Below, piece after piece: positions 1-64,000 of a stretch of 64,000 bases of DNA. The notes below the pieces were generated by a model that saw only the letters and a list, made by a program, of their open reading frames with translations, had not been told where the DNA came from and ran no database searches. Both the position numbers and the translations under genes were made by a program. Numbering within the stretch: position 1 is the first letter of the stretch; each line of letters opens with the position of its first letter. Origin of the DNA: Gemmatimonadales bacterium (GTDB lineage Bacteria; Gemmatimonadota; Glassbacteria; GWA2-58-10); the NCBI GenBank assembly GCA_024278175.1, contig JAJRTS010000003.1, positions 1-64,000 of the forward strand. Reading direction: 5' to 3'.

Positions 1-130
1 CCTCTGAATTTGAATACCTCGAATAAATTGCATGTGGCTCTGGTAATCCGGAGGCCACCAATAGCAGACTGGTTGGATTCAAAGTCCCGATAAAGAAAAA
101 ACACCTTTTACCCTTGACCACGCACATAGC

Positions 131-341
131 AGCGTGTTGAAGTATTCAAAAGTATGGGCATCCGGTTGTCAAGGGCCGTTTTCCGCTATTACAGCCCGAA
201 ATGGCGTGAGCGATGCAACTGCCTGACATAACATAAGTAACGGGCTCAGCAAAAGAAACGGCTTGCCTTGCCCTTGACAACCAACAGCGCAAAATGTTTC
301 ATTTGCGGGCGTTGAACGTTTTATTTCAACGCCCCTCTAAC
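131..341 (+). repeat. Dispersed ~210-bp structured repeat, copy 1
   Basis: A second copy lies at 50678-50889 in the same orientation, matching at roughly four of five positions by eye. Both copies begin AGCGTGTTGAA and end CAACGCCCCTCTAAC. Inside are perfect 13-bp inverted arms (GGTTGTCAAGGGC at 164-176 and its complement at 270-282), nested CCGTTT/AAACGG arms, and a terminal hairpin (GGGCGTTGAA at 307-316 with TTCAACGCCC at 325-334). The arms are better preserved than the loops, as expected for a structured RNA or a small non-autonomous element. It lies 3' of recD2 and encodes nothing convincing. Bases 1-130 and 342-448 show no gene or clear signal. Confidence 0.85.
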
Positions 342-448
342 ATCACCAATATACGACACCGGCAAACGTTTGAGAAAAAGAAAAATTATCATTGCTTTGC
401 AGGCACATACATATCTAAACAGATTGAGAATAGCTGTCAACACAATTT

Positions 449-2647
449 TTACATTATTTTCAATCTGTCAGCCAGGCGGGTGTATCTGAACTGGACGCGA
501 TTGTTCTCCAGTGCCTTTTTCAGGGATGCCGGATCGCAAATGACCACGACCAGGCTTTTGCCACGGGAAATGGCGGTGTAGAGCAGATTGCGCTGCAACA
601 TCACGTGATGCTCGGGTTGCAGGACCAGCAGCACTGCCGGGTACTCGCTGCCCTGGCTCTTGTGGACAGTCACCGCGTAGGCCATGTTCAAATCGTCGAG
701 TTCCATCCCCTCATATGCCACCGGCCGCCCGTCGAAATCCACCAGCACGGTCTGATTATCGGCGTTGGCGGCCAGAATGCTGCCCACATCGCCGTTGAAC
801 ACATCCTTTTCGTAGTCGTTGCGAAGTTGCATCACGCGGTCGCCTACCCTGAAGCCGCCCCGCGCGAAAGAGATTTTAGCTCCGTGGGGATTGAGCCGCT
901 CCTGAAGGGCCTTGTTCAACTCGCGGGTACCACACTCCCCGCGGTTCATCGGCGTGATAACCTGCAACTCTCTGGCGGGGTCAATCCCGAAGCGCGCGGC
1001 CAGGCGGTCGGCGGCCAGCGTTACCAGCATTTCCCGGGCGCGGGAGCAGTCGCGCTGGTTGACAATTAAGAAGTCGTTCTCGCCGGGCGTGAGCTTCCCG
1101 CCTGCCCCGGCGGAGTCATCGAGCGGAGGAGCGCCCTCGGGCATCTTTCCCTCGCGGATCCGATGGGCGTTGGTCACAATCCGGCTGCGCCCGGCCTGAC
1201 GGAAAATCTGCTGCAGACGGAACGTGGGCACCCGTCCGCAGGCGATCAGGTCGTCCAGCACGCGTCCTGGCCCGATAGAGGGCAACTGGTCCGCATCTCC
1301 CATCAGCACCAGCAGCGCGCCGTCGGGAATGGCCTCCAGCAGGCTGGCCATCAACTGGATATCGACCATCGAGACCTCGTCGATCACGAACATGTCGCCC
1401 TTGAGCCGCCGCTCGTCGTTATGCAGGAACGCCCCCTCGGCGAAACTCCAGCCCAGCAAGCGATGGATCGTGGAGGCCTCGCAGCCGGTGGCTTCGCTCA
1501 TCCGCTTGGCGGCCCGGCCCGTGGGAGCGGCCAGCACGGCACTCATCCCACGCTCGGCGGCGAGCAACACCAGCGCCTCCACAAGTGTGGTCTTGCCGGT
1601 GCCCGGCCCGCCGGTGATTACGCTGACCCCGGCGCTGAAAGTGCCGAGCAAAGCCTTTTTCTGCTCATCGCTGAGCTCGATACTCCGCTCCCGCCCGTAT
1701 TTTTTCAGCGTGTCGTATATCTGCTTCGCATCGACCTGGAACGCCAGGCCCGGCTGAGCCGTCAGGCGCACGATATTCTCGGCCACGGTCACCTCGGCCC
1801 AGAAACAATCCGAGGTATATACATGCTCGCCGTCCTCGCCGCGCTCCACTTCCAGACGGCCCAGATCGGCCAGCCGTCTCAGCACCGGTTCGAGCGTTTC
1901 CGCTTCCACGCAGAGCAGCTCGGCCGCGCGCTGGAGGAACTTGCCAAGCGGCAGGCTGGTGTGTCCGCGCTCGGCGGCCAGCTCCCCGGTGTAGACCAGA
2001 CCGCTCTCCAGGCGGGCGGGGTTGTCGGCGGCGAACCCGAGGCTGCGGGCGATCCTGTCGGCGGTGGCGAACCCGATGCCGCGAACCTCGCGGGCCAGGG
2101 CGTAGGGATCGCGGCTGACAACCTCCACTCCCCGCTCGCGGTAGCGGCGATAGATCCGGGCGGCAATCGCCCCGCCGATTCCGTGGCTTTGCAGGAAAAT
2201 CATCAGCCGGCGGATATCGCGCTGCTGACCCCAGGACTCGCAAATCAGGGCCACTTTTTTCCTGCCCAGTCCGGATACTTTCCTCAACTGCTCGGGGTTG
2301 TTGTCGATCACATCGAGGGTTTTCCTGCCGAACTTTGCGACGATCCTCCCGGCGGTCACCGGCCCGATCCCCTTGAGCAGGCCACTGCCCAGGTAGCGCT
2401 CGATACCCTGTTCGGTATCAGGATGAACGTACTCGAACGACTCGATCCCGAACTGTTTGCCGAAACGGGGATGCTGTTTCCACTGGCCGCTCAGGCGCAG
2501 GGTTTCGCCCTCGCTCACACCGGAAAGGTGGCCGACAACGGTGACGCTTTCGCCCTGACCCTCCAGGTAAAACCGCGCCACGGTGTAATCGTTTTCCTCG
2601 TTACGGTAGGTTACCGCTTCAAGGTATCCATCTATTTTAACTGGCAA
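449..2647 (-). CDS. recD2: RecD2-type ATP-dependent DNA helicase
   Basis: This is a superfamily 1B 5'-3' DNA helicase of the RecD2/YrrC type, which acts in DNA repair without RecBC. The 732 residues match the family length. Visible are an N-terminal OB-like region, helix-hairpin-helix repeats (GLLKGIGPVTAGRI, LRKVSGLGRKKVAL, VRGIGFATADRI) at about residues 85-205, Walker A GGPGTGKTT near 345, Walker B VIDEVSMVD near 420, and the C-terminal motif VTVHKSQGSEYP near 670. The long N-terminal extension with HhH repeats separates RecD2 from RecD of RecBCD; no recB or recC is nearby. The start is a TTG with only a weak Shine-Dalgarno, so it could shift slightly. The gene is followed by the dispersed repeat. 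Confidence 0.95.
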   Translation of the reverse strand: MPVKIDGYLEAVTYRNEENDYTVARFYLEGQGESVTVVGHLSGVSEGETLRLSGQWKQHPRFGKQFGIESFEYVHPDTEQGIERYLGSGLLKGIGPVTAGRIVAKFGRKTLDVIDNNPEQLRKVSGLGRKKVALICESWGQQRDIRRLMIFLQSHGIGGAIAARIYRRYRERGVEVVSRDPYALAREVRGIGFATADRIARSLGFAADNPARLESGLVYTGELAAERGHTSLPLGKFLQRAAELLCVEAETLEPVLRRLADLGRLEVERGEDGEHVYTSDCFWAEVTVAENIVRLTAQPGLAFQVDAKQIYDTLKKYGRERSIELSDEQKKALLGTFSAGVSVITGGPGTGKTTLVEALVLLAAERGMSAVLAAPTGRAAKRMSEATGCEASTIHRLLGWSFAEGAFLHNDERRLKGDMFVIDEVSMVDIQLMASLLEAIPDGALLVLMGDADQLPSIGPGRVLDDLIACGRVPTFRLQQIFRQAGRSRIVTNAHRIREGKMPEGAPPLDDSAGAGGKLTPGENDFLIVNQRDCSRAREMLVTLAADRLAARFGIDPARELQVITPMNRGECGTRELNKALQERLNPHGAKISFARGGFRVGDRVMQLRNDYEKDVFNGDVGSILAANADNQTVLVDFDGRPVAYEGMELDDLNMAYAVTVHKSQGSEYPAVLLVLQPEHHVMLQRNLLYTAISRGKSLVVVICDPASLKKALENNRVQFRYTRLADRLKIM

Positions 2648-2804
2648 CTGACAGGTCCGGGGTCGATTGAACGGTTAAATCGAACACGAAAAACACACGA
2701 AAAAAGCAACTCATAAAAGAACTGGATTTCAACATCAAACCGTTGCTGATAAAAAAGATGCGGAGGCATCTGGGGCGGAGAGCATGACGGATACTCACAA
2801 ACGG

Positions 2805-3203
2805 TCACTTCCGGGGCTTGTCCTGTTTGTCCAGCTCCCCGTTGAGGCGGCATAGCTTGTCGGTGGTTTCCCGCAGTTTTTTCACCATGTGGAGCAACAG
2901 TGCTTTCATCCCCGGGGTCATGCTGCCCAGGTAGCGGTCGAACTCTTCCCTGTCGGTAATGGCAACAGTGGTATCCTCCACCGCCCGGATCGTGGCGCTG
3001 TGGATACTGTGCTCGGGGTCGAGCAGGCTCATCTCTCCGAAAAACTCTCCGGGACCCAGTTGAGCGATCAGTATTTCCTGCTTGCCCGCTCCGCGCTTAA
3101 CCACATCAACCCTGCCCTCGCGGATGACGAACAGCGAACTGGCAAAATGGCCCTCGCTGATGATAGTCTCGCCGCTGTGGAAAACTTTCTCGACCGCGCT
3201 CAT
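2805..3203 (-). CDS. Cyclic nucleotide-binding domain protein
   Basis: This short protein of 132 residues is essentially a single cNMP-binding (CAP_ED) beta-roll. The phosphate-binding-cassette region reads GEFFGEMSLLDPEHS near residue 52, but the conserved Arg-Ser/Thr-Ala of a true cAMP pocket is altered (HSATIRA). No DNA-binding helix-turn-helix or kinase domain follows; the C-terminus is charged and helical. It may be a stand-alone sensor or adaptor that binds a partner, or a degenerate non-binding version. It sits between recD2 and a membrane glycosyltransferase on the same strand, separated from recD2 by about 157 bp, so co-transcription is uncertain. Confidence 0.8.
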   Translation of the reverse strand: MSAVEKVFHSGETIISEGHFASSLFVIREGRVDVVKRGAGKQEILIAQLGPGEFFGEMSLLDPEHSIHSATIRAVEDTTVAITDREEFDRYLGSMTPGMKALLLHMVKKLRETTDKLCRLNGELDKQDKPRK

Positions 3204-3248
3204 TTTTTACCACACTTTCGCTATTTTTCAACACGCTTTTAGATTCAG

Positions 3249-4571
3249 TTAACTACGCTGCTTCATCCACCTTGCGGCCAGGATTGCGATAAACCAGACA
3301 GCCAGACCCAGCATAAGCGGCTCCACAGAGGCCCTGAACCGGTTGTTCTCACCCAGAACCAGCACTCCCTGAATCAGAGCGGCAATCCAGATTAAAGCAT
3401 AAATAAAACCCACCCTGATATCCAGCAAACTTTTGGGCCGGTACGAGCCGCCCACCAGCGCAAGCAGTGGAAAAAGAAGAAAAACCGCGACGAGTCCCAT
3501 CTGCATGGCGCCGTAGAGGACGGCGACAATTTTAGCGGGTAGTGTCCCCTTGGCAATGACCACCCGGATGCCGAAATTTTTCGAATACCAGGTAGGCTTG
3601 AAAAAACGGGCCATCGCGCGTACGAAACTACCGGCGTAGAGCGCGGGCTTGCGTTTGATAGTCTCCAGGGCCATGCTCAGGTAAGTGCTGTCGACCTGGG
3701 CGTAGCTCATGCCGGTTTTGTCCATTACCTCGGGCACTACAGCTTCCACGACCCCGTAGAATAAGCCCGTATCCCGGAGATAGGCCTCTCTTTCGTCGAG
3801 CAGAATTTGCTTCACCCCACCGTAGCTCTCCGGCGCATATTCGATAAAAGCCATCGCATGGTACATCAGGGTTATGCCCAGGTGAGTCGTGATCTCGGCT
3901 TTTCCGGTATGCTTGTACTGAAACACCAGCCAGGGTCCCAGCCCTGCCGCCACGGGGATAATCAGGCTGAGCGAGAAAAGGAAGGCCCTGCGTTTTTGCG
4001 CTCGCCAGCGCCAGAGGACAAAAAGCAGCAACAGCGCGGGCACGAACTGATAGTGCGGCCTGGTGAGCAGACAAATCACGGAGACCAGCCCCAGCAGGGA
4101 GTAACTCCACCATCGCTCCGGCAGATTGCCGGCGACTATCTCAACCAGCAGAAAAACGAGCAGCGTCAGCCAGAAAGTACAGACGATTTCCGGAATATAC
4201 GCCGCCTCAAATAGCAGTTGGCCGGGATTGAGCGCGTAAGCCAGCGCGGCGAAAAAACCAATCCACTCACTGCGGGTGAGCCTGAGAAAAATGAAGTAGA
4301 CGAAAACGGATATCGCCACGCCCATGGCCAGTTGGATGATGAAAACCAACTGGTAGTTGAAGCCGCAGGCGATCAGCAGGAAGGAGTAGAGCGGGACGTT
4401 CTTACCGAGATAGCCGTCGAAATTACCGCTCACGAACCGCTGGGCGATTGTCAGGTAGCGGGCGGTTTCCGGCCATATTTGCGGCGGATAAACCGCCGCC
4501 AGCACAATCCTGGCGGCCAGAGCCAGCACGATTACCCAAAATATTTTCTTCCTTGCCGGACTGAAATCCAT
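3249..4571 (-). CDS. GT39/ArnT-like integral membrane glycosyltransferase
   Basis: A 440-residue polytopic membrane protein with about ten hydrophobic segments. The first loop carries an acidic stretch (PPQIWPETARY) where PMT/ArnT-type enzymes place a catalytic Asp or Glu. The pattern resembles dolichyl- or undecaprenyl-phosphate-mannose-type transferases that move a sugar from a polyprenyl phosphate to a protein or lipid outside the membrane. The acceptor and donor cannot be told from sequence. The start ATG lacks a strong Shine-Dalgarno. The gene stops 45 bp before the cNMP-binding gene. The family-level call is reasonable; the specific function is not known. Confidence 0.7.
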   Translation of the reverse strand: MDFSPARKKIFWVIVLALAARIVLAAVYPPQIWPETARYLTIAQRFVSGNFDGYLGKNVPLYSFLLIACGFNYQLVFIIQLAMGVAISVFVYFIFLRLTRSEWIGFFAALAYALNPGQLLFEAAYIPEIVCTFWLTLLVFLLVEIVAGNLPERWWSYSLLGLVSVICLLTRPHYQFVPALLLLFVLWRWRAQKRRAFLFSLSLIIPVAAGLGPWLVFQYKHTGKAEITTHLGITLMYHAMAFIEYAPESYGGVKQILLDEREAYLRDTGLFYGVVEAVVPEVMDKTGMSYAQVDSTYLSMALETIKRKPALYAGSFVRAMARFFKPTWYSKNFGIRVVIAKGTLPAKIVAVLYGAMQMGLVAVFLLFPLLALVGGSYRPKSLLDIRVGFIYALIWIAALIQGVLVLGENNRFRASVEPLMLGLAVWFIAILAARWMKQRS

Positions 4572-4748
4572 GGGTCAACCCGAAAGCAGGCATACGTTAA
4601 ACTGGATTGTGTCCTTCTAAAACATGTCAGTGCTAAGATAAGTTAAGCCGCTGAAAAAGCACGAAAAAACCGCCTTCCCCTGCTTCTCAGCGGGAAATTA
4701 ATGATATTATTGAGTAGCAAGGAGGATGGATTAAGCCTTAAACGCACG

Positions 4749-4789
4749 AAAGCCCGCGTTTCCTTGTGTACCGCGGAAACGCGGGCTTT
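4749..4789 (-). terminator. Strong hairpin downstream of tRNA-Ala
   Basis: A perfect 15-bp inverted repeat (AAAGCCCGCGTTTCC and its complement) with an 11-nt loop lies six bases past the tRNA CCA end on the minus strand. Only three T residues end the stem and no longer T-run follows, so it is an imperfect intrinsic terminator or a processing hairpin. It is the only signal seen in the gap between tRNA-Ala and the glycosyltransferase gene (4572-4794). Confidence 0.65.
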
Positions 4790-4794
4790 GTTCA

Positions 4795-4870
4795 TGGTGG
4801 AGCAGATCGGGATCGAACCGACGGCCTCATCCGTGCGAGGGATGCGCTCTCCCAGCTGAGCTACTGCCCC
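4795..4870 (-). tRNA. tRNA-Ala (anticodon CGC)
   Basis: The minus strand gives a 76-nt cloverleaf with acceptor stem GGGGCAG/CTGCTCC containing the G3-U70 pair that is the alanine identity element. The anticodon loop is CTCGCAC, so the anticodon is CGC and reads GCG codons. The T loop is TTCGATC and the CCA end is genomically encoded. A GCG-reading isoacceptor fits a GC-rich genome. It is transcribed away from the neighbouring deaminase gene. Confidence 0.97.
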
Positions 4871-5084
4871 TTAGAAGTATGATAAGTGCGCTGAAAATAA
4901 TAAAATCAATACCGGTTGTAAAGATATTCCTCCACTGCTCCACTCTTCTGGCCGCTTCCCGCCGGGGGGCTGTTTGCGACTATCTGCGTAAGATAATGCT
5001 TGAGCGCACCGCCGCGACCCGCTACTATTGCCCAATAACTTCCAGTATACCTTAACCCGTGTAAAAAGAGACTCTGCGTCAGTG

Positions 5085-5555
5085 ATGAACCAGACACAAC
5101 AGGCGAGTGACGAACAGATGATGGAGCTGGCCCTGGAGCAGGCGCGGCTGGCCGGAGCCCACGGCGAAATCCCGATCGGGGCTGTTGTCTGCCGCGGGGG
5201 GCGCGCTATCGGCAAGGGCCATAATCTGACCCGCCGCCTTCAGGACGCCACTCTCCATGCCGAAATCGTGGCCATGAGGGGCGCGGCAAGCCGGCTGGGA
5301 CACTGGTACATGCAGGATTGCACCCTGTACGTGACAATAGAGCCCTGTACTCAGTGCGCCGGCTCACTGCTGCTGGCCAGAATGGGACGGCTCGTGTTCG
5401 GCGCGGCGGAGCCTAAGTTCGGCGCCTGCGGCAGCGTCAACAACCTGCTGGCCAACTCTCGGCTGAACCATCGGGTGGAGGTGACTGCCGGTGTGATGGC
5501 CAATCAGTGCTCCGCGGTAATGAAGCAGTTTTTCCGTGAGCTTCGCGACAGTTAG
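5085..5555 (+). CDS. tadA: TadA-like tRNA adenosine deaminase
   Basis: A zinc-dependent cytidine/deoxycytidylate deaminase-fold protein of 156 residues. It shows the zinc-site signatures HAE (near residue 65, with the proton-shuttling Glu) and PCTQC (near 95). Family knowledge suggests conversion of adenosine-34 to inosine in tRNA-Arg(ACG), and the length suits TadA. The ATG at 5085 is preferred over the upstream TTG at 5028 because family members begin shortly before the deaminase core; its Shine-Dalgarno (AGAGA) is weak. A guanine deaminase or other nucleotide deaminase is the main alternative. Confidence 0.85.
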   Translation: MNQTQQASDEQMMELALEQARLAGAHGEIPIGAVVCRGGRAIGKGHNLTRRLQDATLHAEIVAMRGAASRLGHWYMQDCTLYVTIEPCTQCAGSLLLARMGRLVFGAAEPKFGACGSVNNLLANSRLNHRVEVTAGVMANQCSAVMKQFFRELRDS

Positions 5556-5712
5556 TCCTTTGTTTTTCTGCCCCGGTTTTCCCGTTTTTCGCATAACGCC
5601 TATCGCATATCTCCTTTTATCAATGCCACTTGCGTAGTCGTGCCTGCTTTGCTAATTTACTTGTATTCAGGCGGCGGTTAATGCCGGTTTCCTCTCACGG
5701 CGGAGTACTGGA

Positions 5713-7299
5713 TTGTCAACTGAGAAACCAGATATTAAGTGGCTCGAACGAAGAATCAGCGAGTTGGAGCAACTACGAAGTCGCGGCGAGAAGACCGAGG
5801 CGCAACTGCGCAGGTCCGGGGAGATGCTCCAACTGGTGATCGACAATATTCCCCAGCGTGTTTTCTGGAAAGATCGAAACCGGGTCTACGTGGGCTGCAA
5901 CCGTGCGTTCGCAAAGGACGTGGGACTGGATGATACGAGCCAGATAGCCGGTAAAACGGATCTCGACCTTTCACTTTGCGAACAGGATATCGAGAGTTAT
6001 GCCAAAACCGAATGCGGGGTCATTAACACCAACAAGCCGTTGCTGGGGATAGAGGAACTGTTTCACAAACCGGACGGCACCACCGCCTGGCTGCGCACAA
6101 ACGTGGTCCCTCTTCACGGCAATGACGCAGAAGTGTCCGGCCTGCTGGTAACCTACGAGGATGTCACCGGGCAACGCGCTACCCTGCGGGAACTGGCCGA
6201 AAGCGAGCAGCGCTACAGGATGCTGTTCGAAAGCGCCAACGACGCTGTCTTTATCGCCGACCGGGATTTCAATATTATCGACGCCAACCGCAAAACCTGC
6301 AAGATGTTAGGCTACCGCAAAAGTGAGTTGCTGTCTTTGAAGACCCCGGCTCTTCAGCCGCCCGAGATGCAGACCAGTCCACCGCGCGGCGCTACCCTGT
6401 TTGAAACCGAAGCCCTGCATCGCGATGGGCGTGTGATGAATGTGGAAGTCAGCCTGAGTTCGTTTACAAGCTCAGAGAGCACGCTTTATCTCGCTATCGC
6501 TCGCGATATTACCGAACAAAAAAACACTATGGAGCGACTGAACGCTCGCGAGGAAACCCTCCGCTCGATTTTCAACGCAGCGGTGGAGCCGATGCTGCTG
6601 CTGGACACCGACGGGGTTATTCTCAACCTCAATCAGACCGCCGCAACGAGATTTGAGGCCGAAACCGATGAACTGATAGGACGCAACAGTTACGAGCTTG
6701 TTGACAGCGACACGGCCGAACTGCGCCGCAAAAACGCCGATTTCGTGATTCACTGGTCGATGCCCGTGCGGTTCGAGGAAAAAAAAGGGGACACGGTGTT
6801 TGAGATCACCATCAACCCGGTGTTCGGCAGCGATGGCCGGGTTAACCGCCTGGCCGTTTTCAGCCGCGACACCACCGTGCAGAAACGCAAGGAATTGAAG
6901 CTGGAAACCGATGAACTGAAATACCGGACCGTGTTCAACCACTTGACCTGCGCCGCCGTGCTGTTCGACAGCGAGGTAGGGATCATCCGCGAGGTCAATA
7001 ACCAGTTGGAGCGGTTGCTGGAACGGAGCGCAGGCGAGATTACCGGTATGCACTTCAGCGAGCTTTTCTGCGCCGGCTTTCTGCACGACTGCCAGGAAAT
7101 GCTTGACCGTGCGACAGAGGAAGAAAACCTGTTTGAAACTATCCTGGCCACGATCGAAACCAAAAACGGAGAAAAAAAAGAGGTTATTGTCTCCGTGCGT
7201 AATATGTGGATAGCCAACAAATGCTATCTGCTGGCGACTGTCCAGGAGAAGCGTCAACTGGAATCGCTGCTGAAATCACGCGATAAAAAAAAGCGCTGA
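5713..7299 (+). CDS. Multi-PAS sensor protein without an output domain
   Basis: The 528 residues hold a short N-terminal coiled coil (about 10-35) and four successive PAS domains at roughly 36-150, 163-275, 285-395 and 405-515. PAC-like ends such as [11 protein letters not shown] and [10 protein letters not shown] link them. No histidine kinase, GGDEF, EAL or helix-turn-helix follows; the reading frame ends in a lysine-rich tail soon after PAS4. The start is TTG, supported by GGAG seven bases upstream, because the upstream ATG is out of frame. No partner kinase or regulator is adjacent. It may act as a cytosolic adaptor or sensor in trans. The 3' end overlaps a terminator serving the opposite strand. 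Confidence 0.85.
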
Positions 7300-7321
7300 A
7301 TCTTTTTGCAATGTTCAGCGC
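7285..7321 (-). terminator. Intrinsic terminator for the CE15-like esterase gene
   Basis: On the minus strand the stem GCGCTGAA/TTCAGCGC is followed directly by eight T residues. It lies about 50 bp past the esterase stop codon. The stem spans the stop codon of the plus-strand PAS gene, so the convergent transcription units overlap at their 3' ends. Confidence 0.85.
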
Positions 7322-7373
7322 CCTCCTGCAAAAAACGTCACCACTCTCCACTGCCTTCTTGCCCGGGAACAGC

Positions 7374-8675
7374 TCAGCGGCGGCCTATGTAGCGATCCGC
7401 CCACTGCAAATACTTGTCCCAGTCGTAAGCGGTAACGTCGTGCCCACCGCTGCGCAGATGGTAACTCATCCTGCCGATAACCGGCTGGTTCACTTGCGGC
7501 ATGGCCGCCGCGGCCAGGGTGTCTCCGCTAAGCAGAAAATAGACCGGGTCCGCGTTCTTGAGTGCCAGGAACTCACCGCGCGGGTCGGCCCAGCGGTCAT
7601 CCTCGGCGCTGGCCACGTAAACCGGCCGCGGGGCGATCAGCGACAGCAGTAGATGCTGATCCACCGGCAGGCTGTTTTCCCTACCGTCGTACTGCCTGAA
7701 ATTTTCGCAGAACCAGTGCGGGAAAGACTCGTTGATCCGGGCCACGGTCTCGCCGAACGCCCTTCTCGATAGCGCCGCTCCCCCGCAACCGGAGTTGTTG
7801 GAGATCACCATCGCAAAGCGCTGATCCTGCGCACCCGCCCATAGCGAGGTCTTGCCCAGCCGTGAATGGCCCAGCACTGCCACCCGCGCATGGTCGATGT
7901 CGCTGTCGGTTTCCAGGTAGTCCATGATCCGGCTCAGGCCCCAGGCCCACGTGCCGATACTGCCCCAGGCGTCCGCCGCGCGCTGGCCGCCGCCGCCGCG
8001 CTTGTCGAAAAGAGCGTGGACGCCGTTGCGGAACCCGTCGTCGAAATCCGGGTCGATATCCCCGTAATAGGCGCTCGCCACCGCGTAGCCCCTGCGCAGA
8101 ATAGTCTCGAGCGGCCAGCGCGAAGACGACGTGCCGCGTGCGGCCTCCGTGGCCCTGTTATCGACAATGCCGCTGTCCTTGCGCGGACGCATCCAGTTGG
8201 TGTTGAGAATAATCGCGGGGTCGTCGCTCAGAGTGTGATTGCCGGCGAAATTGAGCCCCAGAATCGCGGGGGCCCCTGTTTTGCCGCGCTCAGTGGGGAT
8301 ATAGAGCAGAAGGCCCACGCTAAGCTTCTTGCCTCCCTGCCTCAGCTTAATCTCCACCTGTTTGCGCACCGCCAGCCCATCGAACGCCTCTCCGCTCTCG
8401 ACAACGCGATAGCTGACATCCTCGGGGCGACCCGGCGCGTGGCCGTAAACCTGGTCCCGAAACAGTTTCAGTATTTCCGGCCGCCGCCTGGCGAACCACT
8501 GCTGCGAGTCGGCCACGGCGGAGCCATCCAGGCAGACCAGCGCCTCCGGCAGCGTGTAGCGCGGCACTTTGGCCTCGTTGTAGTTGGCCTCTGCCTCCTG
8601 GGCGCGTAGCGCCATGTGAGAGAACAGCAAAGACCCGGCTAACAGGACGGTTAACAATACGCTGAATCGTTTCAT
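7374..8675 (-). CDS. Secreted CE15-like (glucuronoyl esterase-type) alpha/beta hydrolase
   Basis: A 433-residue protein with a signal peptide (MKRFSVLLTVLLAGSLLFS, cleavage near ALRAQ). The nucleophile elbow is GHSRLGK near residue 275, close to the G(C/H)SRxG motif of bacterial CE15 enzymes, and the C-terminal histidine lies in RSGGHDVTAYDW. Family knowledge: CE15 enzymes cleave ester bonds between glucuronate carboxylates in xylan and lignin alcohols. The ATG at 8675 is chosen because GGAGGA lies six bases upstream; the track's 31-residue extension is not needed. Acetyl xylan esterase is the alternative. It is a single-gene unit with its own terminator. Confidence 0.8.
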   Translation of the reverse strand: MKRFSVLLTVLLAGSLLFSHMALRAQEAEANYNEAKVPRYTLPEALVCLDGSAVADSQQWFARRRPEILKLFRDQVYGHAPGRPEDVSYRVVESGEAFDGLAVRKQVEIKLRQGGKKLSVGLLLYIPTERGKTGAPAILGLNFAGNHTLSDDPAIILNTNWMRPRKDSGIVDNRATEAARGTSSSRWPLETILRRGYAVASAYYGDIDPDFDDGFRNGVHALFDKRGGGGQRAADAWGSIGTWAWGLSRIMDYLETDSDIDHARVAVLGHSRLGKTSLWAGAQDQRFAMVISNNSGCGGAALSRRAFGETVARINESFPHWFCENFRQYDGRENSLPVDQHLLLSLIAPRPVYVASAEDDRWADPRGEFLALKNADPVYFLLSGDTLAAAAMPQVNQPVIGRMSYHLRSGGHDVTAYDWDKYLQWADRYIGRR

Positions 8676-8927
8676 TCTGCTATCCTCCGAAGATTGTATA
8701 CAAACATTTCCCGATCTTTTAAATGATAGTCGAATGTTAGCGCCGTGAAGGTTGAAATTCAAGATCATAGCTAATCAAGAACAACCTGTTGAGCTGCCTT
8801 TAAGAGCTTTTATAACTTGAATAAACAACCTGTCAGAAATTGTTACTATTGAGATGCCTGGTATGAAGAAAGTGGAATCAGGCAGATTGATTAAATAGTT
8901 ATTTCTAAATTATACATATAAATCATC

Positions 8928-8963
8928 AACAAAGGGGGCCGCAGTGATGCGGCCCCCTTTGTT
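8928..8963 (-). terminator. Terminator downstream of ppdK
   Basis: A perfect 15-bp inverted repeat (AACAAAGGGGGCCGC with its complement, 6-nt loop) lies 25 bp after the ppdK stop on the minus strand. The stem ends in TTTGTT and could work on both strands. No gene is seen in the rest of 8676-8988; it is AT-rich and probably holds the esterase promoter. Confidence 0.8.
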
Positions 8964-8988
8964 GTCATATTTCTCTGTTTCTTCGTGC

Positions 8989-11667
8989 CTACTTCTCCGC
9001 CTCAAGCGCGGCGTGGGCCGCCGCCAGCCGCGCGATCGGCACGCGATACGGCGAGCAGGAAACGTAGTTCATCCCGATCCGGGCGCAGAACTTGACGCTC
9101 CTGGACTCGCCACCGTGCTCGCCGCAGATACCGATCTTGAGATCCTTGCGGGTGCTGCGGCCCCTCTCGATACCCATCTGCACAAGCTGGCCGATGCCTT
9201 CCTGGTCCAGGACCTGGAACGGATCGTCTTCCAGCACGCCGGCGTCAACGTACTGGGGCAGGAACTTGCCCGCGTCGTCGCGGCTGTAGCCGAAACCCAT
9301 CTGGGTCAGGTCGTTGGTGCCGAAGCTGAAGAACTGGGCGTGCTCGGCAATCTTGTCGGCCACCAGGCAGGCGCGCGGAATCTCGATCATCGTGCCCACC
9401 AGGTAGTCCACCTCGATGCCCTGCTCCTCGAACACCTTTTTCGCCGTTTCGACAACGACCTCGCGCTGGTTGACAAACTCGCCCACCGTGCCGACCAGCG
9501 GAATCATCACCTCGGGAAGGCTGGCGATATTTTCTTTCTTGAGCTTGCAGGCGGCCTCGAAAATGGAGCGGGCCTGCATGGCGGAAATCTCAGGATAGAT
9601 CAGGCCCAGACGGCAGCCACGGTGCCCCAGCATCGGGTTGAACTCGTGGAGGCTGTCCACCTTGGCCTTGACCACCTCGGCGCTCACGCCCATCTCGTCG
9701 GCCATCTCCTGCTGGTTCGCTTCCTCGTGGGGCAGGAACTCGTGCAGGGGCGGGTCCAGCAGGCGGATCGTTACCGGCTTGCCGGCCATGGCCTTGAAGA
9801 TACCGTAGAAATCATCGCGCTGGTAGGGCAGCAACTTGGCCAGGGCGTGCTCACGGCCTTGCAGGTCGTCGGCCAGGATCATCTCGCGTACGGCCTTGAT
9901 CCGGTCGCCCTCGAAAAACATGTGCTCGGTGCGGCACAGGCCGATTCCCTCGGCGCCGAAGTCGAGAGCGACCCGGCTGTCCTTGGGGCTGTCGGCGTTG
10001 GTGCGCACGCCGATGGTGCGAATCTCATCGGCCCACGACATCAGCGTGCCGAAATCGCCGCTGAGCTTGGGGATAACCGTGGCCACCCGGCCGGTCATCA
10101 CCTCGCCCGCGCTGCCGTCGAGTGAAATCCAGTCGCCCTCGGCCACAACCGTGTCGCCGACCGTGAATTTCTTTTTCTTGTAGTCGATGCTGATGGCGCC
10201 GCAACCGGCCACGCAGCATTTGCCCATCCCACGGGCCACCACGGCGGCGTGGCTGGTCATTCCACCCTGCTGGGTCAGAATGCCCTGGGCCACGTCCATG
10301 CCGCCGATATCCTCGGGGCTGGTCTCGATCCGGACCAGGAGCACCTGCTCACCCCTGGCGGTCCACTCCTCGGCGTCTTCGCTGTGGAACACAACCCGGC
10401 CGGAAGCCGCGCCGGGGGAGGCAGGCAGGCCCAAGGCGATCACGTTCCTGACCGCCTTGGGATCGAAGGTGGGGTGCAGGAGCTGATCCAACTGCTCCGG
10501 ATCGATCCGGCTGACAGCGGTCTTCCTGTCGATCATGCCCTCGTCCACCATGTCCACGGCAATCTTGATCGCGGCGGCGGCGGTACGCTTGCCGGTGCGG
10601 GTCTGCAACATCCAGAGCTTGTTTTTCTGGATCGTGAACTCGATATCCTGCATGTCCTTGTAGTGCTTCTCGAGCTTGAGGTAGATTCCCTCGAGGGTCT
10701 TGTAGGCCTCGGGCATCACTTCCTCGAGCGTCACCTGGTCAGCGGAGGTCTTGCCGGCTTCGTTGACAGGCTGGGGAGTGCGGGTACCGGCCACCACGTC
10801 CTCGCCCTGGGCATTGATCAGGTACTCGCCGTAGAAACGGTTCTCGCCGGTGGCGGGATCGCGGGTGAACGCCACGCCCGTACCGGAGTCATCGCCCATG
10901 TTACCGTAGACCATGGCCTGCACGTTAACAGCGGTACCCCAGTCTGCGGGGATGCCGTTCAGCTTGCGGTAGCGGATAGCGCGCGCACCCATCCAGGAGC
11001 CGAACACGGCGTCGATGGCGCCCTGCAACTGTTCCCACGGGTCCTCGGGGAACTCCACGTTCAGCCGGTCCTTGATCAGTTTCTTGAACTCGGCCACCAG
11101 CTCCTTGAGGTCGCCAGCCGAGAGTTCAGTGTCGTCCTTAACGTTCAACTGCTTTTTCTTCGCCTTGAGCACGACCTCGAACGGGTCTTCCTCTTCCTTG
11201 CTTTCAGGCTTCATGCCCAGCACCACGTCGCCGTACATCTGCACGAAACGGCGGTAGCTGTCCCAGCCGAAACGCTCGTTGCCGCTCTGCCTGATCAGGC
11301 CGAGAACCGTAGTGTCGTTCAGGCCGAGGTTAAGCACGGTGTCCATCATACCGGGCATCGAAACCCGCGCGCCGGAGCGAACCGAAACCAGCAGAGGATT
11401 GTCCCGGTCGCCGAAGCTGGCGCTCATGCTCTTCTCCACGTTGGCCATCGCGTCGCGGATCTGGGTCTTGAGTTCGGGCGGATAATTGCGTTCCATCTTG
11501 TAATAGACCGTGCACATCTCAGTGGTGATAGTGAACCCGGCGGGCACGGGTACGCCGAGGTTGCTCATCTCGGCCAGGTTGGCTCCCTTGCCGCCCAGCA
11601 GGTTTTTCATGTCGGATTTACCATCGGCCTTGCCATCGCCGAAAGCATACACGTACTTAGCGCTCAT
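8989..11667 (-). CDS. ppdK: Pyruvate, phosphate dikinase
   Basis: This enzyme interconverts pyruvate, ATP and phosphate with phosphoenolpyruvate, AMP and pyrophosphate in the cytoplasm. The 892 residues cover the N-terminal ATP-grasp domain ([22 protein letters not shown] near 25), the central phosphohistidine domain with catalytic His in [13 protein letters not shown] near residue 465, and the C-terminal PEP/pyruvate barrel ending with the family sequence GICGEHGGE near 845. The length is typical for bacterial PPDK rather than PEP synthase. The gene stands 88 bp downstream of purF on the same strand but has its own Shine-Dalgarno (GGAGGAAAC). It supports glycolysis with PPi or gluconeogenesis. 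Confidence 0.98.
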
Positions 11668-11755
11668 CAGTTTCCTCCGAAACGTCTGTTGGTTATAAAA
11701 TTTTCATCCCGGATAATACAGCTTGGTGTTATGGCGAATCAGACAGCCGAACCGC

Positions 11756-13237
11756 TCAGGCTGTCCCATCATCGAGCAGCGAGGGTTGGAAATCCTCGTG
11801 CATCGTTTTCTGAAAGTTTTTCTCGAATGGAACCGCGTAGTTGCCGTTGAAACAGGCCTTGCAGTACTGGTCGCCGTCGAGAGCGCCCAGCGCATCGAGC
11901 CCTTGCTCGCTCAGGTAACCCAGGCTGTCGACACCCAGGTAGGTCTTTATCTCGTCAACCGTATGGCTGTTGCCGATCAATTCGCTGCGCGTGGGCATGT
12001 CGATCCCGTAGAAGCAGGGGAACTTGATCGGCGGGCTGGAAATCCGCATGTGGACTTCGCGTGCGCCGGCCTGACGGATCATTTTCATCAGGCGGCGGCT
12101 GGTGGTTCCACGTACTATCGAGTCGTCAACCACCACCACGCTGCGTCCCTTGAGCACGCTACGCACCGGGTTATACTTGATCCTGGTGTTGATATCGCGG
12201 ATGGACTGGCTGGGGTGGATGAACGTGCGACCCACGTAATGGTTGCGGATCAGCCCCAGTTCGAGCGCGATACCGCTCTCCTCGCTGAAACCCAGCGCCG
12301 CGGAGTTGCTGCTGTCCGGGACCGAAATAACAATATCGGCTCCCGGCACCGGGTGTTCCCGGGCCAGAACGCGTCCGAACAGGCGGCGAATCCGGTCCAC
12401 GTCGTAACCGAATACCTTCGAATCCGGGCGCGAGAAATAAATCAACTCGAAAATGCATTGCTGGGCCTGTTTGCTGGGGAACTGTTTGAACCCCCGGAGG
12501 CCTTTATCGTCGATCCTCACGACTTCTCCAGGCTCGACATCCCGCACGTACTCTGCGTTGATCAGATCAAGCGCGCAGGTCTCGCTGCTGACCACCCACC
12601 CCTCGCCCAACCGGCCGATTGACAGGGGACGGTAGCCGTAGGGGTCCCGGGCGGCATAGAGCGTATCGTTGATCAGCAGCACCAGGCAGTACGCGCCTTT
12701 GACGTGCACCAGCGCATCCGCGATTTTATCCACCGGGTCATCGAACGAACTGCGCGCGATCAGATGCAGGATCACTTCCGTATCGGTGGTGGACTGGAAA
12801 AGCGATCCCTGAACCTCCAGTTCCCGGCGCAGCTCACGCGTATTGACCAGGTTACCGTTATGGCCGATAGCGATAAAGCCGTCCTTGAAGGCGCTTGTCA
12901 GTGGCTGAACGTTGTAGCGGGAACCGCTGCCGGTGGTGCTGTAGCGGTTGTGGCCGATCGCAACCCGGCCCTTGAGGGATTCGAGCACCTGGGTGTCACT
13001 GAAAATATCGCTGACCAGACCGGTGTCGCGATGGACGTGGAACTGACTTCCATCGGCGGAGACAATCCCGGCGCTCTCCTGGCCTCTATGCTGAAGAGCG
13101 TACAGGCCGTAATAGGTCAGTTCGGCGGCGTTGGGAAGATTATATGCACCGAAAATTCCGCAATACTCCCTGAGCCGGTCCTTTTGAGAACGAGGACAAC
13201 CCCGACAACCACCCTTCACTGGTGTGACATCTTCCAT
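11756..13237 (-). CDS. purF: Amidophosphoribosyltransferase
   Basis: This catalyses the first step of de novo purine synthesis, PRPP plus glutamine to phosphoribosylamine. It is the iron-sulfur, propeptide-containing type: the catalytic Cys begins CGIFGAYN, here after about 25 residues that must be removed. The PRPP loop VVVVDDSIVRGTT is near residue 355. Candidate cluster cysteines include the C-terminal YCKACF pair and KFPCFYG. The ATG at 13237 (MEDVTP) gives 493 residues; the track's GTG at 13279 adds 14 residues and its Shine-Dalgarno is very close, so the ATG is preferred without certainty. It is separated from the purB-purC run by pssA and psd. Confidence 0.96.
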   Translation of the reverse strand: MEDVTPVKGGCRGCPRSQKDRLREYCGIFGAYNLPNAAELTYYGLYALQHRGQESAGIVSADGSQFHVHRDTGLVSDIFSDTQVLESLKGRVAIGHNRYSTTGSGSRYNVQPLTSAFKDGFIAIGHNGNLVNTRELRRELEVQGSLFQSTTDTEVILHLIARSSFDDPVDKIADALVHVKGAYCLVLLINDTLYAARDPYGYRPLSIGRLGEGWVVSSETCALDLINAEYVRDVEPGEVVRIDDKGLRGFKQFPSKQAQQCIFELIYFSRPDSKVFGYDVDRIRRLFGRVLAREHPVPGADIVISVPDSSNSAALGFSEESGIALELGLIRNHYVGRTFIHPSQSIRDINTRIKYNPVRSVLKGRSVVVVDDSIVRGTTSRRLMKMIRQAGAREVHMRISSPPIKFPCFYGIDMPTRSELIGNSHTVDEIKTYLGVDSLGYLSEQGLDALGALDGDQYCKACFNGNYAVPFEKNFQKTMHEDFQPSLLDDGTA

Positions 13238-13279
13238 CACGGATAAAACCCACCGGGCTGCAAAAGGATATATGCTCAC

Positions 13280-13657
13280 ACCGCCTTGCCAGGCGGCAGT
13301 TTGCCAACGAATAATCTTCAGCCCGCATCATTCACAAAAATATCGCCCCATTTTAATAACTTCCGGCCATGAAGCGAGTTAACACGGAATTGCGTTGTCC
13401 GTAGAAAACGGTTTTTTATGCCAAAGAAAACAAGCCTGCACTTATTTTCCCTTCGGCTCGCCTGCTTTGTCCGAAAATAGCGGCCTCAATGACGTGGATT
13501 GCGACAGTGGCGGCAACCGCGGCGCCACTGCTTCCTTGCTTTTGCAACAAATCAGGCTTCGTGAATAATACGGGTTTAGACTTGTAAAATACAAAAAACC
13601 ACATGTTTGGGCAAGGGGTTTGTTTCCTGTGACCAGCGCTGCGGTAACACGGCCGCG
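13280..13657. other. 378-bp intergenic region without a gene
   Basis: No convincing coding sequence is seen; the 62-aa ORF at 13416-13604 has no family features. The region holds a CCGCC-TGGCAA-GGCGG hairpin just upstream of purF, an 8-bp inverted repeat (CAGTGGCG at 13505-13512 and CGCCACTG at 13523-13530), and a weak hairpin followed by TTTTTT near 13410. It probably contains the purF promoter and the end of the pssA transcript. Confidence 0.5.
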
Positions 13658-14398
13658 TCAGCCCGAATTCTTATCCGGCAAGTGGCTGACCGCGCCCAGA
13701 AGGATAGCGCGGAGCATCCCCCAGCTGGCGTAGATGAATGCGAAGGGGAACAGCAGGGTTTTCCAGAAGTAGACCATACTAAACATAAAAACGGCGCCGG
13801 CCAGCAGGCCAAACTTCCCGCCAATCGTGCCCAGGTTGATCCGCGGTGCAACGGGATACTCCACGTTGCTGACCATCAGCCCGGCCAGAATCAGCATCAT
13901 CGATACAAGAAAACGGCTGTAATTCACATCGAAGAAAAGAGCGTTGAACAGCGGGCCGCTGCTGAACGGGACAAAACTGATCAGGCAGCCCGCGGCCATC
14001 GGTATCGGCAGGCCCTTGAACTTGCGCTTGCCTGCGCCGGTGGCTTCAACGTTGAACCGCGCCAGCCTCAGCGCACCGCAGAGCAGGAACAGGAAGCTGA
14101 TCAGCCAGGACCATTCTCCCCGGCCGGAGAGGAAGAAGTGGTACATGATAATCCCGGGGGCGATCCCGAACGAGGAGAGGTCGGCCAGGGAGTCCAGCTC
14201 CATCCCGAAACGGCTTTCCGTATTGCTGAAAAAAGCCACCTTACCGTCGATAAAATCCAGCAGTCCGGCAAGGACGATCAACCAGCAGGCAAATTCAATA
14301 TCGCCGCGGGTAGCGGAAATTATCGCAAAAAAACCGCAGAAGATATTGCCGGCGGTAAACGCGCTGGGCAGGATCATGCCCTTGTTCGATATTTTCAT
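13658..14398 (-). CDS. pssA: CDP-diacylglycerol-serine O-phosphatidyltransferase
   Basis: An integral membrane CDP-alcohol phosphatidyltransferase of 246 residues with several hydrophobic helices. It makes phosphatidylserine, the substrate of the overlapping psd product. The catalytic motif at about residues 45-75 keeps all the aspartates (DFIDG, GMELDSLAD), but the usual Ala-Arg of the signature is Ala-Phe here (KVAFF). The ATG overlaps the psd stop in ATGA, indicating translational coupling. The pairing with psd makes phosphatidylserine synthase more likely than other CDP-alcohol transferases. Confidence 0.93.
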   Translation of the reverse strand: MKISNKGMILPSAFTAGNIFCGFFAIISATRGDIEFACWLIVLAGLLDFIDGKVAFFSNTESRFGMELDSLADLSSFGIAPGIIMYHFFLSGRGEWSWLISFLFLLCGALRLARFNVEATGAGKRKFKGLPIPMAAGCLISFVPFSSGPLFNALFFDVNYSRFLVSMMLILAGLMVSNVEYPVAPRINLGTIGGKFGLLAGAVFMFSMVYFWKTLLFPFAFIYASWGMLRAILLGAVSHLPDKNSG

Positions 14399-15075
14399 TT
14401 ATACTCCGCCAGTACGGTTTCTCCTGCTTTTACCCTGTCACCTTCGCCTACTTTCCAAACAGCAGTGTCGGCAGGGAGGAACACTTCGACCCGGCTGCCG
14501 AAGCGGATCATCCCGAATCGCTCTCCGGCTGCAAGGCTGTCACCCGGCTCAACCCGGCAGACGATCCGCCGGGCGATCAGTCCGGCGATCTGACGCACCA
14601 GCACCTTGCCGCGCCCTGCGGACTCGAACCCGATTGTCATCGCCTCGTTGCCCTTGCTGGCCTTGTCCAGGCTGGCGTTGAAAAACTTACCCGGACGGTA
14701 GCTGCGGTAGCCCACCACGCCGGCGAGCGGGGCGCGATTGACATGGACGTCAAAAACGTTCATGAAGATACTCAGCTTTTCGGCCGGTCCGTTCAGGTAT
14801 TGCGCCTGCTCCACCTGTTCAATAGCCAGCACCAGCCCATCGGCGGGGCTGATCAGCAGCTTATCGCCGGCGGGTGTTTCGCGCTGCGGGTCACGGAAGA
14901 AATAGAGGCTGAACACTGTCAGCAGCACGAACAGCATGGCCACTGCCAGCAGGACGCTCCTGAGCCATGAAGGCAGGGCGCCGCAGTAAGCGCCGAACAG
15001 CGCTGCCGCCAGAAACAGAACATGTCCGCCGACAAACGAAAGAATAATAGGAATGCCTTCCCGGGCAATGGGCAT
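14395..15075 (-). CDS. psd: Phosphatidylserine decarboxylase (short, archaeal-type)
   Basis: This 226-residue proenzyme decarboxylates phosphatidylserine to phosphatidylethanolamine. Two N-terminal hydrophobic segments (about 10-55) anchor it. The autocleavage Gly-Ser lies in RFGSRVEVF, 33 residues from the C-terminus, where the Ser becomes the pyruvoyl group. The short length and FGS site mark the Psd-A type rather than the E. coli LGST type. It overlaps pssA by four bases and starts 15 bp after purC, so purC-psd-pssA are probably one transcript. Confidence 0.95.
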   Translation of the reverse strand: MPIAREGIPIILSFVGGHVLFLAAALFGAYCGALPSWLRSVLLAVAMLFVLLTVFSLYFFRDPQRETPAGDKLLISPADGLVLAIEQVEQAQYLNGPAEKLSIFMNVFDVHVNRAPLAGVVGYRSYRPGKFFNASLDKASKGNEAMTIGFESAGRGKVLVRQIAGLIARRIVCRVEPGDSLAAGERFGMIRFGSRVEVFLPADTAVWKVGEGDRVKAGETVLAEYK

Positions 15076-15090
15076 ATCGGTAAAGTGTCC

Positions 15091-15996
15091 TTATTTAACT
15101 TCGTCGCCGGTGATCATCCTGAAAGCCTTGCGATACAAATCGCTCATGTAGTCTACCACCTCAGCGGGCAACTCCGGGGCGGGCGGGGTTTTGTCCCACT
15201 TGCCTTCATCGGTCAGCTTCTGCAGCCAGTCGCGCAGAGGCTGCTTGTCGAAACCCTGCTGGTCCTTGCCCGGCTCGTACTCGTCGATCATCCAGAACCG
15301 GCTGCTGTCGGGCGTGAAAATCTCGTCGATCAGCATCAGATGCCCGTCCAGCAGGCCGAACTCGAACTTGGTGTCCGCGATCAACATCCCGCGCGTGGCG
15401 GCATAGTCGGAAGCCTTTTTAAACAGGGCGAAAGAGGTCTCGATGATGCTCTCCGAGAGCCCCCGGCCGATCATGTTTTTCATCCTGCCGATCGAGATGT
15501 TCTCGTCGTGGCCGCTCTCGGCTTTGATCGCGGGGGTGAACATCGGCGTATCCAGCTTCTGGCTCTTGACCATGCCGGCAGGCATCTTCACCTCGGCCAC
15601 AGTGCCGCGCTCGGTGTACTCGCTCCAGGCGCTGCCGGCCACGTAGGCGCGCACAACGCACTCCACCGGGATAGTCTCGGTCCTGGTGGCCAGCAGGCTG
15701 CGGCCCTCGAGCACCTGCTCATGGCCGGCCAGCCCGGGCAGTTTTTTTACCATCTCGGCCACGTCGGTGGTGACCACGTGGTTGCGGACGATATCTTTCG
15801 TCATCTCGAACCAGAACGAACTGACCTGATTGAGCACTTTACCCTTATCCGGTATCCCGCCGGGCATCACCACGTCGAACGCGCTGATACGGTCGGTGAC
15901 CACCAGCAGAAGGTAGTCGTCAAGCTCGTAGCAGTCGCGCACCTTACCCCGGCGAAAAGTGCCTACACCGAGATCCGTCTCTCTGATTATATCCAT
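15091..15996 (-). CDS. purC: Phosphoribosylaminoimidazole-succinocarboxamide synthase
   Basis: SAICAR synthase, joining CAIR with aspartate in purine synthesis. The 301 residues correspond to the longer family subgroup of about 300 residues. Visible signatures are GKVRDCYE near residue 17, TDRISAFDVVMPGGIPDKG at 34-52 and the nucleotide-binding region EFGLLDG near 210. The start ATG has GAGGGG about nine bases upstream. The gene lies 104 bp downstream of purB on the same strand, consistent with a purine operon into which phospholipid genes are joined. Confidence 0.97.
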   Translation of the reverse strand: MDIIRETDLGVGTFRRGKVRDCYELDDYLLLVVTDRISAFDVVMPGGIPDKGKVLNQVSSFWFEMTKDIVRNHVVTTDVAEMVKKLPGLAGHEQVLEGRSLLATRTETIPVECVVRAYVAGSAWSEYTERGTVAEVKMPAGMVKSQKLDTPMFTPAIKAESGHDENISIGRMKNMIGRGLSESIIETSFALFKKASDYAATRGMLIADTKFEFGLLDGHLMLIDEIFTPDSSRFWMIDEYEPGKDQQGFDKQPLRDWLQKLTDEGKWDKTPPAPELPAEVVDYMSDLYRKAFRMITGDEVK

Positions 15997-16100
15997 TGCA
16001 AATCCCCTCTATACAATCTGATATGTGTGTCATATCAAGTTATACTGTAATTAATCAGCGGATGAAGTTCAGCCTCGTTCCCGCAGCCACCGCGCCTCCT

Positions 16101-17402
16101 TCAGTCCAGCAGGCCCACCCGGCCGAAGATGTAATCGACATTGCGGGTGTGGGTCTCGATGCTGAACAGTTCCTCCAGCTCGGCGGCGGAAAGCAGAGCC
16201 GTGACCTCGCTGTCGGCCTTGAGCGTGTCCAGAAAGTCAAGCTCCTCTTTCCAGACCTTCATGGCGTTGCGCTGCACCACCCGGTAGCCGTCCTCGCGGC
16301 TCATCCCTTTCTCGGCCAGGGCAATCAGCACCCGCTGGGAGTAGATCAGTCCGTGCAGGCGGTTCAGGTTTTTCTCCATGTTTTCCGGGTAGACCAGCAG
16401 CTTGTCCACCAGAGAGCCGAACTTGCGCAGCATGTAGAGCACGGTCATCGTGCTGTCGGGCAGGATAACCCGTTCCACGCTGCTGTGGCTGATATCGCGC
16501 TCGTGCCACAGCGCCTGGTTCTCCAGCGCCGCCAGGCTGTTGCCGCGCACCAACCTGGCCATGCCGCTCAGGCGCTCGCAGATAATCGGGTTACGCTTGT
16601 GGGGCATGGCGCTGGAACCTTTCTGCCCCTTGCTGAAAAACTCCTCGGCCTCCAGCACCTCGGTGCGCTGAAGGTGTCTGATCTCGACAGCGAATTTTTC
16701 GATGGAGCCGGCCAGCACGGCCAGGGCGGTCATGTACTGGGCGTGGACGTCGCGCTGGACGATCTGGTTGCTGGTCCTGGCGGCCTGGAGGTCCAGTTTC
16801 TCGCAGACGTAGAGTTCCACCTGCGGGTCAAGATGGGCGAACGTACCCACGGCGCCGCTGAGCTTGCCGGTTGCGGCCACTTTAACCGCCGCGGCGAACT
16901 GGCTGCGGCGGCGGGTGAGCTCATCGTACCACAGCGCCAGCTTCAGCCCGAACGTAACCGGCTCGGCGTGAATCCCGTGGCTGCGGCCCATCATCAGCGT
17001 GTCCTTGTGCTCCAGGGCGCGTTTTTTTACAGCGGGAAGCACTTTCTCATCGAGCTCGCTCAGGATTAACTCGCCAGCCTGTTTCATCTGCAACGCCAGG
17101 GCGGTGTCGAGCAGGTCGCTGGAGGTCATCCCCAAGTGGATATAGCGCGCGTCGGGGCCCACGTACTCGGCCACGTTGGTCAGGAACGCGATCACGTCGT
17201 GCTTGACCTCTTCCTCGATCTCCAGGATTCGCCCGGTATCAAACGCGGCTTTTTCGCGGATGGTTTTAACCGCGGACTCGGGCACGCGGCCCAGAGTAGC
17301 CAGGGCCTCGCAGGCCAGGATTTCGATCTCCAGCCAGTGGCCGAAGCGGGCCTCATCGCTCCAGAGGGCTTCCATCTCGGGCAAAGAATAGCGTGGTATC
17401 AT
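16101..17402 (-). CDS. purB: Adenylosuccinate lyase
   Basis: A fumarase/aspartase-superfamily lyase that cleaves SAICAR and adenylosuccinate to release fumarate. The 433 residues match the family. The superfamily signature SSAMPHKRNP lies near residue 265, and HLGMTSSDLLDTA near 85 marks the substrate site. The ATG at 17402 (MIPRYSLPEM) is the standard family start; the track ORF adds 52 residues that run back into degP and is rejected. The gene is 121 bp downstream of degP and 104 bp upstream of purC. Confidence 0.97.
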   Translation of the reverse strand: MIPRYSLPEMEALWSDEARFGHWLEIEILACEALATLGRVPESAVKTIREKAAFDTGRILEIEEEVKHDVIAFLTNVAEYVGPDARYIHLGMTSSDLLDTALALQMKQAGELILSELDEKVLPAVKKRALEHKDTLMMGRSHGIHAEPVTFGLKLALWYDELTRRRSQFAAAVKVAATGKLSGAVGTFAHLDPQVELYVCEKLDLQAARTSNQIVQRDVHAQYMTALAVLAGSIEKFAVEIRHLQRTEVLEAEEFFSKGQKGSSAMPHKRNPIICERLSGMARLVRGNSLAALENQALWHERDISHSSVERVILPDSTMTVLYMLRKFGSLVDKLLVYPENMEKNLNRLHGLIYSQRVLIALAEKGMSREDGYRVVQRNAMKVWKEELDFLDTLKADSEVTALLSAAELEELFSIETHTRNVDYIFGRVGLLD

Positions 17403-17523
17403 CGGCGCCTGTTTTCTTCCATGATAGTGTTTCTTAAAGATTAACCGCACAAGTGTGAGAGGGGAAAATAATAGCCGCCACGAGCTATCGCAATTCAAAT
17501 CGAATTTTTTTACCTGGGGGCTT

Positions 17524-19101
17524 CTACCGGGTAATATAGCGCCGGATACTGCGACCATCGCGCTCGATGTAGAGCACAGCGCCCCGGCTGCGCTGGAAAC
17601 GCTCCAGCAGCGTAACGGCCTGCTGCGCCGATGTGATCGGAATGTCGTTGATCCGGTAGAGGATATCGTAGCGCAGCAGACGGCCCTGGCGCTCCAGCGC
17701 GCTGTCGTCTATCTCCACCACCACCGCGCCGGCGGTGGAACGCGCCTCGAGCTGACTGCGCACCTCGCGGGTCAGGTCCACCAGCGAGAAGCCCATGCCC
17801 GTATCGTGTCGCTCCATTTTTTCGGTGGGCAGTTCCGCGGGCGTGATCGTTACCGTAAACTCGGAGCCGGGACGGCGCAGACCCAGCCGCACCGGGGAAT
17901 CGACCCTGATGTCCAGTTGTTCACCGGTCCAGTCGTCGAGCGAGCGCAACACCTTGCCGTTTATAGAGGTTATCACGTCGCCGGACTGAATGCCGCCGCT
18001 GGTCTCGGCCGGAGAGAAATCCTGAATGTGGGCGACTACCACGCCGCCGATACGCTCGCCGGAGCCGAAACCCAGGCCGGAGAGCAGGTCGGGGGTGAGT
18101 TGCTGCACCTTGAGGCCAAGCCAGGGATGACGCACCTTGCCGCCACGGATCAGGTCCTCGGCGATCCGCACCGCGCGGTTGATCGGGATGGCGAACCCCA
18201 TGCCAACGCTGCCGCCGCTGGGAGAGAAGATAAACGTGTTGATCCCGATCACCTCGCCCAGGGCGTTGGCCAGCGGTCCACCGCTGTTGCCGGGGTTGAT
18301 CGCGGCGTCGGTCTGGATCATGTTGGCGTAAACCTGGCCGCTCTTGTTACGCTCGCGGACAATGTCGCGGCCGATAGCGGAGATCACGCCGACAGTCACC
18401 GTGGGCTGGGGGTCGTCAAGCAGCAGGCCGAACGGCGAGCCGATCGCGATCACCCATTCGCCCAGCAGCAGGTCGTCGCTGTCGCCAAGCCGGACGGCGG
18501 GCAACTTGTCCCGGCCCGGGTCGATCTTGAGCAGGGCCACGTCGGAGTTGCCGTCCAGGCCGACTATCTCCGCCTCGTACTCGGTCCCGTCGCTGGTACT
18601 CACCGTGATCTGCGTCCCGTCGTGAACCACGTGGTCGTTAGTCAGGATATAGCCGCGGGAGTTGATGACGAACCCGGAGCCGATATTCTGCACGGTGCGC
18701 TGCCGGGGGATATAGAAGTTGCCGAACCAGTCGCGGTAGGCGGTGCGGACAACCTCGGTCTGCTTCACGTTGACACTCACCACCGAGGCGGCCACCTGCT
18801 CGCTGGCGGTTACTATCGCGTTGCGGCGGCCCCTGGTCAGGTCCTGCCCGATACTGTCCAGCCCATCGCCCCCCGGGGGCATGGCAGGATCGGTCCGCGC
18901 CCACAGCGCACCGGAATTTTTTACAGATTGCCATGCCGGTTTTTTTACCGGGGGGGCAGGTGCTTCCACGCTGGAGCCGGAGTCCGCACTGGCTGTAATT
19001 CCGGCAGCCGGGCGGCCTGCTGACTCGCGCCTGCCAAAATAAAGTAACGCCACGGATATCAATGCAATAGCCAGTGTTATTTTAAACAGTACTTTAAGCA
19101 T
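17524..19101 (-). CDS. DegP/HtrA-type periplasmic serine protease
   Basis: A 525-residue trypsin-like protease with an N-terminal membrane anchor or signal (MLKVLFKITLAIALISVALL). The catalytic triad is clear: His in TNDHVV (near 155), Asp in NSDVALLKI (near 187) and Ser in NPGNSGGPL (near 270). Two PDZ domains follow at about 310-410 and 430-520. Family knowledge: such proteases degrade or refold misfolded envelope proteins. The start ATG has GAGGGG upstream. The gene follows truA by 35 bp and appears to be part of the ecfT-truA-degP-purB run. Confidence 0.95.
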   Translation of the reverse strand: MLKVLFKITLAIALISVALLYFGRRESAGRPAAGITASADSGSSVEAPAPPVKKPAWQSVKNSGALWARTDPAMPPGGDGLDSIGQDLTRGRRNAIVTASEQVAASVVSVNVKQTEVVRTAYRDWFGNFYIPRQRTVQNIGSGFVINSRGYILTNDHVVHDGTQITVSTSDGTEYEAEIVGLDGNSDVALLKIDPGRDKLPAVRLGDSDDLLLGEWVIAIGSPFGLLLDDPQPTVTVGVISAIGRDIVRERNKSGQVYANMIQTDAAINPGNSGGPLANALGEVIGINTFIFSPSGGSVGMGFAIPINRAVRIAEDLIRGGKVRHPWLGLKVQQLTPDLLSGLGFGSGERIGGVVVAHIQDFSPAETSGGIQSGDVITSINGKVLRSLDDWTGEQLDIRVDSPVRLGLRRPGSEFTVTITPAELPTEKMERHDTGMGFSLVDLTREVRSQLEARSTAGAVVVEIDDSALERQGRLLRYDILYRINDIPITSAQQAVTLLERFQRSRGAVLYIERDGRSIRRYITR

Positions 19102-19136
19102 CGCACGTTCCCCTCACGTCTGTTCCGCCGCCTGGT

Positions 19137-19949
19137 TTAAACCGCTGTTGTCTCGTAGTGTACCTTAATCATGGTTAATCCACATGCCGGAGCGGGCACG
19201 GCACTTTTCCAGCGTCCCGGTTGCTCCAGCGCCCGGCCGAACTCGCTAAGCGGCGTCCTGCCATCGGCCACGGCCAGCATTGCCCCGCAGAGCATCCGCA
19301 CCATCGAACGCAGGAACCTGTCACCCTTTACCTCAAAATATAACGTGCCGTTGCCGGTAGTCCAATGGGCATCGAAAATAGTGCAGAGGTGGTTATCCCG
19401 GTGGCCTTCCTGCTTGCTGAACGTAAAAAAATCGTGGCATCCGCGGACCAGCGCGCAGCAGCTCTCCAGCAGGGCCGGCTCCACGTCAGTCTTGCGCAGC
19501 CAGTGTGTGCGCATCAGCAAGGGAGCTTCGGGGAGGCCCGGCCCGGCGATACTGTAGCGGTAGATCTTCCACACCGCGCCGTAGCGGGCGTGGAAGTCGG
19601 GATCGGCCACTCGCACGTCCCCGACCCTGATCGAGCGGGGCAGCAGGGCGTTAAGCGCGCGCTCAAACTGCTCCGGCTCCAACCGGCCTGCCGTGTCGAA
19701 ATGCGCCACCTGCCCGCTAGCGTGCACACCGGCGTCCGTGCGGCCCGCGCCGATGACCCTTATTTGCTCCCCGGTGATCCGCCGCAGCGCTTGCTCCAGC
19801 TCCCCCTGGACCGTGGGCACGGCAGGCTGCAACTGCCAACCGGCATAGTCGGTCCCATCGTAAGAGACTCTCATCCGCAGCCGCCGGCTTGTTTGGTTTT
19901 GTTCCGCCGGGGTTTTTTGCTGGTTTTTTGGAGAAGTGCTGTCGATCAT
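19137..19949 (-). CDS. truA: tRNA pseudouridine(38-40) synthase
   Basis: TruA isomerises uridines 38-40 in the anticodon stem-loop of several tRNAs. The catalytic Asp is in GAGRTDAGVHA near residue 73, and the family sequences MRVSYDGTDYAGWQ near 26 and LRSMVRMLCGAML near 220 are present. The 270 residues include a polar 25-residue N-terminal extension before the usual start (MRVSYDG), so translation could begin at the internal Met instead. It lies 26 bp after the EcfT-like gene. Confidence 0.95.
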   Translation of the reverse strand: MIDSTSPKNQQKTPAEQNQTSRRLRMRVSYDGTDYAGWQLQPAVPTVQGELEQALRRITGEQIRVIGAGRTDAGVHASGQVAHFDTAGRLEPEQFERALNALLPRSIRVGDVRVADPDFHARYGAVWKIYRYSIAGPGLPEAPLLMRTHWLRKTDVEPALLESCCALVRGCHDFFTFSKQEGHRDNHLCTIFDAHWTTGNGTLYFEVKGDRFLRSMVRMLCGAMLAVADGRTPLSEFGRALEQPGRWKSAVPAPACGLTMIKVHYETTAV

Positions 19950-19975
19950 CGAGTTATCAGGCTCAGGTAGAAATT

Positions 19976-20773
19976 TTACAGATAAACGCTGGTCAGAATA
20001 ACTGTAAGGGAAACCGTACAGAACAGCCAGTCTGCGCTCGAGAAAGGTTTGCCGCCCGGGTGCGCCGGAGGACGGAACGGGTTGTAGCCCCGGGCCATCA
20101 GGCTCAGGCTGAGCAATTCCGCCTCGTGCAGGGTGTAGTGCATGTAGCAGACCATCGTATCGATCACCGAGCGGAGATTGCGGCCGAACCTTGCCGCGTA
20201 TCCGTTTCCGGCATCGGCGAGCTTGCCCTGGCGGCGGAAATTATCGAACAGCTCGCGCATACGCTCCAGGGCCGGGGGAAACGTACGCAGCACCAGGCCC
20301 ACAGTGAAACCCAGTTCGCCCACCGGCACCTTAAGCCTCTCCAGCGGTCGCAGCGCTCTGGTCAGCGAATCCACAACCTCCATTGGAGGGGTACTGAAAT
20401 AAAGCCACAGCGCGGTGGCCACCAGCACCGCCAGTTTGCCGCACAACATCATGCTCTCGGCCAGCACCCGGGGCAGCCCCTGCGGGGAAAGTCCGCCGCC
20501 AAGGGAATATTCCGCCCACAGATAGTAAACAACGACAAGCAGGAACACGGACCACAAGCGTTTAAGCCTGCCCAGCACCTTGACGGCACAGGGTCCCGCC
20601 AGGGCCAGGCAACCCAGGCAGAGCAGGACGTTCAGCCCCAGGCCGATAAGTGTATCCACACTCCAGAGAGCCACGCTGAGCACTGTCAGCACGGCCACCT
20701 TGGCCCGCGCATCGATACCGTGGGCGATACTGCCGTTTACCGCACGTTGCGAAAACCGGGAATAGCGTGACAA
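19976..20773 (-). CDS. EcfT/CbiQ-type transmembrane component of an ECF transporter
   Basis: A 265-residue membrane protein with about five hydrophobic segments and a coupling helix ending in SLMARGYNPFRPP, which carries the Ala-Arg-Gly signature of EcfT proteins. These proteins connect two ATPases to a substrate-binding S component for vitamin or metal uptake. No EcfA or S component lies in this window, so it is an orphan T subunit here. The start is TTG with GGAGG eight bases upstream. It is the first gene of a minus-strand run leading into truA. Confidence 0.85.
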   Translation of the reverse strand: MSRYSRFSQRAVNGSIAHGIDARAKVAVLTVLSVALWSVDTLIGLGLNVLLCLGCLALAGPCAVKVLGRLKRLWSVFLLVVVYYLWAEYSLGGGLSPQGLPRVLAESMMLCGKLAVLVATALWLYFSTPPMEVVDSLTRALRPLERLKVPVGELGFTVGLVLRTFPPALERMRELFDNFRRQGKLADAGNGYAARFGRNLRSVIDTMVCYMHYTLHEAELLSLSLMARGYNPFRPPAHPGGKPFSSADWLFCTVSLTVILTSVYL

Positions 20774-20975
20774 TCGATATTCCTCCGCTGATAAAGGTGG
20801 GGTTTAAGATAATCCCTTACATGGCTACACTGCAACATTCGGTGTAAAAAGCGGGCCTGACGGATTGACCGGTTTGCCGGAAGCGGCTATATTGACCAAC
20901 GCAAGTTATTCTCCGGTGGGGATATAATGGATTAAACGTCAGATTGTAATATAATTCAGGGAGCGGGAAAGGGCG

Positions 20976-23564
20976 ATGAGTTCAGTGAACGGGTCTCAGT
21001 TAAAACCACACGTGGAAACGTCAGCGGAAAAAACACGGCTCGACACGCTGGCGCGGCGGGCAAACCGGGCACTGAGTGAGGGGAAAGGGATCGAAGATGT
21101 TCTCGAACCGGCTCAGATCGAGCGCCTGCGCACAAGATACAGCACATTCGAGGACAAGCGGGATGAACAGGGATTTCTCAGCGGTGGATGCCATCAGGTG
21201 CACAAAGTGGCCACACCCCGACCGTTCATGCACCTGCTGAGCAGTTGCCACAGCCGCGAGCACGGCTCGTTCGGCTCGTTCTGGGATGTGAGCGGTTCGG
21301 GTTTCTGTTGCCTGGACACGGTGCTGGCCGGGCCGGTCACCTCGCACAAGGACCCCAGTTACGTACCCACTGCTCCCTGCGCCAGTGACCACCGTCATTT
21401 TTACATCCGCGAGGAAACGGCCGCCGGCGTGGCGGTCCATCATCTTTTTCCCCAGCGCGGAGTGGATGAGCAGCGCTACGATTCGTTTTCCTGCGCCCAG
21501 GGCCTGGGCACGGTCAGGATCGAAGCCGGGCGCGACGGGCTGGACGCCGCCCTGCTGGCGTTCGTCCCGGTTGAGCAGCCCCTGGAAGTCTGGCGGCTGA
21601 GCGTGACCAACAAATCGGGCCGACGGCGCGTGATCGATCTGTTCAGTTGGATCAACTGGGGGCTGGAGTCGTATCCCGGCTACTATTTCGATCCGCGGGT
21701 GGTCAGCGAGGGCCGCGTCTTTGAGGAACTTAACGCGCTGGTGGCGCTCAATAACGATCAGAACAACAAGCATCCCCGCACGGGCTTTTTCATGAGCAGC
21801 GGGCGGTTCGAGGATTTTGACCTCGCGGCCGAAGAGTTTACGGGCGGGGCCAGGTTCCGCGCTTTCCCCGCCGCGGTTGAAAACGGAAAATGTACAGGCA
21901 GCCCGGGGGTGCAACCCTACCAGGGCCTGATAGCGGCCGCCCGCTGGAGGCTGGAACTGGACCCCGGTCAGGCGGTGGAACTGGATTTCCTGCTGGGAGT
22001 TACCGACCCCGATCCCGAAAAGGGCCGGGCGGATCTTGCAAGCCTGCGCTCGCATTTTTTTGCCGATGGCGGTATCGACAAGGAACTGCGGCGTCTTAAG
22101 CTGCGCTGGCAGGCGATGGTGAGCGCCCACGTGAGCGCAACGGGCGACGATGAGTTCGACCGTTTTTTCAATGTCTGGTCCAAGTACCAGGCGCTGAACT
22201 CATCGCGCTGGATCAGGGCGCTGGACAAGGTGGGCTACCGTGACCTGCTGCAGGACCTGATGGGGATCAACTCGTTCGATCCCGCTTATACGCGCACGAT
22301 GTTGCCCGCGGCTCTTCGTTACCAGCTTCCCGACGGGCGCGCCGTGCGTCAGTTCGCCAAGTTCGAGGGCGCACCGCACGATGAGCGGATGTACATGGAC
22401 AGCACGAGCTGGATCCCGGACACCCTGGTGAGTTACATTCAGGAAACCGGCGATATGGCCTTGCTCCGGCAGCAGGAGGGTTTTCTCGATCTGGCGACAG
22501 GCAGGGTGGAAGGGAATGCGAGCGTTTACGAGCACGCGTTGCGAGGATTGCGTACGCTGGATGAGAATCGCGGGCTGCACGACCTGTGCCGGATCGGCTA
22601 CGGCGACTGGAACGATTCGCTCGACGGGGTGGGCCGCGACGGCGAGGGCGTGAGTGTCTGGCTGTCGATGGCGCTGGTGTACGCGGCCCGCAGGATGCGC
22701 GAGCTGACAGTGCGGCTCCGGGACACGCAGAACACGGCCCTGATGGACCGGATAATCACGGAGTTGACCGAAGCGATCAACTCCTCGGCCTGGGACGGCG
22801 CTCATTATGTTTACGCGTTCATGTCGGACGGTACGCCGGTGGGCTCACGGAGCAACGGCGAGGGCCGGATTCATCTGAACGTCAACTCGTGGTCGCTCTT
22901 TAGCGGTGTAGCCGCCTCCGCCGGACGTGAAAGCCAGGTGCTGAAATCAATCGAGCGCCTTCGCACCCGGCTGGGCTACCTGCTGGTGGCTCCCGGCTAT
23001 ACCCCGCGCAGCAAGGACGTGGGCCGGATCGCCGATATCCGCACCGGGCAGTTCGAAAACGGATCGATCTATACCCACGGGCAGAGTTTCATGATCTACG
23101 CCCTGGCCGGCCTGGGCAAGGGCGATGAGGCTTTCGACGCGTTCAAGGCCGTGCTGCCCGACAACACGCTGCCGGACATCAGCACGGGGCCGCCGCACCA
23201 GCTCTCAAATTTCACGGTCGGGATCGAGCACGAACATTTCGGCCGCAACCTTTACAGCAATTTCAGCGGCGCACTGTCGTGGCTGCGCAAGAGCGCCGAG
23301 AGAATGCTGGGGCTGCTGCCGGATTTTGACCGGCTGGTGATCGATCCGTGCATTCCGTCGCGTTGGCCGCAGTACCGTGTGCGCAAAGTGTGGCGTGGGC
23401 GCAACGTGCTGATGCACGTGCACAATCCCGAGTCGCGCTGCACGGGTGTGGTCGCCGCCAGCCTTGACGGGGAGGCGCTGCCCGTCGTTGATGGGAAAAG
23501 CCAGGTTGAGCTTGATAAATTGCCCGGGAACGGCGAAGTTAATATCGAGGTTGTACTCGGTTGA
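20976..23564 (+). CDS. GH94-family phosphorylase-like protein
   Basis: An 862-residue protein of the glycoside phosphorylase family 94 (cellobiose/chitobiose phosphorylases and relatives). The catalytic acid Asp sits in IGYGDWNDSLDGVG near residue 545, and the substrate-loop region NGEGRIHLNVNSWSLFSG near 625 is recognisable. It would act in the cytoplasm, as no signal peptide is visible, splitting a beta-glucoside with phosphate. The N-terminal 150 residues differ from classical cellobiose phosphorylases (a helical segment before GFLSGGCHQVHKV), so the substrate is uncertain. The ATG is preceded by purine-rich GGGAGCGGGAAAGGGCG. Confidence 0.85.
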   Translation: MSSVNGSQLKPHVETSAEKTRLDTLARRANRALSEGKGIEDVLEPAQIERLRTRYSTFEDKRDEQGFLSGGCHQVHKVATPRPFMHLLSSCHSREHGSFGSFWDVSGSGFCCLDTVLAGPVTSHKDPSYVPTAPCASDHRHFYIREETAAGVAVHHLFPQRGVDEQRYDSFSCAQGLGTVRIEAGRDGLDAALLAFVPVEQPLEVWRLSVTNKSGRRRVIDLFSWINWGLESYPGYYFDPRVVSEGRVFEELNALVALNNDQNNKHPRTGFFMSSGRFEDFDLAAEEFTGGARFRAFPAAVENGKCTGSPGVQPYQGLIAAARWRLELDPGQAVELDFLLGVTDPDPEKGRADLASLRSHFFADGGIDKELRRLKLRWQAMVSAHVSATGDDEFDRFFNVWSKYQALNSSRWIRALDKVGYRDLLQDLMGINSFDPAYTRTMLPAALRYQLPDGRAVRQFAKFEGAPHDERMYMDSTSWIPDTLVSYIQETGDMALLRQQEGFLDLATGRVEGNASVYEHALRGLRTLDENRGLHDLCRIGYGDWNDSLDGVGRDGEGVSVWLSMALVYAARRMRELTVRLRDTQNTALMDRIITELTEAINSSAWDGAHYVYAFMSDGTPVGSRSNGEGRIHLNVNSWSLFSGVAASAGRESQVLKSIERLRTRLGYLLVAPGYTPRSKDVGRIADIRTGQFENGSIYTHGQSFMIYALAGLGKGDEAFDAFKAVLPDNTLPDISTGPPHQLSNFTVGIEHEHFGRNLYSNFSGALSWLRKSAERMLGLLPDFDRLVIDPCIPSRWPQYRVRKVWRGRNVLMHVHNPESRCTGVVAASLDGEALPVVDGKSQVELDKLPGNGEVNIEVVLG

Positions 23565-23599
23565 TTTGCAACGTACCGGCATTGGCCTGAGGAGCTATA

Positions 23600-24700
23600 A
23601 TGGTGAACCGGGGAAAAATATTGGCCCCGCGGCGTGAGACCGTCACAGTCAGGGCGGGCAGGCTCGCTATCGGTTCCGGCCATCCGGTGGTGGTCCAGTC
23701 GATGACCAACACGGACAGCAGGGACCCGCGGGCCACGTTGCGCCAGATCGGGCAACTGGCGGCCGCCGGTTGCGAGCTGGTGCGGGTGGCCGTGCCGGAC
23801 AAGGAGGCAGCCGGCCGCTTGCGGGAGCTGGTGGACAACTCGCCGCTGCCGCTGGTGGCTGATATCCATTTCAATCACCGGCTGGCCCTGGCGGCGCTGG
23901 AAGCGGGTATCGCCAAGCTGAGGATCAACCCCGGCAACATCGGCGGCGCGGACAAGGTGAAAGAGCTGGCCCGCGAGGCCTCGGCCTGCGGAGTGCCGAT
24001 CAGGATCGGGGTCAACTCCGGCTCGTTGGAAAAAGAGCTGCTGGAACGCCACGGCGGCCCCACTGCCGTGGCGCTGGCGGCCAGCGCCCTGGGCCATTGT
24101 AAGCTGCTGGAGGACGGGGGGTTCGGGGAGATAGTGGTCTCGATCAAGGCCAGCGATGTGCCTACCACGGTGCGGGCCAACCGCGAGTTCGCCGCGCTGC
24201 GAAATTACCCGATTCACCTGGGCGTTACCGAGGCCGGCACTCTGATTCGCGGCACCGTGAACAGCGCGGCGGGGATCGGGATCATGCTGGCCGAGGGGAT
24301 CGGCGACACGTTGCGGGTGAGCCTGACCGCCGACCCGGTGGAGGAGATTTCCGTGGCCTGGAAGATCCTGGCCGCTCTGGGCATCAGACGCAGGGGAGCC
24401 GAGGTTATTTCCTGCCCGACCTGCGGCCGCACGGAAGTGAAACTGATCGCTCTGGCCGAGCGGGTCGAGCGGCTTCTTCGCTCCGTGGAGCAGCCGATGA
24501 CTATCGCCGTGATGGGCTGCGTGGTCAACGGCCCCGGCGAGGCCAGGGAGGCTGATTTCGGGATCGCCGGGGGCAGGGGCAACGGCTTGTTGTTCCGTGG
24601 CGGCGAGCAGGTGAGCCGGGTTCCGGAGAGTGAGCTGGTGGAGGAACTGCTGCGGCTGATCGAACGGGAAACCGGCGTGGTTATCCCCCGCCGGGAGTAA
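23600..24700 (+). CDS. ispG: 4-Hydroxy-3-methylbut-2-enyl-diphosphate synthase
   Basis: IspG (GcpE) of the methylerythritol-phosphate isoprenoid pathway, an iron-sulfur enzyme. The 366 residues match the usual bacterial short form. The N-terminal TIM-barrel signature is VVVQSMTNTDSRD near 32; cluster cysteines are CPTCGR near 272 and MGCVVNGPGEA near 308. The ATG has GAGGAG upstream. It follows the GH94 gene by 35 bp, so the two may be co-transcribed despite unrelated roles. Confidence 0.97.
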   Translation: MVNRGKILAPRRETVTVRAGRLAIGSGHPVVVQSMTNTDSRDPRATLRQIGQLAAAGCELVRVAVPDKEAAGRLRELVDNSPLPLVADIHFNHRLALAALEAGIAKLRINPGNIGGADKVKELAREASACGVPIRIGVNSGSLEKELLERHGGPTAVALAASALGHCKLLEDGGFGEIVVSIKASDVPTTVRANREFAALRNYPIHLGVTEAGTLIRGTVNSAAGIGIMLAEGIGDTLRVSLTADPVEEISVAWKILAALGIRRRGAEVISCPTCGRTEVKLIALAERVERLLRSVEQPMTIAVMGCVVNGPGEAREADFGIAGGRGNGLLFRGGEQVSRVPESELVEELLRLIERETGVVIPRRE

Positions 24701-24806
24701 GAAGCTGCTGTTGTGGGCCGGGTAAATCACTTGCCAGCCGGGCCGTAATTTGTTATCTATACCTTTCCTTGCCACTGAGAGATATTTTGCTTCTTTTGCC
24801 TTTTTT

Positions 24807-24881
24807 GCCCCTGTAGCTCAGTGGATAGAGCATCGGATTCCGGTTCCGGGTGCGCTGGTTCGATTCCAGTCAGGGGTACCA
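24807..24881 (+). tRNA. tRNA-Arg (anticodon CCG)
   Basis: A 75-nt cloverleaf with acceptor GCCCCTG/CAGGGGT, anticodon loop TTCCGGT (anticodon CCG, reading CGG), T loop TTCGATT and an encoded CCA end. The discriminator is A. Its strong terminator follows immediately. It marks the left edge of an AT-rich segment. Confidence 0.95.
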
Positions 24882-24886
24882 TAAGC

Positions 24887-24935
24887 AAAGCGCCGCGAGG
24901 CCTTGATATTAAAGGGTTCGCGGCGCTTTTGTTTT
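24887..24935 (+). terminator. Intrinsic terminator of tRNA-Arg
   Basis: A perfect 12-bp stem (AAAGCGCCGCGA at 24887-24898 with TCGCGGCGCTTT at 24918-24929) is followed by TTTTGTTTT, starting six bases after the tRNA. Confidence 0.92.
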
Positions 24936-25112
24936 GTCTGATATTTATAGCAAAATCGGATCAGACCCAGAAAATCATTGATGCTCACGATGAGAACGGA
25001 TAATTTATAGCAGAGATAATGGGAATCTCTTGATGCAAGCTGAAAAAAAATGAAAGTTTTAGCTCCGAATCGATAAAGAAAGCCGTCTCCTTTAATCTGA
25101 GAAAAATCGAGC

Positions 25113-27575
25113 ATGATCAAGTATAGTTCTTTCCGGCAGTCATGGCTGCAATTAGCAAGTGTGTCAGCAGTGTTTGCAATGAGTGGTTTTGTTTTTTCCA
25201 TGACCGAAGTAGCCATGCGGATGGAGCGCATTACAACATATGACTTCCTGCTTCCGATCTATGTAGTCAAGGTTACGCTGGTATTCTATATATTAGGGTG
25301 TATGTGCTTTATTGCCGTAAAGGCTATTTATAAAATCAGGCCTTTGAACAATGGAATATCACTGGAGCTATTAGTCATAGCTACCTTGGTGTTTGTGGTT
25401 ATCACATATTTCTTCAATGTATCCGGGCATCATAACTACATTAAAGAGGAATATGGAAACTCCGGATCCATTGTGGATAATATTATTGTTCAAGCTGCTA
25501 TAGTGCTATTCAGCATAGTGGTATATTGTGTACTGAGCTTATTAAAAGGCAAGCGAATCATGGCAGGAATATTTGTGCTGTGGATTTGCTTGGCAATTTT
25601 GTTGAGCTATCTGGATACAGAATATTTGGGCGGTGGTTTAGGAAAAGCGTATGAATCGACATCAAAGGCCCAAATAGGACTTCTTTTTTATCTGGTAGCC
25701 GTCCATTCCATTGTTTTGATCTGTATCGGAAAATGGATGCTCAATGATTTTGAGTTGGCGGGTTTTCTGACTTATTTGGTAATAGCTGTCTTTCAGGCTA
25801 ACCTTCCGATACCGATAATCGTTTTCTGTTACGGCATGCTCGGTATGTGGTTTGTTGTCCGTCAACGAAGGAAAAAAGTCAAAAAGAACATCCATGTAGT
25901 GGTAGGGCTGATTTTTATTATCGGATTGGGACTGACGCATAAATACTTATTCGGCGACGTGTTTCAGTACAGAGTTCTTTTTGCCGATGCAAGCAACGAT
26001 TTGGTCGGCAGCACTTGGTGGCTTCAAGCTTTTTTGGCACCAGCGGTGAAATTGTCAGTTTTGTTAATTGTCTTAAAAATAGCATTTCCTAAATACAACG
26101 GTACGGATTACGGAAAATGTTATTTCAGTGCAAAAGAAATATGCGTACCGGTATTTGCAGCAGTTTTTTTGTTCGCAATTTCCTCACAGATTGTTTTTGG
26201 AAATAAAGGTTGGTTAGGTTCGCTGACAAGTGTGAGCAATAACTATTTACCGGCTAACACGCCTAATATAATCCTTATTACCTGGGATACTGTCCGGCAG
26301 GACCATCTCTCAGTTTACGGTTATTCCCGAAAAACCACGCCTAATCTGGAAAAATTTGCTGAAAAAGCTTGCCTTTACCGGAATTTTTATGCAGCCACCG
26401 GTCTGACCCTTCCAAGCCATGCTTCTGCTTTTACTGGAATGCTTCCTTATATCCACGGCGTTCAAGACCATCGGACCAAATTCAGGTTATCTTCTCAAAA
26501 CCAAACTTTAGCGGAAGTCTTGCGGGAAAAAGGATTCGTTACCGCGGCGATCTCCGCTCACCCTTCAATTCACAGTGCAAATCTGACGGAAGGGTTCGGT
26601 TTCGTATTGGATGGAAAAACTAATACAGACCTCTATATGTTAGAAAGTTTAATATTTTGCCCTCAAAACAATCGGTTAAAAAGTTTGCTTGAAAAACTGC
26701 CTTGGTATAAGTCCAACTGGCATTTATTTCCTGCCAATGCGGAACAGGTTACGCGCAAAACTTCCAGTTGGCTGGATATGAACAACAGGAAAGCGTTTTT
26801 CCTTTTTATTAACTATCTGGATGCACATGCTCCTTACACTCCTGCCGGAAAATATGTCGATTATTACGATAACAAAACAATCGATATCAAATACAACGAA
26901 TATCCGAATGATGTGAAAGAGTCCATTAATAATTATGATGCTGAAATAACTTACCTGGACCATCATCAGGGTCGGCTATTGCAAAAACTCAAGCAATTGG
27001 GCCTGTACGATAACTCGTTGATTATAATTCAAGGCGACCACGGGGAAGCGTTCGGTGAGCACGATTTTTTCCAGCATGGGCCTTTTCTGTATAATGAAGT
27101 GTTACACGTTCCCATGTTGATTAAATACCCGCGGCAAGACACGGCTGGCATTTGTGACAGACTGGCATCCCACCCCGATATTTTCCCTACCGTGCTTGCA
27201 ACATTGGGGTATGAGATTTCCGATAAGATTCAGGGTAAGTCATTGTATTCCATCGATCCTCATCGGTCGATCATTAATGAAGGATATTTGATGGATGAAA
27301 ATGGCAGATCGAAGGCAAGAAGAAGCTTGATCAAATATCCTTTCAAAATGATGGCGGAACCGGACGGCTCTCTTAAACTATACAACTTTGCAGATGATCG
27401 TGACGAGTTGAATGATTTGTCTGTCGAAAAAAGAAATATTGCTTTGGAAATGAACGACAGCTTGCGCAAGATACTGAATGACATCGATTCTTTGAAAATA
27501 ACTCCAATAATAGGCGCTTGGAACTTATCGGACCAGGTGGTTGAGCAGTTGAAAGCTCTTGGATATGTAAAATGA
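25113..27575 (+). CDS. Membrane-anchored sulfatase-superfamily protein (AT-rich, probably acquired)
   Basis: The 820 residues start with about ten transmembrane segments (to about residue 370), followed by an extracytoplasmic alkaline phosphatase/sulfatase-fold domain. The metal site begins ILITWDTVRQDHLSVYGY (near 390), the nucleophile region is TLPSHAS (near 433), and later ligands are GDHGEAFGEHDFFQHG (near 640). There is no Cys-x-Pro-x-Arg, so it is not a formylglycine sulfatase of the usual kind. A transferase or phosphodiesterase acting on a lipid or surface sugar is possible. Base use is visibly AT-rich, with many AAA, ATT and TTA codons, unlike all neighbours, which suggests horizontal acquisition beside tRNA-Arg. 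Confidence 0.8.
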   Translation: MIKYSSFRQSWLQLASVSAVFAMSGFVFSMTEVAMRMERITTYDFLLPIYVVKVTLVFYILGCMCFIAVKAIYKIRPLNNGISLELLVIATLVFVVITYFFNVSGHHNYIKEEYGNSGSIVDNIIVQAAIVLFSIVVYCVLSLLKGKRIMAGIFVLWICLAILLSYLDTEYLGGGLGKAYESTSKAQIGLLFYLVAVHSIVLICIGKWMLNDFELAGFLTYLVIAVFQANLPIPIIVFCYGMLGMWFVVRQRRKKVKKNIHVVVGLIFIIGLGLTHKYLFGDVFQYRVLFADASNDLVGSTWWLQAFLAPAVKLSVLLIVLKIAFPKYNGTDYGKCYFSAKEICVPVFAAVFLFAISSQIVFGNKGWLGSLTSVSNNYLPANTPNIILITWDTVRQDHLSVYGYSRKTTPNLEKFAEKACLYRNFYAATGLTLPSHASAFTGMLPYIHGVQDHRTKFRLSSQNQTLAEVLREKGFVTAAISAHPSIHSANLTEGFGFVLDGKTNTDLYMLESLIFCPQNNRLKSLLEKLPWYKSNWHLFPANAEQVTRKTSSWLDMNNRKAFFLFINYLDAHAPYTPAGKYVDYYDNKTIDIKYNEYPNDVKESINNYDAEITYLDHHQGRLLQKLKQLGLYDNSLIIIQGDHGEAFGEHDFFQHGPFLYNEVLHVPMLIKYPRQDTAGICDRLASHPDIFPTVLATLGYEISDKIQGKSLYSIDPHRSIINEGYLMDENGRSKARRSLIKYPFKMMAEPDGSLKLYNFADDRDELNDLSVEKRNIALEMNDSLRKILNDIDSLKITPIIGAWNLSDQVVEQLKALGYVK

Positions 27576-27839
27576 AAAATAAGTAGAAATAATCCTGCTG
27601 TGAAGAAGTTGTTGCACCAACTGCCGATTGTATACTCCCGAAAGCTCAAAGAGGTTTTTCTTATCCGAAAAAGTAATGCTATCAAAGTGATAAAATCTTA
27701 TCGAAATTGTCGCCGCAAAAACAAACATTAGCTATACTCCAAATGTATCACCCGTAAACCTTGTGTCAACTGGTCGGGTTTATTATCATAACCGCAACTT
27801 ATGAGAATGATACTCTATCTCTTACCGGGGAGCCTTTCA

Positions 27840-28778
27840 ATGTCCTCTTTCAAAATTTTTTTTGTACTTTGTGCAGTATTGCTAGCCGCCTGTTCCGGTG
27901 GTGACCGAGGCAACGAAACGGCGCGTCCGGACGATTCCAGACCGGTAATTGTCGCCACCACCACTATCGTGGCCGATATTGCCCGTAACGTGGCCGGCGG
28001 GCGCATGAGAGTGGTCAGTATCATGAAGACCGGCGAGGACCCTCATATCTACGACCCCCGTCCCGGCGACGCGCGCCTGATAGCCGGGGCCGATGTGGTC
28101 CTGACCAACGGCCTGCATCTGGAGGGTACGCTGCAGGGGATCGTGCGCAACAACCTCAGAGAGGGGGCCGTTTTCCGGGAACTTGCCGAAGACGAGCGGA
28201 TCGAAGTGATCGAAAGCGTACAATACCAGGGAGCTCCCGATCCGCACTGCTGGTTCAGCATCCCCTACGTTAAGGTCTATGCCCGGAACGCCACCGAGGC
28301 CCTGTGCGATGCCGACCCGCCCAACGCCGATTATTATCGCGCCAACGCCCGCAGCTACCTGGCCCGGCTCGATTCGCTGGACTCCTATGCCCGCGGAGTT
28401 TTCGCTATGATTCCGGAAAAGAACCGGATTCTGGTCACGGCCCACGATGCGTTCCACTATTTCGGGATCGAGTACGGGATCGAGGTGATGACCGTGATCG
28501 GGATCAGCACGGACAGCGAGCCACGGCCCCTGGACCTGGAGAACCTTGTCAACCTGATCAAGCGCAACAACGTGCCGGCGGTGTTTATCGAAACCAGCGT
28601 CAGCGCCAGTCTTAACAACCTGGTGCGCAAGGTGAGCGAGAAAACCGGCGCGCTAATCGGCGGAACGCTTTACAGCGACAGCCTGGGAGAGCCTGATGGC
28701 GATTCCGGCACATTCCTCGGCATGTTCCGTCACAACGTGGACACTATCGCCGGCGCCCTGGGCAAGGGAGGGGCGTGA
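27840..28778 (+). CDS. Metal ABC transporter substrate-binding lipoprotein (TroA/ZnuA type)
   Basis: A cluster A-I solute-binding protein of 312 residues. The signal peptide ends in a lipobox (LLAACSG), so it is anchored by lipid in the periplasm or outer face. Metal ligands are visible: His in EDPHIYDP (near 75), His in APDPHCWF (near 133), His in TAHDAFHYFG (near 205) and an acidic residue near IETSVSAS (near 265). There is no long His-rich loop, which favours Mn or Fe over Zn only weakly. The ATG at 27840 is chosen because GGGGAG lies just upstream. It is the first gene of a three-gene importer operon. Confidence 0.92.
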   Translation: MSSFKIFFVLCAVLLAACSGGDRGNETARPDDSRPVIVATTTIVADIARNVAGGRMRVVSIMKTGEDPHIYDPRPGDARLIAGADVVLTNGLHLEGTLQGIVRNNLREGAVFRELAEDERIEVIESVQYQGAPDPHCWFSIPYVKVYARNATEALCDADPPNADYYRANARSYLARLDSLDSYARGVFAMIPEKNRILVTAHDAFHYFGIEYGIEVMTVIGISTDSEPRPLDLENLVNLIKRNNVPAVFIETSVSASLNNLVRKVSEKTGALIGGTLYSDSLGEPDGDSGTFLGMFRHNVDTIAGALGKGGA

Positions 28779-28780
28779 GC

Positions 28781-29539
28781 ATGGAGAAAGCGCTCGAAGT
28801 GCGGAACCTGACTGTTTCCTACGGCAGTAAAATCGTGCTGCGTAATGTCACGTTCAATATCCCCGCAGGCGTAAGCGTAAGTATGGTCGGGCCCAACGGC
28901 GCTGGCAAGAGCACACTGCTCAAGGCCGCCCTGGGCCTGATCGAACGTGACAGTGGCGAGGTGGACGTGCTGGGCGCGCCGTTCAACCCCCGTCAGGGAG
29001 TACTGGCCTACATTCCGCAGAAAGAGATTATCGACTGGGATTTCCCCGTCACCGTGCGCGATGTGGTAACGATGGGCCGCGGCGCCAGGCACGGCTGGCT
29101 CGGCAGGCCGGGGCGCAAGGACAGGGCCGCGGTGGAACAGGCGCTGGAAAAATGCGGGATGACCGAATATACGGACCGCCATATCCGCCAGCTCTCCGGG
29201 GGCCAGCAGCAGCGCGTGTTTATCGCCCGGGCGCTGGCCCAGGGGGCGCGGATCCTGATCATGGACGAGCCGTTCGCCGGGGTGGACGCCGCCACGGAGA
29301 ACGCGATACTCGACCTGATGGACGGCCTTCGCGCCGAGGGCCGCACGCTGATCATGGTCAACCACGACCTGGACATCCTGGACCGGTTCGACTGGATAGT
29401 GATGCTCAACGGCACCCTGATCGCCGCCGGGCCGATGGCTGAGACCTACAACGAAAAAAACCGGCGGCTCACGTTCGGGCCCACACTGAGCGAGATTGTC
29501 CGCGCCGAGCAGATTATTGCAAAGGGGGTGGCGCGATGA
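28781..29539 (+). CDS. Metal ABC transporter ATPase
   Basis: The nucleotide-binding subunit of the metal importer, 252 residues. Walker A is GPNGAGKST near 38, the Q loop is near IPQKEIIDWDFPVTVRDVV (typical of Zn/Mn importer ATPases), the signature is LSGGQQQRVFIARAL near 137, and Walker B is ILIMDEPFAGVD near 160. The ATG at 28781 is preferred over the GTG at 28775 because GGAGG sits nine bases upstream of the ATG. It follows the binding-protein stop by two bases and overlaps the permease start by four. Confidence 0.96.
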   Translation: MEKALEVRNLTVSYGSKIVLRNVTFNIPAGVSVSMVGPNGAGKSTLLKAALGLIERDSGEVDVLGAPFNPRQGVLAYIPQKEIIDWDFPVTVRDVVTMGRGARHGWLGRPGRKDRAAVEQALEKCGMTEYTDRHIRQLSGGQQQRVFIARALAQGARILIMDEPFAGVDAATENAILDLMDGLRAEGRTLIMVNHDLDILDRFDWIVMLNGTLIAAGPMAETYNEKNRRLTFGPTLSEIVRAEQIIAKGVAR

Positions 29540-30798
29540 TTGAAGCTTTCGCAACGGTGTTCGACGGTTACACGCTGGAGCTGGCCGCCAGTATGCTGGT
29601 GGGCACGGCCTGCGGAGTGATCGGCTGTTTCGTGGTCCTGCGGGGAATGGCGCTGGTGGGCGATGCGCTCAGCCACTCGGTGCTGCCCGGCGTGGTGGTG
29701 GCGTTCATGCTGGCAGGCGCCGGGCCGGTGCCGATGTTTATCGGGGCGATGACCTCGGGGATAGCCACCAGCGTGCTGATCAACACGATCCAGAACAACA
29801 GCCGGATCAAGGGCGACTCGGCGATCGGACTGGTGTTCACGGTCTTTTTCGCTGTCGGCGTGATCCTGATCAGCGCCCTGCCGCGCGGCACTCATTTCGA
29901 TCTGAAATGTTTCCTGTTCGGCAACCCGCTGGCGGTGGGCCAGTCTGACCTGTGGATGATGGTGATCGTGGCCGCGGTGGTATGCGCGGCGGTGGTGCTG
30001 CTGTTCCACCCGCTGCGCACGGCCAGTTTCGATCCCGTGATGGCGGCCTCGGTGGGGATCAACCCCAAGGTGGCCCATTACGTGGTGATGATCCTGCTGG
30101 CGGCCACGGTGGTGGCGAGCCTTCAGGCAGTGGGGATCATCATGGTGGTGGCGATGATTATCGCCCCCGGAGCCACGGCCTACCAGTGGACGGACAGGCT
30201 GGGTACGATGCTGTGGCTGGCCGCGCTGATCGGCACGTTCAGCACGGGACTGGGGTTCGTGGTCAGTTTCTGGCAGAACTGGCCCAGCGGCCCGGCGATG
30301 ACCCTGGTGGCGGGCGGGCTGTTCATCTTCTCGATGTTATTCTCGCCCAGCTACGGGATTGTCGCCGCGGCAACAACCAGGCGGCGCAACAAACAGCATA
30401 TCGCCCGCGAGGACTTGCTCAAGGCGCTGGCCCGGATGCCGGACCATGTCGCTTCGGATAAACAACTGGCGGAGTCGACCGGATTGAGCAGGAAAAGGGT
30501 TGTGGCTCTGGGCGGCAAGCTGGCGGCAAAAGGACTGGTGGATAAGCTGGGCGATGGCCGCTACCGGCTCAGCGCCGCCGGTGACGAGTTCGCTCACGGC
30601 CTGCTGCGCACGCACCGGCTCTGGGAGTCCCTGCTGCATGAGACGGGTATCGACCCGGCCCAGTTACATCCGCTGGCCGAGCGGCTGGAGCACGCCCACG
30701 AGCTGGCCGACGTGCTGGACAGCAGGCTCGGCTCGCCGGAGAGGGACCCTCATGGACGAAAAATTCCGCGGCCTGAAGGCAAGTATGCGGACGATTGA
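29536..30798 (+). CDS. Metal ABC permease fused to a DtxR/MntR-like regulator domain
   Basis: The 420 residues consist of an ABC-3 family permease (about 1-275, with about eight membrane helices and the family stretch VVLRGMALVGDALSHSVLPG near 30) joined to a cytoplasmic tail of about 140 residues. The tail is a winged helix (DKQLAESTGLSRKRVVALGGKL, about 310-350) followed by a DtxR-type metal-binding and dimerisation segment (HRLWESLLHETG, LAERLEHAHEL, DPHGRKIP). Candidate ligands His, Glu and His are retained. The stop codon abuts the convergent NicO gene with no gap. A membrane-tethered sensor that controls transport or transcription is inferred. Confidence 0.9.
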   Translation: MIEAFATVFDGYTLELAASMLVGTACGVIGCFVVLRGMALVGDALSHSVLPGVVVAFMLAGAGPVPMFIGAMTSGIATSVLINTIQNNSRIKGDSAIGLVFTVFFAVGVILISALPRGTHFDLKCFLFGNPLAVGQSDLWMMVIVAAVVCAAVVLLFHPLRTASFDPVMAASVGINPKVAHYVVMILLAATVVASLQAVGIIMVVAMIIAPGATAYQWTDRLGTMLWLAALIGTFSTGLGFVVSFWQNWPSGPAMTLVAGGLFIFSMLFSPSYGIVAAATTRRRNKQHIAREDLLKALARMPDHVASDKQLAESTGLSRKRVVALGGKLAAKGLVDKLGDGRYRLSAAGDEFAHGLLRTHRLWESLLHETGIDPAQLHPLAERLEHAHELADVLDSRLGSPERDPHGRKIPRPEGKYADD

Positions 30799-32337
30799 TC
30801 AGATCAGGCCGATACTGGCCAGGCTGCTCCAGAGCAGATAGGAGCCGATCAGCACCAGCGCCGCTCCCGCAACAGCCGGCAGGGACTGGACCACCTTGCC
30901 CGCTGTTTTACCAAATATTTTGCTGCTCCGCTCTTGCCTGTCAAACAGGCCACGGACGTAAATGGTCGCAAGCCCCACGGCCATCAGCACCAGCGCCAGG
31001 CCCAGGCTCATCGCCACTATCAGCATCAAACCCAGCCCCGGTTCGCCGAATCCGAGAGCGAGGAAAAAGATCCAGATCGCTCCGGGGCACGGCGCCAGCC
31101 CACCGGCGAACCCCAGCCAGAGAATCTGCCGGTAGCCGCCCTCTTCCGTAGGCGGCAGGTGATGATGGTGATCGTGATCGTCATCTTGATGCTCATGGCC
31201 GTGAGAACCATCATGGTCATGCTCATGGCTATGGCCTCCCCCGCCGCGGATGCGCTGGATACCCAGCGCCAGCACGATCAGGCCCGATACAGCGCCCAGG
31301 ATCGCCTGGCTCCGCAACCCTATCCCATCGCCCCAGGCCAGTTTCGTTATCACTGCCAGCACCAGGATGCTGCCGGTATGAGTGGCCGTCACGATGCCCG
31401 AGAGCGCAACGGCGTGGGGCCAGCCATGCCTGCTGCCCACCAGATAAGCGGCGGTGAGCGTTTTGGCGTGGCCGGGCGTGAGCGCGTGCACGGCCCCGTA
31501 GGCGAACGCCGCCAGCAGGATCAGCCATAACCCGGCCAGTCCTTCCCGCCCGTTTTCAAAGTACTCCCGCACCCGGTCGCGAAGATTATTACCGCGGCTA
31601 TCCTCCGTGGCTCTTCCCTGCGCCGCGGTTACCGCAAACGGCTTGTCGGCAGGGGCGGGTTTAACCGAGCCGGGGAAATAGTAGGCCTGGGCATAGCGCA
31701 CAATCCGCCACTGCCGCTCCCCTTTCGTTATTGCCTGTTCCAGTTCCGGGCTATCGCGGCGGCGCACGGCAAGCTCGATATTCTCCAGTTGCTTAGCCCC
31801 CGCCGGCGCGCTGTCCGGCAGGCTGATCCGCTCTACTTCAAGCGCCCTGTCCGCCACCACGGCCACGATCAACTGCCCCTGGTGCGGCCACTGGCCGCTA
31901 CCGGTAAGAGCCAGTTGCATCTTTTTCGTCCGGCCGGATTCAATGCTTAGCGGCGCGCTCAGCTCTAAAGTGATATCGCAGTGCTGGGGAATAATCCCGC
32001 GGCTGTCGAACAACTCCACCATCGGCTCCCGTATCGGCGTGAGCTCCAGCCGCGCTCCGTCCGCCCTGAGCTCTATCCGCGAGGCCACGCTGTCGAGCAG
32101 ACCGGTGCTGAAAGTCGCCGCTTCCCTGTCCGTGATAACATCGTCGGCATCCCGGTCCATCGCCAGCCGCACGCTCAGCGCTGGAAATTCCTTGTAGCCG
32201 AACTGGATCCGCAACTCCACGGCTTGCCCGGAAAGACGCAGCTCCGCCACCCGGTCGGTGTCGTACATGTTGAGCATGTGGGCGCTCGCCAGGGACGGCA
32301 ACAGTAAAAGGATTATCGCGGAGACAAATTTATCCAA
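30799..32337 (-). CDS. NicO/RcnA-type nickel-cobalt transporter with a large periplasmic N-domain
   Basis: A 512-residue protein. A signal peptide (about 1-19) is followed by a domain of about 230 residues that resembles the periplasmic DUF1007-like modules next to HupE/NicO proteins, then six membrane helices. The NicO signature HALTPGHAKTLTAAYLVG lies near 287, ATHTGSI near 320, and a cytoplasmic loop near 370-395 is extremely rich in His and Asp. Export or uptake of Ni or Co is possible; His-rich loops are typical of RcnA exporters. The start is TTG with AAGGAG upstream. It is the third gene of the BASS-CehA-NicO run, 13 bp after the CehA gene. Confidence 0.85.
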   Translation of the reverse strand: MDKFVSAIILLLLPSLASAHMLNMYDTDRVAELRLSGQAVELRIQFGYKEFPALSVRLAMDRDADDVITDREAATFSTGLLDSVASRIELRADGARLELTPIREPMVELFDSRGIIPQHCDITLELSAPLSIESGRTKKMQLALTGSGQWPHQGQLIVAVVADRALEVERISLPDSAPAGAKQLENIELAVRRRDSPELEQAITKGERQWRIVRYAQAYYFPGSVKPAPADKPFAVTAAQGRATEDSRGNNLRDRVREYFENGREGLAGLWLILLAAFAYGAVHALTPGHAKTLTAAYLVGSRHGWPHAVALSGIVTATHTGSILVLAVITKLAWGDGIGLRSQAILGAVSGLIVLALGIQRIRGGGGHSHEHDHDGSHGHEHQDDDHDHHHHLPPTEEGGYRQILWLGFAGGLAPCPGAIWIFFLALGFGEPGLGLMLIVAMSLGLALVLMAVGLATIYVRGLFDRQERSSKIFGKTAGKVVQSLPAVAGAALVLIGSYLLWSSLASIGLI

Positions 32338-32350
32338 CTCTCAAAACTCC

Positions 32351-33961
32351 TTATCGCGCTTCCGGCAACGGCAGGGCGCTGGGACGGCCCTCGAGCAGGG
32401 CTTGCAGCACCAGCTTGGCCCGCGCCAGGGCGCTGTCGATTTCGCCGGAGGAAATATGCTCCATCGAACCCTCCAGCCGTGCAATTATCTGGCGGGCGCT
32501 GTCACGGCTGAAGGGCAGTTTACCGCCGACATATACGTACACCGGATTGGTGTGGGCCTCGGTACCGGCCGGCCCGCTGACCCGCGCGGCGATCCAACTG
32601 CTCGAATTAATCCTGACTTCCCTGCTCAGGTTGACTCTCGTGCGCGGCTGGTTGTAAAGCTCCCTGGCCACCGCCCAGCCGTTGACTATCAGATCCACGC
32701 AGTTAACCGGGTAGAGCGGGCTCCGGACGCTGAGCCTCACCGTGAACGTGGTGTCCACGCCCTCGCCCAGCGAGATGATATCACCGGGCAGGTGACCGTC
32801 CATGTCGAGAAAAAGCATCGGGGCGCTGGTGGCGAAACTTTTTCCCGCAACGGCAAGCTCCGCCCAGGTTCTTGGCGACGGCGTGTTTTGCGAGTACACA
32901 TAGGTAAGCTCGCTGCCCAGCTCGCGCGTGTATGGAAAATCGCTGGCCCCGACAATCGGCAGGCGGAAGCCGATATTGAGGAAGTCGTACCAGCCGTCCA
33001 GGCCCAGGCTACGGTAGCCGCCGAACTGCAACAGCTCGAGAAAATCCATCTTACTCTCCAGTAACAGACGGTCGGTTTCCGTGTCGGAGTACCCTCCGTG
33101 GGCCAGGCCGATGAAACCATTAATATCGTGCGCCTGATCCGCGATAACCCCCAGCGACGGGCCCGCGCTCACGTCCGCGCTGGCATCTGCCTGTCCCGGC
33201 ACGTAGCCATCGGGCAGGATAATAGTCACGTGGCCCAGCTCACCCGACCTGTACTCCTGCCCGGAGCTGATCCAGTACCCGTCACGGTCGAACGAACTCC
33301 CCTCACCAAGTCCCTTTTCCTGCAACCAGGACTCGTACCGACTGCCTCTGCCGTAACCCGTGGTGTTCATCGACAACAGGTATCCGTAGCGGATACCCCT
33401 GGCGCTGGTGAGCGTCAGCAGGGAGTCGTCATTGGTCCCGGTGCGATTCATGTGGATATGCGTGTCCCCGGCGTACCAGCCGCGCGCGGCCATGTCGGTC
33501 CAGCGCTCCAGTTCAAGGGTAAGCTCCAGGGTGTCGCGCGGCGCGGTTTTGACCAGGGTTTTGCTGCTAAAGTACTCGTAGCCCCGGCCGGCCTGAAGCG
33601 TGCAGTCCCCCGGCGGGACTTTTATCGTGAATTCTCCACCGGTGTAGAAGTAATAACCCAGCTCCCGGAAACGCACCGGACCTTTTTGGCGGTTGCCGCT
33701 GTAGCGCAGGCCGAAACGCCGGTAGCCGTTGTGTTCCGGCTCCACCGCGCCGCCGTTGACGCTTACGTGGGCGCTGACAACTTTGCCCGTGCTGCTGTCA
33801 ACCACCCGGACCCTGAGCAGCGCCCAGTCCGGCTGAGGCTCAAGCGGCGGCGGAGCCACGGGCTTCGTGACTTCGATCATCGGACGGAAATGCGCAAGAG
33901 CGGGAGATCCAACGGACAAAGCCGGCAAAAACGCCAGCGCAAGAATCAGCAAAAATCTCAT
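32351..33961 (-). CDS. CehA/McbA-like metallohydrolase (PHP-related), exported
   Basis: A 536-residue exported protein (signal peptide MRFLLILALAFLPALSVGSPALA). An N-terminal beta-sandwich of about 150 residues precedes the hydrolase domain. Metal-site residues visible are GDTHIHMN near 170, GQEYRSGELGHV near 235 and AHGG near 285, but the last site reads VGASDFPYT where many relatives have Ser-Asp-x-His, so one ligand may be missing. Family members hydrolyse carbamates or phosphoesters; no substrate can be named. The ATG at 33961 overlaps the upstream transporter stop in ATGA, and AGAGG precedes it. Coupling to a BASS transporter suggests hydrolysis of a compound linked to its transport. Confidence 0.75.
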   Translation of the reverse strand: MRFLLILALAFLPALSVGSPALAHFRPMIEVTKPVAPPPLEPQPDWALLRVRVVDSSTGKVVSAHVSVNGGAVEPEHNGYRRFGLRYSGNRQKGPVRFRELGYYFYTGGEFTIKVPPGDCTLQAGRGYEYFSSKTLVKTAPRDTLELTLELERWTDMAARGWYAGDTHIHMNRTGTNDDSLLTLTSARGIRYGYLLSMNTTGYGRGSRYESWLQEKGLGEGSSFDRDGYWISSGQEYRSGELGHVTIILPDGYVPGQADASADVSAGPSLGVIADQAHDINGFIGLAHGGYSDTETDRLLLESKMDFLELLQFGGYRSLGLDGWYDFLNIGFRLPIVGASDFPYTRELGSELTYVYSQNTPSPRTWAELAVAGKSFATSAPMLFLDMDGHLPGDIISLGEGVDTTFTVRLSVRSPLYPVNCVDLIVNGWAVARELYNQPRTRVNLSREVRINSSSWIAARVSGPAGTEAHTNPVYVYVGGKLPFSRDSARQIIARLEGSMEHISSGEIDSALARAKLVLQALLEGRPSALPLPEAR

Positions 33962-34908
33962 TTGGAACCTCTGAACGCGGTGAGTGAAAACAGGCTGGCC
34001 GAGACAATACACCAGACCGTGAATATGGCCGAGGGCAGGGCCACGCCGGGCATGTGGCTGAAATGGGTCAGGGCCAGCACGGTACCCATCCCGGCGTTCT
34101 GCATGCCGATCTCGATTGCCAGGGTGCGACGCTCTGCCTCCCGCAGACGGATCAGCCGGCCGAAGTACCAGCCGCCGGCCATCCCGACCGCGTTAAGGGC
34201 GACCACCAGGACCAGCAACGTTGCGCTGGCCTCACGGATAAGCTCCACGTTGCGGGCCACCACCACGGCGCAGATCACCACTATCGCGAAAATACTCAAC
34301 GTGGGAAACAACTCGATAAACCCGGCGATCCTGCGGCCCAGCAGCCGCCGGAACACCATCCCGGCCAGCAGCGGCAGCAGCACGGCCTTGATAATGGTCA
34401 ACATCATGCCCACGTACGGAATCTGAACCACATCGCCCAGCAGCACCAACGTAAGAGCCGGGGTGATCCACGGGCTGAGAAAAGTGGAAACCGTGGTCAG
34501 CGCCACCGAGTAGGCCACGTTGCCCCGCGCGAGATAGGCCAGCACGTTGGAACTCATCGCCCCCGGCACGCAGCCGGTGAGCACCAGGCCCAGGGCCAGC
34601 TCGGGCCGGACCGCCACCAGCCGTGTCAACGCGAACGCGGCCAGCGGCATAATCGTGAACTGGGCCAGCGAACCGAGCAGGATCTTGTCCCAGCGGCGAA
34701 GAGTGCCGGAGGCGTCCTCGATCCGAAGCGTGACCCCGATCCCGAACATGGTCAGCCCGAAAAAGAGAGTCACCTGCTCGCTGACCCAACCGTCGAACAG
34801 AGCTGGATGGTAAAACGCCAGAGCGCACCCGGCCACCACCCAGAGCGGAAACATGCCGTTGATCAGCTTTACCGTTCTCATCCGTTCCCGTTCTCCGGGC
34901 GCCGTCAC
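33958..34908 (-). CDS. Bile acid:sodium symporter-family (BASS) transporter
   Basis: A 316-residue membrane protein with nine to ten hydrophobic helices and typical family stretches TGCVPGAMSSNVLAYLARGN (near 112) and EIGMQNAGMGTVLAL (near 275), which form the crossing helices. Family transporters use sodium to take up organic anions such as bile acids, pantoate or pyruvate. panD, a pantothenate gene, lies about 300 bp upstream on the same strand, so pantoate is a possible but unproven substrate. The start may be GTG 34908 or the internal ATG 34881; neither has a strong Shine-Dalgarno. It leads the BASS-CehA-NicO operon. Confidence 0.85.
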   Translation of the reverse strand: MTAPGERERMRTVKLINGMFPLWVVAGCALAFYHPALFDGWVSEQVTLFFGLTMFGIGVTLRIEDASGTLRRWDKILLGSLAQFTIMPLAAFALTRLVAVRPELALGLVLTGCVPGAMSSNVLAYLARGNVAYSVALTTVSTFLSPWITPALTLVLLGDVVQIPYVGMMLTIIKAVLLPLLAGMVFRRLLGRRIAGFIELFPTLSIFAIVVICAVVVARNVELIREASATLLVLVVALNAVGMAGGWYFGRLIRLREAERRTLAIEIGMQNAGMGTVLALTHFSHMPGVALPSAIFTVWCIVSASLFSLTAFRGSK

Positions 34909-35206
34909 AATGACTTCGCTATCGCTTTATTATCCGGTTCATTTAGCTTGCCTGGCGCAATGGACTGATGATCAATACTAAGCCACGTGTTGTGCGCTGG
35001 CAAGCTATTCTCCGGCCTTGTGGACCGGTATTCGTGCCGGGCCGTTTGATTTTGCGCGTTGTGAGAGGTGAAATAATTACCTGGGCGGGATTTATGCGAA
35101 CAGGCATAATTTCGGCGATTTATTGACCCGCCGGTACAAAGATTCCAACCCGGTTATCCGCCGGAAATCCAATAACCGGGCCCGGCGCTTCCGGGAAAAG
35201 ACGGCG

Positions 35207-35557
35207 CTACGGCTTAACTCTGTTCCCGCTGTCCATCAGCAGGATTCGGGGCTTAAGCGCAGCGGCCTCCGCCTGGTCCACCTGCGCGTAACTCATGATG
35301 ATAACCCTGTCGCCCTCAACGGCCAGCCGGGCCGCCGCGCCGTTGAGGCTGATCGTACGGCTGCCGGCCGGGGCCTCGATGACGTAGGTCTGGAAACGCT
35401 TGCCGTTGTTTACGTTGACCACGTCCACTTTCTCGAACGGCAGCAGTCCCGCGCCATCGATCAGCTCACGGTCAATTCCGATAGAACCCTCGTAATGCAG
35501 CACGGTCTCGGTCACCGTGGCCATGTGAATCTTGCATTTCAACATCGTGAGCAGCAT
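35207..35557 (-). CDS. panD: Aspartate 1-decarboxylase proenzyme
   Basis: PanD makes beta-alanine from aspartate for pantothenate and coenzyme A. It self-cleaves between Gly24 and Ser25 (HYEGSIG) to form a pyruvoyl group. With the ATG at 35557 (MLLTMLKCKIH) the cleavage site falls exactly at the classical 24/25 position, and GGGGG lies nine bases upstream, so the track's six extra residues are rejected. The 116-residue length is normal. A 9-bp inverted repeat at 35149-35180 lies downstream and may end the transcript; otherwise 34909-35206 shows no gene. Confidence 0.96.
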   Translation of the reverse strand: MLLTMLKCKIHMATVTETVLHYEGSIGIDRELIDGAGLLPFEKVDVVNVNNGKRFQTYVIEAPAGSRTISLNGAAARLAVEGDRVIIMSYAQVDQAEAAALKPRILLMDSGNRVKP

Positions 35558-35854
35558 GATTTTAACCCCCGGCAAAACCAGCGCGTCATTACTGCCGGCC
35601 AGACAAACGGAACGAACCGGCAGGGAAAACTTAAATTAACTCCGGTGCAAGAAATTTACTCGTTAATCGTGAATTTGTAAATGCGCTGGACCCGAATCAG
35701 CTATCAAAACAGAGATCTTACCCTGATCAACCAAAATCCGCAAGCGGCTCGAAGGAAGAGCGGCAATCAATCAAAACCTGCTTAAAGTGTAACCGGGGCA
35801 TTGAAATGTAAGTTAGTAAGGTGGTAACATCAGCCGGGGCTGTCTCCTCTTTGC

Positions 35855-35942
35855 CAATCCCCTGCCGGTTGTGTTCAACGACCGGCAGGATCATTGCAGC
35901 ACCGATGGCGCTATCCCGGGCTATGCTGGTTTCATTGGATTG
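35855..35942 (+). ncRNA. Candidate structured leader (three-helix junction) upstream of the triheme-dockerin gene
   Basis: Inverted repeats nest as a possible junction: CAATCC (35855-35860) with GGATTG (35937-35942), CCTGCCGGT (35861-35869) with ACCGGCAGG (35881-35889), and CAGCA (35897-35901) with TGCTG (35924-35928). A further hairpin CCTGTT/AACAGG (35944-35964) reaches into the AGGAG Shine-Dalgarno. It ends 31 bases before the start codon. It does not match a riboswitch class I can recognise. The rest of 35558-35973 shows no gene. Confidence 0.35.
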
Positions 35943-35973
35943 CCCTGTTACCTGATTAAACAGGAGCGGTAAT

Positions 35974-37485
35974 ATGCGGAATCCCAAGTCATTGCCGGTC
36001 CCGGCTGCTCTGGCGACAGCACTGTTGCTGACCGCGGGAGCGGCGCTCGCCCAAAGCGACACCACGGGTTACAGGGATATGATGGCGGATGTTTTCTCGC
36101 CGGTCTGCCTTAACTGCCACGACAGCGAACTCAGTAATCGCAGCGGCGCGCCTGCCGAAATTAATTTCAATACTTACACATTGGCCGCTGCCAACGCCGG
36201 CGCCGGCAATACCCGTGTCCAGGCCGGTACCATGCCGCCCGCCTCTTTCGGGTCTCTCACCGCTTCCCAGAAAAGCACCTTCCAGGCCTGGGTGGACCAA
36301 GGCACGCCGCTCGGCACGATTGTGGACTACCAGGACCTGCGCTCACAGCTTTTCCAGCCCGTGTGCATGAACTGCCACAGCAGCACGGCCAGCAACCGTA
36401 AGGGCGCACCCGCATCTGTGAATTTTGATACTTTCGCCGCGGCAAGAACAAGCGCGGTCAAGGGCAACAACCGGGTCCAGGCCGGCACCATGCCACCCTC
36501 CTCTTTCGGCTCGCTTACGGCCGCCCAGCAGAGCGCTTTTCAGGACTGGGTCTGGCTCGATACCCCCAGCGGCGAGCGAGTCACCTATCAAACCCTCTCC
36601 GATTCCCTGCTGAAGGATTCCTGCGTGCTCTGCCACGACAGTAACAAGAGCGCAAGCTCCCGTGGGGGCGCACCTGCCAGTGTAAACTTCGACAGCTATA
36701 CAGCCACCGTGGCCAGCGCCAATATCGCCAACAACCGAATCCAGAGTGCGACCTCATCTCCCCACGGGCCGCAGAGCCAGAGCATCAAGGACTTGTTCTT
36801 CAACTGGATCTACGCGGGCATACCGGAAAGCGACACGCCTGCCTGGCCTGTCTGCGACCTGGACGGCAGCGGGGTGGTGGAAACCGCCGATGTTATCTGG
36901 CTGATCCTGTTCATCCGGGACAACTCATTTGACGAGACCTACGACCTCAACAACGACGGCAGGCTCAGTATCGGCGATGTGGTGACGCTGGTGGTAGCTA
37001 TCCGCAACGGCGCGTGCAGCGATGGCGGCTCGTTACTGGCCTCGGCCGACGCGCACAACACGCCGCGGTGGCTCGCCACTCTCCCGGACCAGGACAAGGC
37101 CGATGTGGAGAACACCCAAGCCATGCTGAGCCTGAGCCCCGAGGAAGAAGCCGCGTTCCGTCAGGCTCTCCACGGTGGTACCGGCCGGGCCGCCCTGCCC
37201 CGCGCTTTCAGCCTGGGCCAGAACAGACCCAACCCGTTCAATCCGGTCACCACTATCAGTTTCACTGTACCCGAGGGGGCCGGGGCCAGAGTGAGGATCG
37301 AGGTATTCGACATCTCCGGCAGGCTGGTTGCCGTGCTGGCCGACCAGTTCAAGGCAGCCGGCAGCTACTCGGTGTTCTGGGACGGCTCGGACGGTAACGG
37401 AGCGGACGTGTCCAGCGGAATCTATTTCTACCGGATGCGGGCCGGGGACTACCTCCAGACACGCAAGATGGTGCTGCTCAAGTAG
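35974..37485 (+). CDS. Secreted triheme c-type protein with dockerin and FlgD-like C-terminal tail
   Basis: The 503 residues have a signal peptide (to about 27, AALAQS) and three tandem modules, each with one CxxCH haem-binding motif (CLNCH, CMNCH, CVLCH) spaced exactly 86 residues apart near 45, 131 and 217. Modules 1 and 2 carry GTMPP, a likely Met axial ligand; module 3 has lost it. A dockerin-like pair of calcium loops follows (CDLDGSGVVETAD and YDLNNDGRLSIGD, about 290-350), flanked by two Cys. The end (about 405-503) is a FlgD/type IX-like tail (NRPNPFNPVTTISF, FDISGRLV, SGIYFYRM). AGGAG precedes the ATG. An electron-transfer or redox role at the surface is inferred. Confidence 0.85.
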   Translation: MRNPKSLPVPAALATALLLTAGAALAQSDTTGYRDMMADVFSPVCLNCHDSELSNRSGAPAEINFNTYTLAAANAGAGNTRVQAGTMPPASFGSLTASQKSTFQAWVDQGTPLGTIVDYQDLRSQLFQPVCMNCHSSTASNRKGAPASVNFDTFAAARTSAVKGNNRVQAGTMPPSSFGSLTAAQQSAFQDWVWLDTPSGERVTYQTLSDSLLKDSCVLCHDSNKSASSRGGAPASVNFDSYTATVASANIANNRIQSATSSPHGPQSQSIKDLFFNWIYAGIPESDTPAWPVCDLDGSGVVETADVIWLILFIRDNSFDETYDLNNDGRLSIGDVVTLVVAIRNGACSDGGSLLASADAHNTPRWLATLPDQDKADVENTQAMLSLSPEEEAAFRQALHGGTGRAALPRAFSLGQNRPNPFNPVTTISFTVPEGAGARVRIEVFDISGRLVAVLADQFKAAGSYSVFWDGSDGNGADVSSGIYFYRMRAGDYLQTRKMVLLK

Positions 37486-37518
37486 CATTTGCTTTTGGCA
37501 ACGGATATCGGGTAAAAT

Positions 37519-37550
37519 AAAGGGACGGCCTTAAGGGGCTGTCCCTTTTT
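37519..37550 (+). terminator. Intrinsic terminator after the triheme-dockerin gene
   Basis: A 12-bp stem with one G-U pair (AAAGGGACGGCC with GGCTGTCCCTTT), a 6-nt loop and a terminal TTTTT, 33 bp after the stop codon. Confidence 0.92.
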
Positions 37551-37616
37551 ATGAAAAACCCGCAGAATGCTCCGCCTTGTGGCGGGGTAATTCATTTCTT
37601 TTTGCCCGGGGGTGAT

Positions 37617-38591
37617 ATGCGAAACCAACTGCTGGCTGTGTCCTGTGCGCTCATATTAGCACTGGCAGGCTGCGGCAGCCGTGCTGCTGACCAGACACCA
37701 CAACAACAGGCTGCGGCGGACAATGACGGGAGGCATTGCATGTTGCTGCGTGCCGGGGAGATCGAGGCAATTATCGGCGATGGATCGAGAATCCGCAACC
37801 ACCCCGGGATCTGGCTGCTGGCCAGCCAGTACAGCCCGTTCAACGTGGCCCATAACAAGAGCGCGATGATGCTCGGCGGCGGCCTTCGTAACCGCCAACC
37901 CACCTTGAGAAAACTGGACGATTTTTCCTGCGCATTGGAGCGCTCATCCACACCTGACGATCCCTCTGACATCAGGGCAATCTACCGGATCAGTGCGCCT
38001 TATTACCTGGACTACGAGCACAATATCCGCGATACGGCCGACCGGATTGACTCAAGCCTGGACTATCGCTCCGTGGGGTTCGCCAATTATACGAACAGCC
38101 CCGATGATCTCAGGATTCACTTCATTTCCAATGGAGAGTGGTTTCGCTGGACTCCCGACAGACACGGCGGCGAGGGCAGCGCCGTGGCGCCCTCCTACCT
38201 TCCGGCCGCTAAGCTCGAGGTCTGGCCCGAGGGGCATCCTGACCCGTCTTTCTGGTGGTACAAGCGGCTTGATCGTGGATTCGACGAGCCTTTCTTCTAC
38301 GGGCGGTTCGAGGACATGGTGCTGATCTGGGTCTTCGACCAGCCGCGCTATCTCCGGTTCTTCCTCTCCCCTGAGGGCGGCGGCAGGAGCCATCGCGAGG
38401 GCAAAACAAGCACGGCCTGGGATTTTGAGTGGATTATTCCGCGCGACCAGTGGCAGGTGGGCAAGTGGTACCGCTTCCGCGCCAGGTTGATCCTGAAGCG
38501 CTACGCAGGCGACGACGACGTGCTGCTGGAGGTGAGGAAAGCCCAGCAGGAATTAGGATTTGAGACCGTAGTGGCGGTGGATGACAAATAG
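37617..38591 (+). CDS. Lipoprotein of unknown function
   Basis: I do not recognise this 324-residue protein. It has a lipoprotein signal (LILALAGC) and then an aromatic-rich, probably all-beta domain with many Trp and Tyr (PSFWWYKRL, FDEPFFYGRFEDMVLIWVFDQPRYLRF). The ATG at 37617 is chosen because GGGGGTG lies just upstream and a proper lipobox follows; the track's 22 extra residues are rejected. Such aromatic-rich exported beta proteins can bind or process sugars, and the neighbours are polysaccharide-lyase-like, but no catalytic motif is visible. It converges on ytxJ with a shared terminator. Confidence 0.75.
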   Translation: MRNQLLAVSCALILALAGCGSRAADQTPQQQAAADNDGRHCMLLRAGEIEAIIGDGSRIRNHPGIWLLASQYSPFNVAHNKSAMMLGGGLRNRQPTLRKLDDFSCALERSSTPDDPSDIRAIYRISAPYYLDYEHNIRDTADRIDSSLDYRSVGFANYTNSPDDLRIHFISNGEWFRWTPDRHGGEGSAVAPSYLPAAKLEVWPEGHPDPSFWWYKRLDRGFDEPFFYGRFEDMVLIWVFDQPRYLRFFLSPEGGGRSHREGKTSTAWDFEWIIPRDQWQVGKWYRFRARLILKRYAGDDDVLLEVRKAQQELGFETVVAVDDK

Positions 38592-38595
38592 CTGC

Positions 38596-38621
38596 AAAGA
38601 CACGGCATGCCGCGTCTTTTT
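38596..38621 (+). terminator. Terminator between convergent genes
   Basis: The stem AAAGACACGGC/GCCGCGTCTTT has one mismatch and continues into TTTTT on the plus strand; on the other strand it also ends in TTT. It serves the lipoprotein gene and probably ytxJ. Confidence 0.8.
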
Positions 38622-38637
38622 CCGTTTCCGGCAAAGA

Positions 38638-38958
38638 TCAGCCAAGCGCTGCCTCCACAAGCTCGCGTGTGATCAGATGGTGGCTCCAGTGCTCGATGAC
38701 CATGCCGTCCCCGATCAGCAGCAGTTGCGGAGACTCGTGGAGCACTCCCAGTTTTTCTGCCAGCTCGTTGGAGATATTGCGCTGCTCCTGCACTACCACA
38801 AGGTAAACATCGAGATCCGGATTATCCGCCAGCAGACTATCCAGCTCGCGCTTTGCCCGGCTGGAGATCGGGCATGTGGCGCTGTGCTTGAGCACCATCA
38901 GTTTCTGGCCCCGGCTGGCCACCAGTATCTCGTCCACTGTTTTTACCTGCTTGTACAT
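38638..38958 (-). CDS. ytxJ: YtxJ-type monothiol bacilliredoxin
   Basis: A 106-residue thioredoxin-fold protein with the YtxJ hallmarks: LMVLKHSATCPISSRAKREL with a single active Cys (CPIS) near 27, and LHESPQLLLI with the cis-Pro near 75. Family knowledge links YtxJ to bacillithiol-mediated removal of mixed disulfides in the cytoplasm. The ATG at 38958 gives the normal family length and has GGGAGGT close upstream; the track's GTG start at 39045 would add 29 residues and also has AGGAG, so the start is not settled. If correct, it predicts bacillithiol rather than glutathione as the low-molecular thiol. Confidence 0.88.
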   Translation of the reverse strand: MYKQVKTVDEILVASRGQKLMVLKHSATCPISSRAKRELDSLLADNPDLDVYLVVVQEQRNISNELAEKLGVLHESPQLLLIGDGMVIEHWSHHLITRELVEAALG

Positions 38959-39068
38959 CCGACCTCCCTCTGCTTTCGCCTTTTCATGCTCAGGGACGCT
39001 CAGGCTCAGCCGTTTCGTCAACATGCGCTTAATTGCACTGAACACTCCGGTTCTCTCCTCGTGAGTTG

Positions 39069-40748
39069 TTATTTGCCTGGTTTCGCCTGGTTGACCGATA
39101 GGTTAAGCTGTTTTCCGCCGGGCAGTTCCAGCTCAATTCCATCGATCAGCTTGCTGCCGGTCAGAGTTCTGCTCTCTTTGCCCACGCCGCCGTCCAGCCG
39201 GTAGAGCTCCAGCGGCCGGGCTGTAAACCACTCGGCGAACGCGTTGATTCTCGGGTAGTTGGCGCTCATCCCCAGCCACTGGGAGTAACGCTGCCTGTCG
39301 AAGAACAGCTTACCGCGCCAGGGCTTCTCGCTGCTCAGGTAGAGTTCGAGACTTTCGCTGTCACCGCCGAAGCGGGCGGCGATCCGCAGGTCCTCGCGCC
39401 AGGGCGCAAGGCGGCAGCCGGCACTTTTCCAGAACGCGTACATCAGGGCCGTGCGCGCGAAATTCCCATCACCCCACCAGCCCTCGATTACCCCGTCATC
39501 GCGCTGCATGGCCAGCATCCTGCCTATTTCATGGTCGACCCATTCGCCGGCGCCCGGCTCCGGCAGATAGCTCAGCAGCAGCAGCGCGCCCTCCACCGCG
39601 TCGGCGATCCCGTCTTGCGACTGCCCGCTTTCGCCGCGCGGCTCCCAGCGGTAATCCTTGAATTGGTTCAGGTTCCCCAGCGCCCGCCGCACAGGGACCA
39701 GGTAGGACTCATCCCCCGTGGCCATCGCCATCGTGATCCAGGCGTAATAGTCATAGCCCCAGTTATCGGAAACGGCGCCGCGCGTTAACTCGCCCGTGGC
39801 GGCGTCGACCTCGTTGTAGAAAAATCCCAGGCTGTCGGTGCCGATCTCAACCGAGCGCCGCAGCATTCTGTCGATCGCCGGAAAATACGTATCCGCGCGG
39901 CGGCTGCCCAACTCCTTTTCGATAGCGTAAAGCAGAGTCAGCCCGCTGATAATTTCGCAGCCGTGATCGCGCAGCTTCAAGCTGCCGTCGCCCGTGTGGC
40001 TGCTGAAATCCCAGAAATGGGCCGGGACCCCGTAATTGCCCGGCAGAACTTCAAAACAGTAGGCGTCGCCTATCCTGCGCGAGAACTCCAGGTATTCCTC
40101 CCGCCCGGTCATCCAGTACAGGCGACACAGTACCTGGAGCATCTCCCCGTTCACTTCGGCATCGTTCGAGGGCAGCTTGCCCCACGCAGTCTCCAACGGA
40201 GCAGCGCTGATTATCCCCTCCGCAAGCGCGGCCATCCGCTGTGACCAGACGCCGGGGCCGAGGATTTCCAGCATCGGCACCAGACCGTCCTTGGCGTACT
40301 CCGAGGCCCCGAATATCAGGCGATCCAGTTGCATGGGCACTTGCCTGCCGGCGGCCAAATCGAATGTGCCGGGCAGGCCGAATCGCTGGATCGTATGTTT
40401 CAGTTCCCCCACAAGCGAGTTTTCCAGCAGCGGACGGAACAGCTCCCGGCGGGTAAAAAACGCGGAGATCAGCATGAACGGGAAATTATCGGCGGCGGAG
40501 TTGGCGGTGGTCCAGAGCGGGCTGTCGCCCAGCCGCTGCGGCAGCAGGCCGGTGGCCGGGTCAACCTGGGGCAGCCAGCCCTCCAGGAACTTCCGGCTGT
40601 GGTTGAACGCCTGTGCCGCCAACTGCGCATCATCAGCCAAAGCATCCTGACCGGGCGCACAATAGAGCGGTTTTGAATCATAAAACAATATTGCAACACA
40701 TAAAGCAATACATGATACGAATGAACATATCTTATTTACAATAAGCAC
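39069..40748 (-). CDS. Exported six-hairpin (alpha/alpha-barrel) protein, possible glycosidase
   Basis: The 559 residues start with a signal peptide (to about residue 31) and continue as a helix-rich chain with repeated aromatic and acidic patches (DNFPFMLISAFFTRREL, DNWGYDYYAWITMAMATGD, DGIADAVEGALLLLSYL), the pattern of six-hairpin glycosidase and lyase folds. I see no decisive family signature, so substrate and catalysis are unknown. The start is GTG with GGAG eight bases upstream. It is divergent from the heparinase-like gene across about 224 bp, which probably holds both promoters, and the two may be regulated together. Confidence 0.65.
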   Translation of the reverse strand: MLIVNKICSFVSCIALCVAILFYDSKPLYCAPGQDALADDAQLAAQAFNHSRKFLEGWLPQVDPATGLLPQRLGDSPLWTTANSAADNFPFMLISAFFTRRELFRPLLENSLVGELKHTIQRFGLPGTFDLAAGRQVPMQLDRLIFGASEYAKDGLVPMLEILGPGVWSQRMAALAEGIISAAPLETAWGKLPSNDAEVNGEMLQVLCRLYWMTGREEYLEFSRRIGDAYCFEVLPGNYGVPAHFWDFSSHTGDGSLKLRDHGCEIISGLTLLYAIEKELGSRRADTYFPAIDRMLRRSVEIGTDSLGFFYNEVDAATGELTRGAVSDNWGYDYYAWITMAMATGDESYLVPVRRALGNLNQFKDYRWEPRGESGQSQDGIADAVEGALLLLSYLPEPGAGEWVDHEIGRMLAMQRDDGVIEGWWGDGNFARTALMYAFWKSAGCRLAPWREDLRIAARFGGDSESLELYLSSEKPWRGKLFFDRQRYSQWLGMSANYPRINAFAEWFTARPLELYRLDGGVGKESRTLTGSKLIDGIELELPGGKQLNLSVNQAKPGK

Positions 40749-40972
40749 TTAACGTCTCCTTCCAAAGGTAAGCGCACGGGCGCGGCAACAATTCATCGCA
40801 GATGACAGCTAATTTTCTTCTAATAATTGTGCCGGGAGGCCAGGCGCGCATTGTACCGTATCGCCATACCACCGTTGCTTGTGCCCTCCGGTATTATATA
40901 TTAAATTTTTCTCAAGCGCAAAGCTTAACACTCCCTTGCTTCCGACACGCCTTCCCGTGCGAGGACATACCG

Positions 40973-43324
40973 GTGCGTTACTTTTACAGAATTCTTTATT
41001 CAGGCCTGCTGTTGCTGCTGCCGTTGGTCTGTTCCTGCCAGTTGGATGGCGGTCCCGGCGGACTGCAGAGCGAAGCCTACAGCAGACTTAACTCTCTCTA
41101 TAAACTCCATCCCCGCCTGCTTATTCCCGCCGGCGAGGACAGTCTGCTTCGCGAGCGGCTGGGAAGCTCCCACCGCATGCTCTGGAAGCGCTACCTTCAG
41201 GACCTGCCCGGCAAGCTTGAGCGTGGGCGTTCATTCACGGCTGACCCGGACCGTGGCGAGGGTAACCTGGCCGCAGATCTGGCGTTCGCCTGGCGCGCCA
41301 CCGGCGAGGACAGTTTACTCGACGCCGCGCGCAGTTACCTGCTGAAACTGGCGAGCCTGGAAACCTGGGACCCGGATTACGATCTTCTGCAGGGCCATCT
41401 GCTGCTGGGAACAGCGCTTGCCTACGACTGGCTCTACCATGAACTCAATCGCTCCCAGCGCGCGCTTGTGACCGCCAAACTGGGTGACGAGGCCGAGGCG
41501 CAGTACCGGCAGATCACCCGCAACAGGGCCTGGTATCGCACCCAGTACCTGCAGAACCACGCCCATGTAAACTATACCGGGATGGCTTACGCCGCCGTGG
41601 CGCTCTACGGCGAGGACGCCAGGGCGCAGAAATGGCTGGCGGCCTGTGAGGAGTTTTTCCCCCGCGTGTTCGAGTTAAGCCCATCCGACGGCGGCTCCAT
41701 AGAGGGACTGAGCTACGGCAACTATGCCATGGAGTTCTGCCTGCTCTATGCCGAGCTGGCCCGCGCTGCGCTGGGCAAGGACTACTATTCCAGTAAATGG
41801 ATCGAAAATTATCCGCGCTACGTTCTGCACAGCACGCTTCCCGTTCAGACAGAGAAAGAGTGGGCGATGACGTTCGGCGACAGCCCTCGCCACGGCAACT
41901 CTCACGGGCCGGAGCAGATGCTGTATCTGATCGCCTCCCGGCTCAACGACCCCAGCGCGCAGTGGCTGGCCAATCATCTGATCGCCCTGAACGATTCGGG
42001 CCTGGCCAGCGCATCCTGGTGGGCGCTGCTCTGGTATGACCCGAACGTGGGAGAATCCTCGCCGGCCTCGTTCGCACCCCTGCACCGTTTTAACGAAATC
42101 GGGCAGGTGGTGACGCGCACCGCCTGGCAGGATACGGCAGCCACCATGATCGCCCTTAAGAGCGGCGCGTTCATGGGCGATTCCAACGCGGAGGGCGCCG
42201 TGTTCGATCTGGGAGCGGCCCACGGGCACCCGGATGCAGGCAGCTTTCAGCTTTACTCTCATGGGCGTTTTCTGCTGATCGATCCAGGTTACACCTCTTT
42301 CAAGAGTACGGCCAACCACAACACCCTGCTGGTGAAGGGCCGTGGCCAACTGGGCGAGAACGAACCCTGGTTCGCCGCCGCGGAGGCGATTCAATACGGC
42401 CACCGGCCGCGGGTGCTGGAAACGTTGTCCACCACTGCTTACGACTACATCCTTGCCGATATCGCCCCCGCGTACCATCCCGCGCTCAATCTGAGCAAGG
42501 CGCTGCGCCACCTGCTGTTCGTCAAACCGGACATTCTGCTGATAGTCGATGAGGCGATCCTGGGAGACACGGGTGTGCTCTACAGTTGGCCCGCCGATAC
42601 GCTGGAACTCTCCGGCCTGCTGCGCCTGGAGGACGGTTACGTGGTTGGCAGCCGCGGCAGCGCCGGTGCCACATTCGCCGGCGTGGGGGGCGACTATACG
42701 GTCGGGGTAAGCTATCTCGACAACTTCCCCGGTAGCGGCTCGTACAGCCTGCTGATCAACGGGGAGAAAATATCCGCTTGGAAAAACCATGCCGAGGCAA
42801 CCGACACGCACCTGAAACTGATAGAGTCCGTGCGGCTTGATCCCGGCTGCAAAATCAGCGTGGCAGCGGACCCGATGGGCCGGGAAGCCAGGATTGTCAA
42901 AATCACCGCCCACAGCAGCCGTGTCCGCCAGCCGCGCAGCGTAACCTGGCTGGCTCATTTCGACCCGTCGGTTAAGCTGGAGCGCAAGTACACCTGGATC
43001 GAAGCGGACGCCGGCGAGTTGCTAGTCGATATCCACCCCCTGGCTCCCGAACATCGCTCCCACGACTGGGGCATCCACACGGTCAAGGGTGGGCGACAGA
43101 TCAAGCAGACCATGCGCCTGGAGATAACACCGGCGTTCACCGACTCGGCCACCACGATGATGAACCTGCTCTTTATCCGCCCCAAGGGCGGCAGGCCGCT
43201 GCAGTGGCTGCGCGCGGGCATTACCGGCAGGACCGCCACGGTGCGCTACTACCGCGACCAGCGTCTGCATACGATCACCTTGAATCTCGACACCAGGGAA
43301 ATCGGTATAGAGCCGCAGGATTGA
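40973..43324 (+). CDS. Heparinase II/III-family lipoprotein (polysaccharide lyase)
   Basis: A 783-residue protein. A GTG start at 40973 with GAGGA upstream gives a lipoprotein-like signal (LLLLPLVCSC); the track's 57 extra residues are rejected. An N-terminal alpha/alpha-barrel (about 60-360) is followed by the heparinase II/III beta domain. Candidate catalytic or metal residues lie in NHAHVNYTG near 195, HGNSHGPEQ near 305, AHGHPDAGSFQLYSHGRFLL near 415 and NHNTLLVKG near 445. Family enzymes cleave uronic-acid-containing glycans (heparin, alginate, ulvan-type) by elimination; the substrate here is unknown. It is followed after 23 bp by the sugar kinase-uridylyltransferase, a strong sign of joint function. 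Confidence 0.85.
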   Translation: MRYFYRILYSGLLLLLPLVCSCQLDGGPGGLQSEAYSRLNSLYKLHPRLLIPAGEDSLLRERLGSSHRMLWKRYLQDLPGKLERGRSFTADPDRGEGNLAADLAFAWRATGEDSLLDAARSYLLKLASLETWDPDYDLLQGHLLLGTALAYDWLYHELNRSQRALVTAKLGDEAEAQYRQITRNRAWYRTQYLQNHAHVNYTGMAYAAVALYGEDARAQKWLAACEEFFPRVFELSPSDGGSIEGLSYGNYAMEFCLLYAELARAALGKDYYSSKWIENYPRYVLHSTLPVQTEKEWAMTFGDSPRHGNSHGPEQMLYLIASRLNDPSAQWLANHLIALNDSGLASASWWALLWYDPNVGESSPASFAPLHRFNEIGQVVTRTAWQDTAATMIALKSGAFMGDSNAEGAVFDLGAAHGHPDAGSFQLYSHGRFLLIDPGYTSFKSTANHNTLLVKGRGQLGENEPWFAAAEAIQYGHRPRVLETLSTTAYDYILADIAPAYHPALNLSKALRHLLFVKPDILLIVDEAILGDTGVLYSWPADTLELSGLLRLEDGYVVGSRGSAGATFAGVGGDYTVGVSYLDNFPGSGSYSLLINGEKISAWKNHAEATDTHLKLIESVRLDPGCKISVAADPMGREARIVKITAHSSRVRQPRSVTWLAHFDPSVKLERKYTWIEADAGELLVDIHPLAPEHRSHDWGIHTVKGGRQIKQTMRLEITPAFTDSATTMMNLLFIRPKGGRPLQWLRAGITGRTATVRYYRDQRLHTITLNLDTREIGIEPQD

Positions 43325-43347
43325 CCCCGCGCAACCTCAAACACCGG

Positions 43348-45282
43348 ATGGCGGCGATGGAATTATTCGTACCCGGCAGGATCTGTATGTTCGGCGAGCA
43401 CTCGGACTGGGCGGGCGGCTACCGCAGGATCAATTCCGAAATCGAAAAGGGTTACACGATAATCGCCGGGACCAATCAGGGGATCTACGCCCGCATACGC
43501 CCCCACCCCGGCAAGCTGGTACTGACATCGTGCCTGCCCGACGGGCGCAGGATCGGGCCGTACGAGATACCGATGACCCGCGAGGCGCTGCTGGCCGAGG
43601 CCGAAAAAGGCGGGTTTTTCAGCTACATCGCGGGTGTGGCGTTCCAGGTGATGACGTTCTATCCGGTCAAGGGACTGGAGATAGACAACTACCGCACGGA
43701 CATGCCGGTCAAGAAGGGACTGAGCAGTTCGGCGGCGGTTTGCGTGCTCACCGCCAGGGCGTTTAACAAAATCTACGATCTGCGGATGACTGTCCGCGGC
43801 GAGATGGAGTTCGCCTACATGGGCGAAGTGATCACTCCCAGCCGCTGCGGCAGGATGGACCAGGGCTGCGCCTACGGCAACCGCCCCACGATGATGACGT
43901 TCGACCGTGACCTGCTGACCGTGGACGAGCTGAACGTGCCGGAAACGCTCCACATGGTGATTGTCGACCTCCGGGCGGAAAAAGATACCAAGGAAATTCT
44001 GGCCAGCCTGAACCACTCCTACCCGTTCGCCGAGAACGAGCTGGACCAGGGCGTGCAGCATTACCTGGGCAAGGCCAACAAGATGCTGGTCCACGAGGCG
44101 GTCAAAGCGCTAAAAGCGGGCGATGCACAAGCTCTCGGCGCACTGATGACGCGGGCGCAGAAACTGTTCGACCAGTACCTGACCCCGGCCTGCCCGGAAC
44201 AACTGACAGCCCCGATCCTTCACGAGGCCCTCCGGTTCGGGGATATCAGCAAATTGATCTGGGGCGGCAAGGGTGTTGGCAGCCAGGGTGATGGGGCCGC
44301 GCAGTTCGTGGCCAGAGGCCCTGAGGAGCAGGCCGAAATAATCAGGCTGTTCGAGGAAGTAAAGGCAATGAAGGCGCTCAAGCTCGATATTCCGGCCACG
44401 CGAAGGGCGCGCAAGGTGCTGATCCCGGCCGCGGGTTTCGGTACGCGGCTGTTCCCGGCAACCAAGGCTATCCGCAAGGAGTTGTTTCCGGTTATCGGCC
44501 GCGACGGGGTGGCCCGCCCGGCGATTCTGATTCTGGTGGAAGAGGCGTTCGACTCTGGGGCGAGCTCGGTTTGTATCGTTGTGCGGAAAGAGGACGTGGA
44601 GATGTTCGAGAGCTTTTTCAACGCTCCGCTGGAGATTGGTCATTTCAACAAGCTCAGCCGCCAATCGAAAGCATACCAGAACCGGCTGATGGAACTTGGC
44701 TCAAAAACAGCCATTATCGCTCAGGACCACCAGGAAGGCCTGGGCCACGCGGTCCACGTGGCCGGCGACTGGGTAAACGGCGAGCCGTTTCTGCTGATGC
44801 TCGGCGATCACATCTACCGCTCCAACTCCGATCTCCCCTGCGCCCGCCAGTTGCTGGACGTCTACGAAAAATACCAGAAGAACGTAGTGGGCCTTCGCGT
44901 GACAAAAGAAAGCGAGATCGGCCGCTTCGGTACGGTGGCGGGCCTGTGGGAGCCGGGCGATGAGCGTCTGCTCAATGTGACCGGGATCGCCGAGAAACCC
45001 TCGGTGGACTACGCCCGCGCCAACCTGAGAGTGGACAACCTGGCCGACGACGAGTACCTGACCATATTCGGCCTCTACGTTCTCAGCCCATCGGTGCTGA
45101 ACATCCTCAGGGAACATATCACCGACAACCTGCGCCGCAAGGGCGAGTTCGACCTGACCGCCGCGCTGGACGTGATGCGGGCCGAGGAAGGTTTCCTGGG
45201 CTATGTGGTCGATGGCGACCGGTTCGACATCGGCGTGCCCCAGGCCTATCTGGAGAGCCTGTTGGAATATCCGGCCGGCTGA
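43348..45282 (+). CDS. Bifunctional GHMP sugar kinase / GalU-like UTP-sugar-1-phosphate uridylyltransferase
   Basis: The 644 residues join two complete enzymes. Residues 1-345 are a GHMP kinase: GRICMFGEHSDWAGGYR near 10, the ATP loop MPVKKGLSSSAA near 115 and WGGKGVGSQGDGAAQFV near 310. Residues 355-640 are a nucleotidyltransferase of the GalU type: LIPAAGFGTRLFPATKAIRKELFPV near 357, LLMLGDHIYRS near 490, TGIAEKPSVDYA near 547 and FDIGVPQAYLESL at the end. A free sugar would be phosphorylated at C1 and then converted to a UDP-sugar. The known fucokinase/GDP-fucose pyrophosphorylase fusion has the opposite order. The start is ATG 43348 or 43357. It follows the lyase gene by 23 bp. Confidence 0.93.
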   Translation: MAAMELFVPGRICMFGEHSDWAGGYRRINSEIEKGYTIIAGTNQGIYARIRPHPGKLVLTSCLPDGRRIGPYEIPMTREALLAEAEKGGFFSYIAGVAFQVMTFYPVKGLEIDNYRTDMPVKKGLSSSAAVCVLTARAFNKIYDLRMTVRGEMEFAYMGEVITPSRCGRMDQGCAYGNRPTMMTFDRDLLTVDELNVPETLHMVIVDLRAEKDTKEILASLNHSYPFAENELDQGVQHYLGKANKMLVHEAVKALKAGDAQALGALMTRAQKLFDQYLTPACPEQLTAPILHEALRFGDISKLIWGGKGVGSQGDGAAQFVARGPEEQAEIIRLFEEVKAMKALKLDIPATRRARKVLIPAAGFGTRLFPATKAIRKELFPVIGRDGVARPAILILVEEAFDSGASSVCIVVRKEDVEMFESFFNAPLEIGHFNKLSRQSKAYQNRLMELGSKTAIIAQDHQEGLGHAVHVAGDWVNGEPFLLMLGDHIYRSNSDLPCARQLLDVYEKYQKNVVGLRVTKESEIGRFGTVAGLWEPGDERLLNVTGIAEKPSVDYARANLRVDNLADDEYLTIFGLYVLSPSVLNILREHITDNLRRKGEFDLTAALDVMRAEEGFLGYVVDGDRFDIGVPQAYLESLLEYPAG

Positions 45283-45399
45283 CTGATGTCGCTACAAAAT
45301 GGTGGACAGCTCAAAACTCCAAAGCCATTCCCCCGGGCTGGAGGCCGTGGGGCCTGGTCCCATCGCCCGCTTTAGCGAACACGTTAAGCTCCCGCTCAT

Positions 45400-46305
45400 T
45401 CAACCGCTCAACATCCCGATCTCCTTCAGCCAGGCCGTGAACAGCCCGCTCCAGCCGGCCACGGCGCCGCCGCGTACTCCCAGACCGAAACCGTGGCCGC
45501 CGTTGTCGAACAGATGCATCTCCGCCCTGACCCCGGCGCTTCTGAGGGCCCGGTAGATCCGGATACTGTTTTCAGCCGGGGTGGTCGTGTCATCGCCCGC
45601 GTTGACCAGAAACATCGGGGGGGCGTTTTTGGTCACGTTCGTGGTAAAATCAGGCGGCAGGCCCGGATAAATCAGCCCCGCAAAATCGGGGCGGCAGCTT
45701 ACGCCCGCCACGGGGTCACCCACACCGTCCTTGCCCGGATAGGCCCCGGAGGCCACCGAAGCGGCCAGGTAACCGCCGGCCGAAAAACCCATCACACCGA
45801 TCCTGGCCGGATCGATCCCCCACTTTTCGGCGTTAAAGCGCACCAGCCGCACCGCCCGCCTGCCATCGGAGATAATCGCTTTCATCTGCTCCGCCCGGTC
45901 CGGCGGCCCATCCGAGCGGGTGCGGTACTTGACCACGACCGCGGTAACGCCGACAGTGTTGAGCCAGAGGGCCACGTTGTGGCCCTCTTTGTCGATAGCC
46001 AGATGGGTGAACCCACCGCCGGGGAAAATCACCACCGCGGACCCGGTCGCCTTGCCCGCCGGCGCGGGGTAGACCGTAAGGGTCGGGACGCTCACGCGGT
46101 CAATCGAGCGGTTCCGGCCGCCGGGACGCTCGGTGATCGTCTCCGCGCCGGCATGGACGATAGCGTTGTCCGGGGGGCCGGCGGGCCAGAGGGGGATTAT
46201 TTCCGGCTCCCCGGCCGCCACCGAACCGGCAACGAGCAGAACGGCAAACAGTGAAACGAAACTAAAACGGCTGGCAGGAAAAGTCCCGCGCGGGCTTAAG
46301 AGCAT
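45400..46305 (-). CDS. Secreted acetyl-esterase-like alpha/beta hydrolase
   Basis: A 301-residue exported hydrolase (signal peptide ending near VAAGEP). The oxyanion element is FPGGGFTHLA near 93, the nucleophile elbow GFSAGGYLAASVA near 170, Asp in NAGDDTTTP near 240 and His in NGGHGFGLG near 273. Family knowledge: such enzymes remove acetyl or other acyl groups from xylan and related sugars. AAGGAG lies seven bases before the ATG. It converges on the kinase-uridylyltransferase gene and fits a glycan-degradation setting. Confidence 0.85.
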   Translation of the reverse strand: MLLSPRGTFPASRFSFVSLFAVLLVAGSVAAGEPEIIPLWPAGPPDNAIVHAGAETITERPGGRNRSIDRVSVPTLTVYPAPAGKATGSAVVIFPGGGFTHLAIDKEGHNVALWLNTVGVTAVVVKYRTRSDGPPDRAEQMKAIISDGRRAVRLVRFNAEKWGIDPARIGVMGFSAGGYLAASVASGAYPGKDGVGDPVAGVSCRPDFAGLIYPGLPPDFTTNVTKNAPPMFLVNAGDDTTTPAENSIRIYRALRSAGVRAEMHLFDNGGHGFGLGVRGGAVAGWSGLFTAWLKEIGMLSG

Positions 46306-46377
46306 ACCGCAACTCCTTAGTCAATTAGAGACAACCTGTAGATTATCAAGCAGTTATATCAATAATGGCTTTCCCCG

Positions 46378-48180
46378 TCAGAACGGCCAGAACACGGGGA
46401 TCAGCAGCGTGGCGGTAACAAGCAGAATGACGTTCAACGGCAAGCCCACCTTAACGAAATCGGTCAGCCGGTAGCCCCCCGGCCCGTAGACCATCAGGTT
46501 GGTCTGGTAGCCCAGCGGGGTGGCGAAACTGGCCGAGGCTCCGAATATCACCGCCATGGCGAACGCGCGCGGGTCCACGCCCAGTTGCGCGGCCAGGCTG
46601 ATCGCGAACGGGAACATCAGCGCGGCGGCGGCGTTGTTGGTTATTATCTCGGTAAAAACAGAACTCAGCAGGAACACCAGCGCCAGCATCGCCAGGTTGC
46701 CCAGACCTCCCAACTCACTTACCAGCACGCCGGTCACGCCCTCGACCAGCCCTGCATTGACCAGCGCCTTGCCCATCCCGAACGCGGCGGCGATAGTAAT
46801 CAGCGTGGACCAGTCAATCTTCTGCCGCGCCACGGAGAACGGCACGCAGCGCGTGGCCACCATCAGCCCCGCCACCAGGAACGAGGAGTAGACAATCGGC
46901 AGGACCCGGGTGGCGAGCAGTGTCACCAGCAGGCCCAGCAGGGCGATCGAGAGGATAGCCTTGTCGTGACGCACGGGCCGGGAGTCGTCGAGCCCGCCCA
47001 CCAGAAAAAAATCCGGGTTGTTGCGATGGGCGCGGATAAAGTGGGGCCCGGCCTGGATCAGCAGGGTGTCGCCCGCGCATAGCTCGACACTGCCCACCTT
47101 GCCGCGCAGGCGCTCCCTGCCACGGTTGATCGCCATGATCGCCGCGTTGTAGCGGGCGCGGAAGTCGCTGGCGCGCACGGTCTTGCCGATCAGCGGCGAA
47201 GTGTTGGAGATCACCGCCTCGCACATCATTCCCGCCTGCTGACGGATAACCGTGTCGCTTAACGGCGTCTCTCCCACCGGCTCCAGCCCGGCGATCTTGT
47301 CCAGGTCGACAATCGTGGAGGCGACACCGGTGAAGGTGAGGATGTCGCCCTCGCGAAAAATTTCATCGGGGCGCACCGGGGCAATCACCTGCTCGCCACG
47401 GATGATCTCGATCAGGAACAGGCCCGGCAGATGGCGCAGACCGGCGGCTTCCACCTGCTGGCCGCACAGACGGCAGCCGGCGCTTACCCGCATGTTGACC
47501 AGGTACTCACGCCGCGAATCGCCTGTTGCCTCGCTGAGGTCGACATGTGCGGGCAGCACCCTCCGTCCCCAGAGGACAAGGTAAAGAATCCCGATCACGG
47601 CGTAAGGTACTCCCACCACGGCCAGTTCGAACATGCCGATCGAGTGCAGCGAGGAGAACAGCTCGGGGTTCTCCTTGAATTTTTCGACCATCAGACCGTT
47701 GACCACCAGGTTGGTGCTGGTCCCGATCAGCGTGCAGGTCCCCCCCAGAATCGAGAGGTAGCTCAACGGAATCAGCAACCGTGAAGGTGAGATTTTGTGC
47801 GCCTTGCACCAGTTGTTGATTACCGGAATAAACATCGCCACCACCGGCGTGTTGTTCAGGAACGCGGAGATCGAGGGCACGAACAGGGTCATGCGCTGGA
47901 TCAGGCTCAGTTCGGTTTTTACCCGGCCCAGCAGGTAGCGGCCGATCACTTCCAGCGCGCCGGTTTCGGTCAGACCCGCCACCACCACGTAAAGCGCGGC
48001 CACGGTTAACATCCCCGTGTTGGCAAACCCGGAGAACGCCTCCTGCGGGCTGATTATCCCGGCCACCCCGCAGATCACCACTCCGCCCACCAACACGAGG
48101 TCTGGCGGGAACTTGCGCAACAATCCCCAGAATATTGCGCCCAGCACCAGCACGGTGAACCAGATTTCCCAGTTGTACAT
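46378..48180 (-). CDS. SLC13/DASS-type anion transporter with two RCK_C (TrkA-C) domains
   Basis: A 600-residue transporter with membrane helices at both ends (about 1-190 and 410-600) and two cytoplasmic TrkA-C domains between them (about 205-290 and 310-390). The transport signatures SAFLNNTPVVAMFIPV (near 110) and TEIITNNAAAALMFPFA (near 530) are typical for sodium-coupled sulfate or dicarboxylate carriers. Family members carry sulfate, citrate or succinate. The ATG at 48180 follows GGGGAG; the track's 14 extra residues are rejected. It is divergent from the cobalamin-riboswitch-controlled receptor; 48181-48420 holds no gene. Confidence 0.88.
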   Translation of the reverse strand: MYNWEIWFTVLVLGAIFWGLLRKFPPDLVLVGGVVICGVAGIISPQEAFSGFANTGMLTVAALYVVVAGLTETGALEVIGRYLLGRVKTELSLIQRMTLFVPSISAFLNNTPVVAMFIPVINNWCKAHKISPSRLLIPLSYLSILGGTCTLIGTSTNLVVNGLMVEKFKENPELFSSLHSIGMFELAVVGVPYAVIGILYLVLWGRRVLPAHVDLSEATGDSRREYLVNMRVSAGCRLCGQQVEAAGLRHLPGLFLIEIIRGEQVIAPVRPDEIFREGDILTFTGVASTIVDLDKIAGLEPVGETPLSDTVIRQQAGMMCEAVISNTSPLIGKTVRASDFRARYNAAIMAINRGRERLRGKVGSVELCAGDTLLIQAGPHFIRAHRNNPDFFLVGGLDDSRPVRHDKAILSIALLGLLVTLLATRVLPIVYSSFLVAGLMVATRCVPFSVARQKIDWSTLITIAAAFGMGKALVNAGLVEGVTGVLVSELGGLGNLAMLALVFLLSSVFTEIITNNAAAALMFPFAISLAAQLGVDPRAFAMAVIFGASASFATPLGYQTNLMVYGPGGYRLTDFVKVGLPLNVILLVTATLLIPVFWPF

Positions 48181-48420
48181 CGTAACTCCCCGAACAAAAC
48201 CAACGGACGTGCGCGACGCCATGTCATCACTTCGCTGATACGCTTATCTACATAATCGCTTCGTTGCCCGCTGGCAAGTATTTATGCATCCACACCGTCA
48301 TTCGACACAAATTCAACCGCATGCGGCTCTAACCAGCGCCGGCAAGGTTGGCGTTTAATTCCCCGCCGCCGGCTGCCTTTAACACCCGCCCGTTACCCTT
48401 GCTCTTGTTTTTTCAGCTTT

Positions 48421-48624
48421 CCCGAGTTATCTTCAGCCATAGCCGCACATTGGCGGCTCACATATCCAGCAGTGCTTTTTCTTGCAAGGGAAGACGGGTA
48501 ATCAATCCCGCGCTGACGTGCAGCCGTATGGAGCAACTTATGGGTCGGAGCCGGTCACTGTCCGTATCGGATGGGAAGGCCGGTTCTCTTGTGATGGCCC
48601 GCTCCAGAGCCGGAAAACCTTGGG
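48421..48624 (+). ncRNA. Cobalamin riboswitch
   Basis: The core shows the AdoCbl-class pattern in order: AAGGGAA (48487-48492), a small hairpin GGG-TAATCAA-TCCC, the box CGCTGACGTGCAGCCGTATGG (E. coli btuB has GCTGACGCGCAGCGGTAAGG), then CACTGTCC with GGATGGGAAG, and finally CTCCAGAGCCGGAAAACCTT, matching the 3' part CTCCAAGCCCGAAGACCT. P1 could pair CCCGAG (48421-48426) with CTTGGG (48619-48624), giving about 204 nt. Downstream a CCTTTC/GAAGG pairing could hide the Shine-Dalgarno AAGGAGGA, so translational control is plausible. Exact ends are approximate. Confidence 0.85.
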
Positions 48625-48676
48625 AAAAAGCGATGCGCTTTCCGTACCTTTCACGTTTTTTGAAGGAGGAAGTGCC

Positions 48677-50671
48677 TTGCGTACTATCCACTGCCGTTTT
48701 TCCCTCCCGCTCCTGCTCACCCTGCTCGGTTTTGCGTCGCTCAGCGCGCAGACCGACGCCGGCACGGTGGTTGTTACCGCGGCGAGACACGAAACCAGCC
48801 TGCGCAGTGTGAGCACCACGGCCACTGTCGTTACCGCCGAACAGATCGGGCAGCGCGGCTACCGTAACGTGGCCGACATCCTGCGCAACGAACTCAGCAT
48901 CGATATCGCCCAGAGCGGCGGCCCCGGCGGACTGAGCTACCCCCAGGTCCGCGGCCTGCCCGGCAAGTACCTGGTGGTGCTGGTCGATGGTGTCCGCGTA
49001 AACGATCCCTCCGACCCCAACGGCGGACCGGGCACGATTTTCAGCCACGTGACCACCGGCGATATCGCGCGGATCGAAGTTATCCGCGGGGCCAAGAGCG
49101 CGCTCTACGGCTCCAACGCCGCCATGGGCGTAATCAACATCATCACCCGCAAGGGCGAGGGCAACGGGGAACTGAGGCTCTCCTACGAGGGCGGCTCACT
49201 GGCCAGCAACCGGGTGGATTTCGGCTACAGTATCGCCCAGGCCGGCTGGTCCCTGCGCGCCGACCAGAATATCACCGACACCGACGGGGTTATCAAAGGC
49301 GAACAGTATAGCAACTTTACCACCAGCGTGAAACTGGGTTACGCAAACGGCAGCAAGTTTGAGTGGGAAACCCTTGTGCGCTACGCCAACACCGAGCAGA
49401 ATTTTTCAGAGTTGAAAGAGAATTACGGCGGCCCGGCATGGACCGTCCAGCTTCCCGATCCCAACCAGAGAAACAACATTAACTACACCACTTTCGGCAC
49501 CAGGATTAAGCACTCGATTTTCGACAACTGGCGCCAGGAACTGAACTTCGGTGTCGGCCGCCGCTCCAGAACGACCTCCGATCCAGATGACGGGCTGCTG
49601 GGCAGCATGAGAGCCCCCTATGACGGTTTTACGCTGAACTGGGCGGACTACTACGACAAGGGTCAAAACGTTCCGGTTAGCGACGGGGCCTGGGGTGACT
49701 ACTCCTACACCGGCACCAATGTCGATGTCGATTATCGTCACACGGCCACGTTCAGCGGCCAGAGGGCGAATGACATTCTGACCGCCGGGTTCGAGTATCT
49801 TTACCGTGACTACAAACAGACCGGCTCCAACGGCGATTTGACCACAAACGTCGGCAACGTGGCCGGATACCTCAACAACCAGTTGCTGCTGCTCGAGGAC
49901 GCCCTGAGTATCGACGCGGGCCTTCGTTTCGACAACCATCAGCAGGCGGGCAACTCCACCACCGGCAGTCTCGGCGCGGCCTACGACATCAAAAAGATCG
50001 GCCTGGTGCTGCGCGCCAACTACGGCAGCGCTTTCCGCGCTCCGGCAGTGTACGAACTCTTTTTCGATAACGCCTACGGCAAGGGTAATCCGAATCTTCG
50101 GCCAGAAGACGTTACTTCCTGGGAGTTCGGCTTCGAGAAATACTCCTGGGGAGGAAAATTCCAGATAATAGCCTCCACCTGGCATTCCGAAATCGACAAC
50201 GCGATTATCTATGTTACCGATCCGGCCACCTGGCAGGGGACTTATGTCAACGCCGATGAGGCCAAAAGTGATGGGGTGGAGGTGGGTATCAGCGCCGCGC
50301 CCCATCCCAACTGGCGCTTCGGGCTGAACTACACCTACACGGACAGCCGCAAGTTTGTCAAAGCCGATAACGCCTGGTCGCGGATGGTGCAGGTACCCTA
50401 CAACAAGTACAACATCAACGCCACCTGGCTCTGCGGGGAAGCCTCCGTAAGCGTGGATGGCTACTGGGTCGACGGCACCCGCCTGCGCTGGAACCTGACC
50501 GACAAGCTGGGCAGCTATTTCAAGCTGGACCTGACCGCCCGCGCCCCGGTTTCCCAGCATTTTGAACTGAGCCTGCGGGTGCGTAACCTGTTCGACAAGG
50601 ACTACAACGAATCGTACGGGATGAGAGAAGCGGGAAGAACCGCTTATGGCGGCCTGACATTCAGGTATTAG
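48677..50671 (+). CDS. btuB: TonB-dependent outer-membrane receptor, BtuB-like
   Basis: A 664-residue receptor with signal peptide (LPLLLTLLGFASLSAQ), a plug domain (VVVTAARHETSLRSVSTTATVVTAEQI near 25-50; VRGLPGKYLVVLVDGVRVNDPS near 85) and a C-terminal beta-barrel ending in Phe-Arg-Tyr. The TonB box region is TDAGTVVVTAA. The riboswitch directly upstream makes cobalamin the expected ligand, and the small plug resembles BtuB. The TTG at 48677 is the likely start because AAGGAGGA lies six bases before it; the track's 65-codon extension runs through the riboswitch. A tonB gene follows. Confidence 0.92.
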   Translation: MRTIHCRFSLPLLLTLLGFASLSAQTDAGTVVVTAARHETSLRSVSTTATVVTAEQIGQRGYRNVADILRNELSIDIAQSGGPGGLSYPQVRGLPGKYLVVLVDGVRVNDPSDPNGGPGTIFSHVTTGDIARIEVIRGAKSALYGSNAAMGVINIITRKGEGNGELRLSYEGGSLASNRVDFGYSIAQAGWSLRADQNITDTDGVIKGEQYSNFTTSVKLGYANGSKFEWETLVRYANTEQNFSELKENYGGPAWTVQLPDPNQRNNINYTTFGTRIKHSIFDNWRQELNFGVGRRSRTTSDPDDGLLGSMRAPYDGFTLNWADYYDKGQNVPVSDGAWGDYSYTGTNVDVDYRHTATFSGQRANDILTAGFEYLYRDYKQTGSNGDLTTNVGNVAGYLNNQLLLLEDALSIDAGLRFDNHQQAGNSTTGSLGAAYDIKKIGLVLRANYGSAFRAPAVYELFFDNAYGKGNPNLRPEDVTSWEFGFEKYSWGGKFQIIASTWHSEIDNAIIYVTDPATWQGTYVNADEAKSDGVEVGISAAPHPNWRFGLNYTYTDSRKFVKADNAWSRMVQVPYNKYNINATWLCGEASVSVDGYWVDGTRLRWNLTDKLGSYFKLDLTARAPVSQHFELSLRVRNLFDKDYNESYGMREAGRTAYGGLTFRY

Positions 50672-50677
50672 TCTAAA

Positions 50678-50889
50678 AGCGTGTTGAAATATTCGAAAGT
50701 ATGGGCATATGGTTGTCAAGGGCCGTTTTCCGCTATTCAAACCTGAAATGGCGTGTGCGATGTAACTGACTGGTATAACTTAAGTAACAGGATCAGCAAA
50801 AAAAACGGCTTGTCTTGCCCTTGACAACCAGCCGAGCAAAAATTTTCACCACAGGGCGTTGAATGTCTTTATTTCAACGCCCCTCTAAC
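50678..50889 (+). repeat. Dispersed ~210-bp structured repeat, copy 2
   Basis: This is the partner of the copy at 131-341, with the same ends and the same perfect 13-bp arms (50711-50723 and 50817-50829) and terminal hairpin (50854-50863 with 50873-50882). It begins six bases after the btuB stop and ends 12 bases before the tonB start codon, so it is part of the btuB-tonB intergenic leader. No reading frame is conserved between the copies. Confidence 0.85.
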
Positions 50890-50901
50890 AGGTAGCTCGC
50901 T

Positions 50902-51579
50902 ATGCATAAGCGCAGGATCCAATACGAACGCATTCTGCTACCCGCCCTGGCACTCAGCGCGGCCTGCCATCTGCTGGCCGCGCTGGTGCCCGCCGGGGCT
51001 GTCGACTTTCTCCTGCGGCGGGAAGCCCGGCCGGCGCGCACCGTGCGCTTCGAGGTCGTGGAGTTGCTCGAGGAGCCGTTGCGCTTACCCGAAATCCGCG
51101 ACGAGCAACGCCCTCCCCTCCCGCACACGGAAATTTTCGGAGCGCCTCCCCCACCCCGGCCCCGGCAGTCTGTCAACTGGCAACTGGCGGCCGTGGCCCC
51201 CGATCTCAGCTCTTTTGTAAAACCGGAACCCGACATCGTAGCGCCACCTCAACCGCCCCCTGCGGTGACGGCCACCGATTCAGCGGCCAGGATCAACTCA
51301 TATATCTCCCAGGTGCTGGCCCGGATCGAGCAGGCGCGACTCTACCCCGAAACAGCCCGCAGAATGGGCCAGCAGGGCGCGGTTGAGGTGGCGTTCGCCA
51401 TTGGCCGCGATGGTGCGATAAGCAGGCCCGCCCGCCTGGTGATGGCCTCCCCGTTCGGCTCGCTCAACCGGGCCGCCTGTAACAGCATCAAACGCAGCGA
51501 CCCGTTCCCCTCGCTCCCCCCCTGCATCATCGCCGATACGCTGTCGCTGGTGGTGACAATCAAGTTTCAACTGCATTAG
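50902..51579 (+). CDS. tonB: TonB family energy-transducing protein
   Basis: A 225-residue protein with one N-terminal membrane anchor (about 10-35), a proline-rich middle (APPPPRPRQ, APPQPPPAV) and a C-terminal TonB domain (ARIEQARLYPETARRMGQQG near 145, VEVAFAIGRDGAI). It would couple the proton-motive force from ExbB/ExbD (not in this window) to outer-membrane receptors. Its position after the BtuB-like receptor suggests a dedicated partner. The dispersed repeat occupies the whole gap, and the start has only AGGT as a Shine-Dalgarno. Confidence 0.9.
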   Translation: MHKRRIQYERILLPALALSAACHLLAALVPAGAVDFLLRREARPARTVRFEVVELLEEPLRLPEIRDEQRPPLPHTEIFGAPPPPRPRQSVNWQLAAVAPDLSSFVKPEPDIVAPPQPPPAVTATDSAARINSYISQVLARIEQARLYPETARRMGQQGAVEVAFAIGRDGAISRPARLVMASPFGSLNRAACNSIKRSDPFPSLPPCIIADTLSLVVTIKFQLH

Positions 51580-51670
51580 CCCGCTGGCCGATTGACAACC
51601 CGTGCCCACTGGCCTACTTTGTCTGCCAGCGGCATTGAACCGCAACAATCAACCAGAGCGGGAGGCATAG

Positions 51671-52942
51671 ATGAGCAAGAGGATCGGGGTCGGGTTTATC
51701 GGTGCAGGCTTTATTACCAACTTTCACATCCAGTCGTGGATAGGCGTGCGCGATGCCGACATTACGGGCATTGTCAGCCGCACCAGAGCCCACGCCGAGA
51801 GTGCGGCCGGGAACTGCCGCAAGTACAAGGTGGGCGATCCCAGGGTTTACGACAACGTGACCGACATGATCGCCGACCCGAATGTGGATGCGCTCTGGAT
51901 CTGCGCTCCCAACTACGTGCGGATCCAGTTGATGGAAGAAATTGTGGCCGCGCTAAAGAGCGGCCGGGGCAAGCTGATCGGTATCGCCTGCGAGAAGCCG
52001 CTGGCGCGTAACGTGGCCGAGGCCAAAAGGATGCTTGAGCTGGTGCAGGAGGCCGGAGTGCTTCACGGGTACCTGGAAAACCAGGTATTCGCGCCCTGTA
52101 TCACCCGCGGCCGCGATATCCTCTGGCGGCGTGGTGCGGCGGTGAGCGGAGCACCGTATCTTACCCGTTGTGCGGAGGAACACTCAGGCCCGCACGAGCC
52201 GTGGTTCTGGCAGGGGGAACAGCAGGGTGGCGGCGTGCTCAACGACATGCTCTGCCACAGTATTGAAGTCGCTCGCCTGCTCCTGACCGATCCTGCTAAA
52301 CCATCGAGTTCCCTGGTCCCGAAAGCTGTAGCGGCGGAAATTGGCTGCCTCAAGTGGAGCCGCCCCGAGTACGCCGAGATTCTCAAGAACAACAGCGGCG
52401 GCCAGTTGGACTATTTGAACCATCCCTCTGAGGACTACGCACGGGCCACGGTTACGTTCGAGGACGACGAAGGCCGGGCGTGCATTGCCGAAGTGAGCAC
52501 CAGCTGGAGTTTTGTCGGCGCGGGCCTTCGGCTCACCTACGAGGTAATGGGCCCCGAGTACAATATGCAGAGCAACAGCCTCAATACCGAACTGAACGTG
52601 TTCCTCAGCCGCAAGGTAACCGGCAGCGAGGGCGAGGACCTCGTTGAAAAACAGAACGCCGAGCAGGGGCTGATGCCGGTCGTATCCGATGAGCCGGTTG
52701 CATACGGCTACACGGAACAGAACCGCCAGATGGCCCGCTGTTTCGCCGAAGGCCGTCAGCCGGAGCAGGGATTCGAGAATGGCGTGCTTGTGATGCAGCT
52801 TTTAATGAGCGCCTACATGGCCGCCGAGCAGAACAAGAAGCTTTCGTTCCCGCCCAGGGGGCTGGAACGGTTTGTCCCGAAAGTGGCGCTGGGCACCTGG
52901 AAGGCCAGGGACCTGGTGGAGGGCCTTGAGCCGGAAGACTGA
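51671..52942 (+). CDS. Gfo/Idh/MocA-family oxidoreductase
   Basis: An NAD(P)-dependent sugar or inositol oxidoreductase of 423 residues. The N-terminal Rossmann motif is GVGFIGAGFITNFHI near 5, CEKPLARNVAEAKRM near 108 carries the conserved Glu-Lys-Pro, and GGGVLNDMLCHSIEVARLLL near 180 corresponds to the conserved catalytic His region. No export signal is visible. The substrate is not predictable. GGGAGG precedes the ATG. It is followed by a strong terminator, so it is a single-gene unit between tonB and the heparinase-dockerin gene. Confidence 0.92.
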   Translation: MSKRIGVGFIGAGFITNFHIQSWIGVRDADITGIVSRTRAHAESAAGNCRKYKVGDPRVYDNVTDMIADPNVDALWICAPNYVRIQLMEEIVAALKSGRGKLIGIACEKPLARNVAEAKRMLELVQEAGVLHGYLENQVFAPCITRGRDILWRRGAAVSGAPYLTRCAEEHSGPHEPWFWQGEQQGGGVLNDMLCHSIEVARLLLTDPAKPSSSLVPKAVAAEIGCLKWSRPEYAEILKNNSGGQLDYLNHPSEDYARATVTFEDDEGRACIAEVSTSWSFVGAGLRLTYEVMGPEYNMQSNSLNTELNVFLSRKVTGSEGEDLVEKQNAEQGLMPVVSDEPVAYGYTEQNRQMARCFAEGRQPEQGFENGVLVMQLLMSAYMAAEQNKKLSFPPRGLERFVPKVALGTWKARDLVEGLEPED

Positions 52943-52982
52943 GTGTCCGGTCTGCTGTTGTTCAACACAGATCAATCGAGAA

Positions 52983-53017
52983 AAGGACCGGGCGGTAAAT
53001 CGCCCGGTCCTTTTTTT
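52983..53017 (+). terminator. Intrinsic terminator after the oxidoreductase gene
   Basis: A perfect stem AAGGACCGGGCG/CGCCCGGTCCTT with a 6-nt loop, running into seven T residues, 40 bp after the stop. Confidence 0.95.
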
Positions 53018-53190
53018 ACCCTTCCCGGGCGGACGGGAAATATTTTACTGCCCCTTGCGCTTGAGACCACGCTTTGAATTTGTTATTAACTTGACTAACG
53101 GAAATAAATTGTTGATTTTACTGCTACCGCTGTTATTACGTCAGCGGCAAACCTTACCGTTATCAAAACCAACTGTCCGGGGAGAGCGCC

Positions 53191-55644
53191 ATGAGGCATG
53201 CTTTATCAACGTTAACCATTTGTCTGCTCGTTTTCGGCTCGGCTTCCGCCGAATACCAGCTCGTGGACCATCCCCGGATGTTTATCACCAAAGAGACCCT
53301 GCCCCTGCTGGCCGAAAGGGCTTACGGGACCGGGACGCTGGCCGGCGACTACGCCCTGATGAAACAGGAAGCCGACTACTTTGTCGGGCGCGGCGTGCTG
53401 AAAAAGCCGACCAGCCAGTGGCACCCGCCCTACGAACTCGTCAGCGCAGGGATCTGTTATCTCGTCGAGCGGGAGCGGGGTAACGCAAACGCGGCGGCCT
53501 ATGCCCAGGCGGTAATAGATTACTGGAACCTGGATGACGGAAAGATTCTCTCCAACTTGGGCAACAAGCATTTCGGCTACTATGCTTTGATATTTGATTG
53601 GATTTACGATGCGATGACTCAGGCGGAAAGAGAAAAGTTCGGCTTATACCTTGGAAGCTGGCTATACTGGTATACAAACAAGCCGGAGATCACGCTGCGC
53701 TACGGCGACTGGCTTTACAATCAGACATGGGGGCCGGCCCATTTAAATGTTGGCAACACGCGCGACGGGATTACGCCCAAGCTGTTTGTCGCTTTGGCGC
53801 TCTCCGGCGCAGGCACCTCCAACGAAGATGCCAGCAAGCAGTTCCTCGACTCGTTCGACAGCCGGATCCCGGCCGAGTGTATTCCCCGGTTCGACATCAT
53901 GGGCGGAGTGTGGTCCGAGAGCTACGGCCACGGCAGCTACGGGCCGACAAGGGTAATCCCCTGGGCGTTCGAGGCTTGGCGCACCGCCACGGGCCAGAAC
54001 TGGTTCGAGCTTGGGGAACCGAACACCTACCTGAAGGAACTCAACAAATGGGCCGTGCATCTTAACGTGCCGTTCTCCAACCGCACCGCCTATATCGACG
54101 ACAACCAGGGTGCGCCGTTTTTCAGCAGTTGGCTGCCCACAGCCCCTATTCTGGCAGCGCGTTACAACGATCCCGTGGCCGCCTGGTGCGCACAGCAATA
54201 CGACCGCGGAACCTGGTCCACTCGCTGGCGCGTACTTCCCTGGCAGCGCCTGCTCAGCTTTGATCCGGATATCGAGCCTCAGTCTCCGGGGCAGGCGCTC
54301 TGGCCGGTTGCCAGGCTGTTTCGCGGCGCGGGGCACGTCTACATGCGCGGCCGCTGGGACGACCCCGACGCAACCTGGGCCTTTTTTGGCGCGGGACCTT
54401 GGCTGGCGGGGCACTCTCGCGACGACGAGGGGCATTTCATGATCGCCCGCAAAGGCTGGCTGGTCAGCCGTGCCGGCGGGATGGGGCACAACGACTGGGA
54501 TTACTACTCCGGTGGATCGCTGGCGTTTAATATCGTCACGGTTTTCGATCCCGACGAGCAATACAGCCGGCTCTCGCCCAGTGAATCGGCCCTTGCCGAC
54601 GGCGGGACCAAAAACGAGCGGGACGGCGGCACGATCCGTCACGTGTACGGCGCTAACGGCGGCAACTACGGCGCTGTTCTCGCCAGGGGGAAGATTACCG
54701 CGTTCAAGCACGACTGGCGCTACACTTACGCCGCGGCCGACATGACCAAAGGTTATCGCTCCATAAAAATCAAAGAGATTACACGCCAGTTTCTCTACCT
54801 TCGCGGCGAGCAGGAATTCTTCATCATCTTCGATCGGGTGGACGCCAGGAACGAAAAATTTCCCAAAACATGGTTTCTGCACATCCCCACCGAACCCTCG
54901 GTCAGCGGCAGCGAAACCGAACTCACCGCCGACCACGTATACTCCTACAGCGATGGAAACTACAGCACCTGGCTCAGCGACCCGGCGGGTATCGATGATG
55001 TTCTTTCCAGCGGCAGATCCAGGGCCCACCTGACCACCCTGCTGCCGCGGGAATTCACGATCACCAAGCGCGGTGGCGCTGGATACCAGTTCTGGGGACA
55101 TCCTCACGAACCGACCGCCCAGTACAACCATGCCAGCAAAAGAGCAGACGATCCCCCGGTTATCAACTGGCGGCTGGAAGTGGAGGCGGGCCAGCAAGTA
55201 AACCGCGATTATTTTCTGCACGTGCTCGAGGTGACGGACGAGGACGTAACCACCCCCTCTGAAGTCACCCTGTTAGACCAGGGATCGGCCGTGACAGGCG
55301 TTCAAATCGTGCCCTCATCGGGGGGCGAACCGATTGAGGTCTATTTTTCGAGCGAGGGAGCGATGAGCGGCTCGATTAAATTCGGTAGCGCAGAGCCCGA
55401 GGCGCTACCCTCGGCAGTGGACACGACCCTTGAAATCGGCAGCAGGGGCGATATCGACGGCGACGGCCGGCTGTCAATCGCCGACGCCGTGAACATGCTG
55501 CTTTTCGGCAGGCGCGACCCCGGGCGCAGTATCAGCGATTTCAACGGGGACGGTCAGTTTACGCTGGCGGACATAACAGACCTGCTCGGCTATCTTATCA
55601 TGCGGGCGGATTATCCCACGCTGGCGGGAACGGGCAAAAACTAA
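53191..55644 (+). CDS. Secreted heparinase-II/III-like protein with C-terminal dockerin
   Basis: The 817 residues start with a signal peptide (LLVFGSASA). The alpha/alpha-barrel part (about 30-360) is followed by a beta-rich domain with motifs of heparinase II/III-like lyases (GPWLAGHSRDDEGHFMIARKGWLVSRAGG near 405-435; HVLEVTDED near 675). Two EF-hand-like calcium loops (GDIDGDGRLSIAD near 752, DFNGDGQFTLAD near 785) form a dockerin-like module at the C-terminus. The barrel and catalytic His pattern differ from the 41-kb lyase, so the two are not recent duplicates. The substrate is presumably an acidic polysaccharide. It has its own Shine-Dalgarno (GGGGAG) and terminator. Confidence 0.82.
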   Translation: MRHALSTLTICLLVFGSASAEYQLVDHPRMFITKETLPLLAERAYGTGTLAGDYALMKQEADYFVGRGVLKKPTSQWHPPYELVSAGICYLVERERGNANAAAYAQAVIDYWNLDDGKILSNLGNKHFGYYALIFDWIYDAMTQAEREKFGLYLGSWLYWYTNKPEITLRYGDWLYNQTWGPAHLNVGNTRDGITPKLFVALALSGAGTSNEDASKQFLDSFDSRIPAECIPRFDIMGGVWSESYGHGSYGPTRVIPWAFEAWRTATGQNWFELGEPNTYLKELNKWAVHLNVPFSNRTAYIDDNQGAPFFSSWLPTAPILAARYNDPVAAWCAQQYDRGTWSTRWRVLPWQRLLSFDPDIEPQSPGQALWPVARLFRGAGHVYMRGRWDDPDATWAFFGAGPWLAGHSRDDEGHFMIARKGWLVSRAGGMGHNDWDYYSGGSLAFNIVTVFDPDEQYSRLSPSESALADGGTKNERDGGTIRHVYGANGGNYGAVLARGKITAFKHDWRYTYAAADMTKGYRSIKIKEITRQFLYLRGEQEFFIIFDRVDARNEKFPKTWFLHIPTEPSVSGSETELTADHVYSYSDGNYSTWLSDPAGIDDVLSSGRSRAHLTTLLPREFTITKRGGAGYQFWGHPHEPTAQYNHASKRADDPPVINWRLEVEAGQQVNRDYFLHVLEVTDEDVTTPSEVTLLDQGSAVTGVQIVPSSGGEPIEVYFSSEGAMSGSIKFGSAEPEALPSAVDTTLEIGSRGDIDGDGRLSIADAVNMLLFGRRDPGRSISDFNGDGQFTLADITDLLGYLIMRADYPTLAGTGKN

Positions 55645-55684
55645 ACTGGCCCGTACTTAAAGGATTACAAACGCAGGAGCAAGA

Positions 55685-55723
55685 AAAGCCCGACAGGCGG
55701 CATCGAGCCGTCGGTCGGGCTTT
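55685..55723 (+). terminator. Terminator after the heparinase-dockerin gene
   Basis: A 17-bp stem with one mismatch (AAAGCCCGACAGGCGGC/GCCGTCGGTCGGGCTTT) and a 5-nt loop, 40 bp after the stop; only three T residues follow. The 155 bp to the 52-aa gene show nothing else. Confidence 0.8.
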
Positions 55724-55878
55724 ATGTGCATCATCAGGGTAATCATCTTGAATCGATTGAGAAAAAGTCCGAGGCAGCGCGGGCCGGCACGTTCATTGCC
55801 CGTTCCACCGTCCGGACATTCACTCCGCCCGCGGCGATTCGCAATGAACGTGCCGGCCCGCGTCCTTACCCGTTTTTA

Positions 55879-56037
55879 TCAATGAAACAACACATGGTAG
55901 ATTACGTAGAGCCAGCTCAGGAACCCGTGGACAATAGCCCAGAGCACGCTGTGGTTGTAGCTCCAGCTGATCGCAATGGCCAGGGCGGTGCCGAACGTGA
56001 TTCCGCTCCTGACGATTTCAGTCCTGGTGCGACTCAT
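55879..56037 (-). CDS. Small conserved-looking membrane protein (52 aa), overlapping thyX
   Basis: This reading frame is below the ORF-track limit. It encodes a short basic N-terminus (MSRTRTEIVRSG), one hydrophobic helix, a central SYNHSVLWAIVHGF segment and a second helix ending in VIYHVLFH. The NHSxLWAIxHGFxxWxYVIY pattern resembles very small membrane proteins I have seen in several phyla without known function. It starts 20 bases inside the 3' end of thyX in another frame and continues past it, so translation is probably coupled. The balanced use of Trp, Tyr and His in a two-helix pattern argues against chance. Function unknown. Confidence 0.7.
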   Translation of the reverse strand: MSRTRTEIVRSGITFGTALAIAISWSYNHSVLWAIVHGFLSWLYVIYHVLFH

Positions 56038-56863
56038 CTTCAATCCCCATCTTGACAAAGAACTCGGCGCGAAGGCGGCCCTCCAGCGGGCACGGACCGC
56101 CGCCGATCATCGCCTTGAGCGCCTCGATTTCCGCGCGGCTGAAATTGGCCCCGTGCAGCAGGTGTTCCTCGAACGACTCGTAGGCCCACGGCGCCACGGC
56201 CCTGGCGATAGTGGCCAGCGCGTCGGCGTACTGCCGGATTTCCCACTGGGCGTGAGAGTCCATCCGGAGTTTGAGGAAATGGAACAGGTTGTGCAGGTCG
56301 ATCTGCCAGTACCACTGGGTGTAGAGATTGAGCGGCAGGTTGATCCGGGCCAGCTCGCGCGAGACGCCGTCGTCCAGCATGGAGCGGTAGCTGGCGAACG
56401 CGTCACCGCTCTCGCCCCGGATCAGGGAGATTACTTTCTGCTGAAGGCCAGCCGGGACTTCCTCATCGCTGGAACCCTGGACGTTGACACTGTCCTGCTT
56501 GCGGATGCGTTGGGGCGAGGGAATGTAGAACTCGTCGAGCATCTCGCTGTAGCGGCCCGAGAGTTCGTTGAGCCGGGCGGTGCGGTGACGGATCCACTGG
56601 CGGGCGACAAATATTGGCAGCTTGGCGTGGACAGTGATTATCACCTGCTCGAACGGCGAGGTATGAAGGTGGCGCATCAGGTAGTCGATCAGGATTTTAT
56701 CGCGATTAACCGTAGTGGTGCCCTCGCCGTAGGATACGCGTGCCGACTGCACTATGCGGGCGTCACCGCCCATATAGTCCACCAGCCGGACGAAACCCTT
56801 GTCCAGCACGGGGATTTCCTGATCGAGCAGTTTTTCCGCTTCGGGGGAGGTAAGACGGGCCAT
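56018..56863 (-). CDS. thyX: FAD-dependent thymidylate synthase
   Basis: ThyX makes dTMP from dUMP with methylene-tetrahydrofolate and FADH2. The ThyX motif RHRTARLNELSGRY lies near residue 86. The 281 residues are a little longer than average. The ATG at 56863 is chosen because GGAGGA lies seven bases upstream; the track's 30 extra residues are rejected. The 3' end overlaps the 52-aa membrane-protein gene by 20 bases. No thyA is seen. Confidence 0.96.
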   Translation of the reverse strand: MARLTSPEAEKLLDQEIPVLDKGFVRLVDYMGGDARIVQSARVSYGEGTTTVNRDKILIDYLMRHLHTSPFEQVIITVHAKLPIFVARQWIRHRTARLNELSGRYSEMLDEFYIPSPQRIRKQDSVNVQGSSDEEVPAGLQQKVISLIRGESGDAFASYRSMLDDGVSRELARINLPLNLYTQWYWQIDLHNLFHFLKLRMDSHAQWEIRQYADALATIARAVAPWAYESFEEHLLHGANFSRAEIEALKAMIGGGPCPLEGRLRAEFFVKMGIEDESHQD

Positions 56864-56986
56864 GTATGTTCCTCCAACAATATGCAAAGGTATCTCTACA
56901 ATATCCGATTCGTGCGATCTGTTAGCTGAACATAAGCCCGGAAAATGTGACATACAAGGGAAAAATCCGGAGAGATTAGCGGCAGG

Positions 56987-58159
56987 TTAAAAATACCAGC
57001 TCGTTGTCACGAAAAACGAATTCTTGGCCAGGCTGAACTCCCCCCGGTCGTTGGAGAGCATCGCGCCGAAATCGATGTCCAGGTCCTGGCGCGCGTTCCA
57101 GCTCAGGCGCGGCCCGAAAAACACTCCCCCCGCATCCGGGTCCACGCTCAGATAGCCGGCCAGATGCAACAGCGGGTGGAACTGGTAGTCCAGGTAGCCG
57201 CCGGCAAGGTGACGGCTGGTTGTCAGCACTCCCCCGGCGTTCGAGCGGTCCAGGGCGCCCAGCAATTCCAACTCGCTTAATGCGCCCGTGTTGTAAAGGT
57301 ACTCGGCCGTAACGAGCATTTTCATGCTCAAGCGGTAGTCTACCCCCAGCACGAGCTGGTCGTAATCGTCGCCGATGCCGCTAAAACTGTGCAGCCACTC
57401 GCCCCTGAACCCAGCCACGCCGATCTGGCCGCTGAAATCAGCCCCGAGCACGTTGTCCCGGAAAAAGCGCCCGGCCATCAGCGAAAAGTCGTAACCGGCA
57501 ACATTGGTGGTGAATTTCAGCGCTCCGCGGTTCCGATCCGGATCGCGCGCCTGCGCCCAGACAGCCTGCAACTGGCTCAGATCTCCCAGGGCGATCTCCA
57601 CACTGGCGGCGTCCGTGCCGAAAAGTTCCCCCGGCTCCACGAGCGCGAACGTCACCGGGTTGAACAGGTCGGTGGGCTTCCAGAAATAACCCGTGCCCCA
57701 GCTTATCTGCTGACGGCCCAGCGTAAACCTTACCGGGTAGGAGTCGTACTCGGCGTAGGCCCGGTAAAGCCTGTGCCGCCAGAGGAATTCCCCGCGAGAG
57801 TAAATCCGGCTGTCCAGATTGACCAGCTCCACCGGCGCGTAAGAGCCGAAAGTGCGGTACTCAGCCGTGGAAAGATAGTTGCCGAAACGCGCCTCGTGAT
57901 CGTACACCACGCTGAATTTCCAGACCCTGTCGGCTGTAAACAGCCAATCCGTGCGCACTCGCTGGATATCCAGATTATAGCTTTCTTCCGCCGCCAGCGG
58001 CCCCAGCCCGATTGTGCTGCCTGTGGAAAAAATATTGCGCAGTTGGCCCCGGTGACGGACACTGAGGTGCTCGCCGCGGTAGATTGTGCCCGCGCTCAGA
58101 ATACCAGGCGCCATCATAATTACCCAAATCAATACGGTAAAAAACTTAGACCGTTGCAT
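56987..58159 (-). CDS. Outer-membrane beta-barrel (porin-like) protein of the TetR/Lol-like operon
   Basis: The 390 residues have a signal peptide (FFTVLIWVIMMAPGILSAG) followed by alternating strands rich in Tyr, Phe and Arg, such as YPVRFTLGRQQISWGTGYFW, ending in Ser-Phe-Phe-Val-Thr-Thr-Ser-Trp-Tyr-Phe, a typical terminal strand with C-terminal Phe. This indicates an outer-membrane barrel of about 16 strands. It could release or receive the cargo of the ABC complex. The ATG at 58159 overlaps the ATPase gene by 14 bases. I do not recognise the exact family. Confidence 0.75.
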   Translation of the reverse strand: MQRSKFFTVLIWVIMMAPGILSAGTIYRGEHLSVRHRGQLRNIFSTGSTIGLGPLAAEESYNLDIQRVRTDWLFTADRVWKFSVVYDHEARFGNYLSTAEYRTFGSYAPVELVNLDSRIYSRGEFLWRHRLYRAYAEYDSYPVRFTLGRQQISWGTGYFWKPTDLFNPVTFALVEPGELFGTDAASVEIALGDLSQLQAVWAQARDPDRNRGALKFTTNVAGYDFSLMAGRFFRDNVLGADFSGQIGVAGFRGEWLHSFSGIGDDYDQLVLGVDYRLSMKMLVTAEYLYNTGALSELELLGALDRSNAGGVLTTSRHLAGGYLDYQFHPLLHLAGYLSVDPDAGGVFFGPRLSWNARQDLDIDFGAMLSNDRGEFSLAKNSFFVTTSWYF

Positions 58160-58856
58160 GGTTCCCGTTTCCGTCATCGACCACCAAGCCGTCGCGAAGG
58201 CGCACCACGCGATGGGCGCGCTCCACTACCCGTGGATCGTGGGTGGAAAAAAGGAATGTGATCCCGCGCTGACGGTTAAGCTCCTCCATCATGCCCAGCA
58301 ACTGCCCGGCGGACCCGCTGTCCAGGTTGGCGGTGGGCTCATCGGCAAGCACAAGCCGGGGGTTGGTGCTGATCGCCCGGGCCACGGCCACCCGCTGCTG
58401 CTGGCCACCGGAGAGGCGTGTGGGACGACGGTCGGCCATGCCGGCCAGCCCGACGGCACCCAGCAGTTCCAGGGCTTTCCTGCGGCGCTCGGCCGCCGGC
58501 ACGTTTCGCAACATCAACACGTATTCCACGTTCTCCGCGGCGCTGAGCACCGGGAACAGGTTGTAGGCCTGGAACACGAATCCGATGTTGTTCAGCCGCA
58601 CTTTTGACAGCTCCTTCTCGCTGGCCAGGTCCAATCGGGTCCCATCGAGCGTGATCCGCCCCTGCGTAGGACGGTCCAGGCCGCCGAGCAGGTTGAGCAG
58701 GGTGGTTTTTCCGCAGCCGGAGGGCCCCACCACGGAAACGAATTCGCCCTGGCCCAGAGAAAGGTCCACGCCCCTGAGCGCCGGGGTTTGCACTTCTCCG
58801 CTAAGATAGATTTTCTTCAACCCGTGCGCCTCAAGGACCAACTCGTCGGCTAACAT
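58146..58856 (-). CDS. LolD/MacB-type ABC transporter ATPase
   Basis: A 236-residue ATPase of the LolD/FtsE/MacB clade. Walker A is GPSGCGKTTLLNLLGG near 40, the signature is LSGGQQQRVAVARAI near 147 and Walker B is LVLADEPTANLDSG near 166. Such ATPases drive mechanotransmission by FtsX-type permeases, here the two upstream genes, rather than transport through a channel. It lies 24 bp after the second permease and overlaps the barrel gene. Confidence 0.95.
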   Translation of the reverse strand: MLADELVLEAHGLKKIYLSGEVQTPALRGVDLSLGQGEFVSVVGPSGCGKTTLLNLLGGLDRPTQGRITLDGTRLDLASEKELSKVRLNNIGFVFQAYNLFPVLSAAENVEYVLMLRNVPAAERRRKALELLGAVGLAGMADRRPTRLSGGQQQRVAVARAISTNPRLVLADEPTANLDSGSAGQLLGMMEELNRQRGITFLFSTHDPRVVERAHRVVRLRDGLVVDDGNGNHATV

Positions 58857-58880
58857 ATTTCCTCCGTTACGTGAAAAAAA

Positions 58881-60116
58881 TCACTCGAATTGAATCGCCC
58901 GCACAGGTTCTATTCCGGCCGAACGCCATGCCGGCCAGATCGAGCTGACAATCACGGCCGCCTCCGCCGAAAGGAACGAGACCAGCCATTCCAGCGGCTC
59001 GATACGCGGATAGATCACGCTGCCCAGCCCCATGAACTCCATTCCGTCGGCCCAGCGGCCCAGGTCGAGACCGTTGGCCGCCAGGTAGCCGTTGAGCAGC
59101 CAGGCCGCTCCCCCACCCACGATTATGCCGGCCACTCCCAGCAGGGCGGCCTCCAGCAGCACCATTGTCATCACCTGTCCCGGGGTTGTGCCGATAGCCC
59201 GCATCACGCCCAGCTCCCGCGTGCGGTCGAGCACGACCATCAGCATGATATTGACCACCCCGAACGCCATCGCCAGATAAATAATCAGGTAGAACACCCA
59301 GACAAAAAAGTCGAACATCTCGATCGACTGGGCCAGCAGCGGACTGACCTCTTTCCACTCAAACACTTCCAGAGCACTTCCCTCACCCGTCACCAGCGAA
59401 TCTATCCCCGCCACAATCGGTTCAAGGCTCTTCTCGCGTTCGGCCCGGACCAGAATCGCCGTTAGTTGCAGCGGACGGCCCAGCAACTTCCGCATGGAGC
59501 GCAGAGTGATAAACGCGGCCGTTTTCTCCCAGAGCGGCGAGTTGGTCTCGAAAATCCCCCCCACGCGGAACAGGCGGCTTTGCAGTTCGTTTTCGCTGTC
59601 CTGAGTCATCACCACCAGCTTGTCTCCCAACCCGACCCCCAGGTGCTCCGCCAGCTTACGGCCGATCACGATCTTGCCGTCCTGTCCGGGACCGAGGTAT
59701 TCGCCCTGGGCGATCATGTTCCGGATCGAGGTAACCCGGCCCTCCCGCTCCGGATCGATTCCCACCAGGTCCACCCGGTTTGATTTCTCCGCGCTGTTGA
59801 CCAGCACGGCCGCGCTCAGCCGTCCGGCCGCCGCACGCACACCATGTACGCTCTCGATCCGCTCCATAAGCGAGTTGGCTGGCGTGAACGAGTTGGACTG
59901 CACCGGATGCTGGTAATAGCCCCGGCGCGTCACCTGCACGTGCCCCAGCTCCAGCTCGATGGAGACCTCCACCAACTGGTTGATAAACCCGTTCGAGATT
60001 CCGTAGTAAACCAGCAGGCCGAACAGCCCCACGCCGATCCCGCCGATCATGATCAGCGAGCGCGAATAGTTGCGCCACAGGTTGCGCCATGCAATCCGGA
60101 TAAAAATCCCCATCAT
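58881..60116 (-). CDS. FtsX/LolE-type ABC permease (second)
   Basis: A 411-residue permease with one N-terminal helix (about 17-42), a large periplasmic domain (about 45-270, including the MacB-type core) and three C-terminal helices. The stretch VVLDRTRELGVMRAIGTTPGQVM near 315 is the coupling region of LolCE/MacB permeases. The start is ATG 60116 or the adjacent ATG 60113; the track start lies inside the preceding gene and is rejected. With the upstream paralogue it would form a LolC/LolE-like heterodimer. Confidence 0.93.
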   Translation of the reverse strand: MMGIFIRIAWRNLWRNYSRSLIMIGGIGVGLFGLLVYYGISNGFINQLVEVSIELELGHVQVTRRGYYQHPVQSNSFTPANSLMERIESVHGVRAAAGRLSAAVLVNSAEKSNRVDLVGIDPEREGRVTSIRNMIAQGEYLGPGQDGKIVIGRKLAEHLGVGLGDKLVVMTQDSENELQSRLFRVGGIFETNSPLWEKTAAFITLRSMRKLLGRPLQLTAILVRAEREKSLEPIVAGIDSLVTGEGSALEVFEWKEVSPLLAQSIEMFDFFVWVFYLIIYLAMAFGVVNIMLMVVLDRTRELGVMRAIGTTPGQVMTMVLLEAALLGVAGIIVGGGAAWLLNGYLAANGLDLGRWADGMEFMGLGSVIYPRIEPLEWLVSFLSAEAAVIVSSIWPAWRSAGIEPVRAIQFE

Positions 60117-60133
60117 CGCTCCATCCACAGTGC

Positions 60134-61369
60134 TCAGTGCCTGCGCGAAACCGCCTCGGCCGGACTGATCCGGGCCGCGCGCCATGCCGGATAGATCAGC
60201 GCCAGCAGGATCACGACCGCCACGAAAAGGTTGGGATAAACAAGCGTTTGCCAGGTCAGCCTGGTGTATATCCGTGGGTCCATACCGTAAAATTTAGAGA
60301 GCTCATCACCACCCATCTCGCTGAAATCCAACGGGTGGACGCTGTTGTACACTGAGGCCCCGATACCCACGATATTGGCCAGCACGAACCCCAGGCCCAC
60401 CAGCAGGGCGGCCTCGACCACGATCAGCCCGACAACACGGCCAGGGCTGGCTCCCAGGCTGCGCATGATGCCGAACTCCCTGATCCGCTCCATCACGCTC
60501 ATCAGGAACGTATTGAGCACGGTGAACCCGATCACCAGCAGCAGGATCAGGTTGGTCAGGATGCCGAACACGTTGTCGAGCTCCACGGCCTGGACGATAT
60601 CCGGCATGATTCTGCGCCAGCCGATAACCTCCAGGCCGCCGGCGCCCAGCCTGTTATCCAGTTCGGAGATAAGCTGCGGGACCTGCTCGCTGCCGGTGGC
60701 CATCACTACCGCCGTATTGGCCATCCCCTGCATCGAGAGCATCTCCCGCGCCGAGGCGAGGCTGATCAGCAGCCCGCCCCTGTCCAGTTCCCGGGCGTGG
60801 CTGCGGACCGTGCCGCGCACTACCCTGAGCGCCCCGCAGAGCGAACCGTAGTAGTCCTGGGTGACGATTATCACCGTGTCGCCGATCCCGATGCCCAGGT
60901 TTTCCGCCAGATCGGCCCCCACCAGCGCCCCGTTTATGTCACCGGGATGAAGGTATCTGCCTTGCTCGATCTTCCGGTCCCAGTGGATGAACTCCTGCTC
61001 ACGCTCCGGTTGTATTCCCACTATCATCGCCGCAAACGAGGTCTCGCCCACACTGGCCAGACCGAACGTGCTGATCCGAAAGCTATAGTTTGCCAGGCCG
61101 GGTACGCCGCCCTCAAGCTCCGGCACGAACTGGCTGTCGGGGTAAAACACCTTGCGCAGACTTGGGTCGTCGTGGAACCCCTTGCGGTGCACCTGCACGT
61201 GGCCGGTGAACGACTCCACGGAGTTGCGGATAATCTGTTCGTGGCTGCCCTCGGTAAAGCAGAAACCCCAGATAGTGATACTCAGGCCGAACACCACCGC
61301 CGCCGCGGTGAGCCCGCTGCGCCAGCGATGCCGCCAGTTATTGCGCCAGGCCAGCTTGAACAGAATCAT
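60134..61369 (-). CDS. FtsX/LolC-type ABC permease (first)
   Basis: A 411-residue paralogue of the following permease with the same layout: N-terminal helix about 12-30, periplasmic domain about 45-265 and three C-terminal helices. The coupling region SVMERIREFGIMRSLGASPGRVVGL lies near 300. The periplasmic domain is shorter in conserved motifs than true LolC, so the cargo may differ from lipoproteins. It follows the LolA-like gene by 10 bp and precedes its partner by 17 bp. Confidence 0.93.
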   Translation of the reverse strand: MILFKLAWRNNWRHRWRSGLTAAAVVFGLSITIWGFCFTEGSHEQIIRNSVESFTGHVQVHRKGFHDDPSLRKVFYPDSQFVPELEGGVPGLANYSFRISTFGLASVGETSFAAMIVGIQPEREQEFIHWDRKIEQGRYLHPGDINGALVGADLAENLGIGIGDTVIIVTQDYYGSLCGALRVVRGTVRSHARELDRGGLLISLASAREMLSMQGMANTAVVMATGSEQVPQLISELDNRLGAGGLEVIGWRRIMPDIVQAVELDNVFGILTNLILLLVIGFTVLNTFLMSVMERIREFGIMRSLGASPGRVVGLIVVEAALLVGLGFVLANIVGIGASVYNSVHPLDFSEMGGDELSKFYGMDPRIYTRLTWQTLVYPNLFVAVVILLALIYPAWRAARISPAEAVSRRH

Positions 61370-61379
61370 CGCAGCTCCC

Positions 61380-62159
61380 CTACCTCGACCGTTCGAGATG
61401 CTGGCGGGTGAAATAGCGGTCCGGAATCGTAACGTCGAAATCCACGTCCAGAATCTCCAGCACGGTCCTGTTTCCCTCTTTCTTCAGGTGCGGCTCCAGG
61501 ACCCATCTGGTGGGAATCCGGCGGCCGTCCATCGTTTTGATTTCCTCGTAGGACATCGTCCGCACCTTGCGGCCCTTCTCGTCGAAATACTCATCCCTCA
61601 TCAGCATGAAATCGCCCTGACGCACCCAGAACTCGATCCGGTCCCAGACCACCGGCGCGTCCTCGTGGGGGATCAGCCGCACATGCCAGGCAGCTACACC
61701 GTCAAGAGTATCCGCACCGACCAGCTCGTGGCCGTAATCATCCAGCAGCGAGCTCTCGTTGAGCAGATCGTCGTTGGTCAGGTCGGAGCCCATCCACGAG
61801 TCCATCATCATCGACGGCGGAATCTTGACCGTGCGCTCTATGTTCGGCAGAAACGTCCACATCTGGCCATCGCGCTTAAGATATGCCGTGCCCAGATCGC
61901 GCGGCGGATCGGTGACCTCCATGTAGCTCAGTTTCTTGCCCCGCTCCCAGGAGTCCATCGTGATAGAGCGGGTCCATTCGGGCCGCACGATTGTCATCCG
62001 GTAGGTGGAGCTGTTCGAGGAGCCGCGCATCAGGGTGTCCGCATGCTCGGCGATCCTGCGGGCCAGGGTGCTGTCCGGCTCGCGGGCCTCGACAACCGGG
62101 ACGGATATCAACACTGCCAACAGACACAATAAAAAAACCGGGGCCGGTATTGATTTCAC
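61380..62159 (-). CDS. LolA-like outer-membrane lipoprotein-sorting protein
   Basis: The 259 residues have a signal peptide (FLLCLLAVLISVPVVEA) and then an unclosed beta-barrel fold of the LolA/LolB/LppX type, with typical stretches SSTYRMTIVRPEWTRSITMDSW and GTAYLKRDGQMWTFLPNIERTVKI near 50-115. These periplasmic carriers hold an acyl chain in a hydrophobic groove. The start is GTG with AAGGA eight bases upstream. Its place just before two LolCE-like permeases suggests it is the periplasmic carrier of this export system. Confidence 0.85.
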   Translation of the reverse strand: MKSIPAPVFLLCLLAVLISVPVVEAREPDSTLARRIAEHADTLMRGSSNSSTYRMTIVRPEWTRSITMDSWERGKKLSYMEVTDPPRDLGTAYLKRDGQMWTFLPNIERTVKIPPSMMMDSWMGSDLTNDDLLNESSLLDDYGHELVGADTLDGVAAWHVRLIPHEDAPVVWDRIEFWVRQGDFMLMRDEYFDEKGRKVRTMSYEEIKTMDGRRIPTRWVLEPHLKKEGNRTVLEILDVDFDVTIPDRYFTRQHLERSR

Positions 62160-62182
62160 TTCGTTTTCCTTTTTCCCACGGT

Positions 62183-62779
62183 TCAGAGATCGAACATTTC
62201 ATATAGAGTTTGCTTGAGAGCTTCTCGCCTGGTCCGGCTTGTGCTGAATTCGGCCGGCTCCATTTCCATGATCCGGTAAAACCATAGCCCATCAAGTAAT
62301 ACGGCCAGCAGATAACACTGTTCTTTAAGTTCCGCGCGCCCCAGCCTGGTAAACAACGCCTCGATAATGCCGAAGTACTCGGCCATGTACCTGTCCATCC
62401 GGGACCGCACCAGCTCCATCAGCGAGGGATCCATCACGGCCCGGTAGATGAACATGATCTCATCGTTGAGCGAGGTCTGATTCACGGCGAACCCGATCAT
62501 GGCGCGCAGGGCAATCCGTGGATCATCGATTGCACTGAAGCGGCTGAATTCCTCGGAGAACAGTTTTGTAAAAAAGAGGTCGAATACCTGCAGGTAGAGC
62601 TCGTCCTTACCCTTGAAATACATATAGAGGCTGCCCTTGGCCATGCCCGCCCGGGCGGCGATATCCTCGATCCGGATTGCCGCGTAGCTGCGGGTCCTGA
62701 ATAAATCAACCGCCGCCTGCCGCAGCCGCTCCATGCTCTGCTCGCGCCGCTGCGCGTGCCGTCCTTCCGGTGATGCCAA
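62183..62779 (-). CDS. TetR-family transcriptional regulator
   Basis: A 198-residue repressor. The N-terminal TetR helix-turn-helix lies at about 16-65 (VDLFRTRSYAAIRIEDIAAR, AGMAKGSLYMYFKGKDEL). The C-terminal ligand domain resembles the YcdC/AcrR-like group. The start is a TTG with a run of G residues just upstream. A perfect inverted operator overlaps the promoter in front of this gene, so autoregulation and control of the five downstream export genes are expected. Confidence 0.95.
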   Translation of the reverse strand: MASPEGRHAQRREQSMERLRQAAVDLFRTRSYAAIRIEDIAARAGMAKGSLYMYFKGKDELYLQVFDLFFTKLFSEEFSRFSAIDDPRIALRAMIGFAVNQTSLNDEIMFIYRAVMDPSLMELVRSRMDRYMAEYFGIIEALFTRLGRAELKEQCYLLAVLLDGLWFYRIMEMEPAEFSTSRTRREALKQTLYEMFDL

Positions 62780-62790
62780 TTTTCCCCCCC

Positions 62791-62822
62791 ATAATTATGA
62801 CTGACCATTCAGTCATAATTAT
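62791..62822. promoter_or_regulatory. TetR operator (perfect 14-bp inverted repeat)
   Basis: The arms are ATAATTATGACTGA and TCAGTCATAATTAT with a 4-bp spacer, symmetric without mismatch. The TGACTGA half-site is a common TetR-family core. It overlaps the -10 element and the transcription start region of the tetR gene. Confidence 0.88.
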
Positions 62823-62846
62823 AAGACACGCAACTCTCCCTGTCAA
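62818..62846 (-). promoter_or_regulatory. Consensus sigma70 promoter of the tetR-export operon
   Basis: On the minus strand TTGACA (62841-62846), a 17-bp spacer and TATAAT (62818-62823) match the full consensus. The operator covers the -10 and the start site, so binding would block RNA polymerase. Confidence 0.92.
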
Positions 62847-62898
62847 GGGATTATAATGTTTTTTGTGGGAGATACCCAACAGGCTAACCGTTAAGCAA

Positions 62899-63738
62899 CT
62901 ACCCCTCGCCCAGCGGCCTGTCCAGCTGCGGATGGACACCCTCGGCCGCACTGCGGGCGGCCCCACGGATAAAGTCGGTGAACCGCTCGCTGTCATCGGC
63001 GTCCAGCGTGGCCAGCGCCATGCCCGGCGTATGCCGGACAACGGACGAGAGCACCTGGCCGTTGAAGCGGACAATCATGCTCTCGTGCCAGGCCGGGGCT
63101 TCGCAGGTATTGGAAGCGCTCAGCCAGATTCCGTTCTCGCTGGCGCGGGTGATCAACGTGGCGGGCGCAACCGAGCGCATGTGCTCTGCGCGCGGACCAC
63201 CGCTCTGGTAACCGCTGAGCAGCACCAGCGACACCCCCGCCGCCGCCAGCCGGCGGAACAGTTCGGGGAAACGCATATCGAAACAGATTGTCAGACCGAC
63301 AGTGAAATTCCTGATCCGGGTCACGGCCAGGCGGTTGCCGGGGCTGTAGGCTTCGCGGTCGGCATCGGTGAGGAATATTTTGTCATAGCGGCTCACCTGA
63401 GCCCCGTCGGGCCCGATCAACATCAGCGAATTGAACGGCATGGCGGCATTAGGCTCAAAATTGGTCGTGCCATAAGCGATCCAGACACCCCTGGCTGCCG
63501 CAAGTGCGGCGATATCGGCGCTGCGGCGCTGCAGAAGATCGCGGTCGATAGCGTCCATTTCTTTCACGTGCACGCGGTTGTAGCCGGTAAGCGCTGCTTC
63601 CGGGAAATGCACCAGCGCCGCGCCCTCGTCCGCGGCGCGGTTCGTCCAATACTCGATAGCCTGCCAGTTGCGGCTGATATCCCCGCTCATCTCGAACCCC
63701 ACACACGCTACTTTCAGCTTACCGCCGGCCATCGCCAT
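62899..63738 (-). CDS. Nitrilase-superfamily carbon-nitrogen hydrolase
   Basis: A 279-residue amidase/nitrilase-fold protein. The triad is visible: Glu in FPEAALTGYN near 47, Lys in YDKIFLTD near 115 and Cys in GLTICFDMRFPELFR near 149. Family members hydrolyse amides, nitriles or carbamoyl groups. The ATG at 63738 follows GAGGAGG; the track's 13 extra residues are rejected. It stands alone upstream of, and on the same strand as, the tetR gene but is separated by the tetR promoter. Confidence 0.92.
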   Translation of the reverse strand: MAMAGGKLKVACVGFEMSGDISRNWQAIEYWTNRAADEGAALVHFPEAALTGYNRVHVKEMDAIDRDLLQRRSADIAALAAARGVWIAYGTTNFEPNAAMPFNSLMLIGPDGAQVSRYDKIFLTDADREAYSPGNRLAVTRIRNFTVGLTICFDMRFPELFRRLAAAGVSLVLLSGYQSGGPRAEHMRSVAPATLITRASENGIWLSASNTCEAPAWHESMIVRFNGQVLSSVVRHTPGMALATLDADDSERFTDFIRGAARSAAEGVHPQLDRPLGEG

Positions 63739-63871
63739 TTTCGCCTCCTCAAATTTATGGTTCGCCACATTCTTCAATATAACGCCCCCGGCAAGAGAGT
63801 AAAGCTGTAGCCTGTTTACGATGACGATATTATCTTGAGCGAATACCAGTCATCCTGACCAAAGAGAAAAA

Positions 63872-64000
63872 ATGAACGAATACAGCCCCCCCACCCTGCC
63901 GCTGCCGAACCTGCTCGAAAATCACGCCCGTAGCACCCGTAACATATTGATATTCCGCTCCGGTCCGCTGGAGATGCTGCGGGACATCATCGACACTCTA
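63872..64000 (+). CDS. Partial gene at the window end
   Basis: An ATG-started frame (MNEYSPPTLPLPNLL) stays open to the window edge, giving 43 residues. The segment RNILIFRSGPLEMLRDII resembles the first strand and loop of GT9-type glycosyltransferases or another Rossmann-like start, but too little is present for a call. It is divergent from the nitrilase gene. Confidence 0.5.
   Translation, partial: MNEYSPPTLPLPNLLENHARSTRNILIFRSGPLEMLRDIIDTL

Follow-up and report, generated by a model that had tools for sequence, protein, structure and literature searches.

The nucleotide-heptose enzyme HldE is built as one chain, kinase first and nucleotidyltransferase second, with folds that are ribokinase-type and cytidylyltransferase-type, and it is ATP-dependent. 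FKP, the bifunctional GDP-fucose enzyme, has its pyrophosphorylase at the N-terminus and uses GTP (PMC12732313). The zebrafish protein DrGKUP is a glucuronokinase/putative UDP-glucuronate pyrophosphorylase with the transferase N-terminal and the kinase C-terminal; its kinase is glucuronate-specific, its transferase is of the bacterial type and UTP-dependent, and the bacterial and archaeal relatives of the transferase domain are reported to be single-domain proteins (PMC3938481).

The window analysed here, a stretch of 64,000 nucleotides from a Gemmatimonadales bacterium, encodes a protein in which a GHMP kinase (residues 1-346) is followed by a GalU-like nucleotidyltransferase (residues 353-641; Table 1). 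Like FKP, it combines a GHMP sugar-1-kinase and a sugar-nucleotide pyrophosphorylase in one chain, leading from free sugar to NDP-sugar, but in FKP the pyrophosphorylase comes first and uses GTP, whereas here the kinase comes first and the transferase is GalU-like. With GKUP it shares a GHMP kinase and a UTP-type transferase in one chain, but GKUP is eukaryotic and transferase-first while the fusion is bacterial and kinase-first. The pairing of GHMP kinase and NTP_transferase seen in FKP and GKUP is therefore present but their N-terminal pyrophosphorylase is not, and both domains belong to other kinase and transferase clades. A sequence-only reading of the window had rightly pointed to the reverse order and GTP-type transferase of FKP but had missed the animal UTP-type fusion, in which the transferase comes first (PMC3938481), and the membership of the protein in a widespread family. 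The kinase-first order is not described for FKP or GKUP, and a search of the open-access literature found no report of a kinase-first GHMP/GalU-type fusion; the enzyme family is widespread and uncharacterised.

The fusion is probably a bifunctional UDP-sugar salvage enzyme, for which we infer two steps, from free sugar to sugar-1-phosphate and from there to UDP-sugar. The N-terminal GHMP domain would phosphorylate a free sugar with ATP, presumably at the anomeric C1, and the C-terminal GalU-type domain would convert sugar-1-phosphate and UTP into UDP-sugar and pyrophosphate; UTP use is suggested by the kinship of this domain with UDP-glucose pyrophosphorylases, and the direction of the reaction is likewise presumed. 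A single protein that takes a free sugar all the way to the UDP-sugar would be useful for UDP-sugar production.

Table 1. Features of the fusion and its upstream neighbour (positions in the window).
Feature	Position	Strand	Basis or remark
Heparinase II/III-like gene, DUF4962 and Hepar_II_III_C	40802..43324	+	Pfam; upstream of the fusion; cluster c35
Fused kinase/nucleotidyltransferase ORF	43348..45282	+	644 aa; conserved start probably ATG 43357
Kinase domain, GHMP fold, galactokinase-like	43357..44391	+	Pfam GHMP_kinases_N; AlphaFold pLDDT 93.3; Foldseek galactokinases E 1.8e-18
Kinase motif 1 PGRICMFGEHSDW, Arg/Glu/His/Asp aligned with galactokinase motif PGRVNLIGEHTDY	43372..43410	+	Alignment with Pyrococcus galactokinase
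Kinase motif 2 GLSSSAA, phosphate-binding loop	43717..43737	+	Sequence, 31-sequence alignment
CGRMDQ with putative catalytic Asp	43846..43863	+	Asp invariant in 31 sequences
Kinase motif 3 GGKGVGSQGDG	44263..44295	+	Sequence, 31-sequence alignment
Nucleotidyltransferase domain, GalU-like	44401..45279	+	NTP_transferase 6.7e-18; TIGR01099 4.9e-46, below cut-off; Foldseek YngB 2.0e-21
Transferase signature GFGTRLFPATKA	44434..44469	+	Sequence, alignment A1
GD motif, presumed Mg2+ ligand Asp	44803..44808	+	Invariant in A1; aligned with Asp of H. pylori GalU
EKP motif, presumed sugar and phosphate contacts	44992..45000	+	Invariant in A1; aligned with GalU EKP

The reading frame (43348-45282, forward strand) runs through 644 codons without an internal stop, and both domains score above the Pfam gathering thresholds (GHMP_kinases_N at residues 99-177, 1.2e-9; NTP_transferase at residues 357-638, 6.7e-18). 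GLSSSAA lies at residues 124-130, GGKGVGSQGDG at 306-316 and GFGTRLFPATKA at 363-374, which bears out the earlier description of a sugar kinase joined to a UTP-type (GalU-like) transferase with complete signatures in both halves. Homologues of the fusion, which are 637-645 aa long, open with M-(K/E)-L-F-V-P-G-R or similar (alignment A1), so that translation probably starts at ATG 43357 and not at 43348. The 23-bp gap to the lyase-like gene, as first given, is correct from the start of the open reading frame but is probably 32 bp from the conserved ATG. The fusion is genuine rather than an assembly join or artefact, since the same junction and length recur in relatives, the total exceeding 100 genomes; a frameshift or assembly join between the halves, the danger identified at the outset, is ruled out by the continuous frame and the recurring junction.

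Surveys of whole genomes recovered the kinase-then-transferase fusion from several little-studied phyla. Full-length copies are present in 38 of 388 sampled genomes of Verrucomicrobiota (the L023 phylum), in 69 of the 85 of the L024 (‘Poribacteria’) phylum, which has three fragmentary copies in addition, and in 2 of 45 of the L026 (‘Goldiibacteriota’) phylum. Public records that carry it are named Candidatus Glassbacteria, Lentisphaerales, Kiritimatiellae, Poribacteria, Verrucomicrobia and Goldiibacteriota, with 56-59% identity in those other than the Glassbacteria one. In the window's own family (‘Glassbacteria’) three other genomes have a full-length copy (74-78% identity), a genome of the window's genus has the fusion split over two contigs, and another family member is without it. 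Both halves are also present in an Epulopiscium genome, each reaching a contig end. The sole full-length match in a phage collection, a 42.6% identical fusion, lies on an unverified human gut (faecal) contig, MT836394.1, from which recognisable phage genes are absent. This putative bifunctional sugar-activating enzyme is thus encoded by the majority of genomes in a single phylum that is largely uncultured, and by about a tenth of the sampled Verrucomicrobiota.

In galactokinases, the Arg, Glu, His and Asp residues of the motif PGRxxxxGEHxDx and of MDQ bind the sugar and take part in catalysis. The fused kinase retains both the GEHxD sugar motif and the catalytic MDQ Asp: in 31 sequences, including those of unfused Firmicutes kinases, the P, G, R, G, E, H, D and W of motif 1 are invariant, as are the Arg, Glu, His and both Asp residues of the galactokinase pattern. 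The residue before Met in CG(R/K)MDQ is Arg in at least 90% of the 31 sequences and Lys in two Firmicutes, whereas the galactokinases compared have Ile or Leu. A full-length AlphaFold model based on nine sequences was of low quality (pLDDT 59) and could be used for its transferase half only, so the kinase was modelled separately from 31 homologues (pLDDT 93.3, pTM 0.90). The closest Foldseek matches of this model are archaeal and lactococcal galactokinases (E 1.8e-18, TM 0.77), and a search of the PDB with the kinase sequence profile ranked galactokinase first (4.9e-16) and mevalonate kinase second, with no FKP chain among its matches. Fold, sugar motif and catalytic Asp all resemble those of the Pyrococcus and Lactococcus enzymes. 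These, however, are separate proteins, to which the fused kinase is about 20% identical, and it scores below the cut-offs of galactokinase TIGR00131 (38.4 against 226.65 bits) and of PF10509 (18.2 against 23.1 bits). In a tree with comparison kinases drawn from the same or related genomes, it forms its own clade (100/100) on a long branch, apart from galactokinase, arabinokinase-like, GNPTD and GGTD kinases.

The transferase half shares its fold and the motifs GxGTRxxPxTK, GD and EKP with GalU and YngB; GxGTRxxPxxK, GD and EKP are invariant in alignment A1. Its nearest solved structures are UDP-glucose pyrophosphorylases, with B. subtilis YngB found both by sequence (2.1e-30) and by Foldseek with the full-length model (2.0e-21). 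GalU and YngB are, however, separate proteins, and against the GalU equivalog (TIGR01099) the fused domain scores under half the cut-off (157.4 against 326.8 bits). In the tree it belongs to a clade (100/100) that includes neither GalU nor the transferases that accompany GNPTD kinases. This clade also holds unfused members encoded directly after a separate GHMP kinase gene with the motif MGGIADYSG (L176, L178, L179, L180 and L187), which we take to be the plant L-arabinokinase motif. These five loci, with an arabinokinase-like kinase and then a fused-clade transferase, are possible bacterial operons for UDP-arabinose or UDP-galactose salvage.

No neighbour gene is common to all phyla carrying the fusion, and most of its neighbourhoods are without sugar catabolism genes. 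In two loci (L115 and L134) it lies among polysaccharide genes, which include a nucleotide-sugar dehydrogenase, epimerases and CysD/CysN-like genes. The sequence-only reading had taken the neighbouring heparinase-like lyase as a pointer to the substrate, but this gene adjoins the fusion only in the window's family and is absent from fusion loci elsewhere; the lyase was therefore rejected as a general substrate clue, and its link to the fusion appears mostly incidental. Divergent to the lyase gene, on the reverse strand (39069-40748), is a gene for a 559-aa protein that has no Pfam match and is kept near the lyase in the window's family (cluster c63).

With the lyase link confined to one family, it is quite improbable that the enzyme turns glucuronate, or a different uronic acid freed by that lyase, into the UDP-uronic acid. 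Such chemistry is performed by animal GKUP, with the reverse domain order, and a UDP-glucuronate decarboxylase-like gene adjoins the fusion in some Kiritimatiellae-type loci (downstream in five, upstream in one), as the lyase-like gene does upstream in the window's family. However, the Glu retained in the kinase motif would be expected to face the C6 carboxylate, and in place of the GNPSD-type motif of plant glucuronokinases the fusion has GEHSDW. Four relatives in the window's family (L155:2973-4837, L156, L157 and L158) also encode a separate GalU-like transferase followed by a GNPTD GHMP kinase of 326-328 aa, and at L134:9837-11765 a transferase and a GNPTD/GNPSD GHMP kinase stand as a pair directly beside the fusion; such kinases are 326-331 aa overall. 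In the window's genome, a transferase ORF (L154) is directly followed by a GHMP kinase match. The GNPTD/GNPSD kinases presumably resemble plant glucuronokinase, and their operons, in the same order as the zebrafish GKUP fusion, look like its unfused bacterial counterpart. A separate transferase and glucuronokinase-like operon in related genomes thus argues against glucuronate as the substrate of the fusion. Among the sugars named in the sequence-only reading, uronic acids are disfavoured by this operon and by the Glu/His/Asp galactokinase motif, while galactose and arabinose, both listed there for assay, remain the leading candidates.

The Kiritimatiellae-type loci bear on a further reading. 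Upstream of the fusion they carry a GmhB-like HAD phosphatase in ten cases and a TIGR03790 protein in twelve, and the fusion could be a nucleotide-heptose enzyme like HldE or HddA/HddC, with the adjacent phosphatase acting between its two steps. HldE has the same functional order, kinase first and nucleotidyltransferase second in one chain, and a basic residue before the catalytic Asp occurs in one GGWTD kinase too. We nevertheless regard a heptose role as very improbable. Of 41 genomes tested, 38 contain a separate match to rfaE_dom_II, the heptose-1-phosphate adenylyltransferase, which in 19 of them exceeds the cut-off, indicating that a heptose pathway already exists there. The kinase profile ranks near galactokinase, with the putative sugar kinase 4usm last in the list, and the HddA-type GGTD motif and profile similarity are lacking: the fusion has GEHSDW and its clade is separate from the GGTD and GGWTD kinases. 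The phosphatase link itself may be clade synteny, since these loci also have gyrA/gyrB and efp-like genes in the same order; the common gyrA/gyrB order suggests that part of the neighbourhood conservation is of this kind.

For the UDP-sugar salvage enzyme favoured here, a galacto-configured neutral sugar, D-galactose or L-arabinose, is the likeliest substrate, a proposal that we put at about even. It is suggested by the galactokinase-like pocket residues, the pairing of sister transferases with arabinokinase-like kinases, and GH127 operons; the UDP-glucuronate decarboxylase gene adjoining the fusion in several Kiritimatiellae-type loci is a further clue. At three complete Firmicutes loci (L088, L089 and L090), a GH127 arabinofuranosidase gene (5e-105), an unfused GEHSDW kinase gene and then a gene for a different, RmlA-like transferase form a three-gene operon. 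The sugar of the fusion would reveal which free sugar the carrier bacteria recycle into glycans. Canonical galactokinase is present above the cut-off in 32 of 40 genomes tested, with three in the window's genome, and one fusion-bearing genome (G516) also encodes an arabinokinase-like protein (L168), so that both candidate sugars may already be served. It is possible, though doubtful, that the kinase-first fusion is a third, independently built kind of kinase/pyrophosphorylase acting on a sugar other than those served by the galactose, arabinose, glucuronate or heptose kinases that the same or related genomes already have; if so, a salvage route for another sugar waits to be found.

Were galactose the substrate, the fusion might replace GalT by activating galactose via galactose-1-phosphate and UTP where the Leloir transferase is lacking. 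None of the 26 genomes with the fusion that were tested in Verrucomicrobiota and the L024 phylum has a GalT (PF01087), while most of them have galactokinase, and across the L024 phylum GalT occurs in none of 72 fused-lineage genomes against 8 of 13 others (P=2.7e-8). This last contrast tracks deep clades, however, and is thus not independent evidence. In Verrucomicrobiota GalT is rare throughout (23 of 388 genomes), with no significant anti-association (1 observed against 2.4 expected, P=0.49), and both the window's family and the L026 phylum have GalT-like genes alongside the fusion. Replacement of GalT is therefore not established, and seems rather unlikely. Many Verrucomicrobiota and L024-phylum genomes have a canonical galactokinase and no recognisable GalT, which raises the question of the fate of their galactose-1-phosphate.

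Some unfused members of the kinase family branch at the base of the kinase tree (L093, L095 and a phage gene) and others from within the fused ones (Nostoc and L097), which shows that splitting as well as fusion has occurred; at L093 the same two genes are adjacent and unfused. Relatives that are unfused, or that have a different partner, offer a way to test how kinase/pyrophosphorylase fusions evolved. On Nostoc plasmids (L149-L152) the unfused kinase is 55-57% identical to that of the fusion; its neighbours are uninformative and sugar genes are absent nearby. On a Sphaerospermopsis plasmid the kinase ORF, which lies next to the transferase, is truncated at its N-terminus. Another unfused relative (49% identity), on the IMG/VR contig 3300045144_000265 (L147:7983-9143), adjoins a radical-SAM-like gene. 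It comes just after apparent phage portal and capsid genes and is followed by a 998-aa glycosyltransferase-like gene, and is possibly a phage-encoded sugar kinase.
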